NCBI RefSeq assembly: GCF_900129795.1
Contig: NZ_FQWW01000003.1
Location: forward strand, 558,001 to 622,000
Length of the DNA: 64,000 nucleotides
Source: Flavobacterium sp. CF108
GTDB taxonomy: Bacteria; Bacteroidota; Bacteroidia; Flavobacteriales; Flavobacteriaceae
Reading direction: 5' to 3'
Shown here: one piece after another, positions 1-64,000 of the stretch
How the letters are laid out: each line of letters begins with the position of its first letter
Position numbering within the stretch: position 1 is the first letter of the stretch
Translations under genes and position numbers: made by a program
The notes under the pieces: model-generated
The model's input: only the letters and a program-made list of their open reading frames with translations
What the model was told of the DNA's origin: nothing
Database searches by the model: none

Positions 1-1
1 T

Positions 2-280
2 CTTGTAAGCATTCATCCATTTTATGATGGAAATGGTAGAACTTCTCGTTTGATAATGAATTATATTCAGGCTTTTTATGAGCTTCCTTTAGCAATTGTA
101 AATAGTGAGGATAAACAAGAATATATTCAGGTTTTGATTGATACAAGAGAAAAAGAAGATATTAAAATTTTTAGAAACTTCATGAAAAAGCAATATGAAG
201 AATATCTTTTAAATGAAATAAAAAAATTCGAAGACAGCTTTTCATCAAAATCAAATAAAGGATTTAGTTTTCTTTTTTAA
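2..280 (+). CDS. Fic/DOC family protein, C-terminal part (5' end outside window)
   Basis: Reading frame 2 is open from the window edge to a stop at 278-280 and gives about 92 residues. It begins LVSIHPFYDGNGRTSR, which contains the complete Fic motif HPFxxGNGRxxR with the catalytic His and the phosphate-binding Asn and Arg. Fic enzymes usually transfer AMP or another phosphate-containing group from a nucleotide to a target hydroxyl. The N-terminal part, where an inhibitory helix might lie, is outside the window, so regulation and substrate cannot be judged. A tRNA-like fragment and a hairpin terminator follow within 70 bases. The family call is secure; target and exact chemistry are unknown. 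Confidence 0.85.
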   Translation, partial: LVSIHPFYDGNGRTSRLIMNYIQAFYELPLAIVNSEDKQEYIQVLIDTREKEDIKIFRNFMKKQYEEYLLNEIKKFEDSFSSKSNKGFSFLF

Positions 281-316
281 AATGAATTTATAGAATATCT
301 GTTTTGATTGGGATAG

Positions 317-343
317 TCGAAGGTTCGAATTCTTCTGCGTTTA
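317..343 (+). other. tRNA 3'-end-like fragment (T-arm only)
   Basis: GAAGG-TTCGAAT-TCTTC (319-335) forms a five-pair T-stem with a canonical seven-base TTCGAAT loop, and seven acceptor-like bases (336-342) and an A follow. No matching 5' acceptor strand, D-arm or anticodon arm lies upstream, where the Fic gene ends instead. It may be the duplicated 3' end of a tRNA or tmRNA gene left by integration of a mobile element, or chance. The tRNA identity could not be assigned. Confidence 0.35.
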
Positions 344-345
344 CG

Positions 346-374
346 AAAAGCTACTCAAATCGAGTGGCTTTTTT
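346..374 (+). terminator. Intrinsic terminator
   Basis: AGCTACTC (349-356) pairs with GAGTGGCT (362-369) around a five-base loop, with one G-T pair. The stem can extend through flanking A/T pairs and a run of T follows. It would end transcripts coming from the Fic gene and the tRNA-like fragment. Bases 375-440 show no further feature. Confidence 0.65.
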
Positions 375-440
375 GTTTTGGTATATTTACTTAAAAGTGC
401 TTTTTGTATAAAAATTTGTACATATTTTTAATAGTATAAG

Positions 441-528
441 CAAAAAAGTCCCACCGAAGCAGGACTAAAGATTTTCATCTACGGCATATAGCCTTATTGT
501 GATAAGATTAAAGATTAGAAATTTTAAT
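441..528 (-). ncRNA. tracrRNA of the type II-C CRISPR-Cas9 system
   Basis: On the minus strand, an anti-repeat at about 521-497 (TTTCTAATCTTTAATC then TTATCACAA) is complementary, with few mismatches, to the 5' two thirds of the CRISPR repeat. Next come the short nexus stem GGC-TATAT-GCC, a small AGAT-GAAA-ATCT hairpin and a terminator hairpin with eight pairs and a TTCG tetraloop (447-466), followed by a T run. This is the standard order of a tracrRNA: anti-repeat, nexus, 3' hairpins. The anti-repeat polarity means crRNAs are read from the plus strand of the array. The RNA is about 88 nt. The start is inferred from the promoter at 535-542, and the gene is divergent from cas9. Confidence 0.9.
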
Positions 529-534
529 CAGTCA

Positions 535-542
535 CAAATATA
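535..542 (-). promoter_or_regulatory. Promoter -7 element for tracrRNA
   Basis: The minus strand reads TATATTTG, an exact match to the Bacteroidota -7 consensus TAnnTTTG. It lies about seven bases before the expected tracrRNA start. No clear TTTG -33 element is visible. Confidence 0.6.
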
Positions 543-632
543 TAGAAAAAATATTCTGGTTAGAAAAAGGAAAACCGTAATTGTCTTAATTTTTTTTATA
601 GTAAATTCCATGCAGATTAAATTTTAATAACT

Positions 633-3600
633 ATGGCAAAAATTTTAGGATTAGATTTAGGGACTAACTCAATAGGTTGGGCGTTAATTGATGATAAGTT
701 AAATAAGATTTTAGGAATAGGAAGTAGAATATTTCCAATGGGTGTAGAAAATCTTGGCGATGGTGATAACGAAATGTCTAAAAATGCTAGTAGAACTGGA
801 GCAAGAGGAGTCCGACGCCAATTTTTTAGAAGAAGATTAAGAAAGAAAATTTTACTTCAAAAACTTTCTGAAAATAAGATGTGTCCAATGGATGCTAAAG
901 ATTTTGAAGATTGGAAAAAAACAAAATTATTTCCAACTGAAAAGCTGGCAAAATGGTTTGCATTAAATCCGTATGAACTTCGACAAAAAGCTTTAAATGA
1001 AAAATTATCATTAGAAGAAATTGGCAGGATTTTTTATCATTTAATTCAAAGACGTGGATTTTTGAGTAATAGCAGAAAAGGAGGTAATGACGATGGGGCT
1101 ATTTTTAAAGGGAATGCAAAGGAAGGAAAAATAGGAATTGATGATACGTTAGAAAGTATTGAAGGGAAAACATTAGGTTCTTATTTATATGAAATATACC
1201 CAAAACAGAACCAACCTTTTCAGGATGGCTTGGAAAGAATTAGAAATAGATATACAACTCGTAAAATGTATGTTGACGAATTTGAATTGATATGGAGTAA
1301 ACAAGCACAATTCTATTCAAATTTAAATGAAGAATTGAAAACTTTATTTGGAGGAAGAAAACTGGATGGTTACAAAGAAGATGGAGTTTTATTTCATCAA
1401 CGGCCATTGCGCTCGCAAAAACATTTGGTTGGCAATTGTTCTTTTGAGCCAACGAAAACTAAATGTCCAATAAGTGCTATTCCTTTTGAAATGTTCAGAA
1501 TTTATCAATGGGTAAATACAGTTGAATATAATGGAAAGAAGATTGCTCAGGAAGAAAAAGATAAAATAATTGAGCAATTATTATCATCCGATAAAATTGA
1601 GTTTAAAAAATTACGAAAAGCGATTGGTAAAGAAAGTGCTGAGTTCAAATTCAATTATAAAGATGATGATAAAATTGTTGGAACATATACTATTTCTAAT
1701 CTGTCAAATAAAAAATTCTTCGGTAAAAAATGGTTTGATTTTTCAGATAAAGAACAAGAAGATATTTGGCATGTTTTATATTTTTTTGACAGTAAATCAA
1801 ATCTTAAAGAATATGCTGTTAAAAATTGGAATTTTACAGAAGAACAAGCTGTTGCAATATCAAAATTTAATGTAAAAGATGGTTATGCAAGTTTGAGCAG
1901 AAAAGCAATAGGAAGTATTTTGCCATTTATGCAACAAGGATATATGTATGATGTTGCTGTTGTAATGGGAGGAATTAAAAATGCTTTTGGCGATAGTTGG
2001 CAAAATGATACTGTTGAAAATAATCAAAAGCAATTAGATTTAATTGATAATGTTGAAGGAATTGTCAGATCAAAAACTTCTGGAGGTTTTATAGATATAG
2101 TAAAAGATTTACTTCGTAAAGAGTTTGGATTTAACGAAAAACAATTAAAAAAACTCTATCATCATTCTGCGACAATTGATGTAGCAGCATTGTTAGAAAA
2201 ATTGCCTGTTGGCAAAGAAGCCGATAAGGAAATTCAAGCTATTAGAAATCCTATAGTTATTACTGCATTGTTTGAATTGCGGAAGCTTGTTAATGAATTA
2301 ATTGATGAATATGGGCAATTTGATGAAATAAAAGTAGAAATGGCTCGTGATTTAAAAATATCTAAATCACAACGAAATAAAATTCGCAGAGATCAAAAAC
2401 GATTGGAACGAGAAAATGATAGAGTAAAAAAGGAAGTAGAAAAATACACAAGAGTTTCTCACGATAATATTTTGAAATTTAAACTTTGGGAAGAGTGTAA
2501 ACAGACTTGTGCATATACAGGTATTCCAATTCCTATTGCTAAATTATTTACAGGTGAAGTTCAAATAGAGCATATCCATCCTTGGAGTCGTTCGCTAAAC
2601 GATAGTTTCAATAATAAAACATTGTGTTATGCGGATGAAAATAGACGAAAAGGAGATAAAACACCTTTTGAATTTTATGGAAATGATGAATCTAATTGGT
2701 CAAGTATTAAAGAAAGAGCATTGAAATTATTTTCTGATACAAAAGAATATCCAAATGCATATCAAAAATTCAAACGATTTGTACAACAAAAGTTTGATGA
2801 TGACTTTTCTTCAAGACAATTAAATGATACACGATTTATAAGCAAGGAAGCTAAAAATTATTTGACTCAAATATGTAATAAAGTATCAGTTTTTCCAGGG
2901 CAAATGACTGCAAATCTGCGTCAGAAATGGGGTTTAAATACTGTTTTAAATGATGAGAATGCTAAAACGCGTGAAGATCATCGTCATCATGCAATAGATG
3001 CTTTGGTTATGGCTTGTGGCAAGGCCAGTTATTTGCAAGAATTATCAAAATGGAATCGTTATAATAGAAATTATGATTTAAAAGATTTTCCTATGCCATG
3101 GGAAACATTTCGTTTTGATGCGGAAAAAGCAGTTGATAAAATATTGATTTCTCATAAAAGACTAAATAATATTGTAACCATTAGAACACATAAAGTAGAA
3201 AAAAATGGAAAAACATATATCAATAAAGGAGTTGCTGCACGAGGTCAATTACATAAAGAAACGGTTTTTGGAAAACGAAACTTTAATGGAGAAGAAGCAT
3301 TTCACGTTAGAAAAACAATAGATAGTTTAACCACCGAAAAGCAATTAGAAAAGGTAGTTGATGAAACCATTAAAGAATTAATACATAAAAGAATTCAAGA
3401 ATTAGGAGGATTTGTAAAAGGATCCATTCCTTTAAATACATTTTTTATTGTTGATGAAAATGGAATTAAACAACCGCAAATATTTTTGTCTAACAAAAAT
3501 GGAAGTCCAGTTCCTGTTTTAAAAATAAGAATGAAAGAAAATATAGGTGGTGCTGAGCAGTTAAAAGATAATCTAAATCAATGGGTAAATCCAAGAAATA

Positions 3601-4025
3601 ATCATCATGTATTAATTTATAAAGATGAAAAAGGAAATTTAAAAGAAGAGGTAGTTACATTTTGGACTGTTGTAGAAAGAAAAAGAAAAGGATTTCCAAC
3701 TTATCAATTGCCAGCAGATGGAAGTAAAATAATTACCACTTTGCATATTAATGATATGTTTTTATTAGGATTAAATGAAGATGAAATTAATTGGGAGAAT
3801 CCTGATTTTGATTTACTAAAAGAACATTTGTATCGAGTGCAGAAATTGTCATCTAAGTTCTATGAATTTCGACAAGGTTCACAAGCATCGATTCAAAATA
3901 ATTTTTTGCCATTTTACAGAAGAATCACTGGTTATGGAGAAGGAATAGGAGGTTGGTTAACTCACAATCCGATAAAAGTAAAAATTTCAGTTTCAGGAAA
4001 AATTTCAAAATATAATTTTATTTAA
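633..4025 (+). CDS. cas9: CRISPR-associated endonuclease Cas9, compact type II-C
   Basis: This RNA-guided DNA nuclease has 1130 residues, well below the roughly 1400 of many Bacteroidota Cas9 proteins and close to the compact II-C enzymes. Visible parts in order: RuvC-I with D8 in ILGLDLGTNSIGW; an arginine-rich bridge helix near 53-77; a REC region; RuvC-II with E569 in IKVEMARDL; the HNH domain with H647 in VQIEHIHPWSRS and the later DSFNNK and ENRRKGDKTPFE motifs; RuvC-III with HHAIDALVMA (H785, H786, D789); then a PAM-interacting C-terminus. All expected nuclease residues are present, so both strands should be cut. The HNH motif has Glu before the catalytic His where SpCas9 has Asp. The divergent tracrRNA lies directly upstream. 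The PAM cannot be read from sequence. Confidence 0.97.
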   Translation: MAKILGLDLGTNSIGWALIDDKLNKILGIGSRIFPMGVENLGDGDNEMSKNASRTGARGVRRQFFRRRLRKKILLQKLSENKMCPMDAKDFEDWKKTKLFPTEKLAKWFALNPYELRQKALNEKLSLEEIGRIFYHLIQRRGFLSNSRKGGNDDGAIFKGNAKEGKIGIDDTLESIEGKTLGSYLYEIYPKQNQPFQDGLERIRNRYTTRKMYVDEFELIWSKQAQFYSNLNEELKTLFGGRKLDGYKEDGVLFHQRPLRSQKHLVGNCSFEPTKTKCPISAIPFEMFRIYQWVNTVEYNGKKIAQEEKDKIIEQLLSSDKIEFKKLRKAIGKESAEFKFNYKDDDKIVGTYTISNLSNKKFFGKKWFDFSDKEQEDIWHVLYFFDSKSNLKEYAVKNWNFTEEQAVAISKFNVKDGYASLSRKAIGSILPFMQQGYMYDVAVVMGGIKNAFGDSWQNDTVENNQKQLDLIDNVEGIVRSKTSGGFIDIVKDLLRKEFGFNEKQLKKLYHHSATIDVAALLEKLPVGKEADKEIQAIRNPIVITALFELRKLVNELIDEYGQFDEIKVEMARDLKISKSQRNKIRRDQKRLERENDRVKKEVEKYTRVSHDNILKFKLWEECKQTCAYTGIPIPIAKLFTGEVQIEHIHPWSRSLNDSFNNKTLCYADENRRKGDKTPFEFYGNDESNWSSIKERALKLFSDTKEYPNAYQKFKRFVQQKFDDDFSSRQLNDTRFISKEAKNYLTQICNKVSVFPGQMTANLRQKWGLNTVLNDENAKTREDHRHHAIDALVMACGKASYLQELSKWNRYNRNYDLKDFPMPWETFRFDAEKAVDKILISHKRLNNIVTIRTHKVEKNGKTYINKGVAARGQLHKETVFGKRNFNGEEAFHVRKTIDSLTTEKQLEKVVDETIKELIHKRIQELGGFVKGSIPLNTFFIVDENGIKQPQIFLSNKNGSPVPVLKIRMKENIGGAEQLKDNLNQWVNPRNNHHVLIYKDEKGNLKEEVVTFWTVVERKRKGFPTYQLPADGSKIITTLHINDMFLLGLNEDEINWENPDFDLLKEHLYRVQKLSSKFYEFRQGSQASIQNNFLPFYRRITGYGEGIGGWLTHNPIKVKISVSGKISKYNFI

Positions 4026-4029
4026 AAAT

Positions 4030-4049
4030 TTGGTGTAAATTTACACCAA
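4030..4049. promoter_or_regulatory. Palindromic operator of the parDE-like module
   Basis: TTGGTGTAAATTTACACCAA is a perfect 20-bp palindrome starting five bases after the cas9 stop codon and ending 14 bases before the antitoxin start. Ribbon-helix-helix antitoxins usually repress their own operon through such sites, so this is the likely ParD binding site. Its position suggests the pair has its own promoter. Confidence 0.7.
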
Positions 4050-4063
4050 TTGAAATTATTGTT

Positions 4064-4309
4064 ATGACACGACAAAGTATATCCTTAACTGCACCTAATG
4101 AAGAGTGGTTAAAAAATCAGGTTAGTAAAGAAGAATTTAGTAGTAAAAGTGAAGCTATTAACTATTTGATTAAGCAAGCTCGTTCACAAGATGAATATTA
4201 TGAGTTTGTGAGGGCTAAAATAGATAAAGGAGAAAAAAGCGGTTTTGTAAAAAAACAAACTAGAGAAGAAATGTTATCAGAATTCAAAAAAGATCTGCCT
4301 AATGTATAG
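4064..4309 (+). CDS. ParD-like ribbon-helix-helix antitoxin
   Basis: An 81-residue protein. The N-terminus (MTRQSISLTAPNEEWLKNQV) is the beta strand and first helix of a ParD/CopG-type DNA-binding domain, and EEFSSKSEAINYLIKQAR matches the ParD signature. The charged C-terminal part (about 45-81) is the usual toxin-binding tail. It overlaps the toxin gene by eight bases, the common arrangement for coupled translation. It lies between cas9 and the CRISPR array, an unusual place. It should neutralise the downstream toxin and autoregulate through the palindrome at 4030-4049. Confidence 0.85.
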   Translation: MTRQSISLTAPNEEWLKNQVSKEEFSSKSEAINYLIKQARSQDEYYEFVRAKIDKGEKSGFVKKQTREEMLSEFKKDLPNV

Positions 4310-4598
4310 CTATTATTTAAGTAGCGAAGCCAAAGAAGATTTAAGAAGAATTTATTATTATGGGGTTGGTAAGTTTGGCGTTAATCAAGCGGATAACTAT
4401 TTTAATATGTTTTATGATTGTTTTGATAGAATAGAGGGAAATCCTTTTTTATTTCCATCAGCCGACCACATCAAGAAAGGATATCGGTATTGTGTTTGTG
4501 GTGTTGATACTATTTACTATCAAATCAATGGGAATAAAAGGATAGAGATTATTACCATTATTGGAAGACAAGATTTTGATAGTAGTTCTTTGACATAA
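4302..4598 (+). CDS. RelE/ParE family toxin
   Basis: A 98-residue basic protein with the RelE/ParE fold signature: SSEAKEDLRRIYYYGVGKFG near the N-terminus, a middle stretch with NPFLFPSADHIKKGYRYCVCG, and a final YYQINGNKRIEIITIIGRQD. That ending is typical of ParE-type toxins, where a late Arg precedes the last strand. ParE proteins inhibit DNA gyrase and RelE proteins cut mRNA. The ParD-type partner favours ParE, but the target is not proven. The stop lies only about 20 bases before the CRISPR leader hairpin, so readthrough from this operon could enter the array. Confidence 0.85.
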   Translation: MYSYYLSSEAKEDLRRIYYYGVGKFGVNQADNYFNMFYDCFDRIEGNPFLFPSADHIKKGYRYCVCGVDTIYYQINGNKRIEIITIIGRQDFDSSSLT

Positions 4599-4619
4599 GC
4601 AATTCAAATCTTAAACATC

Positions 4620-4684
4620 CAAACCACAACGGAAAGGTATGGCATTCACCCAGTAGGAATACCATACCTTTCCGTTGTGGTTTG
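4620..4684 (+). promoter_or_regulatory. Leader hairpin overlapping the first CRISPR repeat
   Basis: The arms 4620-4647 and 4657-4684 are reverse complements over 28 positions with one mismatch (4643/4661), around a nine-base loop. The right arm contains the first 11 bases of repeat 1; the left arm therefore carries an anti-repeat, CAAACCACAAC. In a rightward transcript the first repeat would be held in a very stable stem. Leader RNA structures that pair with the first repeat are known in some other type II systems; the function here is inferred. Confidence 0.8.
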
Positions 4685-7212
4685 ATTAAAGATTAGAAAA
4701 CACGATATTTCTATAGCCATTTTAAGGTAATTTCATTATGTTGTGGTTTGATTAAAGATTAGAAAACACGATATTAACATTTATTGGATATATTTTTAAT
4801 CAAAAGTTGTGGTTTGATTAAAGATTAGAAAACACGATATTTCAATCAATTTATTAAATTCTGTCCAGTCTGTTGTGGTTTGATTAAAGATTAGAAAACA
4901 CGATATTAATTGAAACAGTATTATTTTATCAAAGCGGTTGTGGTTTGATTAAAGATTAGAAAACACGATATTAGGATCCGGGACACACGACATGTAATAC
5001 TGTTGTGGTTTGATTAAAGATTAGAAAACACGATATTTATCCTATAAAGTAATGTTCGAGATAGACAGTTGTGGTTTGATTAAAGATTAGAAAACACGAT
5101 ATTCCCTTTTACTTTTAAAGTTTCAGGATCACAGTTGTGGTTTGATTAAAGATTAGAAAACACGATATTCAAACGTAACTGAATTTATGCTTTGGGATGG
5201 TTGTGGTTTGATTAAAGATTAGAAAACACGATATTGGAACAATGCAATTAGTTGAAGAAACTATGTTGTGGTTTGATTAAAGATTAGAAAACACGATATT
5301 TATCGAATAACATTCCAATTCTTATAGATGGTTGTGGTTTGATTAAAGATTAGAAAACACGATATTTGAACTTGCACAACTTATTACTAAAAACAGTTGT
5401 GGTTTGATTAAAGATTAGAAAACACGATATTCAAAAGGCCTTACACCAAAACTTTCTTTATGTTGTGGTTTGATTAAAGATTAGAAAACACGATATTTCG
5501 TTGTTTTTTATTGATGTTCTCATTGTTGTTGTGGTTTGATTAAAGATTAGAAAACACGATATTGCTTACAAAGAATTACGCTTACAACAACATGTTGTGG
5601 TTTGATTAAAGATTAGAAAACACGATATTTGGAATATTTTTATAATTTTACAGTCTAACGTTGTGGTTTGATTAAAGATTAGAAAACACGATATTTATTT
5701 TATCATTTATCCAACCGTATTTATTGTTGTGGTTTGATTAAAGATTAGAAAACACGATATTAAAAATCAAAGTCAAACTTTTGATTATATGGTTGTGGTT
5801 TGATTAAAGATTAGAAAACACGATATTCCTCCATAAATTATGAAGCATAAAACAATAGTTGTGGTTTGATTAAAGATTAGAAAACACGATATTTAACTTA
5901 AAAAATGCAACATAACCTATTAGTTGTGGTTTGATTAAAGATTAGAAAACACGATATTGATAAATCATTAAAGTATTCATCCCAGTCAGTTGTGGTTTGA
6001 TTAAAGATTAGAAAACACGATATTGACGATATAATGCTCCGTCATGCACGTATAGTTGTGGTTTGATTAAAGATTAGAAAACACGATATTGAAAAATATA
6101 AATCCCTTGACCTGAGTCTGTTGTGGTTTGATTAAAGATTAGAAAACACGATATTCAGATTCAAAAACCACTTGAAGAGGGATCTGTTGTGGTTTGATTA
6201 AAGATTAGAAAACACGATATTATAGTTTAATTAGTGCTTAAATCGGTTATTGTTGTGGTTTGATTAAAGATTAGAAAACACGATATTCTTTTCGTACTTT
6301 ATATCATACAATTCAGGCGTTGTGGTTTGATTAAAGATTAGAAAACACGATATTTGAGCGGCTTATTTAATCTATCATAGAAATGTTGTGGTTTGATTAA
6401 AGATTAGAAAACACGATATTCTGTTGATTAATTCCCGTAGCCCCGGCCGTGTTGTGGTTTGATTAAAGATTAGAAAACACGATATTCTAGATATAGATTA
6501 CTTATACCTTTATCTAGTTGTGGTTTGATTAAAGATTAGAAAACACGATATTAAGCAAAACCGATAAAACAAACCACAAACGGTTGTGGTTTGATTAAAG
6601 ATTAGAAAACACGATATTACAGGTTTGTTGTTGGTGTAATCCCATATTGTTGTGGTTTGATTAAAGATTAGAAAACACGATATTTCTTCCGGCAAATGAG
6701 AGCCATTCTCAAGGTTGTGGTTTGATTAAAGATTAGAAAACACGATATTTTTCTTTGTTTGAAAATTTATCACCAGCCAGTTGTGGTTTGATTAAAGATT
6801 AGAAAACACGATATTTGTGGAATTTTTAACGTCTTTTGCTGTTATGTTGTGGTTTGATTAAAGATTAGAAAACACGATATTATAACCTGCTATTTCGATA
6901 CGATAGTCTTAGTTGTGGTTTGATTAAAGATTAGAAAACACGATATTAAGATAAAACGAACATTATCGCCTTTTCCTGTTGTGGTTTGATTAAAGATTAG
7001 AAAACACGATATTAAATGAAAAAATATATAAATGAAGCTGAAAGTTGTGGTTTGATTAAAGATTAGAAAACACGATATTATTTTACCGTCGTGTTTCATT
7101 TTGATCTTAGTTGTGGTTTGATTAAAGATTAGAAAACACGATATTTTTGTTCTGCCATCTGAACTAACACCCGAACGTTGTGGTTTGATTAAAGATTAGA
7201 AAACACGATATT
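4674..7212 (+). CRISPR. CRISPR array, 39 repeats and 38 spacers (type II-C)
   Basis: Repeats of 36 bp start GTTGTGGTTTGATTAA and end AACACGATATT. By eye all 39 copies are identical, from 4674-4709 to 7177-7212. Spacers are 29-31 nt, mostly 30. The strand is set by the tracrRNA: the anti-repeat pairs with the repeat's 5' end next to the nexus, so crRNAs are read rightward with the spacer 5' of the repeat. The absence of repeat decay inside the array suggests recent, active acquisition. The leader side is probably the left, where the hairpin lies, because a decayed repeat remnant follows on the right. Spacer origins cannot be told from this window. Confidence 0.98.
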
Positions 7213-7236
7213 AGTTGGCTTGTTTCCTTCTGATAT

Positions 7237-7260
7237 ATAATGGTTTAGATTCGAATATCG
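7237..7260 (+). repeat. Possible degenerate terminal CRISPR repeat
   Basis: TGGTTTAGATTCGAATATCG at 7241-7260 resembles the repeat (TGGTTT, then AGATT-GAA, then ATAT) if about six internal bases were lost. It sits 24 bases beyond the last perfect repeat. Decayed repeats usually mark the old, leader-distal end of an array, which would put the leader on the left. The match is partial and could be chance. Confidence 0.35.
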
Positions 7261-7264
7261 TTTA

Positions 7265-7313
7265 AAAAAATGTCTCTTTTATGGTTTGATAACCCATAAT
7301 TGAGGCATTTTTT
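7265..7313. terminator. Bidirectional terminator between array and cas2
   Basis: AAAAAATGTCTC (7265-7276) pairs with GAGGCATTTTTT (7302-7313), 12 pairs including one G-T. A second small stem (TTATGG/CCATAA) lies inside the loop. Flanking A and T runs let it work on both strands, ending the rightward array transcript. Between it and the cas2 stop (7314-7377) nothing else is visible. Confidence 0.7.
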
Positions 7314-7377
7314 CTATTACAGGGTTTAGTGAATAAGGTTTTAGTCTATGAGACTTATTGAAGATTATAAAGCAATA

Positions 7378-7707
7378 TTAAAATAACTCTAATTGTGTAG
7401 GTTGAGGTGCAGAAGGTAAGGCTGCTTTTCCCCAAAAATTCAAAATATTACCAAATTGTTTATCAGTTATTCGAAGTACACTTACTTTTCCTAAAGGTGG
7501 TAATAGTTTGTGGATTCTCTTTTCATGGACATCAGCGCTTTCACTGCTTGCACAGTGGCGTACATAAACAGAATATTGCATCATTGAAAATCCATCTTTC
7601 AATAAATTGTTTCTAAATCCAGATGCATTTCGTCTGTCTTTTTTTGTTTCTGTGGGGAGGTCAAAAAAAACAAACAGCCACATTATTCGATATCCGTTAA
7701 GCTCCAT
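7378..7707 (-). CDS. cas2: CRISPR-associated endoribonuclease Cas2
   Basis: A 109-residue Cas2, the partner that bridges Cas1 dimers in the spacer-integration complex. YRIMWLFVFFDLPTETKKDRR is the first strand with the conserved Asp, and MMQYSVYVRHC and the late GKVSVLRITDKQFG fit Bacteroidota type II Cas2 proteins. Two starts are possible. The chosen one gives MELNGYRIMW, which resembles the extended N-terminus of relatives and overlaps cas1 by 25 bases. A later ATG at 7683 overlaps the cas1 stop as TAATG and would give 101 residues. It is translated after cas1 and points at the array. Confidence 0.93.
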   Translation of the reverse strand: MELNGYRIMWLFVFFDLPTETKKDRRNASGFRNNLLKDGFSMMQYSVYVRHCASSESADVHEKRIHKLLPPLGKVSVLRITDKQFGNILNFWGKAALPSAPQPTQLELF

Positions 7708-8597
7708 AATGCAGGATATTTAATTTTTTTTCGATTTCCTGTAAAACATTGTTGGAGTGAACTGGCAGTCTTTTGTAAAGCAACCATTAAAGGACTTTTC
7801 TCATCTTTAAAATAAACCGTTCTGGTTAATATTTGTAATAACTCTGCCTTAATAACAGTGTTTAATTCTTGTTCATCAAAACGCTGCATGATATCAAAGA
7901 CTTTTTCATCTACGATAGGACGAAAAGGTTCCATAATATCGTCGGCAAGGGCAAAAGCATTGTATTTACTTTTGTGATGGATTCCTAATGTATTCAGCAG
8001 CCCGCTTCCAGAAAGAGCTCTTGCAGTTGCAGCTCTTAAAATTGCATAACCATAATTCAGAAAATTATTAGGGTAGTCACCATATCGTTCTCGTTTTATC
8101 CCATCAAATTCTAAATTTGGCTGAGGGAAATATTTCCAGTATTGCTGCGCTGCAACTCCTTCCATATTAGATGAATCCCCGCTTAATACTTTACTGGCCA
8201 GAAATACAAAACTATTTTTGGAATTAGTTATTTTTTCGAGTAATTGGCCTTGGTTTTTAATTTTTTCAATTATAGTTTGCTGCCATAACTGCTTTTTTAA
8301 CGGTATAGAAGCATCAATTTGATTTTTGAATATTTCCTGTTGAATATGATGACTGTTAAGATTTAAAAGCATTCCGTTAGGGAGGTGATTCTTTCCGCAG
8401 ATAATAATAGAAGTATTGTTATCAACAAGTAAATTCATAGCAGGAATACTGAGGTAGATTTCATTATGATCAAGTATAAGAAAGCCAATATCCTCAATAG
8501 GAATAGTGCTCTCTTTCATTTCTGATTTTAGTACTAATTGATTATTTTTTACAGTTATCGAAAACTTGTTTTCAATTAAAATAGATTTTTTTAGCAT
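7683..8597 (-). CDS. cas1: CRISPR-associated endonuclease Cas1
   Basis: A 304-residue type II Cas1, the integrase that inserts new spacers. The metal-binding residues are visible: E146 in NMEGVAAQQYW, His 207 or 208 in LGIHHKSKYNAFALADD, and E223 in IMEPFRP. The length is normal for type II. It is the first gene of a leftward cas1-cas2 pair with its own upstream region. No csn2 or cas4 is present, which fits subtype II-C. Unlike the common cas9-cas1-cas2-array order, the array here separates cas9 from the adaptation genes, and the two blocks face each other. Confidence 0.96.
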   Translation of the reverse strand: MLKKSILIENKFSITVKNNQLVLKSEMKESTIPIEDIGFLILDHNEIYLSIPAMNLLVDNNTSIIICGKNHLPNGMLLNLNSHHIQQEIFKNQIDASIPLKKQLWQQTIIEKIKNQGQLLEKITNSKNSFVFLASKVLSGDSSNMEGVAAQQYWKYFPQPNLEFDGIKRERYGDYPNNFLNYGYAILRAATARALSGSGLLNTLGIHHKSKYNAFALADDIMEPFRPIVDEKVFDIMQRFDEQELNTVIKAELLQILTRTVYFKDEKSPLMVALQKTASSLQQCFTGNRKKIKYPALWSLTDIE

Positions 8598-8939
8598 AAA
8601 TTTAATTTGAAATTATAAATAATCGTTTCCTCTGCCTAAATATGCATATTTAAATTATTTGTATAAAGTTCGGCTTTAAAGAAATGTTGTTTTTACGGTT
8701 TTCCATAATTTACGATTTTAGTTTCAATATTAATAGAAACAAAACCTGGCGATAAAGAAGAAAAATTCGTCTTTGTAACTTTAGCAGCAATTGAAAAAAG
8801 GAACGAGAGTTAAGTGATATGAAAGAAAACTTACTGTAATTAAACAAAATTGAATAGGCAAATGAAATAAAAAAGACAGTTTTAAATTACATATTGATAC
8901 ATTTCTTAGATTTGTATAACCACTCAAAAACTTTTAATC
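8598..8939. other. Intergenic region between cas1 and the YheT-like gene
   Basis: This 342-base AT-rich stretch separates two divergent genes and should hold both promoters. For the rightward gene there is an exact TAnnTTTG match, TAGATTTG, at 8907-8914, 25 bases before the start codon. No comparable element was found for cas1. No ORF or RNA structure is evident. Confidence 0.6.
8907..8914 (+). promoter_or_regulatory. Promoter -7 element for the YheT-like hydrolase gene
   Basis: TAGATTTG matches the Bacteroidota -7 consensus TAnnTTTG and lies 25 bases upstream of the ATG at 8940. The -33 element is not obvious. Confidence 0.5.
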
Positions 8940-9926
8940 ATGCCGGTAATTGAACAATCAGAATATAATTTTCCTTCTATTATTCATCGCAACAGGCACG
9001 TTTCGACTATTTATGCTGCGTTGTTTAAAAAGTTTGATGTTCCAGGATACACAAGGGAAAAACTGGAATTGAATGACGGTGATTTTATCAATATTGATTT
9101 TCTTATAAATGATCCAAAAAAAGCAGTAATTCTGTGTCATGGTTTAGAAGGTGATTCCCGAAGAACGTATAATAATAGCTGCGCGGCTTATTTTCAGCAA
9201 AAAGGATTTTCTGTTTTCGCATGGAATAACCGTACCTGCGGAGGAGAAATGAACCGCCTTCCGAGACTGTATCATCACGGAGCAGTTGATGATCTGGATG
9301 AGGTGGTTCAGTTTGTTTTGCGAAAAGGATTTGAAGATGTTTATATGATTGGATATTCAATGGGAGGTGTTCAGCTTCTGAATTATTTTGGATGGACAAA
9401 AATCGATGAACGCATAAAAGCCGGAGTTTCTATTTCTGTGCCAACGCATATTGCAACAAGTGCCGAGATATTGAAACAAGGCTTTAACAGGGTATATTTA
9501 AAGAATTTTACAATTGATATTAAGAAAAAGCTGAAATACAAAGCGGCACAATTTCCTGATTTTATAAACCGTGATCAAATTGATAAAATTACTTCTTTTG
9601 ATGAGGTTGACCAATATTTTACAGCACCGCTGCACGGATTTGCAAGTCGTGACGATTATTACCAGCGAGTTTCTCCTGAATTTTCACTTAAAAATATTAC
9701 TACTCCGGTTTTAATTATTAATTCTTTAGATGATCCTTTTTTAGGTGAAAGATGTTATCCAAGAGCCATAGCGCAAGAAAGCGAATATGTTTATCTGGAA
9801 ACGCCAAAGTATGGCGGGCACTGTGCTTTTCCGCTGCGAAACTCAACGTATTCTTATGCAGAAAAAAGAGCGTATAAGTTTTTTAAATCTTATAGAACTA
9901 CGGAGAATAGTAAAACGGAATATTAG
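8940..9926 (+). CDS. YheT-like alpha/beta hydrolase
   Basis: A 328-residue cytoplasmic alpha/beta hydrolase of the YheT (UPF0017) type. AVILCHGLEGDSRRTY gives the oxyanion-hole region; MIGYSMGG contains the nucleophile S140 in G-x-S-x-G; LIINSLDDPFLGER carries the likely acid Asp; and YGGHCAFP carries the late His. N-terminal SIIHRNRHVSTIY is typical of the family, which usually acts on esters or lipids; the real substrate is unknown. No signal peptide is seen. It meets the phosphopantetheinyl transferase gene tail to tail with a four-base overlap, so it is probably not part of the biosynthetic operon. Confidence 0.88.
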   Translation: MPVIEQSEYNFPSIIHRNRHVSTIYAALFKKFDVPGYTREKLELNDGDFINIDFLINDPKKAVILCHGLEGDSRRTYNNSCAAYFQQKGFSVFAWNNRTCGGEMNRLPRLYHHGAVDDLDEVVQFVLRKGFEDVYMIGYSMGGVQLLNYFGWTKIDERIKAGVSISVPTHIATSAEILKQGFNRVYLKNFTIDIKKKLKYKAAQFPDFINRDQIDKITSFDEVDQYFTAPLHGFASRDDYYQRVSPEFSLKNITTPVLIINSLDDPFLGERCYPRAIAQESEYVYLETPKYGGHCAFPLRNSTYSYAEKRAYKFFKSYRTTENSKTEY

Positions 9927-10726
9927 TAATTTCTTTTTTGAGTCATTTCCAGTAAATTTTCCATACTATCCGGAATCATATATAATAACAGATTGTCTGA
10001 AGTTGTTGGAAGCCCCTCATAGGAAACGGCGCCCAAATACTGCTCGGCAAAATCAAAACTATATACCTGCCAGTTCTGCGTGTTTTTTACCAGTTTAAAT
10101 TCTAAATTGTGCTGTCCGTCTGTGCAGGGAATATATTTAAAATCTTCATCAATTCCTTTTCCTAATGCTTTCACAAAAGCTTCTTTGCGTGTCCATAACG
10201 TATAAAACATGGTTTTTTTATCATCAGCATTCTGAATCATTGACCTTTCGTGATCGTCAAAGATATCCGGAAGCAGGTTTGTGAATTTAAAATCGTTAGA
10301 TAAAAATTCAATATCCAGCCCCACTTTTTTATGTGAAACCGCTATCGCCGCATAATCTTCCGAATGCGAGATATTGAAGTGCAGCCACGGGTGTGAGGCT
10401 AGATATGGTTTTTTATTAAAGTCATAATCAAGATGAATATTTTTTATATCTGATTTTGTGTAAGCTCCTAAAATAAGTTTTAAAATCGATCTGTATATAA
10501 TGAATCGGTCCCGGTCTATTTCCTTATAAAAACGTTTTGCTTTTTTGAGTTCAGGTGAATTTAGAAACTGCGATAAATTAGATTTAAGCTCAATGAAACT
10601 GGGCAGATAAATACTGTAAATGATGATGTCACTAGTATCTAAAGAATATTCTTTACCAGAAACCAATGTAGCGCCCTTTATATCCGAAAAAGAGATAAAG
10701 AGCTTAGATGTTTTCATTTTTTTCAT
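9923..10726 (-). CDS. 4'-phosphopantetheinyl transferase, Sfp type
   Basis: A 267-residue Sfp-type enzyme that moves phosphopantetheine from CoA to the conserved serine of carrier domains. PWLHFNISHSEDYAAIAV, the metal-binding VGLDIE (135-140) and WTRKEAFVKALGKG (178-191) are the three family motifs. It is the last gene of the leftward NRPS-PKS operon and overlaps the NRPS stop by 23 bases; an internal Met at residue 4 is an alternative start. The position suggests it activates the three carrier domains encoded upstream. Confidence 0.94.
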   Translation of the reverse strand: MKKMKTSKLFISFSDIKGATLVSGKEYSLDTSDIIIYSIYLPSFIELKSNLSQFLNSPELKKAKRFYKEIDRDRFIIYRSILKLILGAYTKSDIKNIHLDYDFNKKPYLASHPWLHFNISHSEDYAAIAVSHKKVGLDIEFLSNDFKFTNLLPDIFDDHERSMIQNADDKKTMFYTLWTRKEAFVKALGKGIDEDFKYIPCTDGQHNLEFKLVKNTQNWQVYSFDFAEQYLGAVSYEGLPTTSDNLLLYMIPDSMENLLEMTQKRNY

Positions 10727-13700
10727 CTAAGATGTCTTGAAGTAATCTCGCTAAAAATATATCATTTGGCGGGGCTACAATGTCTAAATGATTCCCAGAG
10801 ATATTATGAATAGTTACGCCTCCCAGCGCAGCCTTTTTCCAGCCAAGATGTGTAGGGTCAAGTCTGTAATTAATGTCATCTTTAGAGCGAAATAAATCGA
10901 CTTCAAAGTTTTGCGGTTTAAGGTGATAACGATCTACAATTTTTTTAACCATGCTGTCAGCTTCTATAAACTCTTTAAGCGCCAGTTCTTCTTGTTCGGT
11001 CATTTCATCTTTTTTACCAAAATGTCTTTTCAGGATATATTCTTTTTTTCCGTTAATACGCATTTTAAAAGCTTTCCAGCTCAATAACATTTCTTTTAAA
11101 AAATCTAACCTTCTATGCGTAATATCAAAGTATCTAACGAGTTGTTTACGTCTGTAACTTCCATAATAATAAGAAGAGTCCACATAAGAATCCAGTAATG
11201 CTGTTAAGCTTACTTTTCGTCCTTGTTCCTTTAATTGACGCGTCATTTCGAAAGCCACAATTCCGCCAAAAGAAAAACCAGCCAAAGCATAAGGCCCTTT
11301 TGGATTTACTTTTATAATAGCATCAATATAATGAGCAGCCATAGCTTCAATGGATTCGTACCAACCATCAAAACCTTTGGGTTTAATACCCTGAATGGCA
11401 TAAATAGGCTGATCTTCATCAAAGTGTTTACTCAAATTGATAAAATTTAAAACATTAAGCCCAGCTCCGTGAATGATAAAAAGAGGCACTTTATTTCCGC
11501 TTGGGCTTATAGGAACTAAACAATCAGAATAAATTTCGGTACCCGTATTCAGCAGTTTTGCAAATTTCTCAACAGTCGAATATTTAAATAATGCCGATAG
11601 AGGAATTCGTATACCAGTATATTTCTCTATTTCGATCATGACTTTTACTCCTTTAATGGAATGTCCTCCCATTTCGAAGAAATCACTAAAAATATCGATA
11701 TTCTCTAAACCAAGGCTTTCTTTCCAAATAGCAGCCACAATATTTTCTTCTTCTGTGCGGGGAGCAGTATATTCAAGTATTTTGCTTGTTTTATATTGTG
11801 ATAATGCTTTACGATCTATTTTGCCGTTAAGCGTTGTTGGTATTTTATCCAATAAATTAAAATCATGCGGCATTAATTGTGCAGGCAAACGTGCAGCCAA
11901 AGTTTCGCGCCATAAAGGGATTTGAATTTCGGCATCCTCTATACGGGAATCAGGAACAACATGAGCTATAAGAAAGTTTTCATTAGCTAATACAACAGCA
12001 TATTTTATACCGTCAAGCTGCAGCAATGCGTGTTCTACCTCACCGGGTTCAATACGCTGTCCTCTAATTTTAACCTGTTGATCCAGACGTCCTAAACATT
12101 CTATTTCATTGCTTGGAAGTAATCTTCCTAAATCACCTGTACGATAAATGATGTCGTCTTTATTAGTAGAAAAACCGTTTTTAATAAATTTTTCTGAGGT
12201 AAGTTCAGGTCTGTTCCAATATCCTTTTGCAACACCATCACCGCCTATGGCAATTTCACCAACCTTACCCGGAGCCACAAGCTGTCCTTGTTCATCAATG
12301 ATATAAATTTGTGTATTGGCAATAGGCTTACCAATAGTTATTAAAGTATCATCGGCTTTTACTTGTTTTACAGCAGAATATATCGTGGTTTCCGTTGGCC
12401 CATAAACATTCCACAGTGTATTACATTTACTTGTAAGTTCTCTGGCAAGATCTGCTGGCATTGCCTCACCGCCGCATAATGCCTTAAGCGGTAAAGGTTC
12501 ATCCCAGCCAGAATCCAAAAGCATGGACCAGGTTGTGGGAGTAGCTTGCAGAAAACTAATATTTCCCTTTTTTACTAATTCAAGTAAAAGTCGTCCATCT
12601 CTGGCAGTTTCCTGATCCGCAAGTATTAAAGTTGCACCTATAGTGAGCGGTAAATACAGTTCCAGACCAGCAATATCAAAAGAGATAGTAGTAATCGAAA
12701 GCAATCTGTCGTTTTTACTAATACCGGGTTCTAAAGTCATACTACAAAGTAGGTTAACTAAGTTTTTATGCGTTATAGGAACGCCTTTTGGATTACCCGT
12801 TGATCCAGAGGTGTAGAGTATATACGCCATATTATCAGGACTCACAACAGAAGATAACGGCGATGCATCATAATGGTTTAAGGATTCCATAGCATCTTCT
12901 ATAAAAAGCGTTTGCGGCCATGATGGCAAGGATGCAAATAATGTTTTACTGGTCAATAAAACTTTTGCTCCAGAATCAGTAAGCATAAATTCTAAACGGC
13001 CTTTAGGATATTCAGGATCCAGCGGAAGATAAGCCGCACCACACTGCATTATGGCTAACAAACTATAAAGCAGTTCCGGACTGCGCGAAACAGAAACAGC
13101 AATAATATCTCCGGACTGAACGCCTTGTGCTTTTAAATAATGGGCTAATTGATTTACTTTTTGGTGTAACTCCAGATAAGTAGTTTTTGTTTCATGAAAT
13201 TCTAAGGCTATGTTGGTTGGCGTAAGTTCAGCTTGTTTTTTTAATAACTCGGTTATGGAAACATCCGGATAAGATATTTCAGTATTATTTAGAGCTTCAT
13301 AATCAGCTAAATAATGACTTCCAAGGATGTCTGATAAAGGCTTATCTGCACCAGTTATTAATTTATGGATGATATCTTCAAAGGTATGCATCATTTGATT
13401 GATCGTTTCCGGCTTGAATAAAGTAGTATTATAAGACCATTGAAATATAGGCCCTTTTTTGGTTCTAAAAATATGAAGCTGAATTTCAAAAGTTGCATAT
13501 TCTCTCGGGTTAACCTTAAATTCATGGGAAAGTTCCGCAAATGAAAAATCGCTTTCTATATCCCGATTCATATCGGCTGTTAATACAGCTGGCACCAAAG
13601 GAATTCTGGAAGAATCTCTGGCAATAGCCAAACTTTTAAGAAGATGTCCAAAACTTACCTGCTGATTTTCGTAGGCATCAAATAATTGTGAATTTCTTTG

Positions 13701-14711
13701 TTTTAAGTATTCTAAGAAAGTAATATCGGGATTAATTTTACTGCGTAAAGGAAGCAGGTTTGCACAATCCCCAATCAATTGTTTCATGCCATATAATGTA
13801 TTTCCCGATGAAGGAAACCCAACAACTAAATCATTCTGACCCGTGATTTTGCATAAAAAAACTTCAAACGCAGCAAGCAAAGTGGTAACTAAACTGCAAT
13901 TAACACTTATGCCTATATTTTTTAAGGAATCGGTCATGGTATTATCAAAAGGAAAATCAATACGATTGCTATTATAAGTTCGCAAAGAAGGTCTTGGATA
14001 ATCCAGTGGTAATTCGATTGTAGGAGTCGATTCTTTATAAATAGTAAGCCAAAAATTTTCCTGCTGTTTGTGTTCATTCGTTTCCATAAATGAATTCGCT
14101 TTTTCGGCATATTCGCTAAAGCGTTCCGGATTTGGAAGGTTTGTTTTTTTGTTTTCTACAGAGGCAGAATAAAGTATACCAAGTTCTTCTAATATGATAT
14201 CGACGCTTAGTCCGTCTCCAACAATATGATGAATGGTTAAAGTTACCAGATATTCAAATTCGTCAATTTTAACCAAATTAACTTTGAATAATGGGCCGTT
14301 AACAAGATCAAAAAGTGCATTTACTTCTTCTTTCACTAAAGCTTCTATCGAAAGTTCTTTTTCAGCTGTATTTAGGTCTGAAAAATTATTATGTGAAATT
14401 TTAAAATCAATATCGCTGTAAATACACATATAGTGTCCGTCTGGACTAAAAACGGCTCTCAAGCATTCATGACGCTGCACTAAAGTTTTTACGGCCTGTT
14501 CAAATGTGTCTATTATTAAGTTGCCTTTCAATTTAATAGAAACAGACAGGTTGTACGCCTTATTAGCATCACTGCCTCCAAAAATACAATCTGACCATAT
14601 TTCCTGCTGTGAATTTGTGGTTTGAATTACTCTTTCAATTTCAGGTAAAAACGGATTAAATTGAACTTCAGTTTCAGTTTTTATTTGAGATTTATTTTTC
14701 ATTGTTATCAT
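10704..14711 (-). CDS. Non-ribosomal peptide synthetase, C-A-T-TE termination module
   Basis: A 1335-residue single-module NRPS. The condensation domain (about 20-460) has the active motif HHIVGDG at 161-167. The adenylation domain (about 480-970) has YTSGSTGNPKG at 633-643, YGPTETT at 770-776, TGD at 858-860 and the late NGKIDRK with Lys. The T domain carries S1018 in GGHS. The thioesterase (about 1070-1320) has nucleophile S1147 in GFSFGG. Specificity positions, aligned by eye to GrsA, read D679 I680 L683 Q722 L745 G747 V769 I777 Y778, similar to glycine codes. It should accept the chain from the hybrid protein encoded upstream, add one amino acid and release the product. The gene starts 52 bases after its upstream neighbour. 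Confidence 0.96.
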   Translation of the reverse strand: MITMKNKSQIKTETEVQFNPFLPEIERVIQTTNSQQEIWSDCIFGGSDANKAYNLSVSIKLKGNLIIDTFEQAVKTLVQRHECLRAVFSPDGHYMCIYSDIDFKISHNNFSDLNTAEKELSIEALVKEEVNALFDLVNGPLFKVNLVKIDEFEYLVTLTIHHIVGDGLSVDIILEELGILYSASVENKKTNLPNPERFSEYAEKANSFMETNEHKQQENFWLTIYKESTPTIELPLDYPRPSLRTYNSNRIDFPFDNTMTDSLKNIGISVNCSLVTTLLAAFEVFLCKITGQNDLVVGFPSSGNTLYGMKQLIGDCANLLPLRSKINPDITFLEYLKQRNSQLFDAYENQQVSFGHLLKSLAIARDSSRIPLVPAVLTADMNRDIESDFSFAELSHEFKVNPREYATFEIQLHIFRTKKGPIFQWSYNTTLFKPETINQMMHTFEDIIHKLITGADKPLSDILGSHYLADYEALNNTEISYPDVSITELLKKQAELTPTNIALEFHETKTTYLELHQKVNQLAHYLKAQGVQSGDIIAVSVSRSPELLYSLLAIMQCGAAYLPLDPEYPKGRLEFMLTDSGAKVLLTSKTLFASLPSWPQTLFIEDAMESLNHYDASPLSSVVSPDNMAYILYTSGSTGNPKGVPITHKNLVNLLCSMTLEPGISKNDRLLSITTISFDIAGLELYLPLTIGATLILADQETARDGRLLLELVKKGNISFLQATPTTWSMLLDSGWDEPLPLKALCGGEAMPADLARELTSKCNTLWNVYGPTETTIYSAVKQVKADDTLITIGKPIANTQIYIIDEQGQLVAPGKVGEIAIGGDGVAKGYWNRPELTSEKFIKNGFSTNKDDIIYRTGDLGRLLPSNEIECLGRLDQQVKIRGQRIEPGEVEHALLQLDGIKYAVVLANENFLIAHVVPDSRIEDAEIQIPLWRETLAARLPAQLMPHDFNLLDKIPTTLNGKIDRKALSQYKTSKILEYTAPRTEEENIVAAIWKESLGLENIDIFSDFFEMGGHSIKGVKVMIEIEKYTGIRIPLSALFKYSTVEKFAKLLNTGTEIYSDCLVPISPSGNKVPLFIIHGAGLNVLNFINLSKHFDEDQPIYAIQGIKPKGFDGWYESIEAMAAHYIDAIIKVNPKGPYALAGFSFGGIVAFEMTRQLKEQGRKVSLTALLDSYVDSSYYYGSYRRKQLVRYFDITHRRLDFLKEMLLSWKAFKMRINGKKEYILKRHFGKKDEMTEQEELALKEFIEADSMVKKIVDRYHLKPQNFEVDLFRSKDDINYRLDPTHLGWKKAALGGVTIHNISGNHLDIVAPPNDIFLARLLQDILDEKNENI

Positions 14712-14763
14712 AATTCTATTTTTAAAAGTAATTGCACAGTTTTTAAATTGACAATCTGAATTA

Positions 14764-17700
14764 TTAATTATGTTTATCTGACTCTAATAACATCGTTTTA
14801 TTAAACTTTCCTTTTTGAACAGGATCTTCAATAAACCATGCCGGATTTCCGTTTTCGTCCCGTCCCAGTTTACTGCCATGAATAGGAGGTTCGTTTGCCA
14901 TTATGGTATATTTCTTTTCTTCAGAATTAGTTTCAAGAAACAGCTGTCCGTTTATTTTTGAAAGGTCAAAAGCTTTTTCTTTTTTATGAGCGCCATTCGA
15001 TCCGTTTGTGCCGACTCGATTTTCAGGATTAAATGTAAGGGCATCAAAATGTTTTACTTTTAAATTGACGAATGAAGTACTTCCGTTTGCAGATGAACTT
15101 TGAAAACCTTGCAGTTGATCTACTTTTTGGCTCAAAAGCTGAATTTGCTGGATAATTTGTTCTAATGAAGTTTGATTTTGATTTACTGATAATGGAGCTT
15201 CATTTGTTAAAACAGAAGGCAGAACAGTTTGGTTAGAAACAATTTCGGTTTCTTTAATTTCAACTTCATTTTCTTCAGGAAGATTTAAATCAATATAATC
15301 TGCCAAAAGCAATGGAGTAGGATATCCTTCATTGAGTTGTCTAAAAGTGATAGGTAAATCAAATTCTTTTTTCAGTCTTCCTGATAATTGAGTGAGCGAT
15401 AAAGAATCCAATCCTAATTCCAGGAAAGTAATAGAAGCCGAATCAGGATCATAAGTTATGCCCGACGCTTCTCTTATAATTTCTGAAATTCTAACTGATA
15501 TAGATTCCTTTCTTGATTCTTTTGTTGTAGCAGGAACACTTTCTGTTTCTGCTGAAATGGCTATATTCGGAATTATATCAGAAACTGTACTTTTTTGAAC
15601 TATGGTTTCAATAACATTTAAAGGCTCAATCCAGCACGGTTTTCGATCAAAAACATAACCCGGTAATTCTATTTTTTGTCTTTGCTGTTCGTTGTAGAAA
15701 GATTTCCAATCTGGGCTTATTCCTTTTGCCCATAATTCACCAACAGTATTTAATAAAGTCGAATATTCATTGTCTTGTTCTTCTTTAGGAAAATTGATGC
15801 TCGAAAAAGCAGGTATAACTTTACCAGCCGCCTGCTGACGTGCCAGCGTAATAAGGGTTTGACCCGGGCCTACTTCTAATAAGATATAATCTTCTAATTC
15901 AAATGCAGTATCCATTGCATCGGCAAATCGTACCGTATTTTTTAAATGGCTAACCCAATAACTTGAACTTGTGGCTTCTGTATCTGTAAGCCAGGTTCCG
16001 GTTGCTGTTGAAATAATAGGAAGCCTCGGAATACTTAGTTTTATTTTTTCTATTTCATCTTTAAAAGAATCTAAAATTGGTTCCATCATAAAGGAGTGAA
16101 AAGCATGACTGGTAAGAAGCAGTTTGTTTGGAATATCCTGCGCATCCAATTCCTGATTAAATAAGGCAATATCCTCTTTTGTACCCGAAGCCACACAAAA
16201 CTGACTTGAATTTATGGCAGCTACAGAAAGTGTATCAGGAATCAGTTCATATAATTTTTCTACCGGAACACGTACCGCTAACATTGATCCGCCGGGAAGT
16301 TCGCTTATCAATTTCCCTCTAATGGCAACAATATGAAGGGCATCTTTTAAACTCATAATTCCGGCTAAATGTGCTGCTGCAAATTCACCAATACTATGAC
16401 CGCAAAGAAAAGTAGGTTTTATTCCCCAGCTCATCCATAACTGCGCCAGTGCATATTCTGTAACAAACAAACTTGGCTGCGTTAAGCGGGTATCTTTTAA
16501 GCGTGCTTCGGCCTCAGGCGAATTTGTTTTTGGATAAAGGATTTCGCGGATATCTAATTTTAAATCCTCCATCAGCAATTCGGCACATTTGTCTACGGCT
16601 TCACGATATACTTTTTCGTTATCATAAAGCGTTTTTCCCATTTGCAGATACTGTGCGCCTTGTCCCGGAAACAGAAATCCCATTTCACTAGGAACACTTT
16701 TTAATATGGAAGATTTAGTACTTTTTGCTTTTAAGGAAATTAATTTTTCGACCGCATCATCTGTAGAATTTGTTACCAAAAAGCTGCGTTGATTAAAACC
16801 CTCTCTCGTAATATTCAATGAATAAGCAATGTCTGCTAAAGGAATATTTCTTGATTTATCAATAAAATGACCCAATGCGTTTTCATAACCTAATAAACTG
16901 TTTTGGCTTTTTGCAGACCACATTAATAATTGAAGCGGTCGGCTAGCTGAAGAGGGTAAAGGTTCTGCTGTATATTCTTCAACAATGGCATGAACGTTTG
17001 TGCTGCCAATTCCGAAAGAACTTACACCGGCTCTTCTGATGCTGTCCGTTTCCCATTCAATTAATTTATTATTGATGTAAAAAGGACTGTTTGCAAAATC
17101 TATATTTGGATTGGGTTCGTTGAAATTAACCATTGGCGGAATCTGTTTATGGCGCATGGCTAATAATACTTTCATTAAACCCGCAACTCCGGCAGCCGCG
17201 GTGGTATGTCCCATATTGCTTTTTATAGAACCTAAAGCGCAATAATTGTTTTTTTCCTGTTTGCCATAGGCTATTTTAAGTCCTTCTATTTCTATTGGAT
17301 CTCCTACGGGAGTTGCAGTTCCGTGGGCTTCCATATAGCTGATTGAGGAGGGGGATATTTGGGCATCATTAAAAGCATTTATAATTGCTCCGGCCTGACC
17401 TCGCGGACTTGGTGCCATAAAACTACCTTTGTCTCCGCCGTCATTATTTACTCCAACTCCTTTAATTACGCCGTATATAATATCGCCATCTTTTTCTGCT
17501 TCTTCCAGTCTTTTTAGCACCACAACTCCGGCGCCATCACTAAAAACAGTTCCTTTTCCGGCAGCGTCAAAAGATCTTGTCGATCCGTCAGGGCTTTTGA
17601 TAAAACCGTCATCATAAAGATGACCGCTGTTTATGGGACACGTTACGCTCGATCCTCCTGCAAGGGCAATATCGCACATGCCGGTTCTTATGGCTTTTAC

Positions 17701-20100
17701 GGCTTCGGCAACAGCTAATAGTGAAGTTGAGCAGGCAGAATGTACGCTAACCGAAGGCCCTTTTAAATTTAAATGATAAGAAGTACGCGGTGCAATAAAA
17801 TCTTTTCCGTTTACGGTATAGATTTGTAATTCGCCTACAGAACTTTTCAATTCTTTGTTGTTGAATATATTATTCTCATAATAGGTATTGATTTCACTTC
17901 CTGTATATACGGCGATGCTTCCTTTATAATGTTTCGGAAGATGTCCCGCTTGTTCCAAAGCTTCAAACGAAATTTCCATAAACACACGTATTTGAGGATC
18001 CATAGCGGCGGCAAGCTGCGGATTTAGTCCGAAGAAATGAGCATCAAATGTTTTAGCCGAAGGTAAAATTCCTCTTGCACCTATATAAAATGGGTCTTTA
18101 CGAAGACTTTCGGGTAAACTTGGATCTAATTCTTCTTTGGTAAATAAAGAAATGGTTTCTTTTCCCTCTTTTAGGTTTTCCCATAATTCTTCTATAGTAT
18201 CAGAACCTGGAAATCTTCCGGCCATACCAATTACAGCAATGTCTCCGGTAGTGGTTTGTTTGCCCGTTTGTTTAAATGCAAATGAATCTTCTTTAGTATT
18301 ATTTTCTTCTAAAGTACTGGCAAGTTCCCTAATGGTAGGATGAATATAGATTTTTGAAACCGATATATCCAGTTCTAATTGCTGTCTCATTAACGAGGTT
18401 ACTTTTTGTGCCAATACAGAACTTCCGCCCATATCAAAAAAATCATCATCGATACCAATGCTTGCTATTTGTAATTCTTCGCTCCAAATTTTTACAATAT
18501 CTTTTTCTAATTGCGTATTCGGTTTTTTGAACGGCGGTGCAGAATCTGGTCTGTTATGTTCAGGAACAGGTAAGTTTTTTTTATCCACTTTTCCATTTGG
18601 AGTAATTGGAAATTCGTCTACCCAGATGTATTTAGATGGTAATAATATTTCGGGCAACACTTTTGAAAGTGCCTCATGAATTGGTTTTTCATCCTGTAAT
18701 TCAGCACTAGATTTTAAATACGCCACCAGTTTATCTTCATTACCAAAATAATTGCTGACGATTACGGAAGATTGTTTTATTTCAGGAATACTATTTAAGG
18801 CGGCTTCTATTTCGCCTAATTCAATACGGTGCCCTCTTATTTTTACCTGATGATCGATGCGGCCTAAGCATTGAAATTCTCCATTTGGGAGTAATTTCCC
18901 CAAGTCTCCGGTGCGATACAAAATAGCGTTTGGTTCTGAAGAAAACGGATCCGGAATAAATTTTTCAGCAGTAAGTTCCGGACGATTCCAGTAACCTTGT
19001 GCGACTCCGTCTCCGCCAATTACGATTTCTCCAATTGTTCCGGTTTCAACGGCTTTTCTTTCTTCATCTAATAAATAAATTTGTGTATTGGCAATTGGAA
19101 AACCAATTGTTATTAGTTCATCATCTGCCTGAATTTGTTTTACTGCCGACCAAATCGTTGTTTCCGTCGGGCCATACATATTCCAAAGTGAATCGCATTT
19201 TGAAATTAATTGGCGGGCCAGGTTTAAGGGCATAGCTTCTCCACCGCATAACGCTTTTAAAGCCAGTGGTGTTTCCCATCCGGAATCAAGAAGCGACTGC
19301 CACGTAGTAGGTGTAGCTTGTAATATTGTAATTTCTTTTTTCTGTAAAAGATCAAGTAAAAGATGACCGTCACGAGTAGTTTCATAATCGGCAAAAACTA
19401 CTGCTGCACCTTTAATTAGCGGCAGAAATAATTCAAGACCAGCAATATCAAAGGAAATTGTGGTGATGGATAATAACCTGTCTTCGATATGTATACCCGG
19501 TTCAATTGCCATACTGAACAGGAAGTTTATTAAATTTTTATGTGTAACAGTTACGCCTTTAGGTTTTCCGGTAGATCCGGAAGTATACATTATATACGCT
19601 GCAGCATCATAAGAAACAGAAGCTGAAACAGGAACTGCAGGATATTGATCAAGTGCAGCTAAAACGTCTTCAATTACTATCGTTTTAGAATAAGCAGGCA
19701 ATGAATTGACAAGTGATTTTGTAGTCAGTAAAAAACTGGCCCCAGAATCTTCGAGCATAAATTCTAAACGAGCCGCCGGAAATTTTGGATCTAATGGTAA
19801 ATAGGCCGCGCCACATTGTAAAATGGCTAAAAGAGAAGCAACTAGGTTAGGAGTTCGCTCCATAGATACAGCAACAATTTGTCCGGAAGATAAACCTTGA
19901 GCTAAAAAGTAATTCGCCAGCTGGTTTGTCATTTTTACTAACGCTGTGTAGGTAACCTGTTCTTCTCCAAATTCAAGTGCTATTGAATTTGGAGATAAAG
20001 CAGCCTGCTCTGCAAAAATCTCCGGTAACGTACTTTTAGGATACGCCATTTTGGTCCAACTTCTCTCGTTGGCTAAATCATTGTTGTTAGCTCTTTTCAT
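14764..20100 (-). CDS. Hybrid NRPS-PKS, A-T-KS-AT-ACP
   Basis: Taking the MKRANNND start (20100), the protein has 1778 residues; an upstream in-frame ATG at 20169 and one at 20049 are less likely or equally short of proof. Domains: adenylation (about 25-500) with no condensation domain in front, so it loads the starter; T domain with S561 in GGSS; ketosynthase from about 619 with C790 in SACSTS plus EAHGTATPVGDP and the KSNMGH His; acyltransferase with S1236 in GHSIGEF and HAFH near 1330, the malonyl-type motif; ACP with S1566 in LGLDSL. There is no KR, DH, ER or MT domain, so the beta-keto group should stay. A long tail holds a short coiled coil and a GSKLGRDENGNPAWFIEDP segment. The adenylation code reads DILQLGMIW, glycine-like. 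Confidence 0.95.
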   Translation of the reverse strand: MKRANNNDLANERSWTKMAYPKSTLPEIFAEQAALSPNSIALEFGEEQVTYTALVKMTNQLANYFLAQGLSSGQIVAVSMERTPNLVASLLAILQCGAAYLPLDPKFPAARLEFMLEDSGASFLLTTKSLVNSLPAYSKTIVIEDVLAALDQYPAVPVSASVSYDAAAYIMYTSGSTGKPKGVTVTHKNLINFLFSMAIEPGIHIEDRLLSITTISFDIAGLELFLPLIKGAAVVFADYETTRDGHLLLDLLQKKEITILQATPTTWQSLLDSGWETPLALKALCGGEAMPLNLARQLISKCDSLWNMYGPTETTIWSAVKQIQADDELITIGFPIANTQIYLLDEERKAVETGTIGEIVIGGDGVAQGYWNRPELTAEKFIPDPFSSEPNAILYRTGDLGKLLPNGEFQCLGRIDHQVKIRGHRIELGEIEAALNSIPEIKQSSVIVSNYFGNEDKLVAYLKSSAELQDEKPIHEALSKVLPEILLPSKYIWVDEFPITPNGKVDKKNLPVPEHNRPDSAPPFKKPNTQLEKDIVKIWSEELQIASIGIDDDFFDMGGSSVLAQKVTSLMRQQLELDISVSKIYIHPTIRELASTLEENNTKEDSFAFKQTGKQTTTGDIAVIGMAGRFPGSDTIEELWENLKEGKETISLFTKEELDPSLPESLRKDPFYIGARGILPSAKTFDAHFFGLNPQLAAAMDPQIRVFMEISFEALEQAGHLPKHYKGSIAVYTGSEINTYYENNIFNNKELKSSVGELQIYTVNGKDFIAPRTSYHLNLKGPSVSVHSACSTSLLAVAEAVKAIRTGMCDIALAGGSSVTCPINSGHLYDDGFIKSPDGSTRSFDAAGKGTVFSDGAGVVVLKRLEEAEKDGDIIYGVIKGVGVNNDGGDKGSFMAPSPRGQAGAIINAFNDAQISPSSISYMEAHGTATPVGDPIEIEGLKIAYGKQEKNNYCALGSIKSNMGHTTAAAGVAGLMKVLLAMRHKQIPPMVNFNEPNPNIDFANSPFYINNKLIEWETDSIRRAGVSSFGIGSTNVHAIVEEYTAEPLPSSASRPLQLLMWSAKSQNSLLGYENALGHFIDKSRNIPLADIAYSLNITREGFNQRSFLVTNSTDDAVEKLISLKAKSTKSSILKSVPSEMGFLFPGQGAQYLQMGKTLYDNEKVYREAVDKCAELLMEDLKLDIREILYPKTNSPEAEARLKDTRLTQPSLFVTEYALAQLWMSWGIKPTFLCGHSIGEFAAAHLAGIMSLKDALHIVAIRGKLISELPGGSMLAVRVPVEKLYELIPDTLSVAAINSSQFCVASGTKEDIALFNQELDAQDIPNKLLLTSHAFHSFMMEPILDSFKDEIEKIKLSIPRLPIISTATGTWLTDTEATSSSYWVSHLKNTVRFADAMDTAFELEDYILLEVGPGQTLITLARQQAAGKVIPAFSSINFPKEEQDNEYSTLLNTVGELWAKGISPDWKSFYNEQQRQKIELPGYVFDRKPCWIEPLNVIETIVQKSTVSDIIPNIAISAETESVPATTKESRKESISVRISEIIREASGITYDPDSASITFLELGLDSLSLTQLSGRLKKEFDLPITFRQLNEGYPTPLLLADYIDLNLPEENEVEIKETEIVSNQTVLPSVLTNEAPLSVNQNQTSLEQIIQQIQLLSQKVDQLQGFQSSSANGSTSFVNLKVKHFDALTFNPENRVGTNGSNGAHKKEKAFDLSKINGQLFLETNSEEKKYTIMANEPPIHGSKLGRDENGNPAWFIEDPVQKGKFNKTMLLESDKHN

Positions 20101-21013
20101 TTTAATGGTATTAAAATTAGAGTGGAACAAATAATAAGATTCAATTAATGGGAAACTAAAGAAAAACACGACTTACATCCGGGTTTACAGCTCATTATTA
20201 AAAATGACTGTATTTTTTATTTACAATGGTCTGCTTCGTTAATAAATAAATGAGAGGTTATAAGTAGTTTTTAATCATTGATTTGGCATTTATTGAAATT
20301 ATAATTATGTCCTAGTAATCAATATGTTAATCAAAAAAAGTAATTTTTTTTTACTAATACTTGCATTTTCTGTATAAAGCTATTATTATCGATGAATTGC
20401 ATATTTTAAATTATTTGAGACATTTTTTTTTAAATTGACCTTCGGTTTTAAATCAATTTTATGCTTGCAATTTTCTCATAAAATAAGGCGGGCTTTTTTT
20501 AAGATAAAATTACAGTCAAAATTATCTGCGGACTTATTTTTAAAAGTCAATAATTCCTTATTCAGACCATTTTTTCCTTTGTAAGGAAAAACTTTATTTT
20601 GGTAATTGTTTGTTGTAGAAAAATATTTAGCTTTGCTGTTTGTAAATATCTTGTATTCAATAAGATAACTGTTAATTTAATACGGAATTTTTTATAAAGG
20701 CACCCCATAATTAAAGATTAAATAAAAAGGATTTAGTGATATAATTTAGTGAAATAAATTGCCGTTGTATTTAAGTATCAACCAGTTTATACTAGCGTTA
20801 AATATTTAATTTTTAGAACTATTATTTAAGTTATATCGGCAGCTATTTTTTTAAAATAATCGCAGTAATTTATAGAAAAACATTTTTTTGATGTAGGTAA
20901 ATAGTCATTAAAATACTACATTTTGTGTAGTTTATCGGAAATAAAATTCGTTATATCGATTTTATTTTGCTATTAAATATTTTTGCAGCATAAATTATAA
21001 GGCTTATAGAACT
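20101..21013. other. Long AT-rich intergenic region
   Basis: About 900 bases lie between the leftward NRPS-PKS operon and the rightward secreted-protein operon. No credible ORF was found. A possible -7 element for the leftward operon reads TAATTTTG on the minus strand at 20517-20524. A perfect hairpin, TTTTTCCTT/AAGGAAAAA, lies at 20571-20591, and a six-pair hairpin, ACTACA/TGTAGT, at 20915-20931. A TATTTTTG at 20978-20985 could serve the rightward operon. None of these is proven. Confidence 0.5.
20978..20985 (+). promoter_or_regulatory. Possible promoter -7 element of the secreted-protein operon
   Basis: TATTTTTG fits TAnnTTTG and lies 28 bases before the GTG start of the first gene. A TTTG at a usual -33 distance is not seen. 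Confidence 0.4.
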
Positions 21014-21529
21014 GTGAAGTATTTAAACATAAAAACCCTAAACCTACTCATAATTATGATGGCGTTTATCCCTTTTAAAGGGATTAGCCAGACGCAGACA
21101 AATGATACCATGGAAACTATAATTCCATCCGGAAGCAACGCAACCGGAAGTTCAGGTTCTGTAACATATTCAATTGGACAAGTATTCTATACCTACATTG
21201 GAACAGGTTATAACGTAGCTCAGGGGATACAGCAGCAAGAATCAGATGAAACTCTGGATAATCCGGAAGTTGAGGTGCCTGTAGTATCCATATTAGTTTT
21301 CCCAAATCCGGCAGCAGATTTTGTTAATGTAAGCATGAAAGCACCAGAGTTAGAAAGTAAAGACCGATCGTACAGACTTTATGACATTCAGGGCAGGCTA
21401 TTAAAACAAAACAAAATTAATCAAACAGAAACTCAGGTTAATTTAAATAACCTAACACCTTCTCTTTATATACTTGTGGTATATGTAGACGGCAAAATTT
21501 TGGAATCATTTAAAATATTAAAAAAATAA
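21014..21529 (+). CDS. Small secreted protein with type IX sorting domain
   Basis: A 171-residue protein starting at GTG (21014). A signal peptide runs to about residue 25 (LLIIMMAFIPFKGISQ). A short serine- and glycine-rich region with SYSIGQVFY-type text is followed by a type A Por-secretion C-terminal domain from about residue 92: SILVFPNPAADFVNV, YRLYDIQGRLL, and a final ILESFKILKK. It should cross the outer membrane through the type IX system and be attached to the cell surface or released. The mature part before the sorting domain is only about 65 residues, so it has no room for a common enzyme fold. First gene of a three-gene set. Confidence 0.88.
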   Translation: MKYLNIKTLNLLIIMMAFIPFKGISQTQTNDTMETIIPSGSNATGSSGSVTYSIGQVFYTYIGTGYNVAQGIQQQESDETLDNPEVEVPVVSILVFPNPAADFVNVSMKAPELESKDRSYRLYDIQGRLLKQNKINQTETQVNLNNLTPSLYILVVYVDGKILESFKILKK

Positions 21530-21540
21530 AGAACAAGACA

Positions 21541-22278
21541 ATGAAATCTGCGCTTACCATACTAGTATTATTTGTGACTGTTACGCTTAAGTTATATGCA
21601 CAATCACCAGAAAAAATGAGTTATCAGGCAATTATTCGATCACAGAATAATGATCTGGTTGCGAACTCGCGAATAAGCCTAAGAGTTATTGTACATCAAA
21701 GCAGTGCAGCGGGAACTATTGTTTATCAGGAAACACATTCTGCGACTACCAATAACAATGGTTTGGTTTCTCTTGAAATAGGAACCGGAAATATTACTAC
21801 TGGTACCTTTAGTGCAATTGCATGGGAAAAAGGCCCATACTTTATAGAGACACAAGTTGATGTAAGCGGCGGAGCTAATTATAACATTATGGGAACTACG
21901 CAGCTTTTGAGTGTGCCTTATGCATTACATGCAAAAACAGCCGAAAGGTTGGTAGGCACTGCTACTACAACGCCAAGAGCGGCAGTTATTCCGTTTACCT
22001 CTTCCAGAAACATTACTACTACAGATGTAAATAATACAATAGAATGTACCGCAACATCTACATTAACATTAACCTCTAATTTTACGAGTATGCTAACAGG
22101 CGATACTATTAATTTAGAAGCTCATAATGGTGCGGTATTAACCATTCAGGCATCTTCTGGAGTAACAATAAACTATACGGCAAGCGGAAGCGCAAAGTTT
22201 ACCAGCGCTGCCGGGAACGTAAGATTTGGATTTCTTAGAAAAACAGGCACAAATTCCTATATTATATCGGGACAATGA
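21541..22278 (+). CDS. Secreted 'MSYQA' protein of unknown function
   Basis: A 245-residue protein with a signal peptide (residues 1-21, ending KLYAQ). PEKMSYQAIIRSQNNDLVANSRISLRV is a hallmark start of a widespread Bacteroidota family often found with tail-fibre-like or T9SS proteins. It runs through an Ig-like strand-rich region to LLSVPYALHAKTAE. The last 90 residues are threonine- and serine-rich and look like a beta sandwich (TGDTINLEAHNGAVLTIQ). No sorting domain is visible. It begins 11 bases after the previous stop and overlaps the next gene by four bases (ATGA), so the three genes are probably co-translated. Function unknown. Confidence 0.8.
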   Translation: MKSALTILVLFVTVTLKLYAQSPEKMSYQAIIRSQNNDLVANSRISLRVIVHQSSAAGTIVYQETHSATTNNNGLVSLEIGTGNITTGTFSAIAWEKGPYFIETQVDVSGGANYNIMGTTQLLSVPYALHAKTAERLVGTATTTPRAAVIPFTSSRNITTTDVNNTIECTATSTLTLTSNFTSMLTGDTINLEAHNGAVLTIQASSGVTINYTASGSAKFTSAAGNVRFGFLRKTGTNSYIISGQ

Positions 22279-24464
22279 AAAAGTTACTATTTTTTTTACT
22301 CTTTTCAACAGCAGTTTTTTCACAAAACTATCAATATGCTCTTGAAGAAGTTCCGGTTACCGTACCGGAACCACCAACAGGCGTAAACAATCAAATAGAA
22401 GAAATTAAATATTTTGAAGCCCACTTATTGCCGCTTGCGCAAAAAGGAACGCTTCAGGCTGCTTTAGATCAATACGGTTCTGTACGTTTAGAAAAAGGAG
22501 ATTACTCTGGAGTTGATCTTGTGATGAAAAGCAATCAACGATTATACGGACATCCTACATTATCTAAAGTATCGAATATTAAAATCGCTGCCGGAAGTAC
22601 CAATGTTCACATCGAACAACTTTCGTTTGTAGACCGCACCGTTACTTTTGAACCTGGCGCGCCCATAACAAATTGCGTTCTTAAAACTTTAAGATACGTT
22701 TACATCAATGCAAGCGGAGCACAATTAAATAATAATGAGCTGATCAATATCGGCGGACAAATTAAGTTTGACTGCAGTGCATCAGGTTATTTCAGAAATA
22801 ATAAGATTATCAAGCATCAAGCACAGTCTATTTCCAATCAATTAATCATGAAAGGAAATACCACAACGCCAAGTTATGGAAACGTAAATCTGCATTCTAA
22901 TTATTTAACTCCGGCTGGGGACGCAACAGATATTGACGGATTACAATCGGCTACTTTTGTTGGTGTTGACAGTGAAGGATGGAACTTAAACGGACAGGGC
23001 ACAAAAGCAATGTTTACGGCTAAAAATATGGGTAATTTAAAGATTACCGATTTTGGAGGCGGAAATGCTTATTCTGCTGTTCAAACAGGATCTTATGATA
23101 TTGATGCTCAAAATGTATCCTTCTTAAATAAATACCTGCGTACTTCAAATGATGTGATATCGGCAAGAACCAATATGTTTTTAATTGATGGAGAAGGGGC
23201 ATACAAAAGAGGAAGCGGAACTGTAACAGGTTTTGATTTACTGGGGAATTTAGACAAAAGCAATGCGATAAAATATAACGGAACAGAGCAAACCAGTACG
23301 ATTACAAATACAGCTGTTACAACTGCTATTAGCAATACTATTTTAGGAACAAAATATACACCTTGGGCGAGAACAGCATGGGAAACACTGCCAGATCCGT
23401 TGGGACCAAACTGGAAAACTGAAAGAACCGGAAAAACAGATCAAAGAGCTTATATTCAAGATCTTATTGATAAGAATGGAATTGCAGAATTACCGGAAGG
23501 AATATTCTATATAGGTGGTACCTTAAATGTTCATCTTGATGGAAATCATGGTATAATAGGAAAAGGAACAGGTAAAACGGTAATTGTGGGTCTAAAAGAT
23601 GATTTTCCTTTAATTACATTAGACACAGGAACTGATACTAATTTTGTTTTGGCCTATTTAACATTACAAGGCGGCAGCACGGGTATATATGCAGGTAAAA
23701 GAAATGGTGTTGGAATTGGCCAGATTGCTTATGCAAATTTAAGGTTTATTACTTTTAGAGATCAGACAAACGGAATTCACCTGTATCAAATTATGGGACT
23801 TGATAATAACTTTTTTGAGTATTTAGGTTTTGTAAATTGTACAAGAGGTTTCTTCCAAGAACCATTATTACCATACGCAGGTGATTATAACACATCGAGT
23901 TATGTTGATAAAACGATGTATTACAAAAGTCAGTTTATAAATTGTACAACGGCAATGTCAATGAAGGCAACCCGACCAAATAACTTAAATGCCTGGGTAG
24001 ACTGTAAGTTTGATAGAGGCCAGACTGCTTTAGATATGGGAGCACAAAATTATCCTGTAATTGCTAATTGTGATTTTAGTAATTATACCGGAGCGAGCGT
24101 AATCAACAGTAATTCAATTTCGATATACAGTTCTAACTTTTTCAATAACACTTCATCAGCGGCAACTTTAAATGCTATGATTACTTATATTGAAGGATGT
24201 AAATTCTCAGACAGTTCTAATATGTTTGCACCTGTAGTCTACAATTCGACTTTTCATTATATTTTAAATTCAACAGTTGCAGGAAATGTAGTCGTAGCAA
24301 AACCGTCGAACTTATATTATGATTCTTCTGCGATTTATGTAAATTCTACATTATCAGCAAATCCTACATTAAGTAAGCTGTTAGTAAATGTAAAAGTGGG
24401 CGTGCCGACCGTAATAATTAATACAACACCAAATCCGTATCCTCAGTTTTTGGTAACGCAATAA
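22275..24464 (+). CDS. Secreted right-handed beta-helix (pectate-lyase-like) protein
   Basis: A 729-residue protein with a signal peptide (MKKLLFFLLFSTAVFSQ). Two beta-helix segments are likely. The first covers about 50-330 (LNNNELINIGGQIKFDCSASGYFRNNKI). The second starts near 390 with IQDLIDKNGIAELPEGIFYIGGTLNVH, a typical first turn of pectate-lyase or glucodepolymerase folds, and continues with many short N-rich strands. Such proteins bind or cut polysaccharides. No catalytic residues could be assigned, and no C-terminal sorting domain is seen, so export may stop at the periplasm or depend on the neighbours. Its ATG overlaps the stop of the previous gene. Confidence 0.82.
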   Translation: MKKLLFFLLFSTAVFSQNYQYALEEVPVTVPEPPTGVNNQIEEIKYFEAHLLPLAQKGTLQAALDQYGSVRLEKGDYSGVDLVMKSNQRLYGHPTLSKVSNIKIAAGSTNVHIEQLSFVDRTVTFEPGAPITNCVLKTLRYVYINASGAQLNNNELINIGGQIKFDCSASGYFRNNKIIKHQAQSISNQLIMKGNTTTPSYGNVNLHSNYLTPAGDATDIDGLQSATFVGVDSEGWNLNGQGTKAMFTAKNMGNLKITDFGGGNAYSAVQTGSYDIDAQNVSFLNKYLRTSNDVISARTNMFLIDGEGAYKRGSGTVTGFDLLGNLDKSNAIKYNGTEQTSTITNTAVTTAISNTILGTKYTPWARTAWETLPDPLGPNWKTERTGKTDQRAYIQDLIDKNGIAELPEGIFYIGGTLNVHLDGNHGIIGKGTGKTVIVGLKDDFPLITLDTGTDTNFVLAYLTLQGGSTGIYAGKRNGVGIGQIAYANLRFITFRDQTNGIHLYQIMGLDNNFFEYLGFVNCTRGFFQEPLLPYAGDYNTSSYVDKTMYYKSQFINCTTAMSMKATRPNNLNAWVDCKFDRGQTALDMGAQNYPVIANCDFSNYTGASVINSNSISIYSSNFFNNTSSAATLNAMITYIEGCKFSDSSNMFAPVVYNSTFHYILNSTVAGNVVVAKPSNLYYDSSAIYVNSTLSANPTLSKLLVNVKVGVPTVIINTTPNPYPQFLVTQ

Positions 24465-24487
24465 AAAACTTACATAACAATATAATT

Positions 24488-24524
24488 AGAGGTTCAGGTT
24501 AATTTAATCTGAACCTCTTTTTTA
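24488..24524 (+). terminator. Intrinsic terminator of the secreted-protein operon
   Basis: AGAGGTTCAG (24488-24497) pairs perfectly with CTGAACCTCT (24509-24518) and a T run follows. It lies 24 bases after the beta-helix gene. Confidence 0.9.
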
Positions 24525-24960
24525 TTCTTCAATTTCTGATTAACAAGAATATTTTTTAATTACTTCAAAAACCATCAAAATCTTATTATAAATCTTACAT
24601 AATCAAGGTTTTAATGCGGCTGATAATGCTGGGTTTCATATTTTTTTGAGAAGTTTTTTTGCCGTTTTCACCTCAATATGATAGCTGTAAAAGGCTGCAA
24701 ATTGTATTTTATCGGATTTTAAAATCCGTTGAACAGATTTATTATTATAAACTGAAAACAATATATATTTTTAACCACGATTTAAAAAGAATACTAAATA
24801 AAAACGGTCATTTAGCTTTATTCTTTATTAATAATTAAACAGTTATTGAAAAATAGTAATTTTTTTACAAAGTATAATGAAAAACAGATTATCACTCTAT
24901 TGTATTTATTGAGGTGCAATAGTAATTTCAAAATAAGGATTATTTATATTTTTTTGTTTT
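24525..24960. other. Intergenic region upstream of the XRE genes
   Basis: About 436 AT-rich bases without an ORF. The one notable element is a perfect 16-bp palindrome, CGGATTTTAAAATCCG, at 24713-24728, which could be a protein-binding site for the regulators downstream. No TAnnTTTG element of exact spacing was found before the first XRE gene. Confidence 0.5.
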
Positions 24961-25194
24961 ATGAAATATAGTGTATACGAAAATATTAGAAAAATAAGAG
25001 AATTAAAAAATTTAACCAGAGAGTTTGTAGCGGCAGAACTAAAAATGAGTACCAGCGGTTATGGCAAAATTGAAAGAGGTGATGTTGATTTAACAGTATC
25101 TAAATTAATTGAAATTTCAAAAGTTTTAGAGGTCTCAATTGAGTTCATATTCAAATTCGATGTTTCGATTTTTTTTAATGATACAAATAGATAA
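24961..25194 (+). CDS. Small XRE-family helix-turn-helix regulator
   Basis: A 77-residue protein that is almost only a Cro/CI-type HTH domain: ENIRKIRELKNLTREFVAAELKMSTSGYGKIERGDVDLTVSKLIEISKVLEV. The AAELKMSTSGYGKIERG part is the turn and recognition helix. No extra sensor domain is present. It lies before a second, related XRE gene and between the secreted-protein operon and the exopolysaccharide cluster; which of these it controls cannot be told. Confidence 0.85.
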   Translation: MKYSVYENIRKIRELKNLTREFVAAELKMSTSGYGKIERGDVDLTVSKLIEISKVLEVSIEFIFKFDVSIFFNDTNR

Positions 25195-25255
25195 AATATC
25201 TGGAAAATAGTAAAGAAGCTTAAATAGATAAAATAAATAATTAAAATTGAAGGTT

Positions 25256-25459
25256 ATGGAAAATTACTACTTAAGAATAAAAGAGTATCGGTTGCAAAAT
25301 AATCATACTCCAGAATATGTTGCCATTCAGATGGAAATAAGTGTAAAAAAATATGAAAAAATTGAAAATGGAATGATTGACCTAAAATTGTCAAAACTGG
25401 ATAAACTGGTTAAAATTTTAGGAATCAAAAAAAGTGAAATTTTCAGATTAAGCAATTAA
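25256..25459 (+). CDS. Second small XRE-family helix-turn-helix regulator
   Basis: A 67-residue HTH protein from the ATG at 25256; an in-frame TTG nine bases earlier is possible but weaker. LRIKEYRLQNNHTPEYVAIQMEISVKKYEKIENGMIDLKLSKLDKLVKILGI aligns along its whole length with the preceding XRE protein, so the two are probably old tandem paralogues. The spacing of about 60 bases allows co-transcription. A shared terminator with the convergent UpxY-like gene follows. Confidence 0.82.
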   Translation: MENYYLRIKEYRLQNNHTPEYVAIQMEISVKKYEKIENGMIDLKLSKLDKLVKILGIKKSEIFRLSN

Positions 25460-25476
25460 TATTTTTTTTTTAAAAA

Positions 25477-25505
25477 AGAGTTCACTTATAAGAACTCTAT
25501 TTTTA
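25477..25505. terminator. Bidirectional terminator
   Basis: AGAGTTC (25477-25483) pairs with GAACTCT (25492-25498). A run of T on each strand lets it serve both the XRE gene and the convergent UpxY-like gene. Confidence 0.8.
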
Positions 25506-25514
25506 TTTATGTTA

Positions 25515-25982
25515 TTACTTATGTTTTACTTTTAAAACATATCCCAAAGATTCTAAAATTAAAACATAATGCGTTTTTGTAATGTCTTTTATAACGGCAT
25601 TCTGATCACAAAAAGGCCCGGAATTCAAATGTATTTTATCTCCTATTTGGTACTGCATAACTGAAATTTCCTTAGCAGTATCTCCACAATTAAGCCATTC
25701 TTTTATCGTCTCGATTTCCTGGTCTTTTACAATTGCATGTCTTCCTAACCAAAATAAATACCTCACAACACCGGGAGAATAAAACACCATATTTCTATCT
25801 TTTTCGGGTATTTGCACAAAGATATAGTTGTTAAATAACGGTACTTCTACCTTTATTTTTCTATCAGATCTTTGCTGTGTTTTTTTAATCAAGGGGCAGT
25901 AACAATTAATGTTATACTTCGTTAATTGTTCTGCTGCTCTTTTTTCCCATTTAGGTTTTGTATAGACTACATACCACTTCAT
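25515..25982 (-). CDS. UpxY/RfaH-like NusG-type antiterminator
   Basis: A 155-residue NusG paralogue. MKWYVVYTKPKWEKRAAEQL and PLFNNYIFVQI are the NusG N-terminal domain (about 1-100) that grips RNA polymerase. The C-terminal KOW-type domain (about 108-155) reads QYQIGDKIHLNSGPFCDQNAVIKDI. In Bacteroidota such proteins prevent early termination in capsule and exopolysaccharide operons and usually stand first in the operon they control. Here the gene is on the opposite strand and diverges from the exopolysaccharide cluster across a 554-base gap, so control in trans on that cluster is likely but inferred. Confidence 0.9.
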   Translation of the reverse strand: MKWYVVYTKPKWEKRAAEQLTKYNINCYCPLIKKTQQRSDRKIKVEVPLFNNYIFVQIPEKDRNMVFYSPGVVRYLFWLGRHAIVKDQEIETIKEWLNCGDTAKEISVMQYQIGDKIHLNSGPFCDQNAVIKDITKTHYVLILESLGYVLKVKHK

Positions 25983-26536
25983 AATTCTTAATTTATTTAT
26001 AGTAATTGTAAATCAGTTTAAAATAAGATAAGCTGTATTGGTATTTATTTTTTCTGAAAATTGTCTTTCTTAATAACTGTTAATAATCGTTAAAAGATAA
26101 AGCTGTTTTGGAGGAACATTTCAGTATTAATATAGGATGTAAATTTAATCTGGAGAGACTAAAATTATTTACGGTTTTCATGCTAATTTTTCCTTATTTA
26201 GGACATTTAGTTACAAAAAAGTAATCCCTTATCAGCTTCATTATCATAATTTTATCTTAAATTATTGTTGTATTTAGATTGATGTTATGGATTTTAATTT
26301 TCTGTTTTGCATAACAGGATTTAATCTTTTTAAAACAGTCAAAAAGCACAATTTTTTAATTTTTATACCCTTAATTTTTTTCTTTTTTGAGTAGTACGAA
26401 TTGTAACTATTCACGGGGAACCCATTTTTTAATTTAAAAAAATAGTGCCAAAACCCCAGTAAACAGGTTCACAATATTTTTTCACAAATCATTACTCCAT
26501 TCATAAACTGATTATTTAATTTAAAACATTAAAAAG
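25983..26536. other. Long untranslated leader region before the exopolysaccharide cluster
   Basis: This 554-base, very AT-rich region separates the divergent UpxY-like gene and the first cluster gene. It should hold both promoters and, probably, a long 5' leader on which a UpxY-like factor could act. A small hairpin CTGTT/AACAG occurs near 26310-26325 and a run of GGGG-AACCC near 26415. I see no exact TAnnTTTG element, no JUMPstart or ops site that I can recognise, and no ORF. Confidence 0.5.
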
Positions 26537-26971
26537 ATGAAAATTGGAATAACCTTTAGTGCTTTTGACTTGTTACATGCGGGGCATGTAAAAATGCTTG
26601 AAGAAGCGAAACAAAATTGTGATTATTTAATTGTTGGCCTGCAGACTGATCCAACGTTAGACCGCCCAACAAAAAACAAACCAACACAAACTGTTGTCGA
26701 AAGATACATACAGTTAAAAGCGTGTAAATTTGTTGATGAAATTGTACCTTATGCAACAGAGCAGGACTTAGAAGATATTTTGAAATCTTTTACTATTGAT
26801 ATGCGTGTTTTAGGAGATGAGTATAAAGAGAAAGACTTTACCGGAAGAGCCTACTGCGAAGAAAAAGGAATTGAGTTGTATTTTAATACCAGAGACCATC
26901 GTTTTTCGAGTACTAATCTTCGTCATGAAGTATATCAAAAAGAAATTTTAATACATTCTAATGGCAATTAG
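26537..26971 (+). CDS. TagD-like cytidylyltransferase (nucleotidyltransferase fold)
   Basis: A 144-residue enzyme of the HxGH nucleotidyltransferase family. H14 and H17 in DLLHAGHVKML bind the nucleotide phosphates, and RFSSTNLRHE near the C-terminus replaces the usual RTxGISTT signature. The size fits glycerol-3-phosphate cytidylyltransferase, but no CDP-glycerol transferase is seen nearby, so the substrate may be another sugar or alcohol phosphate. It is the first gene of the exopolysaccharide cluster and overlaps the next gene by 11 bases, so the two are probably translationally coupled. Confidence 0.82.
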   Translation: MKIGITFSAFDLLHAGHVKMLEEAKQNCDYLIVGLQTDPTLDRPTKNKPTQTVVERYIQLKACKFVDEIVPYATEQDLEDILKSFTIDMRVLGDEYKEKDFTGRAYCEEKGIELYFNTRDHRFSSTNLRHEVYQKEILIHSNGN

Positions 26972-27965
26972 TACTACTATTACTCATGTAGTTTTAACCG
27001 GCGGAATTGGCAGCAGATTATGGCCTCTTTCCAGAAAAACACTTCCAAAACAATATCTTGAACTTTTTGACGGAGAATCACTTTTTGAAAAAACAGTAGC
27101 TCGTAACGAAAATGTTTCAACAAAAATGATAGTAGTTGGAAATATTGAAAACTACAAAATGACGAATGTGATTATGTCAAAACTGAATAAACATTTTACT
27201 CATATTGTAGAAGCCGTCCCCCGTAATACAGCCGCAGCAATTGCCTTTGCCGCATTTGCATCAAAACCAGACGATATTTTATTGATAACCCCCTCAGACC
27301 ATATTATAGAAGGCAGCGATTTATACAATAATGCTTTATGGCACGCTATTGTATTAGCCAATCAGGATTATATAGTAACCTTTGGCATAGAACCAACTAA
27401 ACCGGAAACGGGTTACGGTTATATCGAATTTGAAGATGAAAATGTAATTGCATTTCATGAAAAACCCGATTTTGAAACGGCAGTAAAATATCTTAAAAAG
27501 AAAAATTATTTCTGGAACAGCGGACTTTTTTGTTTCAAAGCCGGAAAGTTTTTAGCAGAACTCGAAAAACAGGAACCCGAAGTTTTCAAAGCTTCAAAAA
27601 TAGCTTGGGAAAACAATACAAATGGCTTTTTGAATTACGAGTTGTCGATAAAAATTCCTTCTACAAGCATTGATTATGCGGTTATGGAAAGAAGTAAAGA
27701 TATTAAAGTGGTTCCCGCTCATTTTGGCTGGTCAGATTTAGGTTCTTTCGAATCGGTTTATGATTATTTGGTTCAAAAAGGACATCCCATTGATGCCAAC
27801 AGAAATATTGTTATAGGAACTTCATTGCATACCACTTTTATTGGCGTTAAAAATTGCATTTTGATTTACACCGCCGATGCTTTGATGGTTTTGCAAAAAG
27901 AAAATTCTCAGGAAGTAAAACAAGTTTACCAGCAATTAGAATCGATTGCTTCGCCGCTGCTGTAA
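26961..27965 (+). CDS. manC: Mannose-1-phosphate guanylyltransferase
   Basis: A 334-residue enzyme that makes GDP-mannose from mannose-1-phosphate and GTP. VVLTGGIGSRLWPLSRKTLPKQYLEL is the nucleotide-binding signature; VEAVPRNTAAAIAFAAF, ITPSDHII, FHEKPDFETA and FWNSGLFCFKAGKF complete the family pattern. The length is that of the single-domain enzyme without a phosphomannose isomerase part. With fcl and gmd just downstream it feeds the GDP-mannose to GDP-L-fucose route. Confidence 0.95.
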   Translation: MAISTTITHVVLTGGIGSRLWPLSRKTLPKQYLELFDGESLFEKTVARNENVSTKMIVVGNIENYKMTNVIMSKLNKHFTHIVEAVPRNTAAAIAFAAFASKPDDILLITPSDHIIEGSDLYNNALWHAIVLANQDYIVTFGIEPTKPETGYGYIEFEDENVIAFHEKPDFETAVKYLKKKNYFWNSGLFCFKAGKFLAELEKQEPEVFKASKIAWENNTNGFLNYELSIKIPSTSIDYAVMERSKDIKVVPAHFGWSDLGSFESVYDYLVQKGHPIDANRNIVIGTSLHTTFIGVKNCILIYTADALMVLQKENSQEVKQVYQQLESIASPLL

Positions 27966-27980
27966 AATAAAATTTACGCT

Positions 27981-28934
27981 ATGATCAATAAAAAATCCAT
28001 AATATATATTGCTGGACATAACGGAATGGTGGGAAGCGCCATTTGGAGAACGCTGACTGCAAAAGGCTACACGAATCTTATTGGAGCATCCAGCAGAGAA
28101 TTAGATTTAAGAAAGCAAAAAGCAGTTCGGGATTTTATCAGAAAAACAAAACCCGATGTAATTATCGATGCCGCCGCAAAAGTGGGAGGAATTCAGGCAA
28201 ACAATGATTTTCCGTACGATTTTTTGATGGAAAACATGCTGATTCAAAACAACCTTATCAATGAGGCACATCGTTTGGCGGTAGATAAATTCATTTTTTT
28301 AGGAAGTTCCTGTATTTATCCAAAATTTGCACCGCAGCCGTTAAAAGAAGAATATTTGCTCACAGCTCCTTTAGAACCCACTAACGAATGGTACGCTTTG
28401 GCCAAAATCTCCGGAGTAAAATTATGTGAAGCCATCCGCAGACAATACCAAAAAGATTTTGTCAGCATGATGCCAACCAACTTATACGGCACTCATGACA
28501 ATTTTGATTTAAACAGTTCGCATGTTTTACCTGCCATGATCCGCAAGTTTCACGAAGCCAAAGAAAGCAATAATGCCGTAGTAATTTTATGGGGAACGGG
28601 AACCCCCATGCGTGAATTTCTATTTGTAGATGATATGGCAGAAGCAGTAGTTTTTGCTTTAGAAAATGAGCTTCCGGAGCATTTGTATAACATTGGAACA
28701 GGAAAAGATTTAACCATAAACGAACTGGCCGCATTGGTACAAAAAATTGTAGGTCATACCGGAGATATTCTTTGGGACGACACAAAACCTGATGGTACAC
28801 CACGAAAATTAATGGATGTTTCTAAAATGCACAGCATGGGCTGGAAACACCAAACAGAACTCGAAGAAGGAATACAAAAAACCTACACTTGGTTTTTAGA
28901 AAACATCGAAAATTTCAAACAAAAGGTTTACTGA
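27981..28934 (+). CDS. fcl: GDP-L-fucose synthase
   Basis: A 317-residue short-chain dehydrogenase with the N-terminal glycine motif GHNGMVGSAI and the diagnostic VIDAAAKVGGIQANN-type text (as VIIDAAAKVGGIQANND), GSSCIYPKFAPQPLKEE and the catalytic YxxxK in EWYALAKISGVKLCE. It epimerises and reduces the 4-keto-6-deoxymannose intermediate made by Gmd. It precedes gmd, the reverse of the reaction order. About 100 bases lie between the two, with text like tttgcgactttgc that resembles scattered intergenic repeats of flavobacteria. Confidence 0.95.
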   Translation: MINKKSIIYIAGHNGMVGSAIWRTLTAKGYTNLIGASSRELDLRKQKAVRDFIRKTKPDVIIDAAAKVGGIQANNDFPYDFLMENMLIQNNLINEAHRLAVDKFIFLGSSCIYPKFAPQPLKEEYLLTAPLEPTNEWYALAKISGVKLCEAIRRQYQKDFVSMMPTNLYGTHDNFDLNSSHVLPAMIRKFHEAKESNNAVVILWGTGTPMREFLFVDDMAEAVVFALENELPEHLYNIGTGKDLTINELAALVQKIVGHTGDILWDDTKPDGTPRKLMDVSKMHSMGWKHQTELEEGIQKTYTWFLENIENFKQKVY

Positions 28935-29032
28935 TCTTTTGCCCTTCAAATTACCCCAAACCCCTTTATCGTTAAGACTTTACAAAATTTGCGACTTTGC
29001 AGCATAATGCCTTTGTGCCTTACAATCAGATT

Positions 29033-30157
29033 ATGAATCCATTGAAAAAAACAGCCCTAATTACAGGAGTTACAGGACAAGACGGAGCCTATTTAAGTGA
29101 ATTTTTATTAGAAAAAGGCTATATCGTACACGGATTAAAAAGACGTACTTCTTTATTTAATACAGATCGAATTGATCATTTATACCAGGATCCTTATGTA
29201 GAAAACAGAAATTTTATTCTGCATTACGGAGATATGACAGACAGCACGAATTTAACCCGAATCATTCAGGAAGTTCAACCCGATGAAATCTACAATCTGG
29301 CTGCCATGAGCCATGTAGCCGTTTCATTTGAAACTCCGGAATATACAGGAAATGCTGATGGTTTAGGAACCTTACGACTTCTGGATGCCGTTCGTTTGCT
29401 TGGATTAGAAAAAAAGACACGAATTTATCAGGCATCGACTTCAGAATTGTATGGAAAAGTACAGGAAGTTCCGCAGTCTGAAACAACGCCGTTTTATCCG
29501 CGTTCGCCTTATGCCGTAGCCAAAATGTACGCCTATTGGATTACTGTAAATTACAGAGAAGCTTACGGAATGTACGCCTGCAATGGGATTTTGTTTAATC
29601 ACGAATCACCCATTAGAGGCGAAACTTTTGTAACACGTAAAATTACCAGAGCAACGGCACGAATAGCTTTAGGACTTCAGGATAAATTATATTTAGGAAA
29701 TCTTGACGCACAGCGCGATTGGGGACATGCAAAAGATTATGTACAAATGATGTGGATGATTCTTCAGGCCGATGAACCGGAAGACTGGGTAATTGCGACA
29801 GGAAAAACCACAACAGTTCGTGAATTTGTACGAATGAGTTTTGCCGAAGTAGGTATTGAACTAGAATTCAAAGGAAAAGGAATAAATGAAAAAGCTCTTG
29901 TAAAATATTGCAGCAATCCAGATTATCAAATTCCGATTGGTAAAGAAGTATTAGAAGTTGATGCCAATTATTTTAGACCAACAGAAGTAGATTTACTGGT
30001 AGGCGATCCCACAAAAGCCAGAACCAAACTGGGCTGGAAATGCAAATACGATTTAGAATCATTGGTAAAAGAAATGATGCAGTCTGATTTAAAATTAATG
30101 GAGAAAGAACAGCATTTAAAAGAATTCGGTTATACGATCTTAAATTATTTCGAATAA
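29033..30157 (+). CDS. gmd: GDP-mannose 4,6-dehydratase
   Basis: A 374-residue enzyme from ATG 29033 ([12 protein letters not shown]); an in-frame TTG at 28997 would add 12 poorly conserved residues. [24 protein letters not shown] is the NADP-binding motif, [17 protein letters not shown] and DMTDSTNL are family signatures, and [15 protein letters not shown] gives the catalytic YxxxK. It removes water from GDP-mannose to give the 4-keto-6-deoxy sugar used by fcl. GRVVFN-type text appears as [18 protein letters not shown]. Confidence 0.96.
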
Positions 30158-30169
30158 AAAAGTATCTAA

Positions 30170-31630
30170 ATGAAAATCAAAAATATTTGCTGCTTAGGAG
30201 CCGGTTACGTCGGAGGACCAACAATGTCAGTAATAGCATTGAAATGTCCCGAAATAAAAGTAACAGTTGTAGATTTAAATACAGATCGTATTTTAGCATG
30301 GAATGAAGAAAATTTAGATAAACTTCCTGTTTACGAACCCGGACTTGCAGATGTAGTTCGTGAAGCAAGAGGACGTAATTTGTTTTTTTCAACCGATGTT
30401 GATGCAGCAATTGAAGCCGCAGATATGATTTTTATAGCCGTAAATACGCCAACAAAAACATACGGTGAAGGCAAGGGAATGGCTGCCGATTTAAAATTTG
30501 TAGAATTATGCGCCAGACAAATAGCCCGAATAGCTAAAAATGATAAAATTATAGTCGAAAAATCTACGCTTCCTGTTCGAACAGCCCAAACTTTACAGAC
30601 TATTTTAGATCATACCGGAAACGGAGTAAAATTTGAAGTACTTTCTAATCCCGAATTTTTAGCCGAAGGAACTGCCATCGAAGATTTATTTAATGCCGAT
30701 AGAGTTTTAATTGGAGGAAATCAAACTGAAAGCGGTCAAAAAGCCATTCAGTCTTTGGTTGATATTTATGCACATTGGCTTTCGCCGAAACAAATTTTAA
30801 CTACAAATGTATGGTCTTCCGAATTATCAAAATTAACCGCCAATGCCTTTTTAGCACAGAGAATTTCATCCATTAATGCCCTATCTGCTTTATGCGAAGC
30901 CACCGAAGCCGATGTTGATGAGGTTGCCGCAGCCATAGGAACCGATAGTAGAATTGGTTCTAAATTCCTTAAAGCTTCGGTTGGGTTTGGAGGATCTTGT
31001 TTTCAAAAAGATATTTTAAACTTAGTGTATTTGTGCCGTTATTTTAACCTGCCGGAAGTTGCTAATTATTGGGAACAAATTATTATTCTAAATGATTATC
31101 AAAAATACCGTTTCGCTAAAAATATTATCTGTTCACTTTTTAATACCGTAAGTGGAAAAAAAATAACCTTTTTAGGCTGGGCTTTCAAAAAAGATACCAA
31201 CGATACCAGAGAATCTGCAGCAATTTATGTAGCCGAACATTTAATCGAAGACGGAGCAGAAATTCATGTTTACGACCCTAAAGTTTCTGAAGAAAAAATT
31301 AAAGCTGATATGCGCTATTTATGGGAATTAAAAGGACTTTCTGAAGAAAAAATAAAATCAAAATTAAATCAGATTTTCGTTTACAAAACAGCGATTGAGG
31401 CACTCGATGAAGCTCATGCCGCTGCGATATTAACAGAATGGGATGAATTTAAAACCTACGATTGGGAAAGTATTTACAACAACATGTACAAACCCGCTTT
31501 CCTGTTTGATGGACGAAATATTCTTGATTTTAAAAAATTAGCCGCAATAGGTTTTCAGGTAAAAGGAATTGGAAAAAATAATTCTTTTAGTGCTAAATTA
31601 AAAGTAGAAAATGAACTGGTCATTAGATAA
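30170..31630 (+). CDS. ugd: UDP-glucose 6-dehydrogenase
   Basis: A 486-residue enzyme oxidising UDP-glucose to UDP-glucuronate with two [24 protein letters not shown] is the Rossmann motif, [16 protein letters not shown] and [11 protein letters not shown] follow, and [17 protein letters not shown] contains the catalytic Cys. The sequence resembles the animal-type enzyme more than the short bacterial type. Its product is the substrate of the UDP-glucuronate decarboxylase at 44253-45227. The end overlaps the flippase gene by 20 bases. Confidence 0.95.
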
Positions 31631-32903
31631 AATAAGACAGCACCAGCATTTCGATAAAAGTCTAAATTTTATAAAATTAATTTCGATTGTAGGAAGTACA
31701 GAAGTAATCCTAAAATTAATTGGATTTGTTTCCGGGATATTAATTGTCAGAATGCTGCCTGTTCAGGAATACGCTCTATACACGCTCGCTAATACTATGT
31801 TAGGAACTTTAGTAATGTTTACAGATTCCGGTATTTCAAACGGAGTCATGGCACTAAGTGGCAAAGTATGGAAAGATCCTAAAAAACTAGGCGAAGTGCT
31901 AGCGACAGGTTTAGATTTAAGAAAGAAATTTGCCTTTATAGCCTTAACCGTTTCTACCCCCATAATCATTTATCTATTATTAAAAAATAACGCAAGCTGG
32001 TTATCGGCAGTTTTAATTTTTCTGTCCTTGATTCCGGCTTTTTACGCAGCCTTATCAGATTCTTTACTAGAAATAACACCCAAGTTACATCAGGATATTT
32101 CGAGTTTACAAAAAAATCAATTACGAGTTGGATTTGGACGATTGCTATTAGTTATCCTTACAATTTTTATTTTTCCCTGGACATTCGTCCTTATTTTGGC
32201 TTCAGGAATTCCGCAGATATACGGCAATTCAAAACTCAAAATAATCAATAAAAAGTTTGTAGACAGCCACCAAAAGCCAGATCCCGTAATTCGTAAAGAG
32301 ATACTCAAAATTGTAACCCGCATCCTGCCCAATATTATATTTTATGCGCTATCAGGACAAATCGTAATTTGGATATTATCTGTTTTTGGCAACTCTACTG
32401 ATTTGGCAAGTATAGGAGCGTTGGGCAGATTTGCGGCACTCATGGCTTTTTTTACCACAATATCAGGCACTTTATTTTTACCCCGATTTTCAAGATTAGC
32501 AGATGATAAAGAAATCCTTTTAAGATATTTTTTATTTTTTCAGTTGATCCTTTTTTTGGCAGCAGGCTTTATAATGCTGATCGTATTTTTATTTCCTGCC
32601 CAAATGTTATGGCTTTTAGGAGGTTCTTACAGTTCATTATCATCTGAACTTTTTTTGATTATGTTATCCAGCTGCATCGGATTAATTGCTGCCATGAGCG
32701 GTAATTTAATAGGCAGCAGAGGACATTTTTTAAACCCAATTTTTGTAATTGCGCTCAATTTAGGAACCGTTATACTAGCTTATTTTATTTGGGATTTAAC
32801 AAAGCTTCGAGGCATTTTGTACTACAGTATTTTTAACCAGTGTCTTTCATTATTAGTAAATTATATATTTAGTTTTTTAGTAATAATTAGAGTCAAGAAA
32901 TAA
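31611..32903 (+). CDS. Wzx-like polysaccharide flippase
   Basis: A 430-residue inner-membrane protein with about 12 hydrophobic segments. [40 protein letters not shown] is the typical first part of MATE/Wzx-type transporters. Later segments such as [30 protein letters not shown] and [21 protein letters not shown] fit. It should move undecaprenyl-linked repeat units to the periplasmic face for the Wzy-like polymerase at 39352-40644. Overlap with ugd suggests coupled translation. An intergenic repeat region follows. Confidence 0.88.
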
Positions 32904-32931
32904 ATTAAAAATTAAAAATTAAAAATTAAAG
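32904..32931 (+). repeat. Short tandem repeat, attaaaa units
   Basis: About four copies of a seven-base attaaaa unit follow directly after the flippase stop codon. No role is evident. Confidence 0.6.
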
Positions 32932-32948
32932 GAATAGATTATCAATAT

Positions 32949-33029
32949 AAACATAGCCCGCGGTTTCAACCGCGGGAACGCAAGATTGTCACAACCCGTT
33001 TCCCGTGGTTGAAACCACGGGCTATGTTT
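32949..33029. repeat. REP/BIME-like double palindrome
   Basis: Two palindromic units, CCCGCGGTTTCAACCGCGGG and CCCGTGGTTGAAACCACGGG, lie in inverted order 20 bases apart. Flanking AAACATAG and CTATGTTT extend the match, so the whole 81 bases form one large inverted repeat with imperfect centre. The units are GC-rich in an AT-rich region. This layout is like REP/BIME elements moved by Y1 transposases (RAYT); no transposase is present here. It could also act as a transcription or mRNA-stability signal inside the cluster. Confidence 0.75.
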
Positions 33030-33130
33030 GAATAGGTTTGAGTGAATTATTTGGAACACAAAGAGATTAACACAATCTATATCTTCATGATTAAAACCAA
33101 GAGCTATATTAAAAACTATAGAATTAAAAC

Positions 33131-34057
33131 ATGAATAAATTACCAGGTCAAGGCGGACTTACTAAAAAAATAACCATAGCAAAAGGCAGAGCAAACCGTA
33201 AAAAGTTTGCCAGACAAGTAGCAATAGGATTATATCATTTGGTAAACCAAGTCAGTAAAAAAAAAACTATTGAAATGGAGGTCGCCAGTTTTTCCTCTTT
33301 CAATGATTTTCACGAGCAAGTTTTGTCTGTTTTATCGTTTATTCGCTACGTAGGAAAACCAATTAAATGGACACTTTATTCAGACGGTACACATACTCAG
33401 GCACAAATAAACCAACTCGAAAGTAATTTTGATTTCCTTAAAGTATCCGAAGGACTCGACTGGAGCGAAATAGAATCCTTAAAAGGTTTATGCAAAGAAG
33501 AATTAGAACCTTATGAAAACTATCTAATCGATTATGCTAAAAAATATCCATTAGGAAAAAAACTGTTTTACTATTTAAATCATCCAATCGAAAAACCAAC
33601 ACTATTCATAGATTCAGATATTCTATTTTATGAACACGCCAATGTTTTAAAACTAATACTAACAGAAAAACCAAAAGCAAACGGCTGGTATATGCCAGAT
33701 GTAAGCTGGGGTTGTTTAGACAGCCGTTACAAAGCCCTAAACTCTGAACAAATATATCAGGTAAACTCCGGTTTTATTTTTGCCAATGAAGCTTTTAAGA
33801 ACATAAAAGAATCGCTGGACTTTTTTAAAACCTATAATTTCACCTACGAATATTTTAGCGAACAAACCGTTTACCATCATTTGCTAAAAAATAATTCCTA
33901 TATGCCTTTAACACCTAAAACCTTCATTTTAGACTCAGGCGATCAATTTGATTTTTCGTATTTATTCAGTCCAAAACAAATGGCAGTTCGGCATTATACA
34001 GGGCCTGTTCGTCATAAAATGTGGCAGAAAAATTATAAATGGCATTTAAGCTTATAA
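33131..34057 (+). CDS. Putative GT-A glycosyltransferase, unclassified
   Basis: A 308-residue protein with no signal peptide. PTLFIDSDILFYEH holds a DxD motif (D161, D163) that in GT-A enzymes binds the metal and nucleotide sugar. QVNSGFIFANEAF and the late RHYTGPVRHKMWQKNYKW look like acceptor-side motifs with a His. I do not recognise the family for certain; it recalls GT8-like proteins. It is the first of three such genes in a row, a run that differs from the GT4/GT2 genes further on. The linkage it makes is unknown. Confidence 0.7.
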   Translation: MNKLPGQGGLTKKITIAKGRANRKKFARQVAIGLYHLVNQVSKKKTIEMEVASFSSFNDFHEQVLSVLSFIRYVGKPIKWTLYSDGTHTQAQINQLESNFDFLKVSEGLDWSEIESLKGLCKEELEPYENYLIDYAKKYPLGKKLFYYLNHPIEKPTLFIDSDILFYEHANVLKLILTEKPKANGWYMPDVSWGCLDSRYKALNSEQIYQVNSGFIFANEAFKNIKESLDFFKTYNFTYEYFSEQTVYHHLLKNNSYMPLTPKTFILDSGDQFDFSYLFSPKQMAVRHYTGPVRHKMWQKNYKWHLSL

Positions 34058-34067
34058 ACCGATATAG

Positions 34068-35078
34068 ATGAAAAAAGGTATTGTTTTAGTGGCCAATTTA
34101 AAAAGTCAGTGGTACAGCGAAAACCTAATTTATTCCATTAGAAAAAGCGGCTGTACATTGCCAATCCGATTAATTCATTTTGGAGGAGAAAAAGTAAATT
34201 CTCAATATATCTTAAATGAAGTTGAATTTTTAACCGTAGAAGATTTTTCGGAAGAAGCCAGAAGTTTTATAAAAAACCTGAGAAGTGTTTTAACAGAATG
34301 CCCAATGGGATTTTTGTACCGTTTTTTAGCATTCTTTTCAGATTGGGATGAATTTATTTATACTGATAATGATATCGTGGCACTAATGAATTGGGAACGT
34401 TTGTTTGAGTTTGCAAATGGACATGATTTAGTTCACGCCGATACAGAATACACAACTTGCGGCATACACAATTATCTGCTTCCTGAAAAAGTAAAAGAAA
34501 ATTTCGGAAAAGACAGTTTAAACTCCGCCATAACAGCCGGACACATATTGGTCAGAAAAAGTTCAAAAATGATTGCAGATATGAACGCAGCTGTAGAATG
34601 GTTCAAACAGCATCCTGAAATTCCAAAAAAACACGATCAGTCCTTATTGCATATCGCTTCATTATTGGGAGACTGGAAATTACTCAATTTATGCAAACCT
34701 CCATACAACTGGCTCAGTTCATGGTCTGGAGATTATACCAATAGTTTAGATTTAATTCATGCCATTCAGGGCGGATACAAACAAAACACAGATTCATACA
34801 AAATTTGGTATTCCCAATTGTCTGAAGAATCTAAAATAGTGGTCAATAAACAATCTTCTTTTCGCGCTTTAAATGTACCCATTAGTCATTTGCATTATTC
34901 CGGCAGAGGCCGTTTGGGAGCAGAATCAATCGATGAATTAATGTATTCCAGCCAGACTGATAAAGAGCGAATGATGAATTTGTATAAAGTGCAAAGCTCT
35001 GATTTATTTTATATTACCTATATCAAACATCAATCAAAACGTGTTACAAGAAGACTCAAACGCATCTTAAATTTATAA
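34068..35078 (+). CDS. Putative GT-A glycosyltransferase, unclassified
   Basis: A 336-residue protein. The DxD-like motif is D100-N-D102 in EFIYTDNDIVALMNWE, preceded by FLYRFLAFFSDWD. SAITAGHILVRKSS and KKHDQSLLHIAS fit the acceptor region, and VPISHLHYSGRGRL gives a late His. It resembles nucleotide-sugar transferases of capsule clusters, but the donor and acceptor are not known. It begins ten bases after the previous gene and ends six before the next, so the three are clearly one transcription unit. Confidence 0.68.
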   Translation: MKKGIVLVANLKSQWYSENLIYSIRKSGCTLPIRLIHFGGEKVNSQYILNEVEFLTVEDFSEEARSFIKNLRSVLTECPMGFLYRFLAFFSDWDEFIYTDNDIVALMNWERLFEFANGHDLVHADTEYTTCGIHNYLLPEKVKENFGKDSLNSAITAGHILVRKSSKMIADMNAAVEWFKQHPEIPKKHDQSLLHIASLLGDWKLLNLCKPPYNWLSSWSGDYTNSLDLIHAIQGGYKQNTDSYKIWYSQLSEESKIVVNKQSSFRALNVPISHLHYSGRGRLGAESIDELMYSSQTDKERMMNLYKVQSSDLFYITYIKHQSKRVTRRLKRILNL

Positions 35079-35084
35079 TACTAT

Positions 35085-36059
35085 ATGATGAATGCAGCAG
35101 TTTGCACTATTTTCGAGGGTCACTACCATTTTGGAGTAGCTGCACTTTCTAATTCACTATATCAAAATGGATTTAGAGGCGATATTTATGTAGGTTATCG
35201 AGGCAGATTACCCAAATGGGTATTAAGAGGCGAAAAAGAAACAATTGGTAAATGGAAAGAAGCCATTGTCCTAACTCCGGTGCAGGACATAAAATTGATT
35301 TTTCTGCCCATAGTGACCAATTATAATATGGCAAATTACAAGCCTGATTTTATGCTGGAACTCTGGGAAGGCCCGGCAAAAGAAGCAGACGCCATGTTTT
35401 ATTTTGATCCTGATATTGTGATAAACGATTCATGGGCGTGTTACGAACAATGGATAAACTGCGGTGTTGCACTTTGCGAAGATGTTAATTCACCTTTGCA
35501 GGAATTCCATCCCCGGCGGCAAGGCTGGAAAAACTATTACAAACACTACCACATCGATTTGCACTTTAAAAACGCGATTTATGTAAACGCCGGTTTTGTT
35601 GGACTTCTTAAAAAAAACAGCTCATTTTTAAATTTGTGGGTTCAGATGCAGGAACTTATGGGACCTGCAATTGGGGGTTTAGAGAATTCTATTTTTTTGA
35701 ATCAATCCTACAATTCAACGGTTTTAAAAAGAGAAGGATTCCAGATTTTTGATAAACCGGATCAGGATGCTTTAAATGTGGCGATTGAAGTTTATAATGA
35801 TCCTGTAAGTTATATGGGAAAAGAAGGAATGGGTTTTTCTGAAGGTGATTCAACAATGTCCCACGGAATGGGAAGTCCAAAACCCTGGAAAGCACACCAT
35901 TTATTAAGGGCCGCTCAGGGAAAAATCCCTAGAAATTTAGATGTTATTTATTGGAAATATTGCAGTGAACCCATATTGGCACATTCTAAATGGGAAATTA
36001 CACGAAAATTAATAGGTATTAAAGTAGCCAAAGTTATTGGAAGATTCTATAAAGTGTAA
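35085..36059 (+). CDS. Putative GT-A glycosyltransferase, unclassified
   Basis: A 324-residue protein; the second Met is an equally good start. AAVCTIFEGHYHFGVAALSNSLYQNGF is a GT8-like first strand and helix, AMFYFDPDIVIND holds the DxD motif (D108, D110), and SHGMGSPKPWKAHHLLRAAQG is a late motif with His residues. NAIYVNAGFVGLLKKNSSF matches the 'xVNAGF' pattern also seen in the first of the three genes. Donor sugar unknown. Confidence 0.7.
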   Translation: MMNAAVCTIFEGHYHFGVAALSNSLYQNGFRGDIYVGYRGRLPKWVLRGEKETIGKWKEAIVLTPVQDIKLIFLPIVTNYNMANYKPDFMLELWEGPAKEADAMFYFDPDIVINDSWACYEQWINCGVALCEDVNSPLQEFHPRRQGWKNYYKHYHIDLHFKNAIYVNAGFVGLLKKNSSFLNLWVQMQELMGPAIGGLENSIFLNQSYNSTVLKREGFQIFDKPDQDALNVAIEVYNDPVSYMGKEGMGFSEGDSTMSHGMGSPKPWKAHHLLRAAQGKIPRNLDVIYWKYCSEPILAHSKWEITRKLIGIKVAKVIGRFYKV

Positions 36060-36084
36060 ATTTTTTTAAAACGGATAAAAAATT

Positions 36085-36945
36085 ATGATTCCAAAAACAA
36101 TTCATATTTGCTGGTTTAGTGGTGAAGATTATACGCCATTTATAAAAGAATGTATGGCTACATGGAAAATTCACCTGCCTGAATTTGAAATACGAATATG
36201 GAATAAAGATAGTTTTGATTTTGATTCGATTCCTTTTGTAAAAGAAGCTTTTCAGGCCAAGAAATGGGCTTTTGCAGCAGATTACGTTCGCTTATATGCC
36301 TTATATACCGAAGGCGGTTTATATCTGGATTCGGATGTTAAAATACTGAAACCGTTTAAGGAAACCTGGTTTGATTATGACTTTTTCAGCGCGCACGAAA
36401 TACATCCCGGTTTATTTGAAGATGCAGGCGGACTTAAACAATTAAACGCTTCTTATTTACCTGTAAACGGGGAAACTATTACAGGATTTGCAGTTCAGGG
36501 AGCCATTTTTGCATCGGTGCCCAATCATCCGTATGTCAAAGATTGTTTAGAACAATATAAAAACCTGCAGCTATTTGGTGAAGACGGAACTATGAATTTA
36601 AAAAAAGTCATAATAGGTTCTGTAATAACTCCGGTAGCCGAAAAATACGGTTATACGTATCAAAACAAAGAACAGGTTTTAAGAGAGAATATGCTGATTC
36701 TTCCGGCCAATATTCTCGTAGGAAATTCTATTTATTTAGACAGAAGATCCTACGCAATTCATTTAATAAACGGCAGCTGGCGCGGAAAAAAAGGCATCGA
36801 AAAGTTCCTGCATTTAGTCCGGAACCATTACCCCAGATTGTTTCCCGTCGTCAATTTTATTGATAAAAGCATTAAAAAAACCTATCGTACATCAAAATAC
36901 CTGAAAACAATTATAACAAAAAACACATCCATTTTTTTGAATTGA
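36085..36945 (+). CDS. Glycosyltransferase family 32-like protein
   Basis: A 286-residue protein. MIPKTIHICWFSGEDYTPFIKECMATWK and FAADYVRLYALYTEGGLYLDSDVKILKP are the hallmarks of GT32/OCH1-like capsule transferases, with DxD at D82-D84. Members transfer mannose, galactose or related sugars with retention of configuration. The donor here is unknown. A 25-base gap separates it from the previous gene. Confidence 0.85.
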   Translation: MIPKTIHICWFSGEDYTPFIKECMATWKIHLPEFEIRIWNKDSFDFDSIPFVKEAFQAKKWAFAADYVRLYALYTEGGLYLDSDVKILKPFKETWFDYDFFSAHEIHPGLFEDAGGLKQLNASYLPVNGETITGFAVQGAIFASVPNHPYVKDCLEQYKNLQLFGEDGTMNLKKVIIGSVITPVAEKYGYTYQNKEQVLRENMLILPANILVGNSIYLDRRSYAIHLINGSWRGKKGIEKFLHLVRNHYPRLFPVVNFIDKSIKKTYRTSKYLKTIITKNTSIFLN

Positions 36946-37014
36946 AATTAGATCAGTTTGATTCACGAGAAACTAAAAGACCTCCCCTATAAAATTCAAT
37001 AATTAAATCACGAA

Positions 37015-38097
37015 ATGGAAATACTCTTCATTTGCGGCTCTGCAGAAATTGGTAACGATGGTGTAGGCGATTATACCCGCCGCTTATGTGGTAAACTTAT
37101 AAAATCCGGCCACGATGCACAGATTTTATCTTTATGCGATCACGAAGCCGTTTCTTTTACCAGTGAAACTCAGGTTGTAGAAGAAACTCCCGTAATCGTA
37201 CATCGAATTCCAGTTGCAGCACCAAACGATCAGCGTTTAATTTGGCTGCAAAAAATCCTGAAAGATTTTGAACCAGACTGGATTTCGCTGCAATACGTTC
37301 CGTACAGCTTCAACCCAAAAGGATTACCGTTTTGGCTTCCTCCATACTTAAAAAAAATTAGAGGCAATCATAAATGGCATATTATGTTTCATGAATTGTG
37401 GCTGGGAATTGATACCGAATCTTCTATTAAACACAAATGCATTGGAAAATTACAGCAGGTAATCGCCAAAAAAATAGTTCACAATACAAAAACACATTCC
37501 ATAAATACTCAAAATAAATTATACCAGTTCTTTCTTCAATCTCAAAATATCAAGGCTGAAGTTTTGCCCATTTGCGGTAATATTCCGTTAACAGCCGTGA
37601 AAAAAGAACCAATAGCATTTGCTCAGTTTGTTTTGTTTGGCACCATTCATAACGGCGCTCCTTTTGAAGATTTTATTAAGGATTTAAACAGCAATTCAGA
37701 TAAGTTTGAGAAACCTATAAAATTTGTTTTTATCGGTAAAAATGGGCCAGAACTTACTAATTATACATCGATATTAGAAAAATATAATATCCGGTATGAA
37801 GTTCTGGGCATACAATCTGAAAATGTAATATCGCAGGTTTTGAGAGACAGCGATTTTGGAATATCAACAACACCGTATTTTCAAACAGAAAAAAGCGGTG
37901 TTTTTGCAGCGTACAAAGAACATCAAATCAATACGATTTGTGTTTCAAGAAATTGGACTCCAACAAAAGGGCAGTATGTAATTCCGCAGATTATCAAATA
38001 CGAAAAAAACAATCTGAATATAACACCGCAAAACGTTGAGGTTTCAGATCTAAATGCAATTGCTGCGCAGTTTATCAATTCAATTTCGGCAGTATGA
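37015..38097 (+). CDS. GT-B type glycosyltransferase
   Basis: A 360-residue protein. ILFICGSAEIGNDGVGDYTRRLCGKLIKSGHDAQILSL is a GT-B N-terminal Rossmann start with the glycine-rich loop. FVLFGTIHNGAPFEDF begins the second domain, and YFQTEKSGVFAAYKEHQIN replaces the usual GT4 E-x7-E motif, so it is a divergent member. The next gene starts inside its stop codon (ATGA overlap). Donor and linkage unknown. Confidence 0.72.
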   Translation: MEILFICGSAEIGNDGVGDYTRRLCGKLIKSGHDAQILSLCDHEAVSFTSETQVVEETPVIVHRIPVAAPNDQRLIWLQKILKDFEPDWISLQYVPYSFNPKGLPFWLPPYLKKIRGNHKWHIMFHELWLGIDTESSIKHKCIGKLQQVIAKKIVHNTKTHSINTQNKLYQFFLQSQNIKAEVLPICGNIPLTAVKKEPIAFAQFVLFGTIHNGAPFEDFIKDLNSNSDKFEKPIKFVFIGKNGPELTNYTSILEKYNIRYEVLGIQSENVISQVLRDSDFGISTTPYFQTEKSGVFAAYKEHQINTICVSRNWTPTKGQYVIPQIIKYEKNNLNITPQNVEVSDLNAIAAQFINSISAV

Positions 38098-39347
38098 AAT
38101 TATTGGTTTCACATCCAACTTTAAACGCAAATTCAAAAAATCTGGTAACCGGTTTATTGAAAGAACAGCAGCTTTTTAAACTGTTTACTTCAATTGCGAT
38201 ATTTCCCGGACAGTTATTATTTAAGCTTGGAAATAATCCGAAACTAAAAGATTTAAAAAGAAGAAGTTTAGACGAAACCTGGCAGCCTTATACACGATCA
38301 AAATCCTTTTTTGAATTGGGACGTTTGCTGACTTTAAAATTCAAATTAGATTTTTTAATCACACACGAAAAAGGTTTTTTCTGTATTGACAAAGTGTATC
38401 AAAAACATGATAAATGGGTTGCTGATAATTTAGCCGAATTTAAAAAAGAAGGCCTTTTAGGAGTTTATGCATACGAAGACGGAGCTTTATCTACGTTTAA
38501 AGCAGCAAAACAATTAGGACTTTACTGTATTTACGATTTACCAATTGGGTATTGGAAAAGCGCCAGATTATTAATGCAGAAAGAATTTGACATTAATCCG
38601 GCTTGGTCAGACACGCTTATAGGTTTCAACGATTCAGTGGGGAAACTGAGCAAAAAAGATGAAGAATTAGCTCTGGCAGATGTAATTTTTGTCGCCAGCA
38701 GTTTTACCAAAAAAACATTAGAAAACTATAAAGGAAACCTGCCCGAAATAAAAGTAATTCCATACGGTTTTCCGGCAGTTACCAGAAAAAAATACTACGA
38801 ACCTCTTTTAGATCGAAAACTTAAAATTTTATTCATTGGCGGTTTATCGCAGCGAAAAGGAATTTCCTATTTGTTTGATGCAGTCGAAAAAATGGAAGAC
38901 AAAGTAGAGCTCACAATTGTAGGACATAAAGCTGTATCAAATTGTGAAGCATTAAATCAGGCTTTAGAAAAACACAATTGGATTCCGTCATTATCTCACG
39001 ATGAGGTTTTAGAGTGTATGTACGAACATGACGTATTTGTTTTTCCTTCTCTTTTTGAAGGGTTTGGTTTGGTTATTACCGAAGCCATGTCGCAGGGAAT
39101 TCCAGTTATTACAACCAATCGTACCGCAGGCCCGGATTTAATAGAACACGGAAAAGACGGATGGATTGTTCCCGCCGGATCTTCAAAAGCCATAAAAGAA
39201 GTCATTACTCAAATACTCGAAAAACCGGAACTATTGGAACAATTCGGGTTTGCCGCTCAAAACAAAGCACAAACCAGACCGTGGTCAGTGTATGGAAAAG
39301 AAATGGCCGATGCACTTTCTTCATTAAAAGATTTTGTAAACAATTAG
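38094..39347 (+). CDS. Glycosyltransferase family 4
   Basis: A 417-residue GT-B enzyme. The second domain starts at LKILFIGGLSQRKGISYLFDAVEKM, and the donor-binding motif is VFPSLFEGFGLVITEAMSQGIPVITTNRTAGPDLI with the E-x7-E pair. The first domain includes AKQLGLYCIYDLPIGYWKSARLLMQKE. GT4 enzymes retain the anomeric configuration and commonly use GDP-mannose, GDP-fucose or UDP-sugars, which fits the precursors of this cluster. Coupled to the preceding gene by a four-base overlap. Confidence 0.9.
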   Translation: MKLLVSHPTLNANSKNLVTGLLKEQQLFKLFTSIAIFPGQLLFKLGNNPKLKDLKRRSLDETWQPYTRSKSFFELGRLLTLKFKLDFLITHEKGFFCIDKVYQKHDKWVADNLAEFKKEGLLGVYAYEDGALSTFKAAKQLGLYCIYDLPIGYWKSARLLMQKEFDINPAWSDTLIGFNDSVGKLSKKDEELALADVIFVASSFTKKTLENYKGNLPEIKVIPYGFPAVTRKKYYEPLLDRKLKILFIGGLSQRKGISYLFDAVEKMEDKVELTIVGHKAVSNCEALNQALEKHNWIPSLSHDEVLECMYEHDVFVFPSLFEGFGLVITEAMSQGIPVITTNRTAGPDLIEHGKDGWIVPAGSSKAIKEVITQILEKPELLEQFGFAAQNKAQTRPWSVYGKEMADALSSLKDFVNN

Positions 39348-39351
39348 AAAA

Positions 39352-40644
39352 ATGGACACCCCAAAAGAACAAGATTTAGAACAATCTTATAAAACCTTAA
39401 AAATAGCCATTTGGCTGTATTTTTTACTGTGGGTTTTTGAAGGTGCACTCCGTAAATGGATTTTGCCAAGTCTGGCTACGCCGCTTTTAATTGTGCGTGA
39501 CCCAATTGCAATTTTCATCATCATAAGAGCTTTTTATCTGGATGTAAAATTTATAAACGGCTATGTAGTTTTAAGCGCCATTTTTACATTATTAGGTTTG
39601 GCGATTACACTTACTTTCGGACACGGAAATCTATTTGTAGGCCTTTACGGGGCAAGAATTATGCTTATTCATTTTCCGCTGATTTTTATAATTGGAGCCG
39701 TATTTAAAAAAGAAGATGTCCTTAAAATGGGACGTGTCATGCTGGCTGCCAATATTTTGATGACTTTGATTATTTATCTTCAGTTTACAAGTCCGCAGAC
39801 AGCTTACATTAATACAGGTTTGGGCGGAGAAGGAAGCGCAGGTTTTGATGGCGCAATGGGATATTTCAGGCCATCGGGAACATTTTCGTTTACAACAGGA
39901 TTATCTGCTTACTATATTTTGGTTTCGGTATTTGTATTTTATTTCTGGCTTTCAAAAGAAGCCTGCTCTAAACTTTTACTTATTTCCAGTACTATCGCCT
40001 TAATAATTGCTTTGCCGCTAACCGTGAGCAGAACAGCAGTTTTAGGCGTTTTATTAGTTGGTTTTTTTGCTTTTGCAGGATCAACAACCAGTGTAAAATC
40101 ATTAATACGATTAATATCGACCGTTTTAGTAATTGTAGTTTTATTTATGGTTTTACAAAAAACAACTTCCATTTTCAATTTGGGAACTCAGGTTTTTATG
40201 AGCCGTGTCGATACAGCAAAAGGACAAGAAGGAGGATCAATCGTAATGCGAACCATAAACGGATTTACAGAACCTATCACGACATTATTAAAAGCACCTT
40301 TATTTGAAGGGAATCTAGGAATGGGAACCAATGCAGGCGCACAGCTGTTGACAGGCCAAAGAAAATTTTTAGTTTCAGAAGGCGAATTAAATCGTGTGGG
40401 CGGCGAGCAGGGACTTATTTTAGGCGGCGGTCTTGTCGTTTTGAGATTAGTTTTGGCCTTTGGACTTTTTTATAGCTCTATAAAATTACCGGGAAACTAT
40501 AAACTATTGCCCTTAACATTTTGCGGAACGGCTTTGTTTTTAATTACCCAAGGCCAATGGGCTCAGCCAAGTATGCTGGGCTGCGCGGTGATTGCAACAG
40601 GTTTATTATTGGCTGGTATGAACATCAATTTGAAAACAGAATGA
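39352..40644 (+). CDS. Wzy-like polysaccharide polymerase (O-antigen ligase superfamily)
   Basis: A 430-residue inner-membrane protein with about ten to twelve hydrophobic segments. LRKWILPSLATPLLIVRDPIAIFIIIRA is a known pattern of Bacteroidota O-antigen polymerase/ligase-like proteins, and a large periplasmic loop lies at about 260-350. As the only such protein in the cluster it is the likely polymerase of the Wzx-exported repeat units. The role as polymerase rather than ligase is inferred from the neighbours. Confidence 0.8.
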   Translation: MDTPKEQDLEQSYKTLKIAIWLYFLLWVFEGALRKWILPSLATPLLIVRDPIAIFIIIRAFYLDVKFINGYVVLSAIFTLLGLAITLTFGHGNLFVGLYGARIMLIHFPLIFIIGAVFKKEDVLKMGRVMLAANILMTLIIYLQFTSPQTAYINTGLGGEGSAGFDGAMGYFRPSGTFSFTTGLSAYYILVSVFVFYFWLSKEACSKLLLISSTIALIIALPLTVSRTAVLGVLLVGFFAFAGSTTSVKSLIRLISTVLVIVVLFMVLQKTTSIFNLGTQVFMSRVDTAKGQEGGSIVMRTINGFTEPITTLLKAPLFEGNLGMGTNAGAQLLTGQRKFLVSEGELNRVGGEQGLILGGGLVVLRLVLAFGLFYSSIKLPGNYKLLPLTFCGTALFLITQGQWAQPSMLGCAVIATGLLLAGMNINLKTE

Positions 40645-41810
40645 TGAAAATTGTCCTTTTTACGCATCCTTCCTTTACAGCTCATCAAAGCATGCCTCGC
40701 TATGCCAATATGCTGCTGAACGGAATGAAAGAAAGAGGACATGAAGTAGCAGTCTGGAGTCCGAAAGCGAGATTTTACAAACTTCCTATAATGAAATCCT
40801 TTAAAAAATGGCTGGGTTATCTGGATCAATATTTTGTATTTCCATTAGAAGTAAAACTAAAATTACGCAATTCATCACAAGATACTCTTTTTGTATTTGC
40901 AGATCAGGCGCTTGGTCCGTGGGTTCCATTGGTAAAAAACAGAAAACACGTTGTACACTGCCATGACTTTTTAGCCTTAAAATCGGCATTGGGAATGGTG
41001 CCTGAAAATCCGACATCTTTTACAGGAAAGCTGTATCAAATTTATATTAGAAGAGGTTTTTCAAAAGGAAAAAATTTCATTTCCATTTCAAAAAAAACAC
41101 GACAAGATTTACACCAATTGCATTTGGGAGAAATCGCCAATTCAAAAGTATGTTACAACGGATTAAGCCGTCCGTTTTTTTCTCTGCCAAGAGAATCTTC
41201 AAGGGATTTATTAGAAGCAAAATTTAATATACTTTTATCTCAGGGTTACATTATGCACATTGGAGGGAATCAATATTATAAAAACCGACAAGGTGTTTTG
41301 GAGATTTACGAAACCTGGAGAAACCTATACCATACAAATATACCCTTGGTTTTGATTGGTGAAGAACCATCAGAAGAATTAAATCTTCTGCACAAAAAAT
41401 CACCATTCAAAAACGATATTCATTTCATCACAAACCTATCAGATGAACATGTTAATAATGCCTATTCCGGAGCAATTTGTTTATTGTTTCCGTCATTAGA
41501 TGAAGGTTTTGGCTGGCCTATTATTGAAGCAATGGCTTCTGGATGTCCGGTAATCACGACCAATAAAGCTCCAATGAATGAAGTAGGCGGAATGGCCGCT
41601 TTTTACATTGAGAAAAAACCAGCAGATCCTGCACAATGGCAGCAATGGAAAGAGGAAGGCGCAAAAACAATCGAAAAAGTATTGAAATTAAGCCGGCCTC
41701 AGCAAACGGAAACAATTGAAAGATCTTTTACCCAGTCGCAAAAATTTACAACAGAATATTTCCTTGATGCTGTCGAAGTTATTTACAAAGAAATAAATCA
41801 AATTGTATGA
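40641..41810 (+). CDS. Glycosyltransferase family 4
   Basis: A 389-residue GT-B enzyme. I use the ATG at 40641, which overlaps the polymerase stop (ATGA) and gives MMKIVLFTHPSFTAHQSMPRYANMLLNGMKERGHEV; the frame is open further upstream but reads through the polymerase gene. YIMHIGGNQYYKNRQGVLEIYE starts domain two and LLFPSLDEGFGWPIIEAMASGCPVITTNKAPMNEVGG is the donor motif with E-x7-E. Donor unknown. Confidence 0.88.
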   Translation: MMKIVLFTHPSFTAHQSMPRYANMLLNGMKERGHEVAVWSPKARFYKLPIMKSFKKWLGYLDQYFVFPLEVKLKLRNSSQDTLFVFADQALGPWVPLVKNRKHVVHCHDFLALKSALGMVPENPTSFTGKLYQIYIRRGFSKGKNFISISKKTRQDLHQLHLGEIANSKVCYNGLSRPFFSLPRESSRDLLEAKFNILLSQGYIMHIGGNQYYKNRQGVLEIYETWRNLYHTNIPLVLIGEEPSEELNLLHKKSPFKNDIHFITNLSDEHVNNAYSGAICLLFPSLDEGFGWPIIEAMASGCPVITTNKAPMNEVGGMAAFYIEKKPADPAQWQQWKEEGAKTIEKVLKLSRPQQTETIERSFTQSQKFTTEYFLDAVEVIYKEINQIV

Positions 41811-42886
41811 AAGTAATCCATTTTATTGCGGGGATTGACAAGGTAGGCGGAGGAACTACAGAATATATGCGATTATTAAGCACGGCTTTATCAAAACATA
41901 TGGAAATAGTGGTAGCAACAAAAAAAACGGCTCATCCTATAGATATTCCGGGCGTAAGAATTAAATTTTTTAAAGGCGGCATTTTGAGATGGTTTGATAT
42001 GCTTGAAGACTTTAGAATCTTTTTAATGGCCGAAAAACCGGATATAGTTCATATTAACGGAATCTGGAGTCCGCAAAACTGGGGTTTTCAAAAAGTAGCG
42101 CAGGAAATAGGAATAAAAGTAATCCTGTCTCCACACGGAATGTTAGAACCGTGGATCATGGCTAACAATCCGTGGAAGAAAAGATTAGGATTGTTTTTAT
42201 ATCAAAAAAAAGCCATTCAGGATGTTGCCTTTTTACATACAACTGCCGAAATGGAAGCACTCAATATTCAGTATTTAGGATTTAAACCGCCTATTTCCAT
42301 CATTCCAAATGGTATTGACCTGAACGATATTAAAGGAATTAAAGAATGTTACGGAACAAAAAAAATGGTTTTTATATCCAGAATTCATCCCAAAAAAGGA
42401 ATTGAATTACTGCTGGAAGCCTGGCGTCATTGCAAGACTGATGGATGGAATCTTGAAATTGCAGGAAATGGCGATAAAAATTATATAGCGCATTTAAGCA
42501 ACAGTGCCAGAGATCTCAAAAATGTAAATTTTGTCGGCGCAAAATACGGTAACGAAAAATGGGATTTTTTACGATCTGCAGATGTTATGGTGCTGCCAAC
42601 ACATAGCGAAAATTTCGGAATTGTAATTGCTGAAGCGCTGGCTCTTGGAGTTCCGGTAATCACAACGCAGGGCACGCCGTGGGAAGATCTTGAAATACAC
42701 GAATGCGGCTGGTGGATAAATTTATCGGTTCCAAATCTTGAAAAAATCATTACGCAAGTATTGAATACAGCAGCTTATGAACTAGAAAGTATGGGCAGAA
42801 AAGGAAGAAGACTTGTAGCAGAAAAATATGAAATTAAAGCTGTTGCCAATCAAATGAACGACTTGTATAAAAAAATACTTAATTAA
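41807..42886 (+). CDS. Glycosyltransferase family 4
   Basis: A 359-residue GT-B enzyme: VIHFIAGIDKVGGGTTEYMRLLSTAL at the N-terminus, ILSPHGMLEPWIMANNPWKKRL in domain one, and KKMVFISRIHPKKGIELLLEAW with VLPTHSENFGIVIAEALALGVPVITTQGTPWEDL in domain two. The SPHGMLEPW text is common in fucosyl- or mannosyl-type transferases of capsule clusters, but specificity is not proven. Four-base overlap with the previous gene. Confidence 0.9.
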   Translation: MKVIHFIAGIDKVGGGTTEYMRLLSTALSKHMEIVVATKKTAHPIDIPGVRIKFFKGGILRWFDMLEDFRIFLMAEKPDIVHINGIWSPQNWGFQKVAQEIGIKVILSPHGMLEPWIMANNPWKKRLGLFLYQKKAIQDVAFLHTTAEMEALNIQYLGFKPPISIIPNGIDLNDIKGIKECYGTKKMVFISRIHPKKGIELLLEAWRHCKTDGWNLEIAGNGDKNYIAHLSNSARDLKNVNFVGAKYGNEKWDFLRSADVMVLPTHSENFGIVIAEALALGVPVITTQGTPWEDLEIHECGWWINLSVPNLEKIITQVLNTAAYELESMGRKGRRLVAEKYEIKAVANQMNDLYKKILN

Positions 42887-42894
42887 TTACAGTT

Positions 42895-43434
42895 TTGGAT
42901 TTATCTACTTATAGTCATTCTTTCAGCTTAAAAAACAAAATTTCAAGATTGATCTGGAATTTTGCACGGCTGATAATATTTCGCCCATTTGCTTCCCGTT
43001 TTTTTAAAACATGGAGAGTTTTGGTACTGAAATGTTTCGGAGCAAAAATAGATTGGTCGGCGCATGTGTATGCTTCCGTAAAAGTATGGGCGCCGTGGAA
43101 TTTAGAATTGGGCAAAAATTCCAGTTTAGGCCCTAAAGTCGATTGTTATAATCAGGGAAAAATAAGCATTGGCGATAATACTATAATATCTCAAAAAGCC
43201 TATTTGTGCGCCTCAACCCATGATTATACTAAAAAAGATTTTCCTCTACTATTAAAACCAATTACAATAGGAAACGGAGTATGGATTGCTGCCGATGCTT
43301 TTATTGCGCCGGGAGTTTCTGTAGAAAATTATTCGGTTATTGCCGCCCGTTCCGTAGTTATTAAAGATGTTGAGGAAAATTCCATAGTAGGAGGAAATCC
43401 TTCCAAACTAATAAAATTTAGAAGCTTTGAATAA
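42895..43434 (+). CDS. WcaF-like O-acetyltransferase (left-handed beta-helix)
   Basis: A 179-residue hexapeptide-repeat protein of the WcaF/colanic-acid acetyltransferase kind. KVWAPWNLELGKNSSLGPKVDCYNQGKISIGDNTIISQKAYLCASTHDY includes the likely catalytic His of the family, and WIAADAFIAPGVSVENYSVIAARSVV forms late coils. It should add acetyl groups from acetyl-CoA to sugars of the polymer. No ATG exists before the domain, so the start is the TTG at 42895. Confidence 0.87.
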   Translation: MDLSTYSHSFSLKNKISRLIWNFARLIIFRPFASRFFKTWRVLVLKCFGAKIDWSAHVYASVKVWAPWNLELGKNSSLGPKVDCYNQGKISIGDNTIISQKAYLCASTHDYTKKDFPLLLKPITIGNGVWIAADAFIAPGVSVENYSVIAARSVVIKDVEENSIVGGNPSKLIKFRSFE

Positions 43435-44245
43435 AATTCCAATTTCCGTAATCGTTTCTGTCAAAAACGAAGCGCAGAATTTACCCTTATGTCTGGATAA
43501 ATTAAAGCGATTTTCACAACTAATTGTGGTCGATTCAGGCAGTACTGATGATACCATAATTATTGCAAAAGCTATGGGAGCCGAAGTATTGCAATTTCAA
43601 TGGAATGGTAAATTCCCTAAAAAACGCAATTGGGCATTGCAAAACGCAAACCTTCTTAACGAATGGATTTTGTTTCTCGATGCCGATGAATTTGCTACAG
43701 ATGAGTTTGTCAACGAAATAGAACATAAAATTCAGGATCCCATTTATAACGGTTTCACGATTCGTTTTGAAAACTATTTTATGGGAAGAAAACTCAAGTA
43801 CGGATATGGGTTTCAAAAATCGGCACTATTTAAGAAATCAAAAGGGGCTTACGAAAAAATCGAAGAAGATTTATGGAGCCATTTAGATATGGAAGTGCAT
43901 GAACATCCTATTATCGAAGGTAAAGTAGGCGTTATCAAAGCAAAAGTGGTTCATAAAGATTTTAAAAATCTGGAACATTATATAGACAAACACAATGCTT
44001 ATTCTAGTTGGGAAGCCCAGAGATATTTACAAATCAGGAAATCTAAAAACACGCTTTTATCCTTAAACCAAAAAATTAAATACGGACTTCTTAATACAGG
44101 ATTGCTTCCTGCGGTTTATTTTTTTGGAGCTTATTTTTTAAAGCTGGGTTTTTTAGATGGAAAAGAAGGATTTTATCTGGCACGTTTTAAGTCACATTAC
44201 TTTTTTCAAATTCAAACAAAAATTGATTTAATCAAAAATAAATAG
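43427..44245 (+). CDS. Glycosyltransferase family 2
   Basis: A 272-residue GT-A enzyme. [38 protein letters not shown] is the GT2 nucleotide-binding start and [15 protein letters not shown] holds the DxD. The middle [43 protein letters not shown] resembles WaaE/KdtX-type transferases that act on lipid-linked cores. The start is a TTG at 43427 that overlaps the acetyltransferase stop by eight bases; no ATG is nearby. The C-terminal hydrophobic stretch ([20 protein letters not shown]) may touch the membrane. Confidence 0.87.
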
Positions 44246-44252
44246 AATTATC

Positions 44253-45227
44253 ATGAAAAGAATTTTGATAACGGGAGGAGCCGGATTTGTAGGTTCACAT
44301 TTATGCAAAAGATTATTGAATGAAGGAAACGAAGTAATTTGTCTCGACAATTACTTTACCGGAACCAAATCGAATATTATTGATTTAATCGATAATCCGT
44401 ATTTTGAAATGGTGCGTCACGACATAACAGAACCTTATTATGCTGAGGTCGATGAGATTTACAATTTGGCTTGTCCGGCATCTCCGGTACATTACCAGTA
44501 CAATCCAATTAAAACCATAAAAACATCGGTTATGGGCGCAATCAATGTATTGGGATTAGCAAAACGCGTTAAGGCAAAAGTGCTCCAAGCCAGTACAAGT
44601 GAAGTTTACGGCGATCCTTTGGTACATCCGCAAACCGAAAGTTATTGGGGACATGTAAACCCAATTGGAATTCGTTCTTGTTATGACGAAGGAAAACGCT
44701 GCGCCGAGACTTTGTTTATGGATTATCACAATCAAAATAAAGTGGCCATTAAAATCATCAGAATTTTTAATACCTACGGCCCAAACATGAACCCGGCAGA
44801 CGGAAGGGTGGTTTCGAATTTTATTGTTCAGGCATTGCAGGGAAAAGATATTACCATTTTTGGAGACGGTTTGCAAACGCGTTCGTTTCAATATGTCGAT
44901 GATTTAGTCGAAGGCATGATTAGAATGATGGCTTCAGATCGTGATTTTTTAGGCCCTGTAAATCTGGGAAACCCAAACGAGTTTACCATGCTGGAACTGG
45001 CGCAGGCCATTATTGAACTGACAGGTTCATCATCAAAAATCATTCATCTTGGTTTACCGCAGGATGATCCTAAACAAAGACAGCCGGATATTTCTTTGGC
45101 GCATAACAAATTAAATGGCTGGAAACCTCAAATAGAATTACGCGAAGGTTTGACTGCTACAATCGAATATTTTGACCAATTATTGCTAAATCAGGCAAAG
45201 CCTTCTTTTTCTCAATTTCCTTATTAA
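44253..45227 (+). CDS. uxs: UDP-glucuronate decarboxylase (UDP-xylose synthase)
   Basis: A 324-residue short-chain dehydrogenase making UDP-xylose from UDP-glucuronate. [35 protein letters not shown] is the NAD motif; [50 protein letters not shown] (catalytic YxxxK) and [22 protein letters not shown] are signatures of this subfamily. It uses the product of the ugd gene about 13 kb upstream, so xylose or a derived pentose is a likely constituent of the polymer. Confidence 0.95.
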
Positions 45228-45383
45228 GGAAATAATATAAATAATTTTCAACTTAAAACTTTGACTTTTAGGGGTTTTAACGACAATTGAGGCGGTTCAT
45301 CGAGAACTTTTTTTAGTAGAAATCTTTTGTTTTAGTTTTATATGGAAATTATGTAACATTTTTATCTTAAAGTATAATTGCTG

Positions 45384-46130
45384 ATGAAAATTACCATAAT
45401 TACAGTATGTTACAATCGTAAAGCTACGATTGAAAAAGCGATTCAAAGTGTGCTTTCACAAAATTACCCTGATATCGAATACATCATTATCGATGGTAAT
45501 TCTAAAGATGGAACACAGGAGATTATAGAATCTTATAAAGATCGAATTTCCAAATATATTTCAGAGCCTGATAAAGGAATGTATGATGCCATTAACAAAG
45601 GTTTTCAACTGGCAACAGGAGATGTAATTGGTTTAATGCATTCTGATGATGAGTTTTACGATCGAAAAGCGATTTCAAGAATTGCGGCCCGTTTTGAAAA
45701 TGATAATACTATTGACGGAGTTTACGGCGACGGAATTTATGTCTCCAATGATAAAGAGGAACGTTTAATCCGCGATAGAATAGGAGGCGTTTTTAGTCTC
45801 AAAAGAGTTAAAAAAGGATGGCTGCCCCTTCATCCTACGGTTTATTTAAAAAAAGCTGTAATAGATAAACATGGTTTATACAACCTTGATTTTAAAATAG
45901 CATCAGATACCGAGTTTCTGCTCCGCTATTTGTACAAGCACAAAATTAATATGAGTTACATCGATGCCTATATCGTAAAAATGAGAATGGGCGGCATGAG
46001 TACCAGTTTAAAACGTGCTTTTGAGGTTTTATACGAAGACTATAAGATTTATAAGTTTCACGGTCTGGCAGCAATATTTGTTGTCTTTCTTAAAAAAAGT
46101 ATCGCTTTGAGGCAGTATATAGTTCATTAA
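45384..46130 (+). CDS. Glycosyltransferase family 2
   Basis: A 248-residue GT-A enzyme from ATG 45384; a TTG two codons earlier is possible. KITIITVCYNRKATIEKAIQSVLSQNYPDIEYIIIDGNSKDGT is the GT2 start and GLMHSDDEFYDRKAI gives the DxD. EPDKGMYDAINKGFQLATGDV is typical of capsule transferases related to WcaA and colanic-acid enzymes. It is separated from uxs by about 150 bases and from the Wza-like gene by 114, so it may have its own promoter. Confidence 0.9.
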   Translation: MKITIITVCYNRKATIEKAIQSVLSQNYPDIEYIIIDGNSKDGTQEIIESYKDRISKYISEPDKGMYDAINKGFQLATGDVIGLMHSDDEFYDRKAISRIAARFENDNTIDGVYGDGIYVSNDKEERLIRDRIGGVFSLKRVKKGWLPLHPTVYLKKAVIDKHGLYNLDFKIASDTEFLLRYLYKHKINMSYIDAYIVKMRMGGMSTSLKRAFEVLYEDYKIYKFHGLAAIFVVFLKKSIALRQYIVH

Positions 46131-46244
46131 TAAAAGGATAAATATTGATCGATCAGTATTTTTTTCATCATAGTGAACATAGGTCTTAAGCAGATTTATT
46201 TCAATAGAATTTAGAGTAATTAAAAAACACTAAAATATACTACG

Positions 46245-47018
46245 ATGAACATGAAGAAAATTTTACTTCCGATATTTTTATTGCTTTTATTAATGCTTCA
46301 GTCTTGTACCACAAAAAAAGAAATGCTGTATTTACAAGATTTAGACAGCTATGCAAACTCGACTTTAGTTTATACATCGACCAAAATACAGCCTAACGAT
46401 ATTTTAAAAATTGATGTAGGAGATCTTAATCCTGTGGTAGCCGCGCCTTTTAATATGAATGTGGGAACTACCAACGGACAAACTTCTGTAGAAATGATGA
46501 AATTATCAGGTTATTTAGTAACTCCGCAAGGAAATATCATGATGCCTATTTTAAATGAAGTGAAAGTAGGCGGCTTAACGCCAACTAATGTTGAACAGAA
46601 AATAAAAGAGCGTTTAATAGGCGAAGGTTATTTAGTAAATCCTACCGTTCAGGTTAGAGTTCTCAATAATAAATTTACCATTTTGGGAGAGGTAAATTCA
46701 CCCGGCGTAATCCCTTTTAGCGAAGAATCTATCAGCTTGCTCGACGCCATAGGACTGGCAAAAGATTTAACCTATTCTGCCGTTCGAACAGATATAAAAC
46801 TGATTAGGGAAGTTGACGGAAAACGTTTGGTTTTTCATATTGACCTAACCACAGCTTCCTGGATGAACAACCCAAATTTCAGAATCAGGCAGAACGATGT
46901 TATTGTGGTTGAACCTAATAAACTAAAAGCAAACAGCGGTGGTTTAATCAAAGATCCTATACAGGTTTTGGGAATAACAGCTTCTCTTTTAGCCGTCGTT
47001 TTACTTATAGCTCAGTAA
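46245..47018 (+). CDS. Wza-like polysaccharide export lipoprotein
   Basis: A 257-residue outer-membrane export protein. The signal peptide ends LMLQSC, with Cys 21 as lipid attachment site (the second in-frame Met could be the start). IQPNDILKIDVGD starts the polysaccharide export domain (about 48-145) and a SLBB-type domain follows (FTILGEVNSPGVIPFSEESISLLDAIGLAKDLTYSA). A final hydrophobic segment (VLGITASLLAVVLLIAQ) is common in Bacteroidota homologues. It pairs with the Wzc-like gene directly downstream. Confidence 0.93.
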   Translation: MNMKKILLPIFLLLLLMLQSCTTKKEMLYLQDLDSYANSTLVYTSTKIQPNDILKIDVGDLNPVVAAPFNMNVGTTNGQTSVEMMKLSGYLVTPQGNIMMPILNEVKVGGLTPTNVEQKIKERLIGEGYLVNPTVQVRVLNNKFTILGEVNSPGVIPFSEESISLLDAIGLAKDLTYSAVRTDIKLIREVDGKRLVFHIDLTTASWMNNPNFRIRQNDVIVVEPNKLKANSGGLIKDPIQVLGITASLLAVVLLIAQ

Positions 47019-47081
47019 AAATGAGCAGTTTGAAATTATGATTATTGTTACGAATTCTGTTGTATAATTAATTGAATAATT

Positions 47082-49421
47082 ATGGATTTTAAAAAAGAAT
47101 TTTTAAAGTATCTCAAGTTTTGGCCTTGGTTCCTGCTTAGTTTAATTTTATGCGTAGGTGCAGCATTCATTTTTATTAAAATAGTGCCGCCAACGTACCA
47201 GACTTCGGCTATGATTTTTTTGGATAAAAAACAAGAAGACAAAACGAAAATAATAACCATTAGTACCGATCAAAAAAATAACGAAGATAATTTAGACGAT
47301 GAAATCAGATTGATTACATCCAACGAGTTTTTGCTGGGTGTAGTAAAGAATTTGAAACTAAATGTGAGTTATTTTGAGAAAGTATATACCACACAAAATA
47401 ATGCTGTTAACGAAGTTCCCTTTGTTTTAAAACTAACGGTTTCCAGAGATTCTTTACCTCAGGTTTCGTATGAAATTAAAATAGACAAAGGAGGATTTAT
47501 TATAACCGATCCTGTTGCAGAAAAAAAATTCCGTGTGAATGGATATGATGGAAAAGAAGCGGTATTCGGTCTGCCATTTAAAATTAGATTAGCCTCAAAA
47601 GCAAAGAAAAATGCATCGTATTATTTTGATAAAGAATATAAAGTAAATCTGGAACCAACAGATGCTGCTTTAAAAGAATTAAAATCATCACTTATTGTTT
47701 TATCCGATGAAAAATCAAAAGGAACAATCGAACTAAATCATATCAGTTCTGACCCTGTACGTTCACGAAAAATATTAAATGAAATTATCGTTTTACTGGA
47801 TAAAAGCATTGTAATCAACAAACAAAAAACGTTTACCAATACGGTTACTTATCTAAATCAAAGGATAAAAAGTTTTACTAAAGAAAAAGATTCTATTGAA
47901 AGTGTAAAAGAAAAATATCTGCAAAACAATGAAATAGCCGTAATGGACAATTATATTGCCGAAAAAACTGCCGACAGAAGTCAGAAAACGGAAAGTTCCT
48001 TACTCAACGAAAAACAAATTTCACTTGCCAATTATGCCATTAACGATATCAGAAAAAGAGAACCCGGACAAACTTTAGGCACTAATTATAATTTAGAATC
48101 ATCGATCGTCAATCAAATGCTTTTAAATTATAATACAAAGCTCATGGACAGTGAATTAATCCTGCAGAGAGCACAAAAAAACAATCCGGCTTATATTACT
48201 TTAATGACGCAGTTAAGAGTTTCAAAACAAGAAATATTGAATTCTTTAGAAGGGTATTTAAACTTTCTGAACCAAAACAATATCGTCAATAAAACTCAGG
48301 AAACTATTGCGGCTTCAAAAATTAAAAACATTCCTACGCAAGATAAAATATTGGGTAACATCAATAGTAATCTTAGTATGAAAGAAGAAACCTATGTAGC
48401 ATTATTACAAAAGAAAGAAGAAGCAGTTTTAAACGGAGCAATTCTGGAATCCAATTTAAAAACCTTAAACGCACCTGAAACAAATTATTCAGCCATATTT
48501 CCTCAGCCTAAATCCTTTATGCTGGGCGCGTTTCTGTTTGGTTTACTGCTTCCTTTTGGGATAATATATGTTCGTTTATATCTGGATACCAAAATACATA
48601 ACGAAGAAGATATTCAAAAAGTAATTACCAATATTCCTATTTTGGGACACATTCCTAAAATAAATACCAGCGAAAAGTTAGAAAATACAGCGACTTCTCA
48701 TTCGTTAATAGCAGAGGCAACGCGTACTTTAGTTTCAAACATTCGCTATTTACTGCACAAAAAAAAGGAAGACAAAGGAAATATAATCCTGTTTACGTCT
48801 TGTATTCAGGGAGAAGGAAAATCCTTTTGTGCCTTTCATAATGCGGTAACTATTAGTAATCTCAATAAAAAAGTATTACTAATTGGCGTTGATTTAAGAA
48901 ATCCTCAATTGCATGAATATTTCAATATCAATAAAAACGTATCAGGTCTTACCAATTATCTGGCGAATAAAAATGATGACTGGAAAGAATTCCTGCAAAA
49001 AGACACTAATTATTCTAAAAACCTTGATATTCTGCTTGCTGGCGAAGTTCCTCCAAATCCTTCTCAATTAATCACCAACTCTAATTTTGAAGCCTTAATT
49101 GAAGAAGCAAAAGACCTGTATGACTTTATAATATTAGATACCGCTCCGGTACAAATAGTGTCTGATACGCTCAATTTTAGTCATTTGGCAGATGTTACCG
49201 TATTTGTTGTAAAATACGATTATACAGATAAGAGCAATTTAGTTCAGGTAAGTAATTTTATTAAAAAAGAGCAATTAAGGAATGTTGGTATTTTGATCAA
49301 TGCCGTAAATATGAAAACGGCATACGGATATGGTTATGGCCGAAACTACGGTTATCAGTATCAGGAATTGAAAATAAAAAGACCTTGGTATAAAAGAAGT
49401 CTTAGAATAAAAGAAGCCTAA
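47082..49421 (+). CDS. Wzc-like polysaccharide co-polymerase with BY-kinase domain
   Basis: A 779-residue inner-membrane protein. An N-terminal membrane helix (about 13-36) and a second one near 470-490 bracket a large periplasmic part with coiled-coil regions. The cytoplasmic tyrosine kinase domain has Walker A in SCIQGEGKS (near residue 577), Walker A' in VLLIGVDLRNPQLHE and Walker B in FIILDTAP. A tyrosine-rich tail (AYGYGYGRNYGYQYQ) is the autophosphorylation cluster. It should set chain length and export by cycling phosphorylation; no matching low-molecular-weight phosphatase gene is seen in the window. Confidence 0.94.
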   Translation: MDFKKEFLKYLKFWPWFLLSLILCVGAAFIFIKIVPPTYQTSAMIFLDKKQEDKTKIITISTDQKNNEDNLDDEIRLITSNEFLLGVVKNLKLNVSYFEKVYTTQNNAVNEVPFVLKLTVSRDSLPQVSYEIKIDKGGFIITDPVAEKKFRVNGYDGKEAVFGLPFKIRLASKAKKNASYYFDKEYKVNLEPTDAALKELKSSLIVLSDEKSKGTIELNHISSDPVRSRKILNEIIVLLDKSIVINKQKTFTNTVTYLNQRIKSFTKEKDSIESVKEKYLQNNEIAVMDNYIAEKTADRSQKTESSLLNEKQISLANYAINDIRKREPGQTLGTNYNLESSIVNQMLLNYNTKLMDSELILQRAQKNNPAYITLMTQLRVSKQEILNSLEGYLNFLNQNNIVNKTQETIAASKIKNIPTQDKILGNINSNLSMKEETYVALLQKKEEAVLNGAILESNLKTLNAPETNYSAIFPQPKSFMLGAFLFGLLLPFGIIYVRLYLDTKIHNEEDIQKVITNIPILGHIPKINTSEKLENTATSHSLIAEATRTLVSNIRYLLHKKKEDKGNIILFTSCIQGEGKSFCAFHNAVTISNLNKKVLLIGVDLRNPQLHEYFNINKNVSGLTNYLANKNDDWKEFLQKDTNYSKNLDILLAGEVPPNPSQLITNSNFEALIEEAKDLYDFIILDTAPVQIVSDTLNFSHLADVTVFVVKYDYTDKSNLVQVSNFIKKEQLRNVGILINAVNMKTAYGYGYGRNYGYQYQELKIKRPWYKRSLRIKEA

Positions 49422-49494
49422 GTTATATTTTTCTCCGCCGCAAATTCACCCCAAATAATAAAAGCACATTTATTAAAAAATTAAAGAGTGAACA

Positions 49495-49926
49495 ATGTTT
49501 CAAAAAATAGTTCTGTTGATATTGCTTTTCGTTATTGGTGTTGTTTTCTATTTTTCCTGGCTCCCCGATCCTAGTTTAAGAACCGAAAGTTACCTGCCAA
49601 GATGGCTTTTAAACTGGAGTAATCATTATTACAATCTGCGTACTGCTGTCCCTTTTTTAGCCGTTGGTTTTCTGTTAGAAGCATATGTACAGCAAAAGAG
49701 CCCGAATGAAACAAATCAAAGCAAAAATTTAAACTTTATACAAAACATAGGCATCGCTGCCATAATTGTTTGTATAGCCGAAGGAGGACAGTTTATAGTT
49801 CAAAAAAGAAACCCCGATATAATGGATGTTTGTTATGGAATTATAGGAAGTATAGCAGGAGGATTGTTTTACAATTTATTCAAAAAATTTAAAAAATGCG
49901 AAACAGACATAAATTTACCTTCATAA
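49495..49926 (+). CDS. VanZ-like membrane protein
   Basis: A 143-residue protein with four hydrophobic segments. AEGGQFIVQKRNPDIMDVCYGIIGSIAGGLFY matches the VanZ pattern, with Glu, Arg and Asp at the conserved spots, and YFSWLPDPSL is the usual first-loop text. VanZ-like proteins often accompany exopolysaccharide clusters in Bacteroidota; their function is not clear. It overlaps the initiating transferase gene by 31 bases. Confidence 0.8.
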   Translation: MFQKIVLLILLFVIGVVFYFSWLPDPSLRTESYLPRWLLNWSNHYYNLRTAVPFLAVGFLLEAYVQQKSPNETNQSKNLNFIQNIGIAAIIVCIAEGGQFIVQKRNPDIMDVCYGIIGSIAGGLFYNLFKKFKKCETDINLPS

Positions 49927-51296
49927 TCTGCTGTGCAATTGCAGACATGATCGCTATGATACTTGGTACTATAGTGTTCCTGAATTTTGCAAGCGAAGAG
50001 AGGATAGGCTGGAATGCTTTGCTTTTGGATAAAATGATTCCTATTACAATTTTAAGCTGGTTATTCTCGGTAACTTATTTTCAATTGTATCGAATAGATG
50101 TTCTTTTTAGTCTGGAATATTTTTTTCGCAACAGCTGGCGTGCTTTTTTTACACAAAGAATCTTGTGGCACAGTTATATTTTTATTTTTCAGGATAACGT
50201 TCTTTACTTTTTTGGAAGTAGGGCTAATTTGTTTCAATTGAGCTTTTTACTGTTCTATTTTCTGCTGTCCAGAATTTTATTTACACTGGTAATAGGAGAA
50301 ATTAAAGGATGGGTTTTTAAACAATATACAGTTGCCATATGGGGTTTCAATAAAACGAGTATTGAGTTAGCTTCTCATCTGGAAACCAATTCTTTTTTTA
50401 TTCAATTTTTGGGTATTCTTAATGAAAATTCAACTGCAGATTATAAAAGCAATGAAGAATTTAGTGAAGCACTTTCTGAAGCCATTCATAACGCATCCAG
50501 AGATCATATTAATGAATTATACATTGTATCGAAGCCGGATTTTATTTCAGATTTAAATTATTTTTTTGAGCTTGGTGATAAATACTGCATGCGCTTGAAG
50601 TTTGTCCCTGACTTTTCATCCATATCAAAAAAACATTTTAACTCCAGTCATTTAAATAATTTCCATGTTATTAAGCCTCGTTTTGAGCCGTTGCAAAATG
50701 CCTATAATAGATTGATTAAACGAATATTTGATATTATTTTCAGCCTTATGGTGATTGTTCTTATCATGTCCTGGCTTTATCCTTTATTAGCTATTTTGAT
50801 TAAAAGACAGAGCAAAGGCCCGGTTTTATTTAAACAAATGCGAACAGGCAAAAAAAATGAACCTTTTTGGTGTTATAAGTTTCGAAGCATGTATATGAAT
50901 TCCGGCGATGAAAGCCAGCAGGCCAGAAAAGGGGATTCGAGAGTTACGCCAATTGGAAAATTCCTGCGAAGGACAAGTTTAGATGAAATGCCCCAGTTTT
51001 TTAATGTTTTGATGGGAAATATGAGTATTGTTGGGCCGCGCCCGCATATGATTAAACACACAACAGATTACAATTGTCATATCAATAATTTTATGGTTCG
51101 CCATTTTGTTAAACCAGGAATTACAGGATTAGCTCAGGTTTCAGGACTTAGGGGAGAAACCAAAAGAGTAGTCGACATGAAACGCCGCGTTACTACAGAC
51201 ATACAATACCTGCAGCGCTGGAGTTTAATTACAGATATTAAGATTTGCTTGTTAACCGTTATTGTGACTCTGAAAGGAGATAAAAATGCTTTTTAA
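49896..51296 (+). CDS. Undecaprenyl-phosphate sugar phosphotransferase (WcaJ/WbaP type)
   Basis: A 466-residue membrane enzyme that starts each repeat unit by moving a sugar-1-phosphate to undecaprenyl phosphate. Four or five N-terminal membrane segments and a CoA-binding-like Rossmann part (AIWGFNKTSIELASHLE) precede the catalytic domain: LIKRIFDIIFSLMVIV (membrane hairpin), GPVLFKQMRTGKKNEPFWCYKFRSM, DEMPQFFNVLMGNMSIVGPRPH and the late KPGITGLAQVSGLRGE. The donor is usually UDP-glucose or UDP-galactose. It is the only initiating transferase in the cluster. Confidence 0.94.
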   Translation: MRNRHKFTFIICCAIADMIAMILGTIVFLNFASEERIGWNALLLDKMIPITILSWLFSVTYFQLYRIDVLFSLEYFFRNSWRAFFTQRILWHSYIFIFQDNVLYFFGSRANLFQLSFLLFYFLLSRILFTLVIGEIKGWVFKQYTVAIWGFNKTSIELASHLETNSFFIQFLGILNENSTADYKSNEEFSEALSEAIHNASRDHINELYIVSKPDFISDLNYFFELGDKYCMRLKFVPDFSSISKKHFNSSHLNNFHVIKPRFEPLQNAYNRLIKRIFDIIFSLMVIVLIMSWLYPLLAILIKRQSKGPVLFKQMRTGKKNEPFWCYKFRSMYMNSGDESQQARKGDSRVTPIGKFLRRTSLDEMPQFFNVLMGNMSIVGPRPHMIKHTTDYNCHINNFMVRHFVKPGITGLAQVSGLRGETKRVVDMKRRVTTDIQYLQRWSLITDIKICLLTVIVTLKGDKNAF

Positions 51297-51314
51297 ATTT
51301 AAAAACTAGAAATT

Positions 51315-51518
51315 ATGGACATTACTAATTACTTTATTGGTGTACTCACAGGAGTTTCTGTGACAACCTTTTTTATTGGAAAAGAATGGTATAGATATTA
51401 TACTAAATACACGATTCAGCAAAAACAACTCGACAGGGTTTTGAAATTGAATGATAAAATAAAAAAGCTAAAAAGCTTAAGTACCGCAGATACACCAAAC
51501 CTTAACGCAGGTATTTAA
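51315..51518 (+). CDS. Small hypothetical protein with N-terminal membrane segment
   Basis: A 67-residue protein beginning 18 bases after the initiating transferase. Residues 5-22 (NYFIGVLTGVSVTTFFIG) are hydrophobic and the rest is basic and probably helical (KQLDRVLKLNDKIKKLKSL). No known family recognised. As the last gene of the cluster it could be a small accessory of the export or initiation complex, but that rests only on position. Confidence 0.6.
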   Translation: MDITNYFIGVLTGVSVTTFFIGKEWYRYYTKYTIQQKQLDRVLKLNDKIKKLKSLSTADTPNLNAGI

Positions 51519-51937
51519 GATTTTTTCTAATTTGCAATTGAACTCAAACACTTACTTACAGCTTAAAAAGAAAACAACAAGCCTTTTATTTTTTTATGAA
51601 GTAAACATCTTCGTTGATTTTTTGATTCTTTACTAATATTTTTACCAAGAACCACCTACAAATAAACTGCACTCAAAAGTTTACACGATTTATAAACCAA
51701 ATAAGATAAAAATGAGCTCGATATTTATTGGGCTCATTTCCTTTTACATTTATCTTAATTCCTCATTGTTGTACTACCTTTAGACACTCTTTAATTTCTT
51801 GTTTTAAATATCCTTTTATCTTTTAAATTTCATGATATAAAAGTGGCTCTGATTTTATATTCCAAAGAAATTTTCTATCACTGTATTATTAAAATATAAT
51901 TTATTTATAAGAAAAGTTAAATGCTAATTCTTAAGAG
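51519..51937. other. Intergenic region after the exopolysaccharide cluster
   Basis: About 419 AT-rich bases. A hairpin AAATGAGC/GCTCATTT at 51710-51739 followed by a T-rich stretch is the likely end signal of the cluster. No ORF is visible. A promoter for the next gene should lie near 51880-51930, but no exact TAnnTTTG site is found. Confidence 0.55.
51710..51739 (+). terminator. Likely terminator of the exopolysaccharide cluster
   Basis: AAATGAGC (51710-51717) pairs with GCTCATTT (51732-51739) around a 14-base loop, with a T-rich tail interrupted by C. Confidence 0.55.
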
Positions 51938-52390
51938 ATGATCAGAAAAAAAAGAGTTTTAGTTAGGGACAATAAAGGGATTTTTTTAAAAATGTTTAAA
52001 AGAAAATTTAAAAATGACTTTGAATTTTCTGAAGACTCTTTTTTATTGAAAAACGAGAATAAATCAAACCAATACGATTATTCTGTATTTGTAATCTATG
52101 AGTATTCGGAACTCGTAGAATTTTTCAAATTAGAAAGTATAAAAGCAAATTTTATGGTTTGCCTGTTTAGTAAACACCTTTACAATAGCATGTCATTAAT
52201 AGGCGAAATCAAAGGCTTATTTTTAATAGATGCCTCAAAAACCAAAATAGAAGTTTTACAGGATTTAAAATTCAATTTTAAGAAATCCTCCAGCCACATT
52301 CCAAAATTACCGGATAAGAAATTTGTAATATCCAACATGATCGAAAAACAACTCGAAATACTGCAGAGAGCCCTGTATTTTATGATGTAA
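51938..52390 (+). CDS. Hypothetical protein, possibly a degenerate receiver-like domain
   Basis: A 150-residue protein without signal peptide. The order of predicted strands and helices (KKRVLVRDNKGIFLKMFKRKF, YDYSVFVIYEYSELVEFF, NFMVCLFSKHLYNSMSLIG, KGLFLIDASKTKIEVLQDL) recalls a response-regulator receiver, but the acidic pocket and phospho-Asp are not seen. No DNA-binding domain follows. It stands alone after the exopolysaccharide cluster and before a terminator. I do not recognise a family; the fold is only a guess. Confidence 0.5.
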   Translation: MIRKKRVLVRDNKGIFLKMFKRKFKNDFEFSEDSFLLKNENKSNQYDYSVFVIYEYSELVEFFKLESIKANFMVCLFSKHLYNSMSLIGEIKGLFLIDASKTKIEVLQDLKFNFKKSSSHIPKLPDKKFVISNMIEKQLEILQRALYFMM

Positions 52391-52407
52391 ATAAACCACT
52401 AAAAGCT

Positions 52408-52437
52408 AAAAACCATCCGCCGGCGCAGATGGTTTTT
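52408..52437. terminator. Bidirectional terminator
   Basis: AAAAACCATC (52408-52417) pairs with GATGGTTTTT (52428-52437), with A and T runs on the two sides. It serves the hypothetical gene and the convergent DyP-type gene. Confidence 0.8.
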
Positions 52438-52471
52438 TTATTATTTCTAACAACAATTTTTAACTAATTAT

Positions 52472-53905
52472 TTACGCTTCGCCATTTGCTATTGCAGTAA
52501 GTGCCGAAATAGAAGGCAGAAGCAAATAAGCCGTTCCACGGGTTACCACAAATTGAGGCAGAGGCCCATCGATAACAATGTTGTTTCCATCTTCCATAGG
52601 AATCGTAAAATTAGGATCGATATTGCCCGGTAGAGGCACAATACGATTCGCAACCAAGGGATCTTGCGGCGTATTTTCGGCAGGATCAAAAACATTGCTG
52701 AAATTATTCAGGTTAATCCATCCGTAAAGCGTTTCAAACTGACTGCTTAAATCGCCACAAAGAAATAAACCAATCAATCCGCGGTCTGCTTTAGGATCAA
52801 TTGATAAAGGCGGACCATACGGCATTCCTCGTCTTATAATACGCGGCACAGTATCTGAACCAGCTACTTCAACACCTTCATCACGTGGATTTGATACTCT
52901 TGTATGTGCAGAAAACGGACATTTAAGCCCTTGCATATCATCTTTTAAATAACCAAAATCAGTAGCTTTAGAAGTATCGTGTTCCGGTTTGTCTGGCGAA
53001 AGTACTAATGGAGAACCATTTCTCCATCTTCCGCACATTTTCGCAGCAAGCCATTCTTCTGCATAATCCTTCGTGTTTTTAATTTGCGGTGCAATCGATT
53101 CTGCCTGTGTATCAAGAAAGTTATTAAAAGCTTCAACATCCTGATACAAAATTCGAAACGCATTATAACAGCCGTTTTTAGCAAAAGCAGCTTCCGGCCC
53201 TGAAAGTGGCCCCGGAATTGGATTTGGAAGCGTACTGTAACCTATTAAAAAGTTGTTGAGGTCTTGCTGATCTTTTCCCGCAGGATTATCATTCAAATTA
53301 GGTTCATCAATTGAATCCCTGTAGCGAAAATGAATATAATCGGATGGCACTAATAGATATTGTTCTAATCTTCCGCTTTCAGACTCTAATGGTTTCAACT
53401 CCGTAACCATTCCGTTGCTTTTCAGGGCAGCATCAGTTATAATGCCTACAATTTTTTCCTGTGCCGTTGGGTTCATTGCATACGCATGCACCACACAATG
53501 CACATCTTCATTGCTGAATTTTTGATTCCACCATTGATCAGGTGCACCTGTGCCATAATCTCCTAAAGACTGCTGTGCATTATTGACATCCCACGGGCCT
53601 TTTTTAAACGTAGAAGGAAAGCTGGAGTTTTGAACATTAAGACTTGGTTTTACAATTTCAATTCCGTTAGCCGTAAGACCTATATTCAACATGATTTCAG
53701 GTTTTAAAGCGCCCCAGTCTTCTGCACTTTGCAGGTATGGAAGCAAATCCTTAAAAAAATCCTGAATATATTTTAAATTAGAAATGTCGTTATCGAATTT
53801 AAAAAGCATATGTACAGAACACGGATGCGTATAACCGTTTATGATAAGGCCTTGTATATCGCTTAATTCTGGTGCTGCAGCCTGAGGTGTTTGTGTATAA
53901 TTCAT
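52472..53905 (-). CDS. DyP-type peroxidase family protein
   Basis: From MNYTQTPQ (53905) the protein has 477 residues; an upstream ATG at 53953 would add 16. CPFSAHTRVSNPRDEG near 329-344 matches the heme-side motif of dye-decolorising peroxidases (CPFxAHxRxxNPR), with H334 probably in that site. HFRYRDSIDEPNL near 192-204 aligns with the distal FGFRDGISQP motif: the Asp (D197) is kept but the Gly after it is Ser. The second half has the FLIGYSTLPNP turn. No signal peptide is seen. Heme-dependent oxidation with peroxide is likely; the substrate is unknown. It follows its small partner on the same strand. Confidence 0.83.
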   Translation of the reverse strand: MNYTQTPQAAAPELSDIQGLIINGYTHPCSVHMLFKFDNDISNLKYIQDFFKDLLPYLQSAEDWGALKPEIMLNIGLTANGIEIVKPSLNVQNSSFPSTFKKGPWDVNNAQQSLGDYGTGAPDQWWNQKFSNEDVHCVVHAYAMNPTAQEKIVGIITDAALKSNGMVTELKPLESESGRLEQYLLVPSDYIHFRYRDSIDEPNLNDNPAGKDQQDLNNFLIGYSTLPNPIPGPLSGPEAAFAKNGCYNAFRILYQDVEAFNNFLDTQAESIAPQIKNTKDYAEEWLAAKMCGRWRNGSPLVLSPDKPEHDTSKATDFGYLKDDMQGLKCPFSAHTRVSNPRDEGVEVAGSDTVPRIIRRGMPYGPPLSIDPKADRGLIGLFLCGDLSSQFETLYGWINLNNFSNVFDPAENTPQDPLVANRIVPLPGNIDPNFTIPMEDGNNIVIDGPLPQFVVTRGTAYLLLPSISALTAIANGEA

Positions 53906-53984
53906 AAGATTAAGTTTTGGGTTAAAGAAAAAAACAGCCGGATCAAATGACACAGCTGTAATTATGAATACTTTTTCTTATTTA

Positions 53985-54437
53985 TTATTTAGAAAACTTA
54001 GCTACAATTTGCTTTACAGATTGTGGATAAGCATAATAAAGATCCTGAGACTGGCTAAGATTACGTTCATTAATAAAATTAGAGAAAATCGTATATGTAA
54101 TATCGTCCGGGTTAGTTGGGAAATCTGCCGGTTTGTTTGCCCATAAGGTAATAACTAAAATAAATGCGGCTCTAATAGTAGTCGAATTATTAAAAAATGC
54201 TTCTAAGTAAGAATTCATATTTCCGTCAAATTCTGTAATAATTAAAATTCCCGCAATACCTTTTCCGTCAGTATTAGGTACAAGGGCAATTCGTGCATAA
54301 TGCACAATCGCCATTTTATCCAGAGAAGCTTTTGTTATAGGATTATTAAAATTTTCATAAGCTGTCTGAGCTGTTGCCTGTGCTTCATCAGTTTGATAAA
54401 TAGGAACATACATTGTTAATGGATTCACGGTTTGCAT
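53985..54437 (-). CDS. Small protein paired with the DyP-type peroxidase
   Basis: A 150-residue protein from MQTVNPLTMYVPIY (54437); an in-frame ATG at 54488 would add 17 residues. LDKMAIVHYARIALVPNTDGKGIAGILIITEFDGNMNSYLEAFFNN matches a pattern (HFAR..., LLFxSNFDGSxxxYLxDF) seen in uncharacterised proteins next to heme peroxidases, and probably folds as a ferredoxin-like half similar to DyP halves. It is upstream of the peroxidase with an 80-base gap, so they are likely co-transcribed. No catalytic role can be stated. Confidence 0.62.
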   Translation of the reverse strand: MQTVNPLTMYVPIYQTDEAQATAQTAYENFNNPITKASLDKMAIVHYARIALVPNTDGKGIAGILIITEFDGNMNSYLEAFFNNSTTIRAAFILVITLWANKPADFPTNPDDITYTIFSNFINERNLSQSQDLYYAYPQSVKQIVAKFSK

Positions 54438-54710
54438 AATAGATTCTGTTTTTGGATTTTGCTTACTCTTTGTTCCCGTTTTCAGCATCGCGGGTAATTG
54501 AGGTGATTGAAGCCGAAATTACTCGAGATAGAAAAGGCATTAGGAAAAAATGACACCAAACGGGAATTATCAGTCATAAAAGAGACTTTATGCGGGATAT
54601 TTCTATGATTAAGTTTATTGGGTTAACTCTTGTTTTTATTGCGTTAATACCATTAATCGAGACAGAGTACATTTAATTATTAAAAATACGCCTCAACTTA
54701 AATTATAAGA

Positions 54711-55532
54711 ATGTACTTTAAATACCTATTGACTTGTATCGTTTTGTTTTCAATTAATGCAAATTCACAAATTGTAGAAGAAAAAAAGAATTTCCGCGCC
54801 GCAGATTCACTGTTAAAAGAATCCAGTTTTTCTGTTCACAGAGACAATTATTTTTTAACCGGCGTCCCCGTAAATGAAGCAATTACCCGAAATTCTGCCG
54901 ACGTAAAATACCAGATCAGTTTTAAACTGCGATTAACATCAAAACCCTGGGTAGGCGGTTTTTTCCCTTATTTAATGTATACCCAAAAAGCATTTTGGGA
55001 CATTTACGCCAATTCAAAACCATTTTCTGAAATCAATTTTAATCCCGGTTTTGCTGTTGTACGTCCGTTTTATTTAAAAGGAGGAAGGCTGACTTACGGA
55101 ACAATTTCCTTAGAACACGAATCAAACGGAAGAGATTCTATTTATTCCAGAACCTGGAATATGCTTGCTTTTTCATTAAAATCTCAGGTTTCTCCACGAT
55201 GGACAGTAGGAATCAGAGGATGGATTCCGCTTGTTGATAAAGAAGATAATCCCGAACTGACCAAATATGTGGGTTACGGCGAAGCCAGTGCAACGTATCA
55301 AATACAACCCGGACGCTGGAGTGCCGACATTTTGTTTAGAAAAGGAAGCGGTCTTATCAATTATGGATCTTTGCAGACACAGGTAAACTGGAAACCATTT
55401 AAACATGAAAACTATTATCTCACGCTGCAATGGTTTGTAGGTTTTACCGAAAGTTTAATTGATTATCAGGAACACAAAAGCATGGTACGTTTAGGATTTA
55501 CGATCAAACCTGAAAATATGGGAATTTTTTAA
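54711..55532 (+). CDS. pldA: Outer-membrane phospholipase A (OMPLA)
   Basis: A 273-residue outer-membrane beta-barrel enzyme with a signal peptide (residues 1-19). The active-site segment LEHESNGRDSIYSRTWN has H136, S138 and N150, matching the His-Ser-Asn triad of E. coli OMPLA, and the SNGxDS-SRxWN text is diagnostic. Alternating hydrophobic strands follow. It hydrolyses phospholipids that reach the outer leaflet. The final residue is Phe, as usual for barrel proteins. It stands alone between opposite-strand neighbours. Confidence 0.93.
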   Translation: MYFKYLLTCIVLFSINANSQIVEEKKNFRAADSLLKESSFSVHRDNYFLTGVPVNEAITRNSADVKYQISFKLRLTSKPWVGGFFPYLMYTQKAFWDIYANSKPFSEINFNPGFAVVRPFYLKGGRLTYGTISLEHESNGRDSIYSRTWNMLAFSLKSQVSPRWTVGIRGWIPLVDKEDNPELTKYVGYGEASATYQIQPGRWSADILFRKGSGLINYGSLQTQVNWKPFKHENYYLTLQWFVGFTESLIDYQEHKSMVRLGFTIKPENMGIF

Positions 55533-55545
55533 GGCAAAAGAATTA

Positions 55546-56313
55546 TCATTTTTTACTCGCCGCCCAAAAAATGGAATTCCTCAAAAGAGTAGTGTAAGCT
55601 TCATTTTCAAACAATTCAGGAGAATGTCCCATAAAAATATAAACGTTTCGGGATTTAAAATGATCGTTTGTCCAAACAACCGGATGATCGCCCATTTTTA
55701 TCTCTGAATTAGGTTCATAAGTAGCTTCATCAACTGAAGCCAATACATGAACATTCGGGCGCGGACTTTTATCATAAGTATACCATTCTTCTTTTTTGAT
55801 AAGAAATTCAGGTGAAATTCCTTTGATTACCGGATGAGATTTGTCTTCAATATTCACTTTCGCATTTGCAAAAGTGGCAATGTAATTTTCAAACTTTATT
55901 CCGCCCATAAAATCAGAAAACCATTTCCACATGGGGTAACCGTCAAATTCGCCCAGTAAAGTAGCGTGATGCAAACCAACCCATCCGCCTTTGCCGTCGT
56001 TCATGTATTTTTCAAATGCTTTCATAGATTCCTCGCTCCAGGTATATGGATGATAATCCAGCTGAATAAAAACCTTATATTGTTTTAAAAAGGCGTCGTT
56101 AATTTTTGCTGTGTTTTCAATATAATCAATCGTAAAACTACTGTCTGCTGCCAGTTTGTTCAGCCACGGTTTTGCTGCTTTAGAAAAGGCCAAATGATGT
56201 CCGCCGTTTTCATACAAAACCAAAACTTTAAACTTTGATTTTTTAGATTTCTGTGCGGTACAATCTACCTGAAAAATGAAGACTGTTATAAATAGGATTA
56301 GAAAATTTTTCAT
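55546..56313 (-). CDS. ThuA domain protein
   Basis: A 255-residue secreted protein with signal peptide ending near QVDCTAQ; the Cys could be a lipidation site, but the box is weak. KFKVLVLYENGGHHLAFSKAAKPWLNKLA, GKGGWVGLHHATLLGE and FMGHSPELFENEAYTTLLRNSIFWAA are hallmarks of the ThuA family, which has a glutamine-amidotransferase-like fold and is common in carbohydrate loci. The activity is not known. The start lies 29 bases after the end of the GH9 gene, so both are probably one unit. Confidence 0.9.
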   Translation of the reverse strand: MKNFLILFITVFIFQVDCTAQKSKKSKFKVLVLYENGGHHLAFSKAAKPWLNKLAADSSFTIDYIENTAKINDAFLKQYKVFIQLDYHPYTWSEESMKAFEKYMNDGKGGWVGLHHATLLGEFDGYPMWKWFSDFMGGIKFENYIATFANAKVNIEDKSHPVIKGISPEFLIKKEEWYTYDKSPRPNVHVLASVDEATYEPNSEIKMGDHPVVWTNDHFKSRNVYIFMGHSPELFENEAYTTLLRNSIFWAASKK

Positions 56314-56342
56314 CCAATAATTGAAGTTTTTTTATCTAAATT

Positions 56343-58117
56343 TTATTTGTCTGCCAAAGCTGTAATTGCCTGTAAAAACCATGCTGAATGCGGAATCCAT
56401 TGTTCTGTCCAGCGCCATTCGTCATTGCCGCTAACATCCATATTAAAATCAATTCCAGAGCCGTCTCCGTTTCCTTCTTTACCCGTAATTCCATTAGAAA
56501 TTCCGCCCTTTTCAGAACCGTGCCCGTAATTAGAATGCATGTACGGGACATTTTCTTCTCCAAATCCATATAAAAAACATACCGAATACGGATTGCATCC
56601 TAAAATCCATGATAACTGCTGTGAAGCATATAAATCAAGCGGTTTTTTCTCAGTACCATTATTTTTTACAGAAACTACTTTTCCGCCTTCAATTGCAGCT
56701 GTAGCCAGCGAAGCTAATCGGGCATTTTCTCCCTGCCACCACCAACCGGTTTCATTATCATGCGGAATAAAAAAGCCATCTTGTACCTTACCGTTAAACA
56801 AGAAACTTTGGCGTGCATAACCAAACGGATTTTCTACATTATTGGTAACGGCTAAATTATATTCTAAAGCCTTTTTGATCACATTTTTGGCATTCTTTAT
56901 TTCGTTGCTGTCGTTTTCTTTTTTCAAATATCTTGTCAAAGAAACTATTGGTAAACCTGCATCGGCAGCATGCCAAAACGGACGATTTCCGTCATTGCTT
57001 CTAAACCAGCCTTGATCGGTTATTCGGTTTTCGAGATTGTGCGTCCATTTTCTGGCTTCGTCTTTATAGAAATTATCATTGGTAGCAATCCATAACTCAG
57101 TTGCCGCCATTAAAGCACAATAATCATCAATAATATTTTCTTTTCTGTCATCATCATATTTAGTGTTATTTACTAAAAGATGTGCATAAGCACGTTTAGC
57201 TCCGTCTAAATATTGCTGTGATGTAAAATCACCATTTTTTTTCCATTGCGAAATTCTGGCTAACGAAGCAATTGCCATTCCTGCGCCTTCGCGAAAAGCA
57301 CTTTGATATTCGTCTGTAGTAACACTATTGGCCTTTAAACCCACAATTCTTCGGGCAGCAGGATTTTTATCAAAATAACTGAAAACAATCATATAAAAAT
57401 AATCCTCTTTTGATAAACAGCGCATCATATAATCTGCTCCCCAAATGGCTTCGTTATCAAGAGAATCTTTTATTTTCCATTGCGTCAACTGTTTCGGAAT
57501 TGTTTCTGAGGTATTAATAAGCGACCAGGTTACCAAAGGCGTTTGCTGCGGCGATACAAAATTGGCGTAAGCCAAATGCGAAAAATATTTACTCACATCG
57601 CCAGATGCATCACACCATCCGCCGCGAACATCTGCCGTTTTTGTACTGCCGTATAAGATGATGTTTTTGTCGGCTTCGAGTTCTTCCGGAGTATTGGCTC
57701 TTTGTTTATTATAATAGTGAACTATGGATGAAATAACTCGTTTTGCCAGTATATTTTCTTCAATAGAAAAACTTGCGAAGTATAAATCTGATCTGCAATT
57801 TTAAAAGTGATTTTATACGTTCCGGGTTTTTGAAAAGAGGAGAAATCAGCTTTATAAAATTTTTCACCAAGTTTCCAGTCGTCCACGTTTTGCGGTTTCC
57901 CAATTAATGCCGTAAACACTATTTTATGAGTTTGAGTATCAACAACATCAAAAGATGCATTTTCACGAAGATTAGTTGGATATGCTATAATGGCTATTTT
58001 TGGACTTTTCGGATCAAAACCAACCTGATTTACATAAATAATAGGTTTACTGTAAGCCATAACAGAAAGAAACAGCACTATTATGAGATATCTAAATTGC
58101 TGACGGAGTTTTAGCAT
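56343..58117 (-). pseudogene. Glycoside hydrolase family 9 gene broken by a -1 frameshift
   Basis: The first 131 codons (58117-57722) give a signal peptide and an Ig-like CelD-N domain (KPIIYVNQVGFDPKSPKIAII). The reading frame is then lost near 57768, in a run of five A (plus strand); one extra base restores SQVF-SIEENILAKRVISSIVHYYNKQRANT. The second frame runs on through GGWCDASGD near 57600-57630, the GH9 catalytic Asp region, to the stop at 56343 and ends ETQWIPHSAWFL-like (TEQWIPHSAWFLQ) text. Full length would be about 591 residues. It may be a real pseudogene, a slippage-controlled gene or a sequencing error. Family: endoglucanase-like on beta-glucans. Confidence 0.85.
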
Positions 58118-58378
58118 AGTTTATTTTTTATAAAGCAAATTACAAAAAAGTGAAAATTTATATCGCTTTTCTATTCTTCTAAATTTCATTAAAAAGTCAG
58201 GAATAACTTGGGGAACTTATTTTTACTGCGTTTGTAAGTAAAATCAAGATAAAAGTGATGTGTATTTGATGTGCTTTTTATAACAAACAATAAGCTCACA
58301 TCTCATTTTTTATTAAAAATTTCTATCATTTATTTTCTTTGTAATGTTTTGAAATCGTGAGTTTTAACTTTTTTTTAT

Positions 58379-58386
58379 TAAATTTG
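58379..58386 (+). promoter_or_regulatory. Promoter -7 element for the desaturase gene
   Basis: TAAATTTG matches TAnnTTTG and lies 28 bases before the ATG at 58414. A TTTG at 58348-58351 is somewhat too far to be a standard -33 element. Confidence 0.5.
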
Positions 58387-58413
58387 ATATGACAATTTCT
58401 AGCAATAGTGATT

Positions 58414-59517
58414 ATGGAAAAATTAAAACGCCCGGTTTATCTTAGAGCTGGTACTGATGATTTTTTTAGAAAAATGCGCAACGAAGTCACCGAAACGGTA
58501 TTGCAAAATTCATCATTGTACCTTTTAAATGTTATAAAGTCTTTAGGTCTTTTGGTTTTGTTTTTTTTATTTTATGGCTGTATTTTATTTTTTGGAAACA
58601 GCACACCTTTACTTTTCCTTTTTTATATTTTGTGTGGTTTTACCATGATTGTACTTTTTATAAATGCCTTTCATGATGCTGCGCACGGAGCTTTATTTAA
58701 AAAAGCAAAGCACAATGAATGGTTCTTATATGTTTTAGAACTCTTTGGAAGCAATCACTGGCTCTGGATGCGCCGCCACATCAACCTGCATCATGCCTAT
58801 CCAAATGTTCAGGATTGGGATATTGATATCAAACAAAGCGATATCATCAGGATTTTTCCAAATGCTCCCGTGCTTAAATATCATAAATACCAGCACATTT
58901 ATATGTGGTTTATTTATCCGCTTTACAGTTTAAACTGGATTTATATTCGGGATTTTAAAGACTTTTTTGGAACAAAAAACAACTACGTAAAGAAGATTGT
59001 TGAAACGATTCCGCGAAAGCAGATATTTATATTATTTACAGCAAAAATTATAAACCTGTTTTATATTCTTTTTGTTCCAATGATTTTGCTCAATCAGCCA
59101 TGGTATTTAGTTTTAGCAGGATGGTTTGCGATGCATTTATCCGGAAGCGTTTTGGGAGTTGTCGCATTAGTTTCTACCCATGTCGATGAAGATGCCAATT
59201 TTCCTGGAACCGACGAAGAAGGAAATTTATCTGCAACCTGGGCTTTACACCAAATGATTGTAACCAAAGATTTTAGTACCAACAGCAAATTGGCCAATTT
59301 TTTATACGGAGGTTTTACACATCATGTAGCGCATCATCTTTTTCCGGGTGTTGGTCATACCTATTATCCCTACATTACGCCAATAATAATAAAATATGCC
59401 GAAGAATATGATCTTCCTTACACGTCATATCCTTTTTATTATGCCGTACGTTCGCATTTCAGGATGTTGAAGAATAAGGGCGTGAAAGAAAATATTTTAA
59501 TGACAGGAGAGATTTAA
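58414..59517 (+). CDS. Membrane fatty acid desaturase
   Basis: A 367-residue protein from ATG 58414 (a GTG two codons earlier is possible). The three His boxes of acyl desaturases are present: HDAAH (87-91), HINLHH (122-127) and HHVAHH in GGFTHHVAHHLFPGVGHTYYP near 299-304. Hydrophobic pairs at about 38-85 and 190-245 are the membrane segments. The pattern resembles linoleoyl-CoA desaturase-like (delta-6 or delta-5 family) proteins of Bacteroidota; no cytochrome b5 domain is fused. Position of the double bond is unknown. Confidence 0.9.
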   Translation: MEKLKRPVYLRAGTDDFFRKMRNEVTETVLQNSSLYLLNVIKSLGLLVLFFLFYGCILFFGNSTPLLFLFYILCGFTMIVLFINAFHDAAHGALFKKAKHNEWFLYVLELFGSNHWLWMRRHINLHHAYPNVQDWDIDIKQSDIIRIFPNAPVLKYHKYQHIYMWFIYPLYSLNWIYIRDFKDFFGTKNNYVKKIVETIPRKQIFILFTAKIINLFYILFVPMILLNQPWYLVLAGWFAMHLSGSVLGVVALVSTHVDEDANFPGTDEEGNLSATWALHQMIVTKDFSTNSKLANFLYGGFTHHVAHHLFPGVGHTYYPYITPIIIKYAEEYDLPYTSYPFYYAVRSHFRMLKNKGVKENILMTGEI

Positions 59518-59814
59518 AAAGCTCGGTTACTTCTTACTTACAGAAATAAATAAACATTTATTTAATGCTTGTTTATTGTTAAATTTCTGTAATTCAGTAA
59601 AATACGTAAATATACTTGCGTATTCCTCATTTAATTATGCTAACTTTATTCTTACAAAAACAACGTTTCGATAAAATAGCGTTGATTTTTTATTGCAGCT
59701 TAGTAAAAGTCATTTTCTCTTTTGAGTTGTGATACAGCATTCAATTTTTAATACTGTTTCCGTTATCGATAATAATTCGAAAAGCGGGATAGAATATTGT
59801 TTTTAATAACTAAT

Positions 59815-62103
59815 ATGTCTGGCACTATGAAAAAAGAAACCTATGCACAACAAACAAATCTTGAAGAAATCCCATACTACTATCCTTCGACCTGGCCTGC
59901 TGATGGGGCAATTGATTTACGCATTCATGATCTTCCTCACCATGAATCATTAATCGAGTGGTGGTATCAAAATTGTCATCTCACTTCTAAAGATGGAAAA
60001 CGACTGTCCTTATTTGCTTCTTTTTTCAGAGTGGCAATAAAAGAGGAAACAACAGGAAACCTGAACTATACCCATTCTGTAATCTGGTCATTGTCAGATA
60101 AAACAGATGGCAAATATTATATGGACTCTCTGGTAGATCCTAGTACACCGGGACAGGTATTAAAAGCGATAAAAAAGGCCGAAGAAAAAAATGAAGGAAG
60201 CAGATGGATTCGCCGTGCATTAAAAGAAGTATATGAAAAAGGAAATATGCCGCTGCCGGACAGACTTCTTAAACAACCAGCAAAAATAGGTTTAAAGAAT
60301 CTCTCCCTTGAATACGATGAAAATTCCTTTAAAAAAGAAGAACAAGGAAATTATCATTTAAAACTCGAAAATCCATCAAACGAAATTTTGTGCAAACTTG
60401 ATTTTATTCCCTTAACAGAACCTGTACGACATGGAGATGATGGAGTAGTAAGCGGGATAAGGAAAGAAGAAATGTTTTATTATTTTATTCCAAAGTGTGA
60501 GGTGAGTGGAGAAATTCAGATAGGCAATACGGTTTATGAAGTAGAAGGGAACGGTTGGTACGACCATGAATTTAGCAGACCTGCTGATGAAACTTCCACA
60601 TTTGAATTTAAGCATGAAATGGACTGGAACTGGATTGCACTTCAGTTAGACAATGGATATCAGTTATCTGGTTATGATCTTTTTGATAATACAAAAAATG
60701 GCGAACACGCCGGAGGTACTATAATTATCATTGATCCCGATGGTAAAAATACAAGCGTAAAACAGTACTCATTTTTACCCGAAAAGTATTGGACAAGCGC
60801 CAGAACTTTTATATCCTATCCCGTTTCCTGGAAAATAGAAATACCACAGTTTAATATTTTTCTTTCTATAACCGCAGATTTTCCAGAGCAGGAATTTATT
60901 ACAATTCTTTCTGCACCCGCATTTTGGGAAGGCAGTGTAAGTGCTGCAGGAAAATTTATGGAAACAGAAGTTTCTGGTAACGGATATATTGAAAGAAATG
61001 GATTTAGTACCAAAACAAATATTGAAAGCTTCTTAAAAGCAGTAGGTGACACCACCCAAAAATCGGTAGAATCTTTGCTTCCCTTAAATCCTACTGACGA
61101 TCAATTTTACAAGTTGGTTAATAGTCCGTTGGGAGTTTCTTTTTTGAGCGCTGCAGATAAAGAGCAATATGTCTCGTCTGTTATAAAACCTATAAGGGAA
61201 ATCGTAGACAGAAGTAAAAAGGCCTGGCGTTCTTATATATTTTTAGCTTGTATAGATAGTGTTGGAGGAAACTCTCAGCCGTTTATCGACTGGCTGGCAA
61301 TGCCGGAGTTCATACATACAGGATCCTTAATTGTAGATGATGTTCAGGACAGATCTGACACACGCAGAGGAGGCACCGCTTTGCATCATCTTTATGGTGA
61401 AGCACTTGCAATTAATGCCGGTAATGCCAGTTATTTTATTTCAGAATTATTTATGCATGATCCTAAACTTCCGGATGATATTCGGATAAAAGTATATGAA
61501 CTTTATTTTGAAATGATGCGTGCAGCACATGCAGGTCAGGCAATGGATATCAGCGGACTTCATGATCTTATGCCAGAGGCTGTTAACAAGGGAAATAGTT
61601 CAACGCTTGAGAATAGAATTTATACTATACACAGATTAAAAACTGCAACTCCCGCCTGTACATTAGCCAAGCTGGGAGGATTAATAGGAGGTGGAAAACC
61701 TGAAGAAATTGAGGCATTAAGCAGTTTTTTAGAAGCAATAGGTGTTGCTTACCAAATAATGGATGATGTACTGAATTTGCAAGGCTATGAAAATAATCTT
61801 AAAGATAAAGGAGAGGATATTACAGCCGGAAAAATAACCATGCCAGTGGCAAAAGCAATGGGATTAATGCCTTTAAAGCAGCGCGAATATGTATGGGAAA
61901 CCATTCAGACACTGCCAACGGACAGAGCGGTAATTGCATCTGTAATTCATTTATTGCAAGATTGCGGAGCCATCGAAGCCTGCAGACAAGAAGCCGATGA
62001 ACTTGTAGAAACCGCATGGGAAAAATTGGATAAGCTCCTGCCAGATTCCTTTTTTAAAGTTAGATTACGGGCTTTTGGCTGGTATGCCTTAAAAAAGGAA
62101 TGA
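59815..62103 (+). CDS. Fusion of CrtC/AttH lipocalin-like domain and polyprenyl diphosphate synthase
   Basis: A 762-residue protein from ATG 59815; ATG 59827 and TTG 59797 are alternatives. The first half (about 35-400) has ESLIEWWYQNCHL (47-56), YYFIPKCEVSGEI, GNGWYDHEFSRP (245-256) and MDWNWIALQLDNGYQLSGYDLFD, hallmarks of the CrtC/AttH hydroxyneurosporene-synthase-like family, a lipocalin-like double barrel. The second half (about 415-760) is an all-helical trans-isoprenyl diphosphate synthase: HTGSLIVDDVQDRSDTRRG with DDxxD at 508-512, and YQIMDDVLNLQGYENNLKDKGEDITAGKITMP with DDVLN at 650-654, where the last Asp is Asn. One protein could build a polyprenyl diphosphate and hydrate or cyclise it. 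No signal peptide. Confidence 0.88.
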   Translation: MSGTMKKETYAQQTNLEEIPYYYPSTWPADGAIDLRIHDLPHHESLIEWWYQNCHLTSKDGKRLSLFASFFRVAIKEETTGNLNYTHSVIWSLSDKTDGKYYMDSLVDPSTPGQVLKAIKKAEEKNEGSRWIRRALKEVYEKGNMPLPDRLLKQPAKIGLKNLSLEYDENSFKKEEQGNYHLKLENPSNEILCKLDFIPLTEPVRHGDDGVVSGIRKEEMFYYFIPKCEVSGEIQIGNTVYEVEGNGWYDHEFSRPADETSTFEFKHEMDWNWIALQLDNGYQLSGYDLFDNTKNGEHAGGTIIIIDPDGKNTSVKQYSFLPEKYWTSARTFISYPVSWKIEIPQFNIFLSITADFPEQEFITILSAPAFWEGSVSAAGKFMETEVSGNGYIERNGFSTKTNIESFLKAVGDTTQKSVESLLPLNPTDDQFYKLVNSPLGVSFLSAADKEQYVSSVIKPIREIVDRSKKAWRSYIFLACIDSVGGNSQPFIDWLAMPEFIHTGSLIVDDVQDRSDTRRGGTALHHLYGEALAINAGNASYFISELFMHDPKLPDDIRIKVYELYFEMMRAAHAGQAMDISGLHDLMPEAVNKGNSSTLENRIYTIHRLKTATPACTLAKLGGLIGGGKPEEIEALSSFLEAIGVAYQIMDDVLNLQGYENNLKDKGEDITAGKITMPVAKAMGLMPLKQREYVWETIQTLPTDRAVIASVIHLLQDCGAIEACRQEADELVETAWEKLDKLLPDSFFKVRLRAFGWYALKKE

Positions 62104-62117
62104 TTTTAAAATTACAT

Positions 62118-63869
62118 TCATTTCAAAACCGGAATTTTCACAAAACTGTCATTATACCATTTTATTTGCAAAGGTACTTTTGCATCCAGAATTGTTTCAT
62201 CGCTTACTTCTTTTCCGGTTCCATAATTTAACTGCGAAAACGGATTTTTATTTACATTAACGGCAATCAATAAACGGCTTCCTTTACTTAGTTGTTTGCT
62301 GACAAAATGAGTATTAGTAAAAGAGATTGTTTCCAATTTATTAGGTTCTAAAAGCTGTCTTTTTTCAATATCTTTTGCATAACTGGCGCGGCCTATGTAA
62401 TACGATAAATGAAAGTATTCGTCATTTGGAGTAACCTCATAAAGCGTTACGCCCAGATCCATATCTTTTTTGTTGATGCTGCATTTGATTTCTCCCAAAA
62501 ATGACCCATTTACAATCAAAGCTTCTTTTAACGGTTCGCTTATAAAAAAATATCCGTCATATTTGCTGACTTCTTTTTGAATAATCGGGCTTGGATAATA
62601 ATTGTTATTGCTCGTTTGTCGGTCTGCAAAATCAACTTCCTGCGATAGGAATTCTTTTTTCTTAGGTTTTTGAGAATCGGCTAAATGGAAATCTCCTGAT
62701 TTATTTGCTGTTAAATAAAAAGTCAGGAAACCGTTGTGCATTTTTTCGAATGAGGAAGCACTTTTCCATTCATTCGCGCCCATAACTTCATAATTGATTT
62801 TGTCTTTTAGAATTTCAGGTTTAGTGCTATTCTTCAAAATAAAATCAAACCATTGATAGGTAATTTTTTTAATATCGATTAAAGCATTGGAGTCGACTTT
62901 ATAATCATTTAAAATGGCCTCGCCGCCAATCTGGGTTCCAAAATGTCCATAAGGGCCAATTACAAGATAAAAAGGTGTTTTCGGACTATACTTTTGAAGT
63001 TCTTTCAAATAGTATAAACTAGAGTTTTGAGAATCATTATAATAACCATCAAAAGCTAAAATGGGAATATTAATCTGCGAAAAATCATTTTTATAAGGCG
63101 CCATTTTTTGCCAGTAATCATCAAATGACGGATGTTTTATCCATTTCTGAAACCATCGGTTAGGCTCTCCGTCAATACTGTCTAATGTTTTATAAGCAGC
63201 ACCAGATTCCCACCATCTAAATTTTAATCCTCTAAAACGTGGTCTGTTATTATTGGTAACTGTATCAAGATATTTGTTGTTTCCCACATAAAACGCCCAT
63301 TCGTAATTTGGGTTTATAAAAACATTATTTTCCATTGGTAATCCCATTCCGGGTCTGTTTGCAACGTAGGGAACAATTGTTTTAAGCGCCGGATGCATCT
63401 TTTTACAAGCCGCCCATTGTGTAAAACCGTTATAACTGCCGCCATACATTCCAACACTTCCGTTACACCATTTTTGTTTGCTGATCCAGTCAATTGCATC
63501 ATAAGCATCGCTGCTTTCATTTTCATACGGATCAATTTCGTTAGGGCTGAAACGCTTTCCGCGAGAATAAACAATTACGCCTGTATACCCTTTATCAACA
63601 GATTCTTTTATGGTTTTGAGATCCCTGTCTTTGTCACGAACATAAATCGTGTATTGAAGAATTACAGGTTTTGCATCAGTATCATTCTTTTTTCGGGCAA
63701 CCATTGCAGATAATATGGCACCGTCCCGCGTTGTAATCGAAACACTGTCCTGAATATCATAATTACTTTCGTTATTTGCTAATTTTGTGGCTTTTGTCTG
63801 CTGGGCAGAAAGTCCGCAGATTGTAAAAAATAAACTCAGAAATAAAAACAATGCTTTCTTATTCATCAT
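62118..63869 (-). CDS. CocE/NonD family hydrolase (X-Pro dipeptidyl-peptidase-like, S15)
   Basis: A 583-residue secreted protein with a signal peptide (MNKKALFLFLSLFFTICGLSAQ; the second Met may be the start). SITTRDGAILSAMVARKK begins the hydrolase core, MYGGSYNGFTQW holds the nucleophile S145, and LVIGPYGHFGTQ carries the His. The C-terminal part (about 385-583) is the jelly-roll domain (FYLTANKSGDFHLAD). Members act on esters, acyl groups or X-Pro peptides; the substrate is not known. It is convergent with the prenyltransferase fusion gene, 14 bases apart. An ATTTATAT microsatellite lies 35 bases upstream of the start. Confidence 0.9.
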   Translation of the reverse strand: MMNKKALFLFLSLFFTICGLSAQQTKATKLANNESNYDIQDSVSITTRDGAILSAMVARKKNDTDAKPVILQYTIYVRDKDRDLKTIKESVDKGYTGVIVYSRGKRFSPNEIDPYENESSDAYDAIDWISKQKWCNGSVGMYGGSYNGFTQWAACKKMHPALKTIVPYVANRPGMGLPMENNVFINPNYEWAFYVGNNKYLDTVTNNNRPRFRGLKFRWWESGAAYKTLDSIDGEPNRWFQKWIKHPSFDDYWQKMAPYKNDFSQINIPILAFDGYYNDSQNSSLYYLKELQKYSPKTPFYLVIGPYGHFGTQIGGEAILNDYKVDSNALIDIKKITYQWFDFILKNSTKPEILKDKINYEVMGANEWKSASSFEKMHNGFLTFYLTANKSGDFHLADSQKPKKKEFLSQEVDFADRQTSNNNYYPSPIIQKEVSKYDGYFFISEPLKEALIVNGSFLGEIKCSINKKDMDLGVTLYEVTPNDEYFHLSYYIGRASYAKDIEKRQLLEPNKLETISFTNTHFVSKQLSKGSRLLIAVNVNKNPFSQLNYGTGKEVSDETILDAKVPLQIKWYNDSFVKIPVLK

Positions 63870-63904
63870 TTGTAAGTTTTTTAGTTAAACGAATTTAATT
63901 ATAA

Positions 63905-63973
63905 ATTTATATATTTATATATTTATATATTTATATATTTATATATTTATATATTTATATATTTATATATTTA
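63905..63973. repeat. ATTTATAT microsatellite upstream of the CocE-type gene
   Basis: Eight perfect tandem copies of the 8-bp unit ATTTATAT (63905-63968) plus a partial unit. It lies in the promoter region of the leftward hydrolase gene. Copy number can change by slippage and would shift promoter spacing by eight bases each time. Confidence 0.95.
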
Positions 63974-64000
63974 CTTCAATAATGACTCAAATTATAACTT

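Follow-up and report, generated by a model that had tools for sequence, protein, structure and literature searches.

In the window analysed here, a 64,000-nucleotide stretch of the genome of Flavobacterium sp. CF108, one gene encodes a protein that joins a lipocalin-type double barrel of the CrtC/AttH kind to a trans-polyprenyl diphosphate synthase. From sequence comparisons with its relatives and with known enzymes, we estimate a probability of about 50% that this protein makes, within one chain, a prenyl lipid of C20 or longer that is hydrated or cyclised. The product would probably be a new terpene lipid.

In the list of open reading frames, the gene (59815..62103, + strand) is a single open frame running from an ATG at 59815 to a stop at 62103 and encoding 762 residues; an alternative TTG start, 18 bases upstream of the ATG, would give 768. 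Three Pfam domains were found along the chain: CrtC (PF07143, residues 47–254, 59953..60576; 71.9 bits against a cut-off of 22.5), Lipocalin_9 (PF17186, residues 270–396, 60622..61002; 81.3 bits, cut-off 26.2) and polyprenyl_synt (PF00348, residues 457–712, 61183..61950; 149.7 bits, cut-off 27), all on the + strand. Each match is well over its cut-off and beyond chance, which bears out the initial annotation in its reading of a CrtC/AttH barrel and a polyprenyl synthase in one frame. The possibility that the joining of the domains is an accident or a frameshift artefact was rejected, because the frame is open both in the window and in the relatives, where the fusion is kept. A scan for regulatory signals gave 12 promoter-like sites (10.2 expected) and one terminator-like site (2.0 expected).

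A structure prediction had been named at the outset as a check on the two domains, and both were recovered in an AlphaFold2 model built from 17 aligned sequences (mean pLDDT 77, pTM 0.74), which is poor at residues 513–536, adjoining the first Asp-rich motif. Residues 47–395 were modelled mostly as beta strands forming a double beta-barrel, and a helical bundle spans residues ~403–758. When compared by VIA-align, residues 24–398 found their best structural match in AttH (2ich; Z 34.1, rmsd 2.5 over 301 residues); residues 29–401 superposed on kievitone hydratase with Z 31.0 and rmsd 3.1 over 299 residues, and residues 400–762 on the GGPP synthase 1wy0 with Z 30.9 and rmsd 3.6 over 316 residues. 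The 25-phosphosteroid lyase 9g4c was also present among the Foldseek matches, at rank 41 (E 2e-8). At the sequence level, a profile of the barrel searched against PDB sequences up to E 10 matched only AttH (1.1e-32) and kievitone hydratase (1.4e-10). The N-terminal part thus consists of two lipocalin-like barrels with shared motifs, as in the AttH/kievitone-hydratase double-barrel superfamily, and the C-terminal domain has the all-helical synthase fold in the model. The all-helical protonating domain of a class II terpene cyclase (PvCPS type) is absent, since the N-terminal part is modelled as beta.

Conservation was counted in an alignment of 59 fusions, of which four are partial, with the rows having a residue at a given site as the denominator; missing from these rows are L019, L020, L021, L023, the fusions of G487, G574, G591 and G619, and L141–L143, while L176, L177 and L178 were set aside. 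In the synthase domain, the first Asp-rich motif, DDVQD (residues 508–512, 61336..61350), has D508, D509 and D512 in 59/59 rows. The sequence K469-x-W-R472 (61219..61230), a candidate part of the IPP-binding site, has its Lys in 58/59 rows (Arg in the remaining one) and its Arg in all 59. H501, R517 and R518 are each found in 59/59 rows and K609 in 58/58; we take K469, R472 and H501 as candidate IPP-site residues, and the Arg-Arg pair together with K609 as candidate diphosphate-site residues. Their retention argues for chain elongation as a surviving activity of the C-terminal part. Ser and Gly (58/59 rows each), both non-aromatic, stand four and five residues ahead of the first Asp-rich motif. 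As a usual rule, non-aromatic residues at these two places go with products of C20 or longer, and by this rule the synthase domain may make such products.

The second Asp-rich motif, DDVLN (residues 650–654, 61762..61776), had been read correctly in the initial annotation, but the idea that it sets this protein apart did not survive the comparison. Whereas D650 and D651 are present in 58/58 rows, N654 is present in 56, the exceptions being L136 and L175 with Asp at the last place; DDxxN is therefore the norm of the family, marks no change in the window protein and is not a local defect, although the motif may still influence the product. Two free-standing Streptomyces synthases, L177 and L178 (the latter from S. 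clavuligerus), which were the next-best plasmid matches, have DDxxD, so that the terminal Asn goes with the fusion. A Nitrosomonas row (L176) has Ser at the last place of this motif and Gln at position 469.

The barrel residues are kept to a similar degree. D250 (60562..60564), the candidate general acid in W248-Y-D-H according to alignments with CrtC and kievitone hydratase, is found in 57/58 rows, W271 and W273 of the W-x-W at the start of Lipocalin_9 in 58/58, W50 in 57/57 and W49 in 55/57; in Streptomyces canus, position 250 is Glu and position 49 is Ile. Mapping to CrtC was done through a carotenoid 1,2-hydratase encoded on the photosynthesis plasmid of Roseobacter litoralis; its H-x-W, Y-x-D and W-x-W are spaced like H239/W241, Y266/D268 and W283/W285 of RgCrtC. 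Through this protein and the motif spacing, D268, W283 and W285 of RgCrtC correspond to D250, W271 and W273, whereas His239, Trp241 and Tyr266 align with E219, F221 and W248 without identity (position 219 is Asp in 44/59 rows and Glu in the window protein). According to Hiseni et al. (PMC4717167), His239, Trp241, Tyr266 and Asp268 are each essential in CrtC, and Asp268 is proposed as the acid by analogy to squalene-hopene cyclase; among these four, Asp alone is identical in the fusion. Horz et al. (PMC12402844) describe D268, W110, W283 and W285 as critical in RgCrtC, which hydrates more than 20 C12–C20 terpenes (farnesol 17%, geranylgeraniol 4%).

A close kinship of the barrel to CrtC had to be discarded, because its profile scored only 2.6 bits against a true CrtC, with an hhalign probability of 6%; AttH and kievitone hydratase are its closer kin. 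The WYD and W-x-W motifs of kievitone hydratase align with those of the barrel. When true CrtC was sought among the PF07143 matches in the family of the L024 genome, AttH-type proteins were found instead, 30 of which score 74–119 bits on the barrel profile. Both W-x-D and W-x-W were also present in the 6/6 AttH-type proteins compared, meaning that the motif is a mark of the superfamily and not proof of hydratase or cyclase chemistry.

The fusion is not confined to the window. A scan of 84,980 species genomes with six peptide patterns, which clearly misses relatives, returned 21 loci, 14 of them in Flavobacterium, including one that is split (L019) and one with the last 144 residues only (L020). 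The closest named relatives of the window gene belong to Flavobacterium species (F. panici, 92% identity). A fusion in a Filimonas MAG is 71% identical, those in Myxococcales and other MAGs (L017, L022 and, in part, L023) 42–43%, a Thermoplasmata MAG fragment that ends at its contig end 38%, and a Sinisalibacter homologue 27% over residues 31–752; L025 matches in the synthase part only. Within the window's class, 389/395 genomes gave a match, nearly all via ordinary synthases, and fusion-type matches were found in six (G000, G101, G100, G112, G068 and, as a C-terminal piece, G183). The genus Flavobacterium has the fusion in 6/249 genomes, one of them split across two frames, and the phylum of the L017 genome (uncultured Myxococcales; Myxococcota-type) in 38/282. 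Among 267 plasmid records with any match, three cover at least 80% of the query, namely two from Tolypothrix (36%) and one from Streptomyces canus (27%). Order-level searches around two loci with P450 and glycosyltransferase genes, described below, returned only genomes already found (1/26 and 1/5). The family search proposed with the initial annotation was thus positive, the same fusion recurring in several phyla, including in an alphaproteobacterium.

Trees of the N- and C-terminal domains, each with 55 rows (L059, L138, L139, L140, L176, L177 and L178 were left out), share 23/52 splits, as compared with a mean of 0.21 and a maximum of 3 after shuffling of the names, implying that the two domains travelled together. 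These comparisons show that the fusion is real and old and that the domain pair was inherited together. The C-domain tree groups the Bacteroidota rows together with those of Myxococcota type and puts Filimonas in the midst of Flavobacterium. With its patchy spread, the fusion is an accessory gene that has probably been passed between phyla. The root of this tree is uncertain and the branches of L024, L175 and L136 are very long; some groupings may be false, because long branches meet in them (L134–L136, L135–L137/L174 and L057–Flavobacterium rows).

Within the window, the adjoining genes belong by Pfam to the fatty-acid desaturase, GH9, ThuA, PLA1 and S15 peptidase families, the S15 peptidase gene being convergent on the fusion gene. 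No terpene-type gene was found next to the fusion in the window, in agreement with the initial annotation, and since the neighbouring families are not terpene-type, the gene stands alone there. The desaturase gene, which ends 297 bases upstream, was considered as an operon partner and rejected: a homologue occurs in 10/21 loci of a comparison that took in the window, L023 and the Flavobacterium loci, but its distance varies and it sometimes lies on the far side of the fusion. Elsewhere in the 5.61 Mb genome, in which the fusion lies on contig C15, there are four polyprenyl-synthase matches including the fusion gene itself, so that the other three could cover housekeeping. The fusion gene is also the only CrtC-domain match in its genome (0/14 in control genomes), and two P450 matches both lie on other contigs.

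The surroundings of the fusion in relatives were inspected at 43 loci (a set outside the window, the Flavobacterium loci and L019, L020, L021, L023 and L025), with Pfam run on chosen neighbours. In G112, a genome of the window's class (locus L058), the order is glycosyltransferase–fusion–LMF1–P450–P450: the glycosyltransferase gene runs into the start of the fusion gene, after which come a lipase-maturation-factor gene and two P450 genes at gaps of +6, +3 and -16 bases. At L134 in G892, a kinase gene (EcKL/APH type) comes first, followed by genes for a P450, GDP-mannose 4,6-dehydratase and GDP-fucose synthase, then the fusion and a glycosyltransferase gene; the gaps are -84 to +12 bases as far as the fusion and -27 bases behind it. 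Between these two loci, the glycosyltransferases are 32% identical and the P450s 32–34%. The closest likeness of the glycosyltransferases in NCBIfam, well under the curated cut-offs, is to diglucosyl-diacylglycerol synthase and MurG, both enzymes that act on lipid acceptors; the P450s had their best match, far below cut-off, in the RiPP P450 model ApyO, followed by albaflavenone and pentalenene oxygenase models among others, equally far below cut-off.

A more extreme arrangement was found on a Tolypothrix PCC 7601 plasmid and in G763, where 1509-residue homologues comprise five domains in the order sulfotransferase–glycosyltransferase (GT28/EryCIII-type)–CrtC–Lipocalin_9–polyprenyl synthase; the two proteins are 36% identical over 1532 columns. 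The G112, G892, Tolypothrix and G763 loci fall with the Flavobacterium fusions into one 21-row group of the C-domain tree (SH-aLRT 97, obtained by a quick method and with long branches inside the group). Such contexts are infrequent: P450-plus-glycosyltransferase operons occur at 2/43 loci and a fused glycosyltransferase at 1/43, Tolypothrix lying outside the set. L059 and L136 have group-1/4 glycosyltransferase genes at a distance of two or three genes upstream, and one adjoins on the opposite strand in the close kin L126, L127 and L129 (by Pfam, L127 only). GDP-mannose dehydratase and GDP-fucose synthase genes precede the L024 fusion, where they may be part of a polysaccharide locus. At the remaining loci, no terpenoid tailoring genes were seen among the chosen neighbours. 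In 17/43 loci, the fusion is adjoined by an uncharacterised protein of ~205 residues, for which no match was found in Pfam (L017, L124 and L112) or NCBIfam (four members) and whose AlphaFold model had a pLDDT of 49. Taken together, the P450, glycosyltransferase and sulfotransferase contexts hint that the product is glycosylated, sulfated or oxidised by P450s in some relatives. The product that the initial annotation called cryptic is indeed cryptic in the window, such hints coming from the relatives.

As to mechanism, the C-terminal module would condense an allylic diphosphate with IPP into a chain of C20 or longer, and the N-terminal barrel would take the far (dimethylallyl) end of the new chain; because barrel and prenyl synthase share a polypeptide, the newly made chain is the barrel's likely substrate. 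D250 would protonate the last double bond, W271, W273 and perhaps W49/W50 would hold the cation, and quenching by water would give a tertiary alcohol at the omega end, unless the cation were consumed in ring closure. CrtC, kievitone hydratase and, by fold, 25-phosphosteroid lyase all handle a tertiary centre at the end of an isoprenoid chain; by this analogy, we favour, at about even odds, a reaction in which D250 donates the proton and the cation then captures water or closes a ring. In some relatives, partner or fused enzymes might go on to glycosylate, sulfate or oxidise the product, and the glycosyltransferases and sulfotransferases, found at a minority of loci, would fit a hydroxyl-bearing product; the Flavobacterium version has no tailoring partner adjoining it. 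The initial proposal of a single-chain maker of a modified terpene is therefore partly supported, by the two domains, the recurring fusion, the kept residues and a few tailoring contexts, with the correction that the barrel stands further from true CrtC than from AttH and kievitone hydratase.

The main alternative is that the barrel is a non-catalytic module that binds the prenyl product and hands it over to a membrane enzyme or an exporter. Its appeal comes from AttH as the best structural match (Z 34.1), from the scores of the 30 AttH-type proteins and the motifs shared by all six of those compared, and from ABC transporter genes next to the fusion on plasmids of both Tolypothrix and S. canus. 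However, the near-invariance of D250 (57/58) and of W271 and W273 (58/58) is stricter than a greasy pocket needs, and the second-best structural match is a hydratase; we consider this explanation rather unlikely, though a serious competitor.

It is improbable, in our judgement, that the protein is a carotenoid fusion of the CrtE–CrtC type, making GGPP and hydrating a carotenoid. The plasmid of Roseobacter litoralis does have its carotenoid 1,2-hydratase gene close to crtD and to a polyprenyl synthetase gene, which we take to be crtE; a lycopene-cyclase gene lies ~6.4 kb from the Myxococcota-type fusion L115, and the window's own genome has one phytoene-synthase-family gene. That gene, however, is on contig C13 and the fusion on C15, the fusion occurs in only 6/249 Flavobacterium genomes, and the barrel is far from true CrtC. 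It is very improbable that the protein simply serves the making of quinones or lipid carriers, as an ordinary polyprenyl diphosphate synthase whose N-terminal extension is inconsequential. The kept prenyl-synthase residues would agree with it, as would the public records, which say just 'polyprenyl synthetase family protein', but the genome has its three other prenyl-synthase genes, the distribution is patchy, and the barrel motif residues are conserved as well as those of the synthase.

If the barrel does act on the product of its own chain, as in the preferred reading of a one-chain maker of a modified prenyl lipid, it would be a protonation-driven terpene enzyme of unusual fold, because the lipocalin-type double barrel is, to our knowledge, not among the known terpene-cyclase folds. 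One may tentatively go further and suppose a new class of terpene enzyme, in which such a barrel starts carbocation chemistry on a prenyl diphosphate made by the same chain, and which in some bacteria has grown into a single-chain assembly line of prenyl synthase, barrel, glycosyltransferase and sulfotransferase, leading to glycosylated, sulfated terpenoid lipids; we think this reading as a whole somewhat doubtful. Were the barrel to work on the chain made beside it, terpenoid lipids that have so far escaped notice could be expected from Myxococcota-type, Bacteroidota, cyanobacterial and Streptomyces genomes, omega-hydroxylated prenyl chains would become reachable from simple precursors, and AttH-type proteins would gain a testable chemistry. 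Neither the fusion, nor its five-domain form, nor its spread was found in the open-licence PMC literature among the matches listed; its public label makes the fusion easily overlooked. CrtC-type hydratases are already known, as is the combination, in PvCPS, of a prenyl synthase and a protonation-driven cyclase in one chain.

Among known systems, 25-phosphosteroid lyase resembles the barrel by fold (9g4c, Foldseek E 2e-8) and acts in steroid degradation; as described in PMC11061730 and PMC8449060, which predate the finding of its gene, it takes phosphate off a tertiary carbon at the end of an isoprenoid chain. Kievitone hydratase of Nectria haematococca (7a0q, 7a0t) has the same double-barrel fold and the same WYD and W-x-W as the fusion barrel, and according to PMC5805349 it adds water at the end of a prenyl group; it is fungal, however, only 16% identical in the structural alignment, and has no joined prenyl synthase. 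CrtC shares PF07143 (over cut-off), the acid Asp and W-x-W with the barrel, whereas its essential His, Trp and Tyr are replaced by Glu/Asp, Phe and Trp in the fusion, and the profile match is very weak. CrtC is also free-standing, unlike the fusion, despite the polyprenyl synthetase gene nearby on the Roseobacter plasmid. AttH (Nitrosomonas europaea NE1406, 2ich) is closest to the barrel in both fold and sequence, but again free-standing, and its function is, as far as we know, unsettled. PvCPS is a bifunctional copalyl diphosphate synthase (9q3i, 8v0f) that carries, in one chain, a prenyl synthase matched by the fusion profile and a protonation-driven domain. In PvCPS, protonation is the task of a class II cyclase domain that is all-helical, whereas the candidate for this role in the fusion is a beta double barrel.

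In some relatives, the gene for the fusion of a CrtC/lipocalin-like barrel and a polyprenyl synthase had a companion that encodes a polypeptide of about 205 residues. It adjoined the fusion in 17 of the 43 loci whose neighbouring genes were compared (for example, at positions 2583-3200 of L017, from a genome titled uncultured Myxococcales, and 9357-10007 of L133, with 15 other loci), and in 14 of these 17 it lay directly downstream on the same strand. The members that we scanned had no match in either Pfam or NCBIfam.

Within Flavobacterium, some copies of the fusion were broken or truncated. In Flavobacterium sp. Root935 the fusion (L019, 10007-12279) was split into two frames, the break falling close to where the barrel is joined to the synthase by a linker, and a similar split was found in another genome, G619. 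In the metagenome-assembled genome Flavobacterium UBA7680 (L020, 3551-10435), the expected start of the fusion was occupied by type VI secretion genes, encoding TssC, a weak match to TssB, a gp25-like protein and a ClpV-type AAA protein, and the frame of the AAA protein ran on into what remained of the fusion, its C-terminal 144 residues. This arrangement reflects either the insertion of an island or an assembly chimera.

A GH9 cellulase-type gene near the fusion (window 56343-58117, minus strand) was split, consisting of two frames of 131 and 417 residues, whereas the close relatives L008, L016 and L020 carried a single frame of 591 residues. The window also contained a large polysaccharide-type locus (26537-51296). 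The 11 ORFs scanned there included a nucleotidyl transferase with a ManC-like helix, a UDP/GDP-sugar dehydrogenase and a GDP-mannose-dehydratase-family protein, together with glycosyltransferases and a bacterial sugar transferase. Some 8.5 kb lie between the end of this locus and the fusion downstream of it.

A Nitrosomonas stercoris plasmid (L176, 7359-10864) encoded a prenyl synthase of 649 residues, whose N-terminal half was matched by no Pfam model, followed by a flavin-monooxygenase-type gene. In one Myxococcota-type genome, a lycopene cyclase gene (L115, 17168-18334, minus strand) was separated from the fusion by about 6.4 kb.
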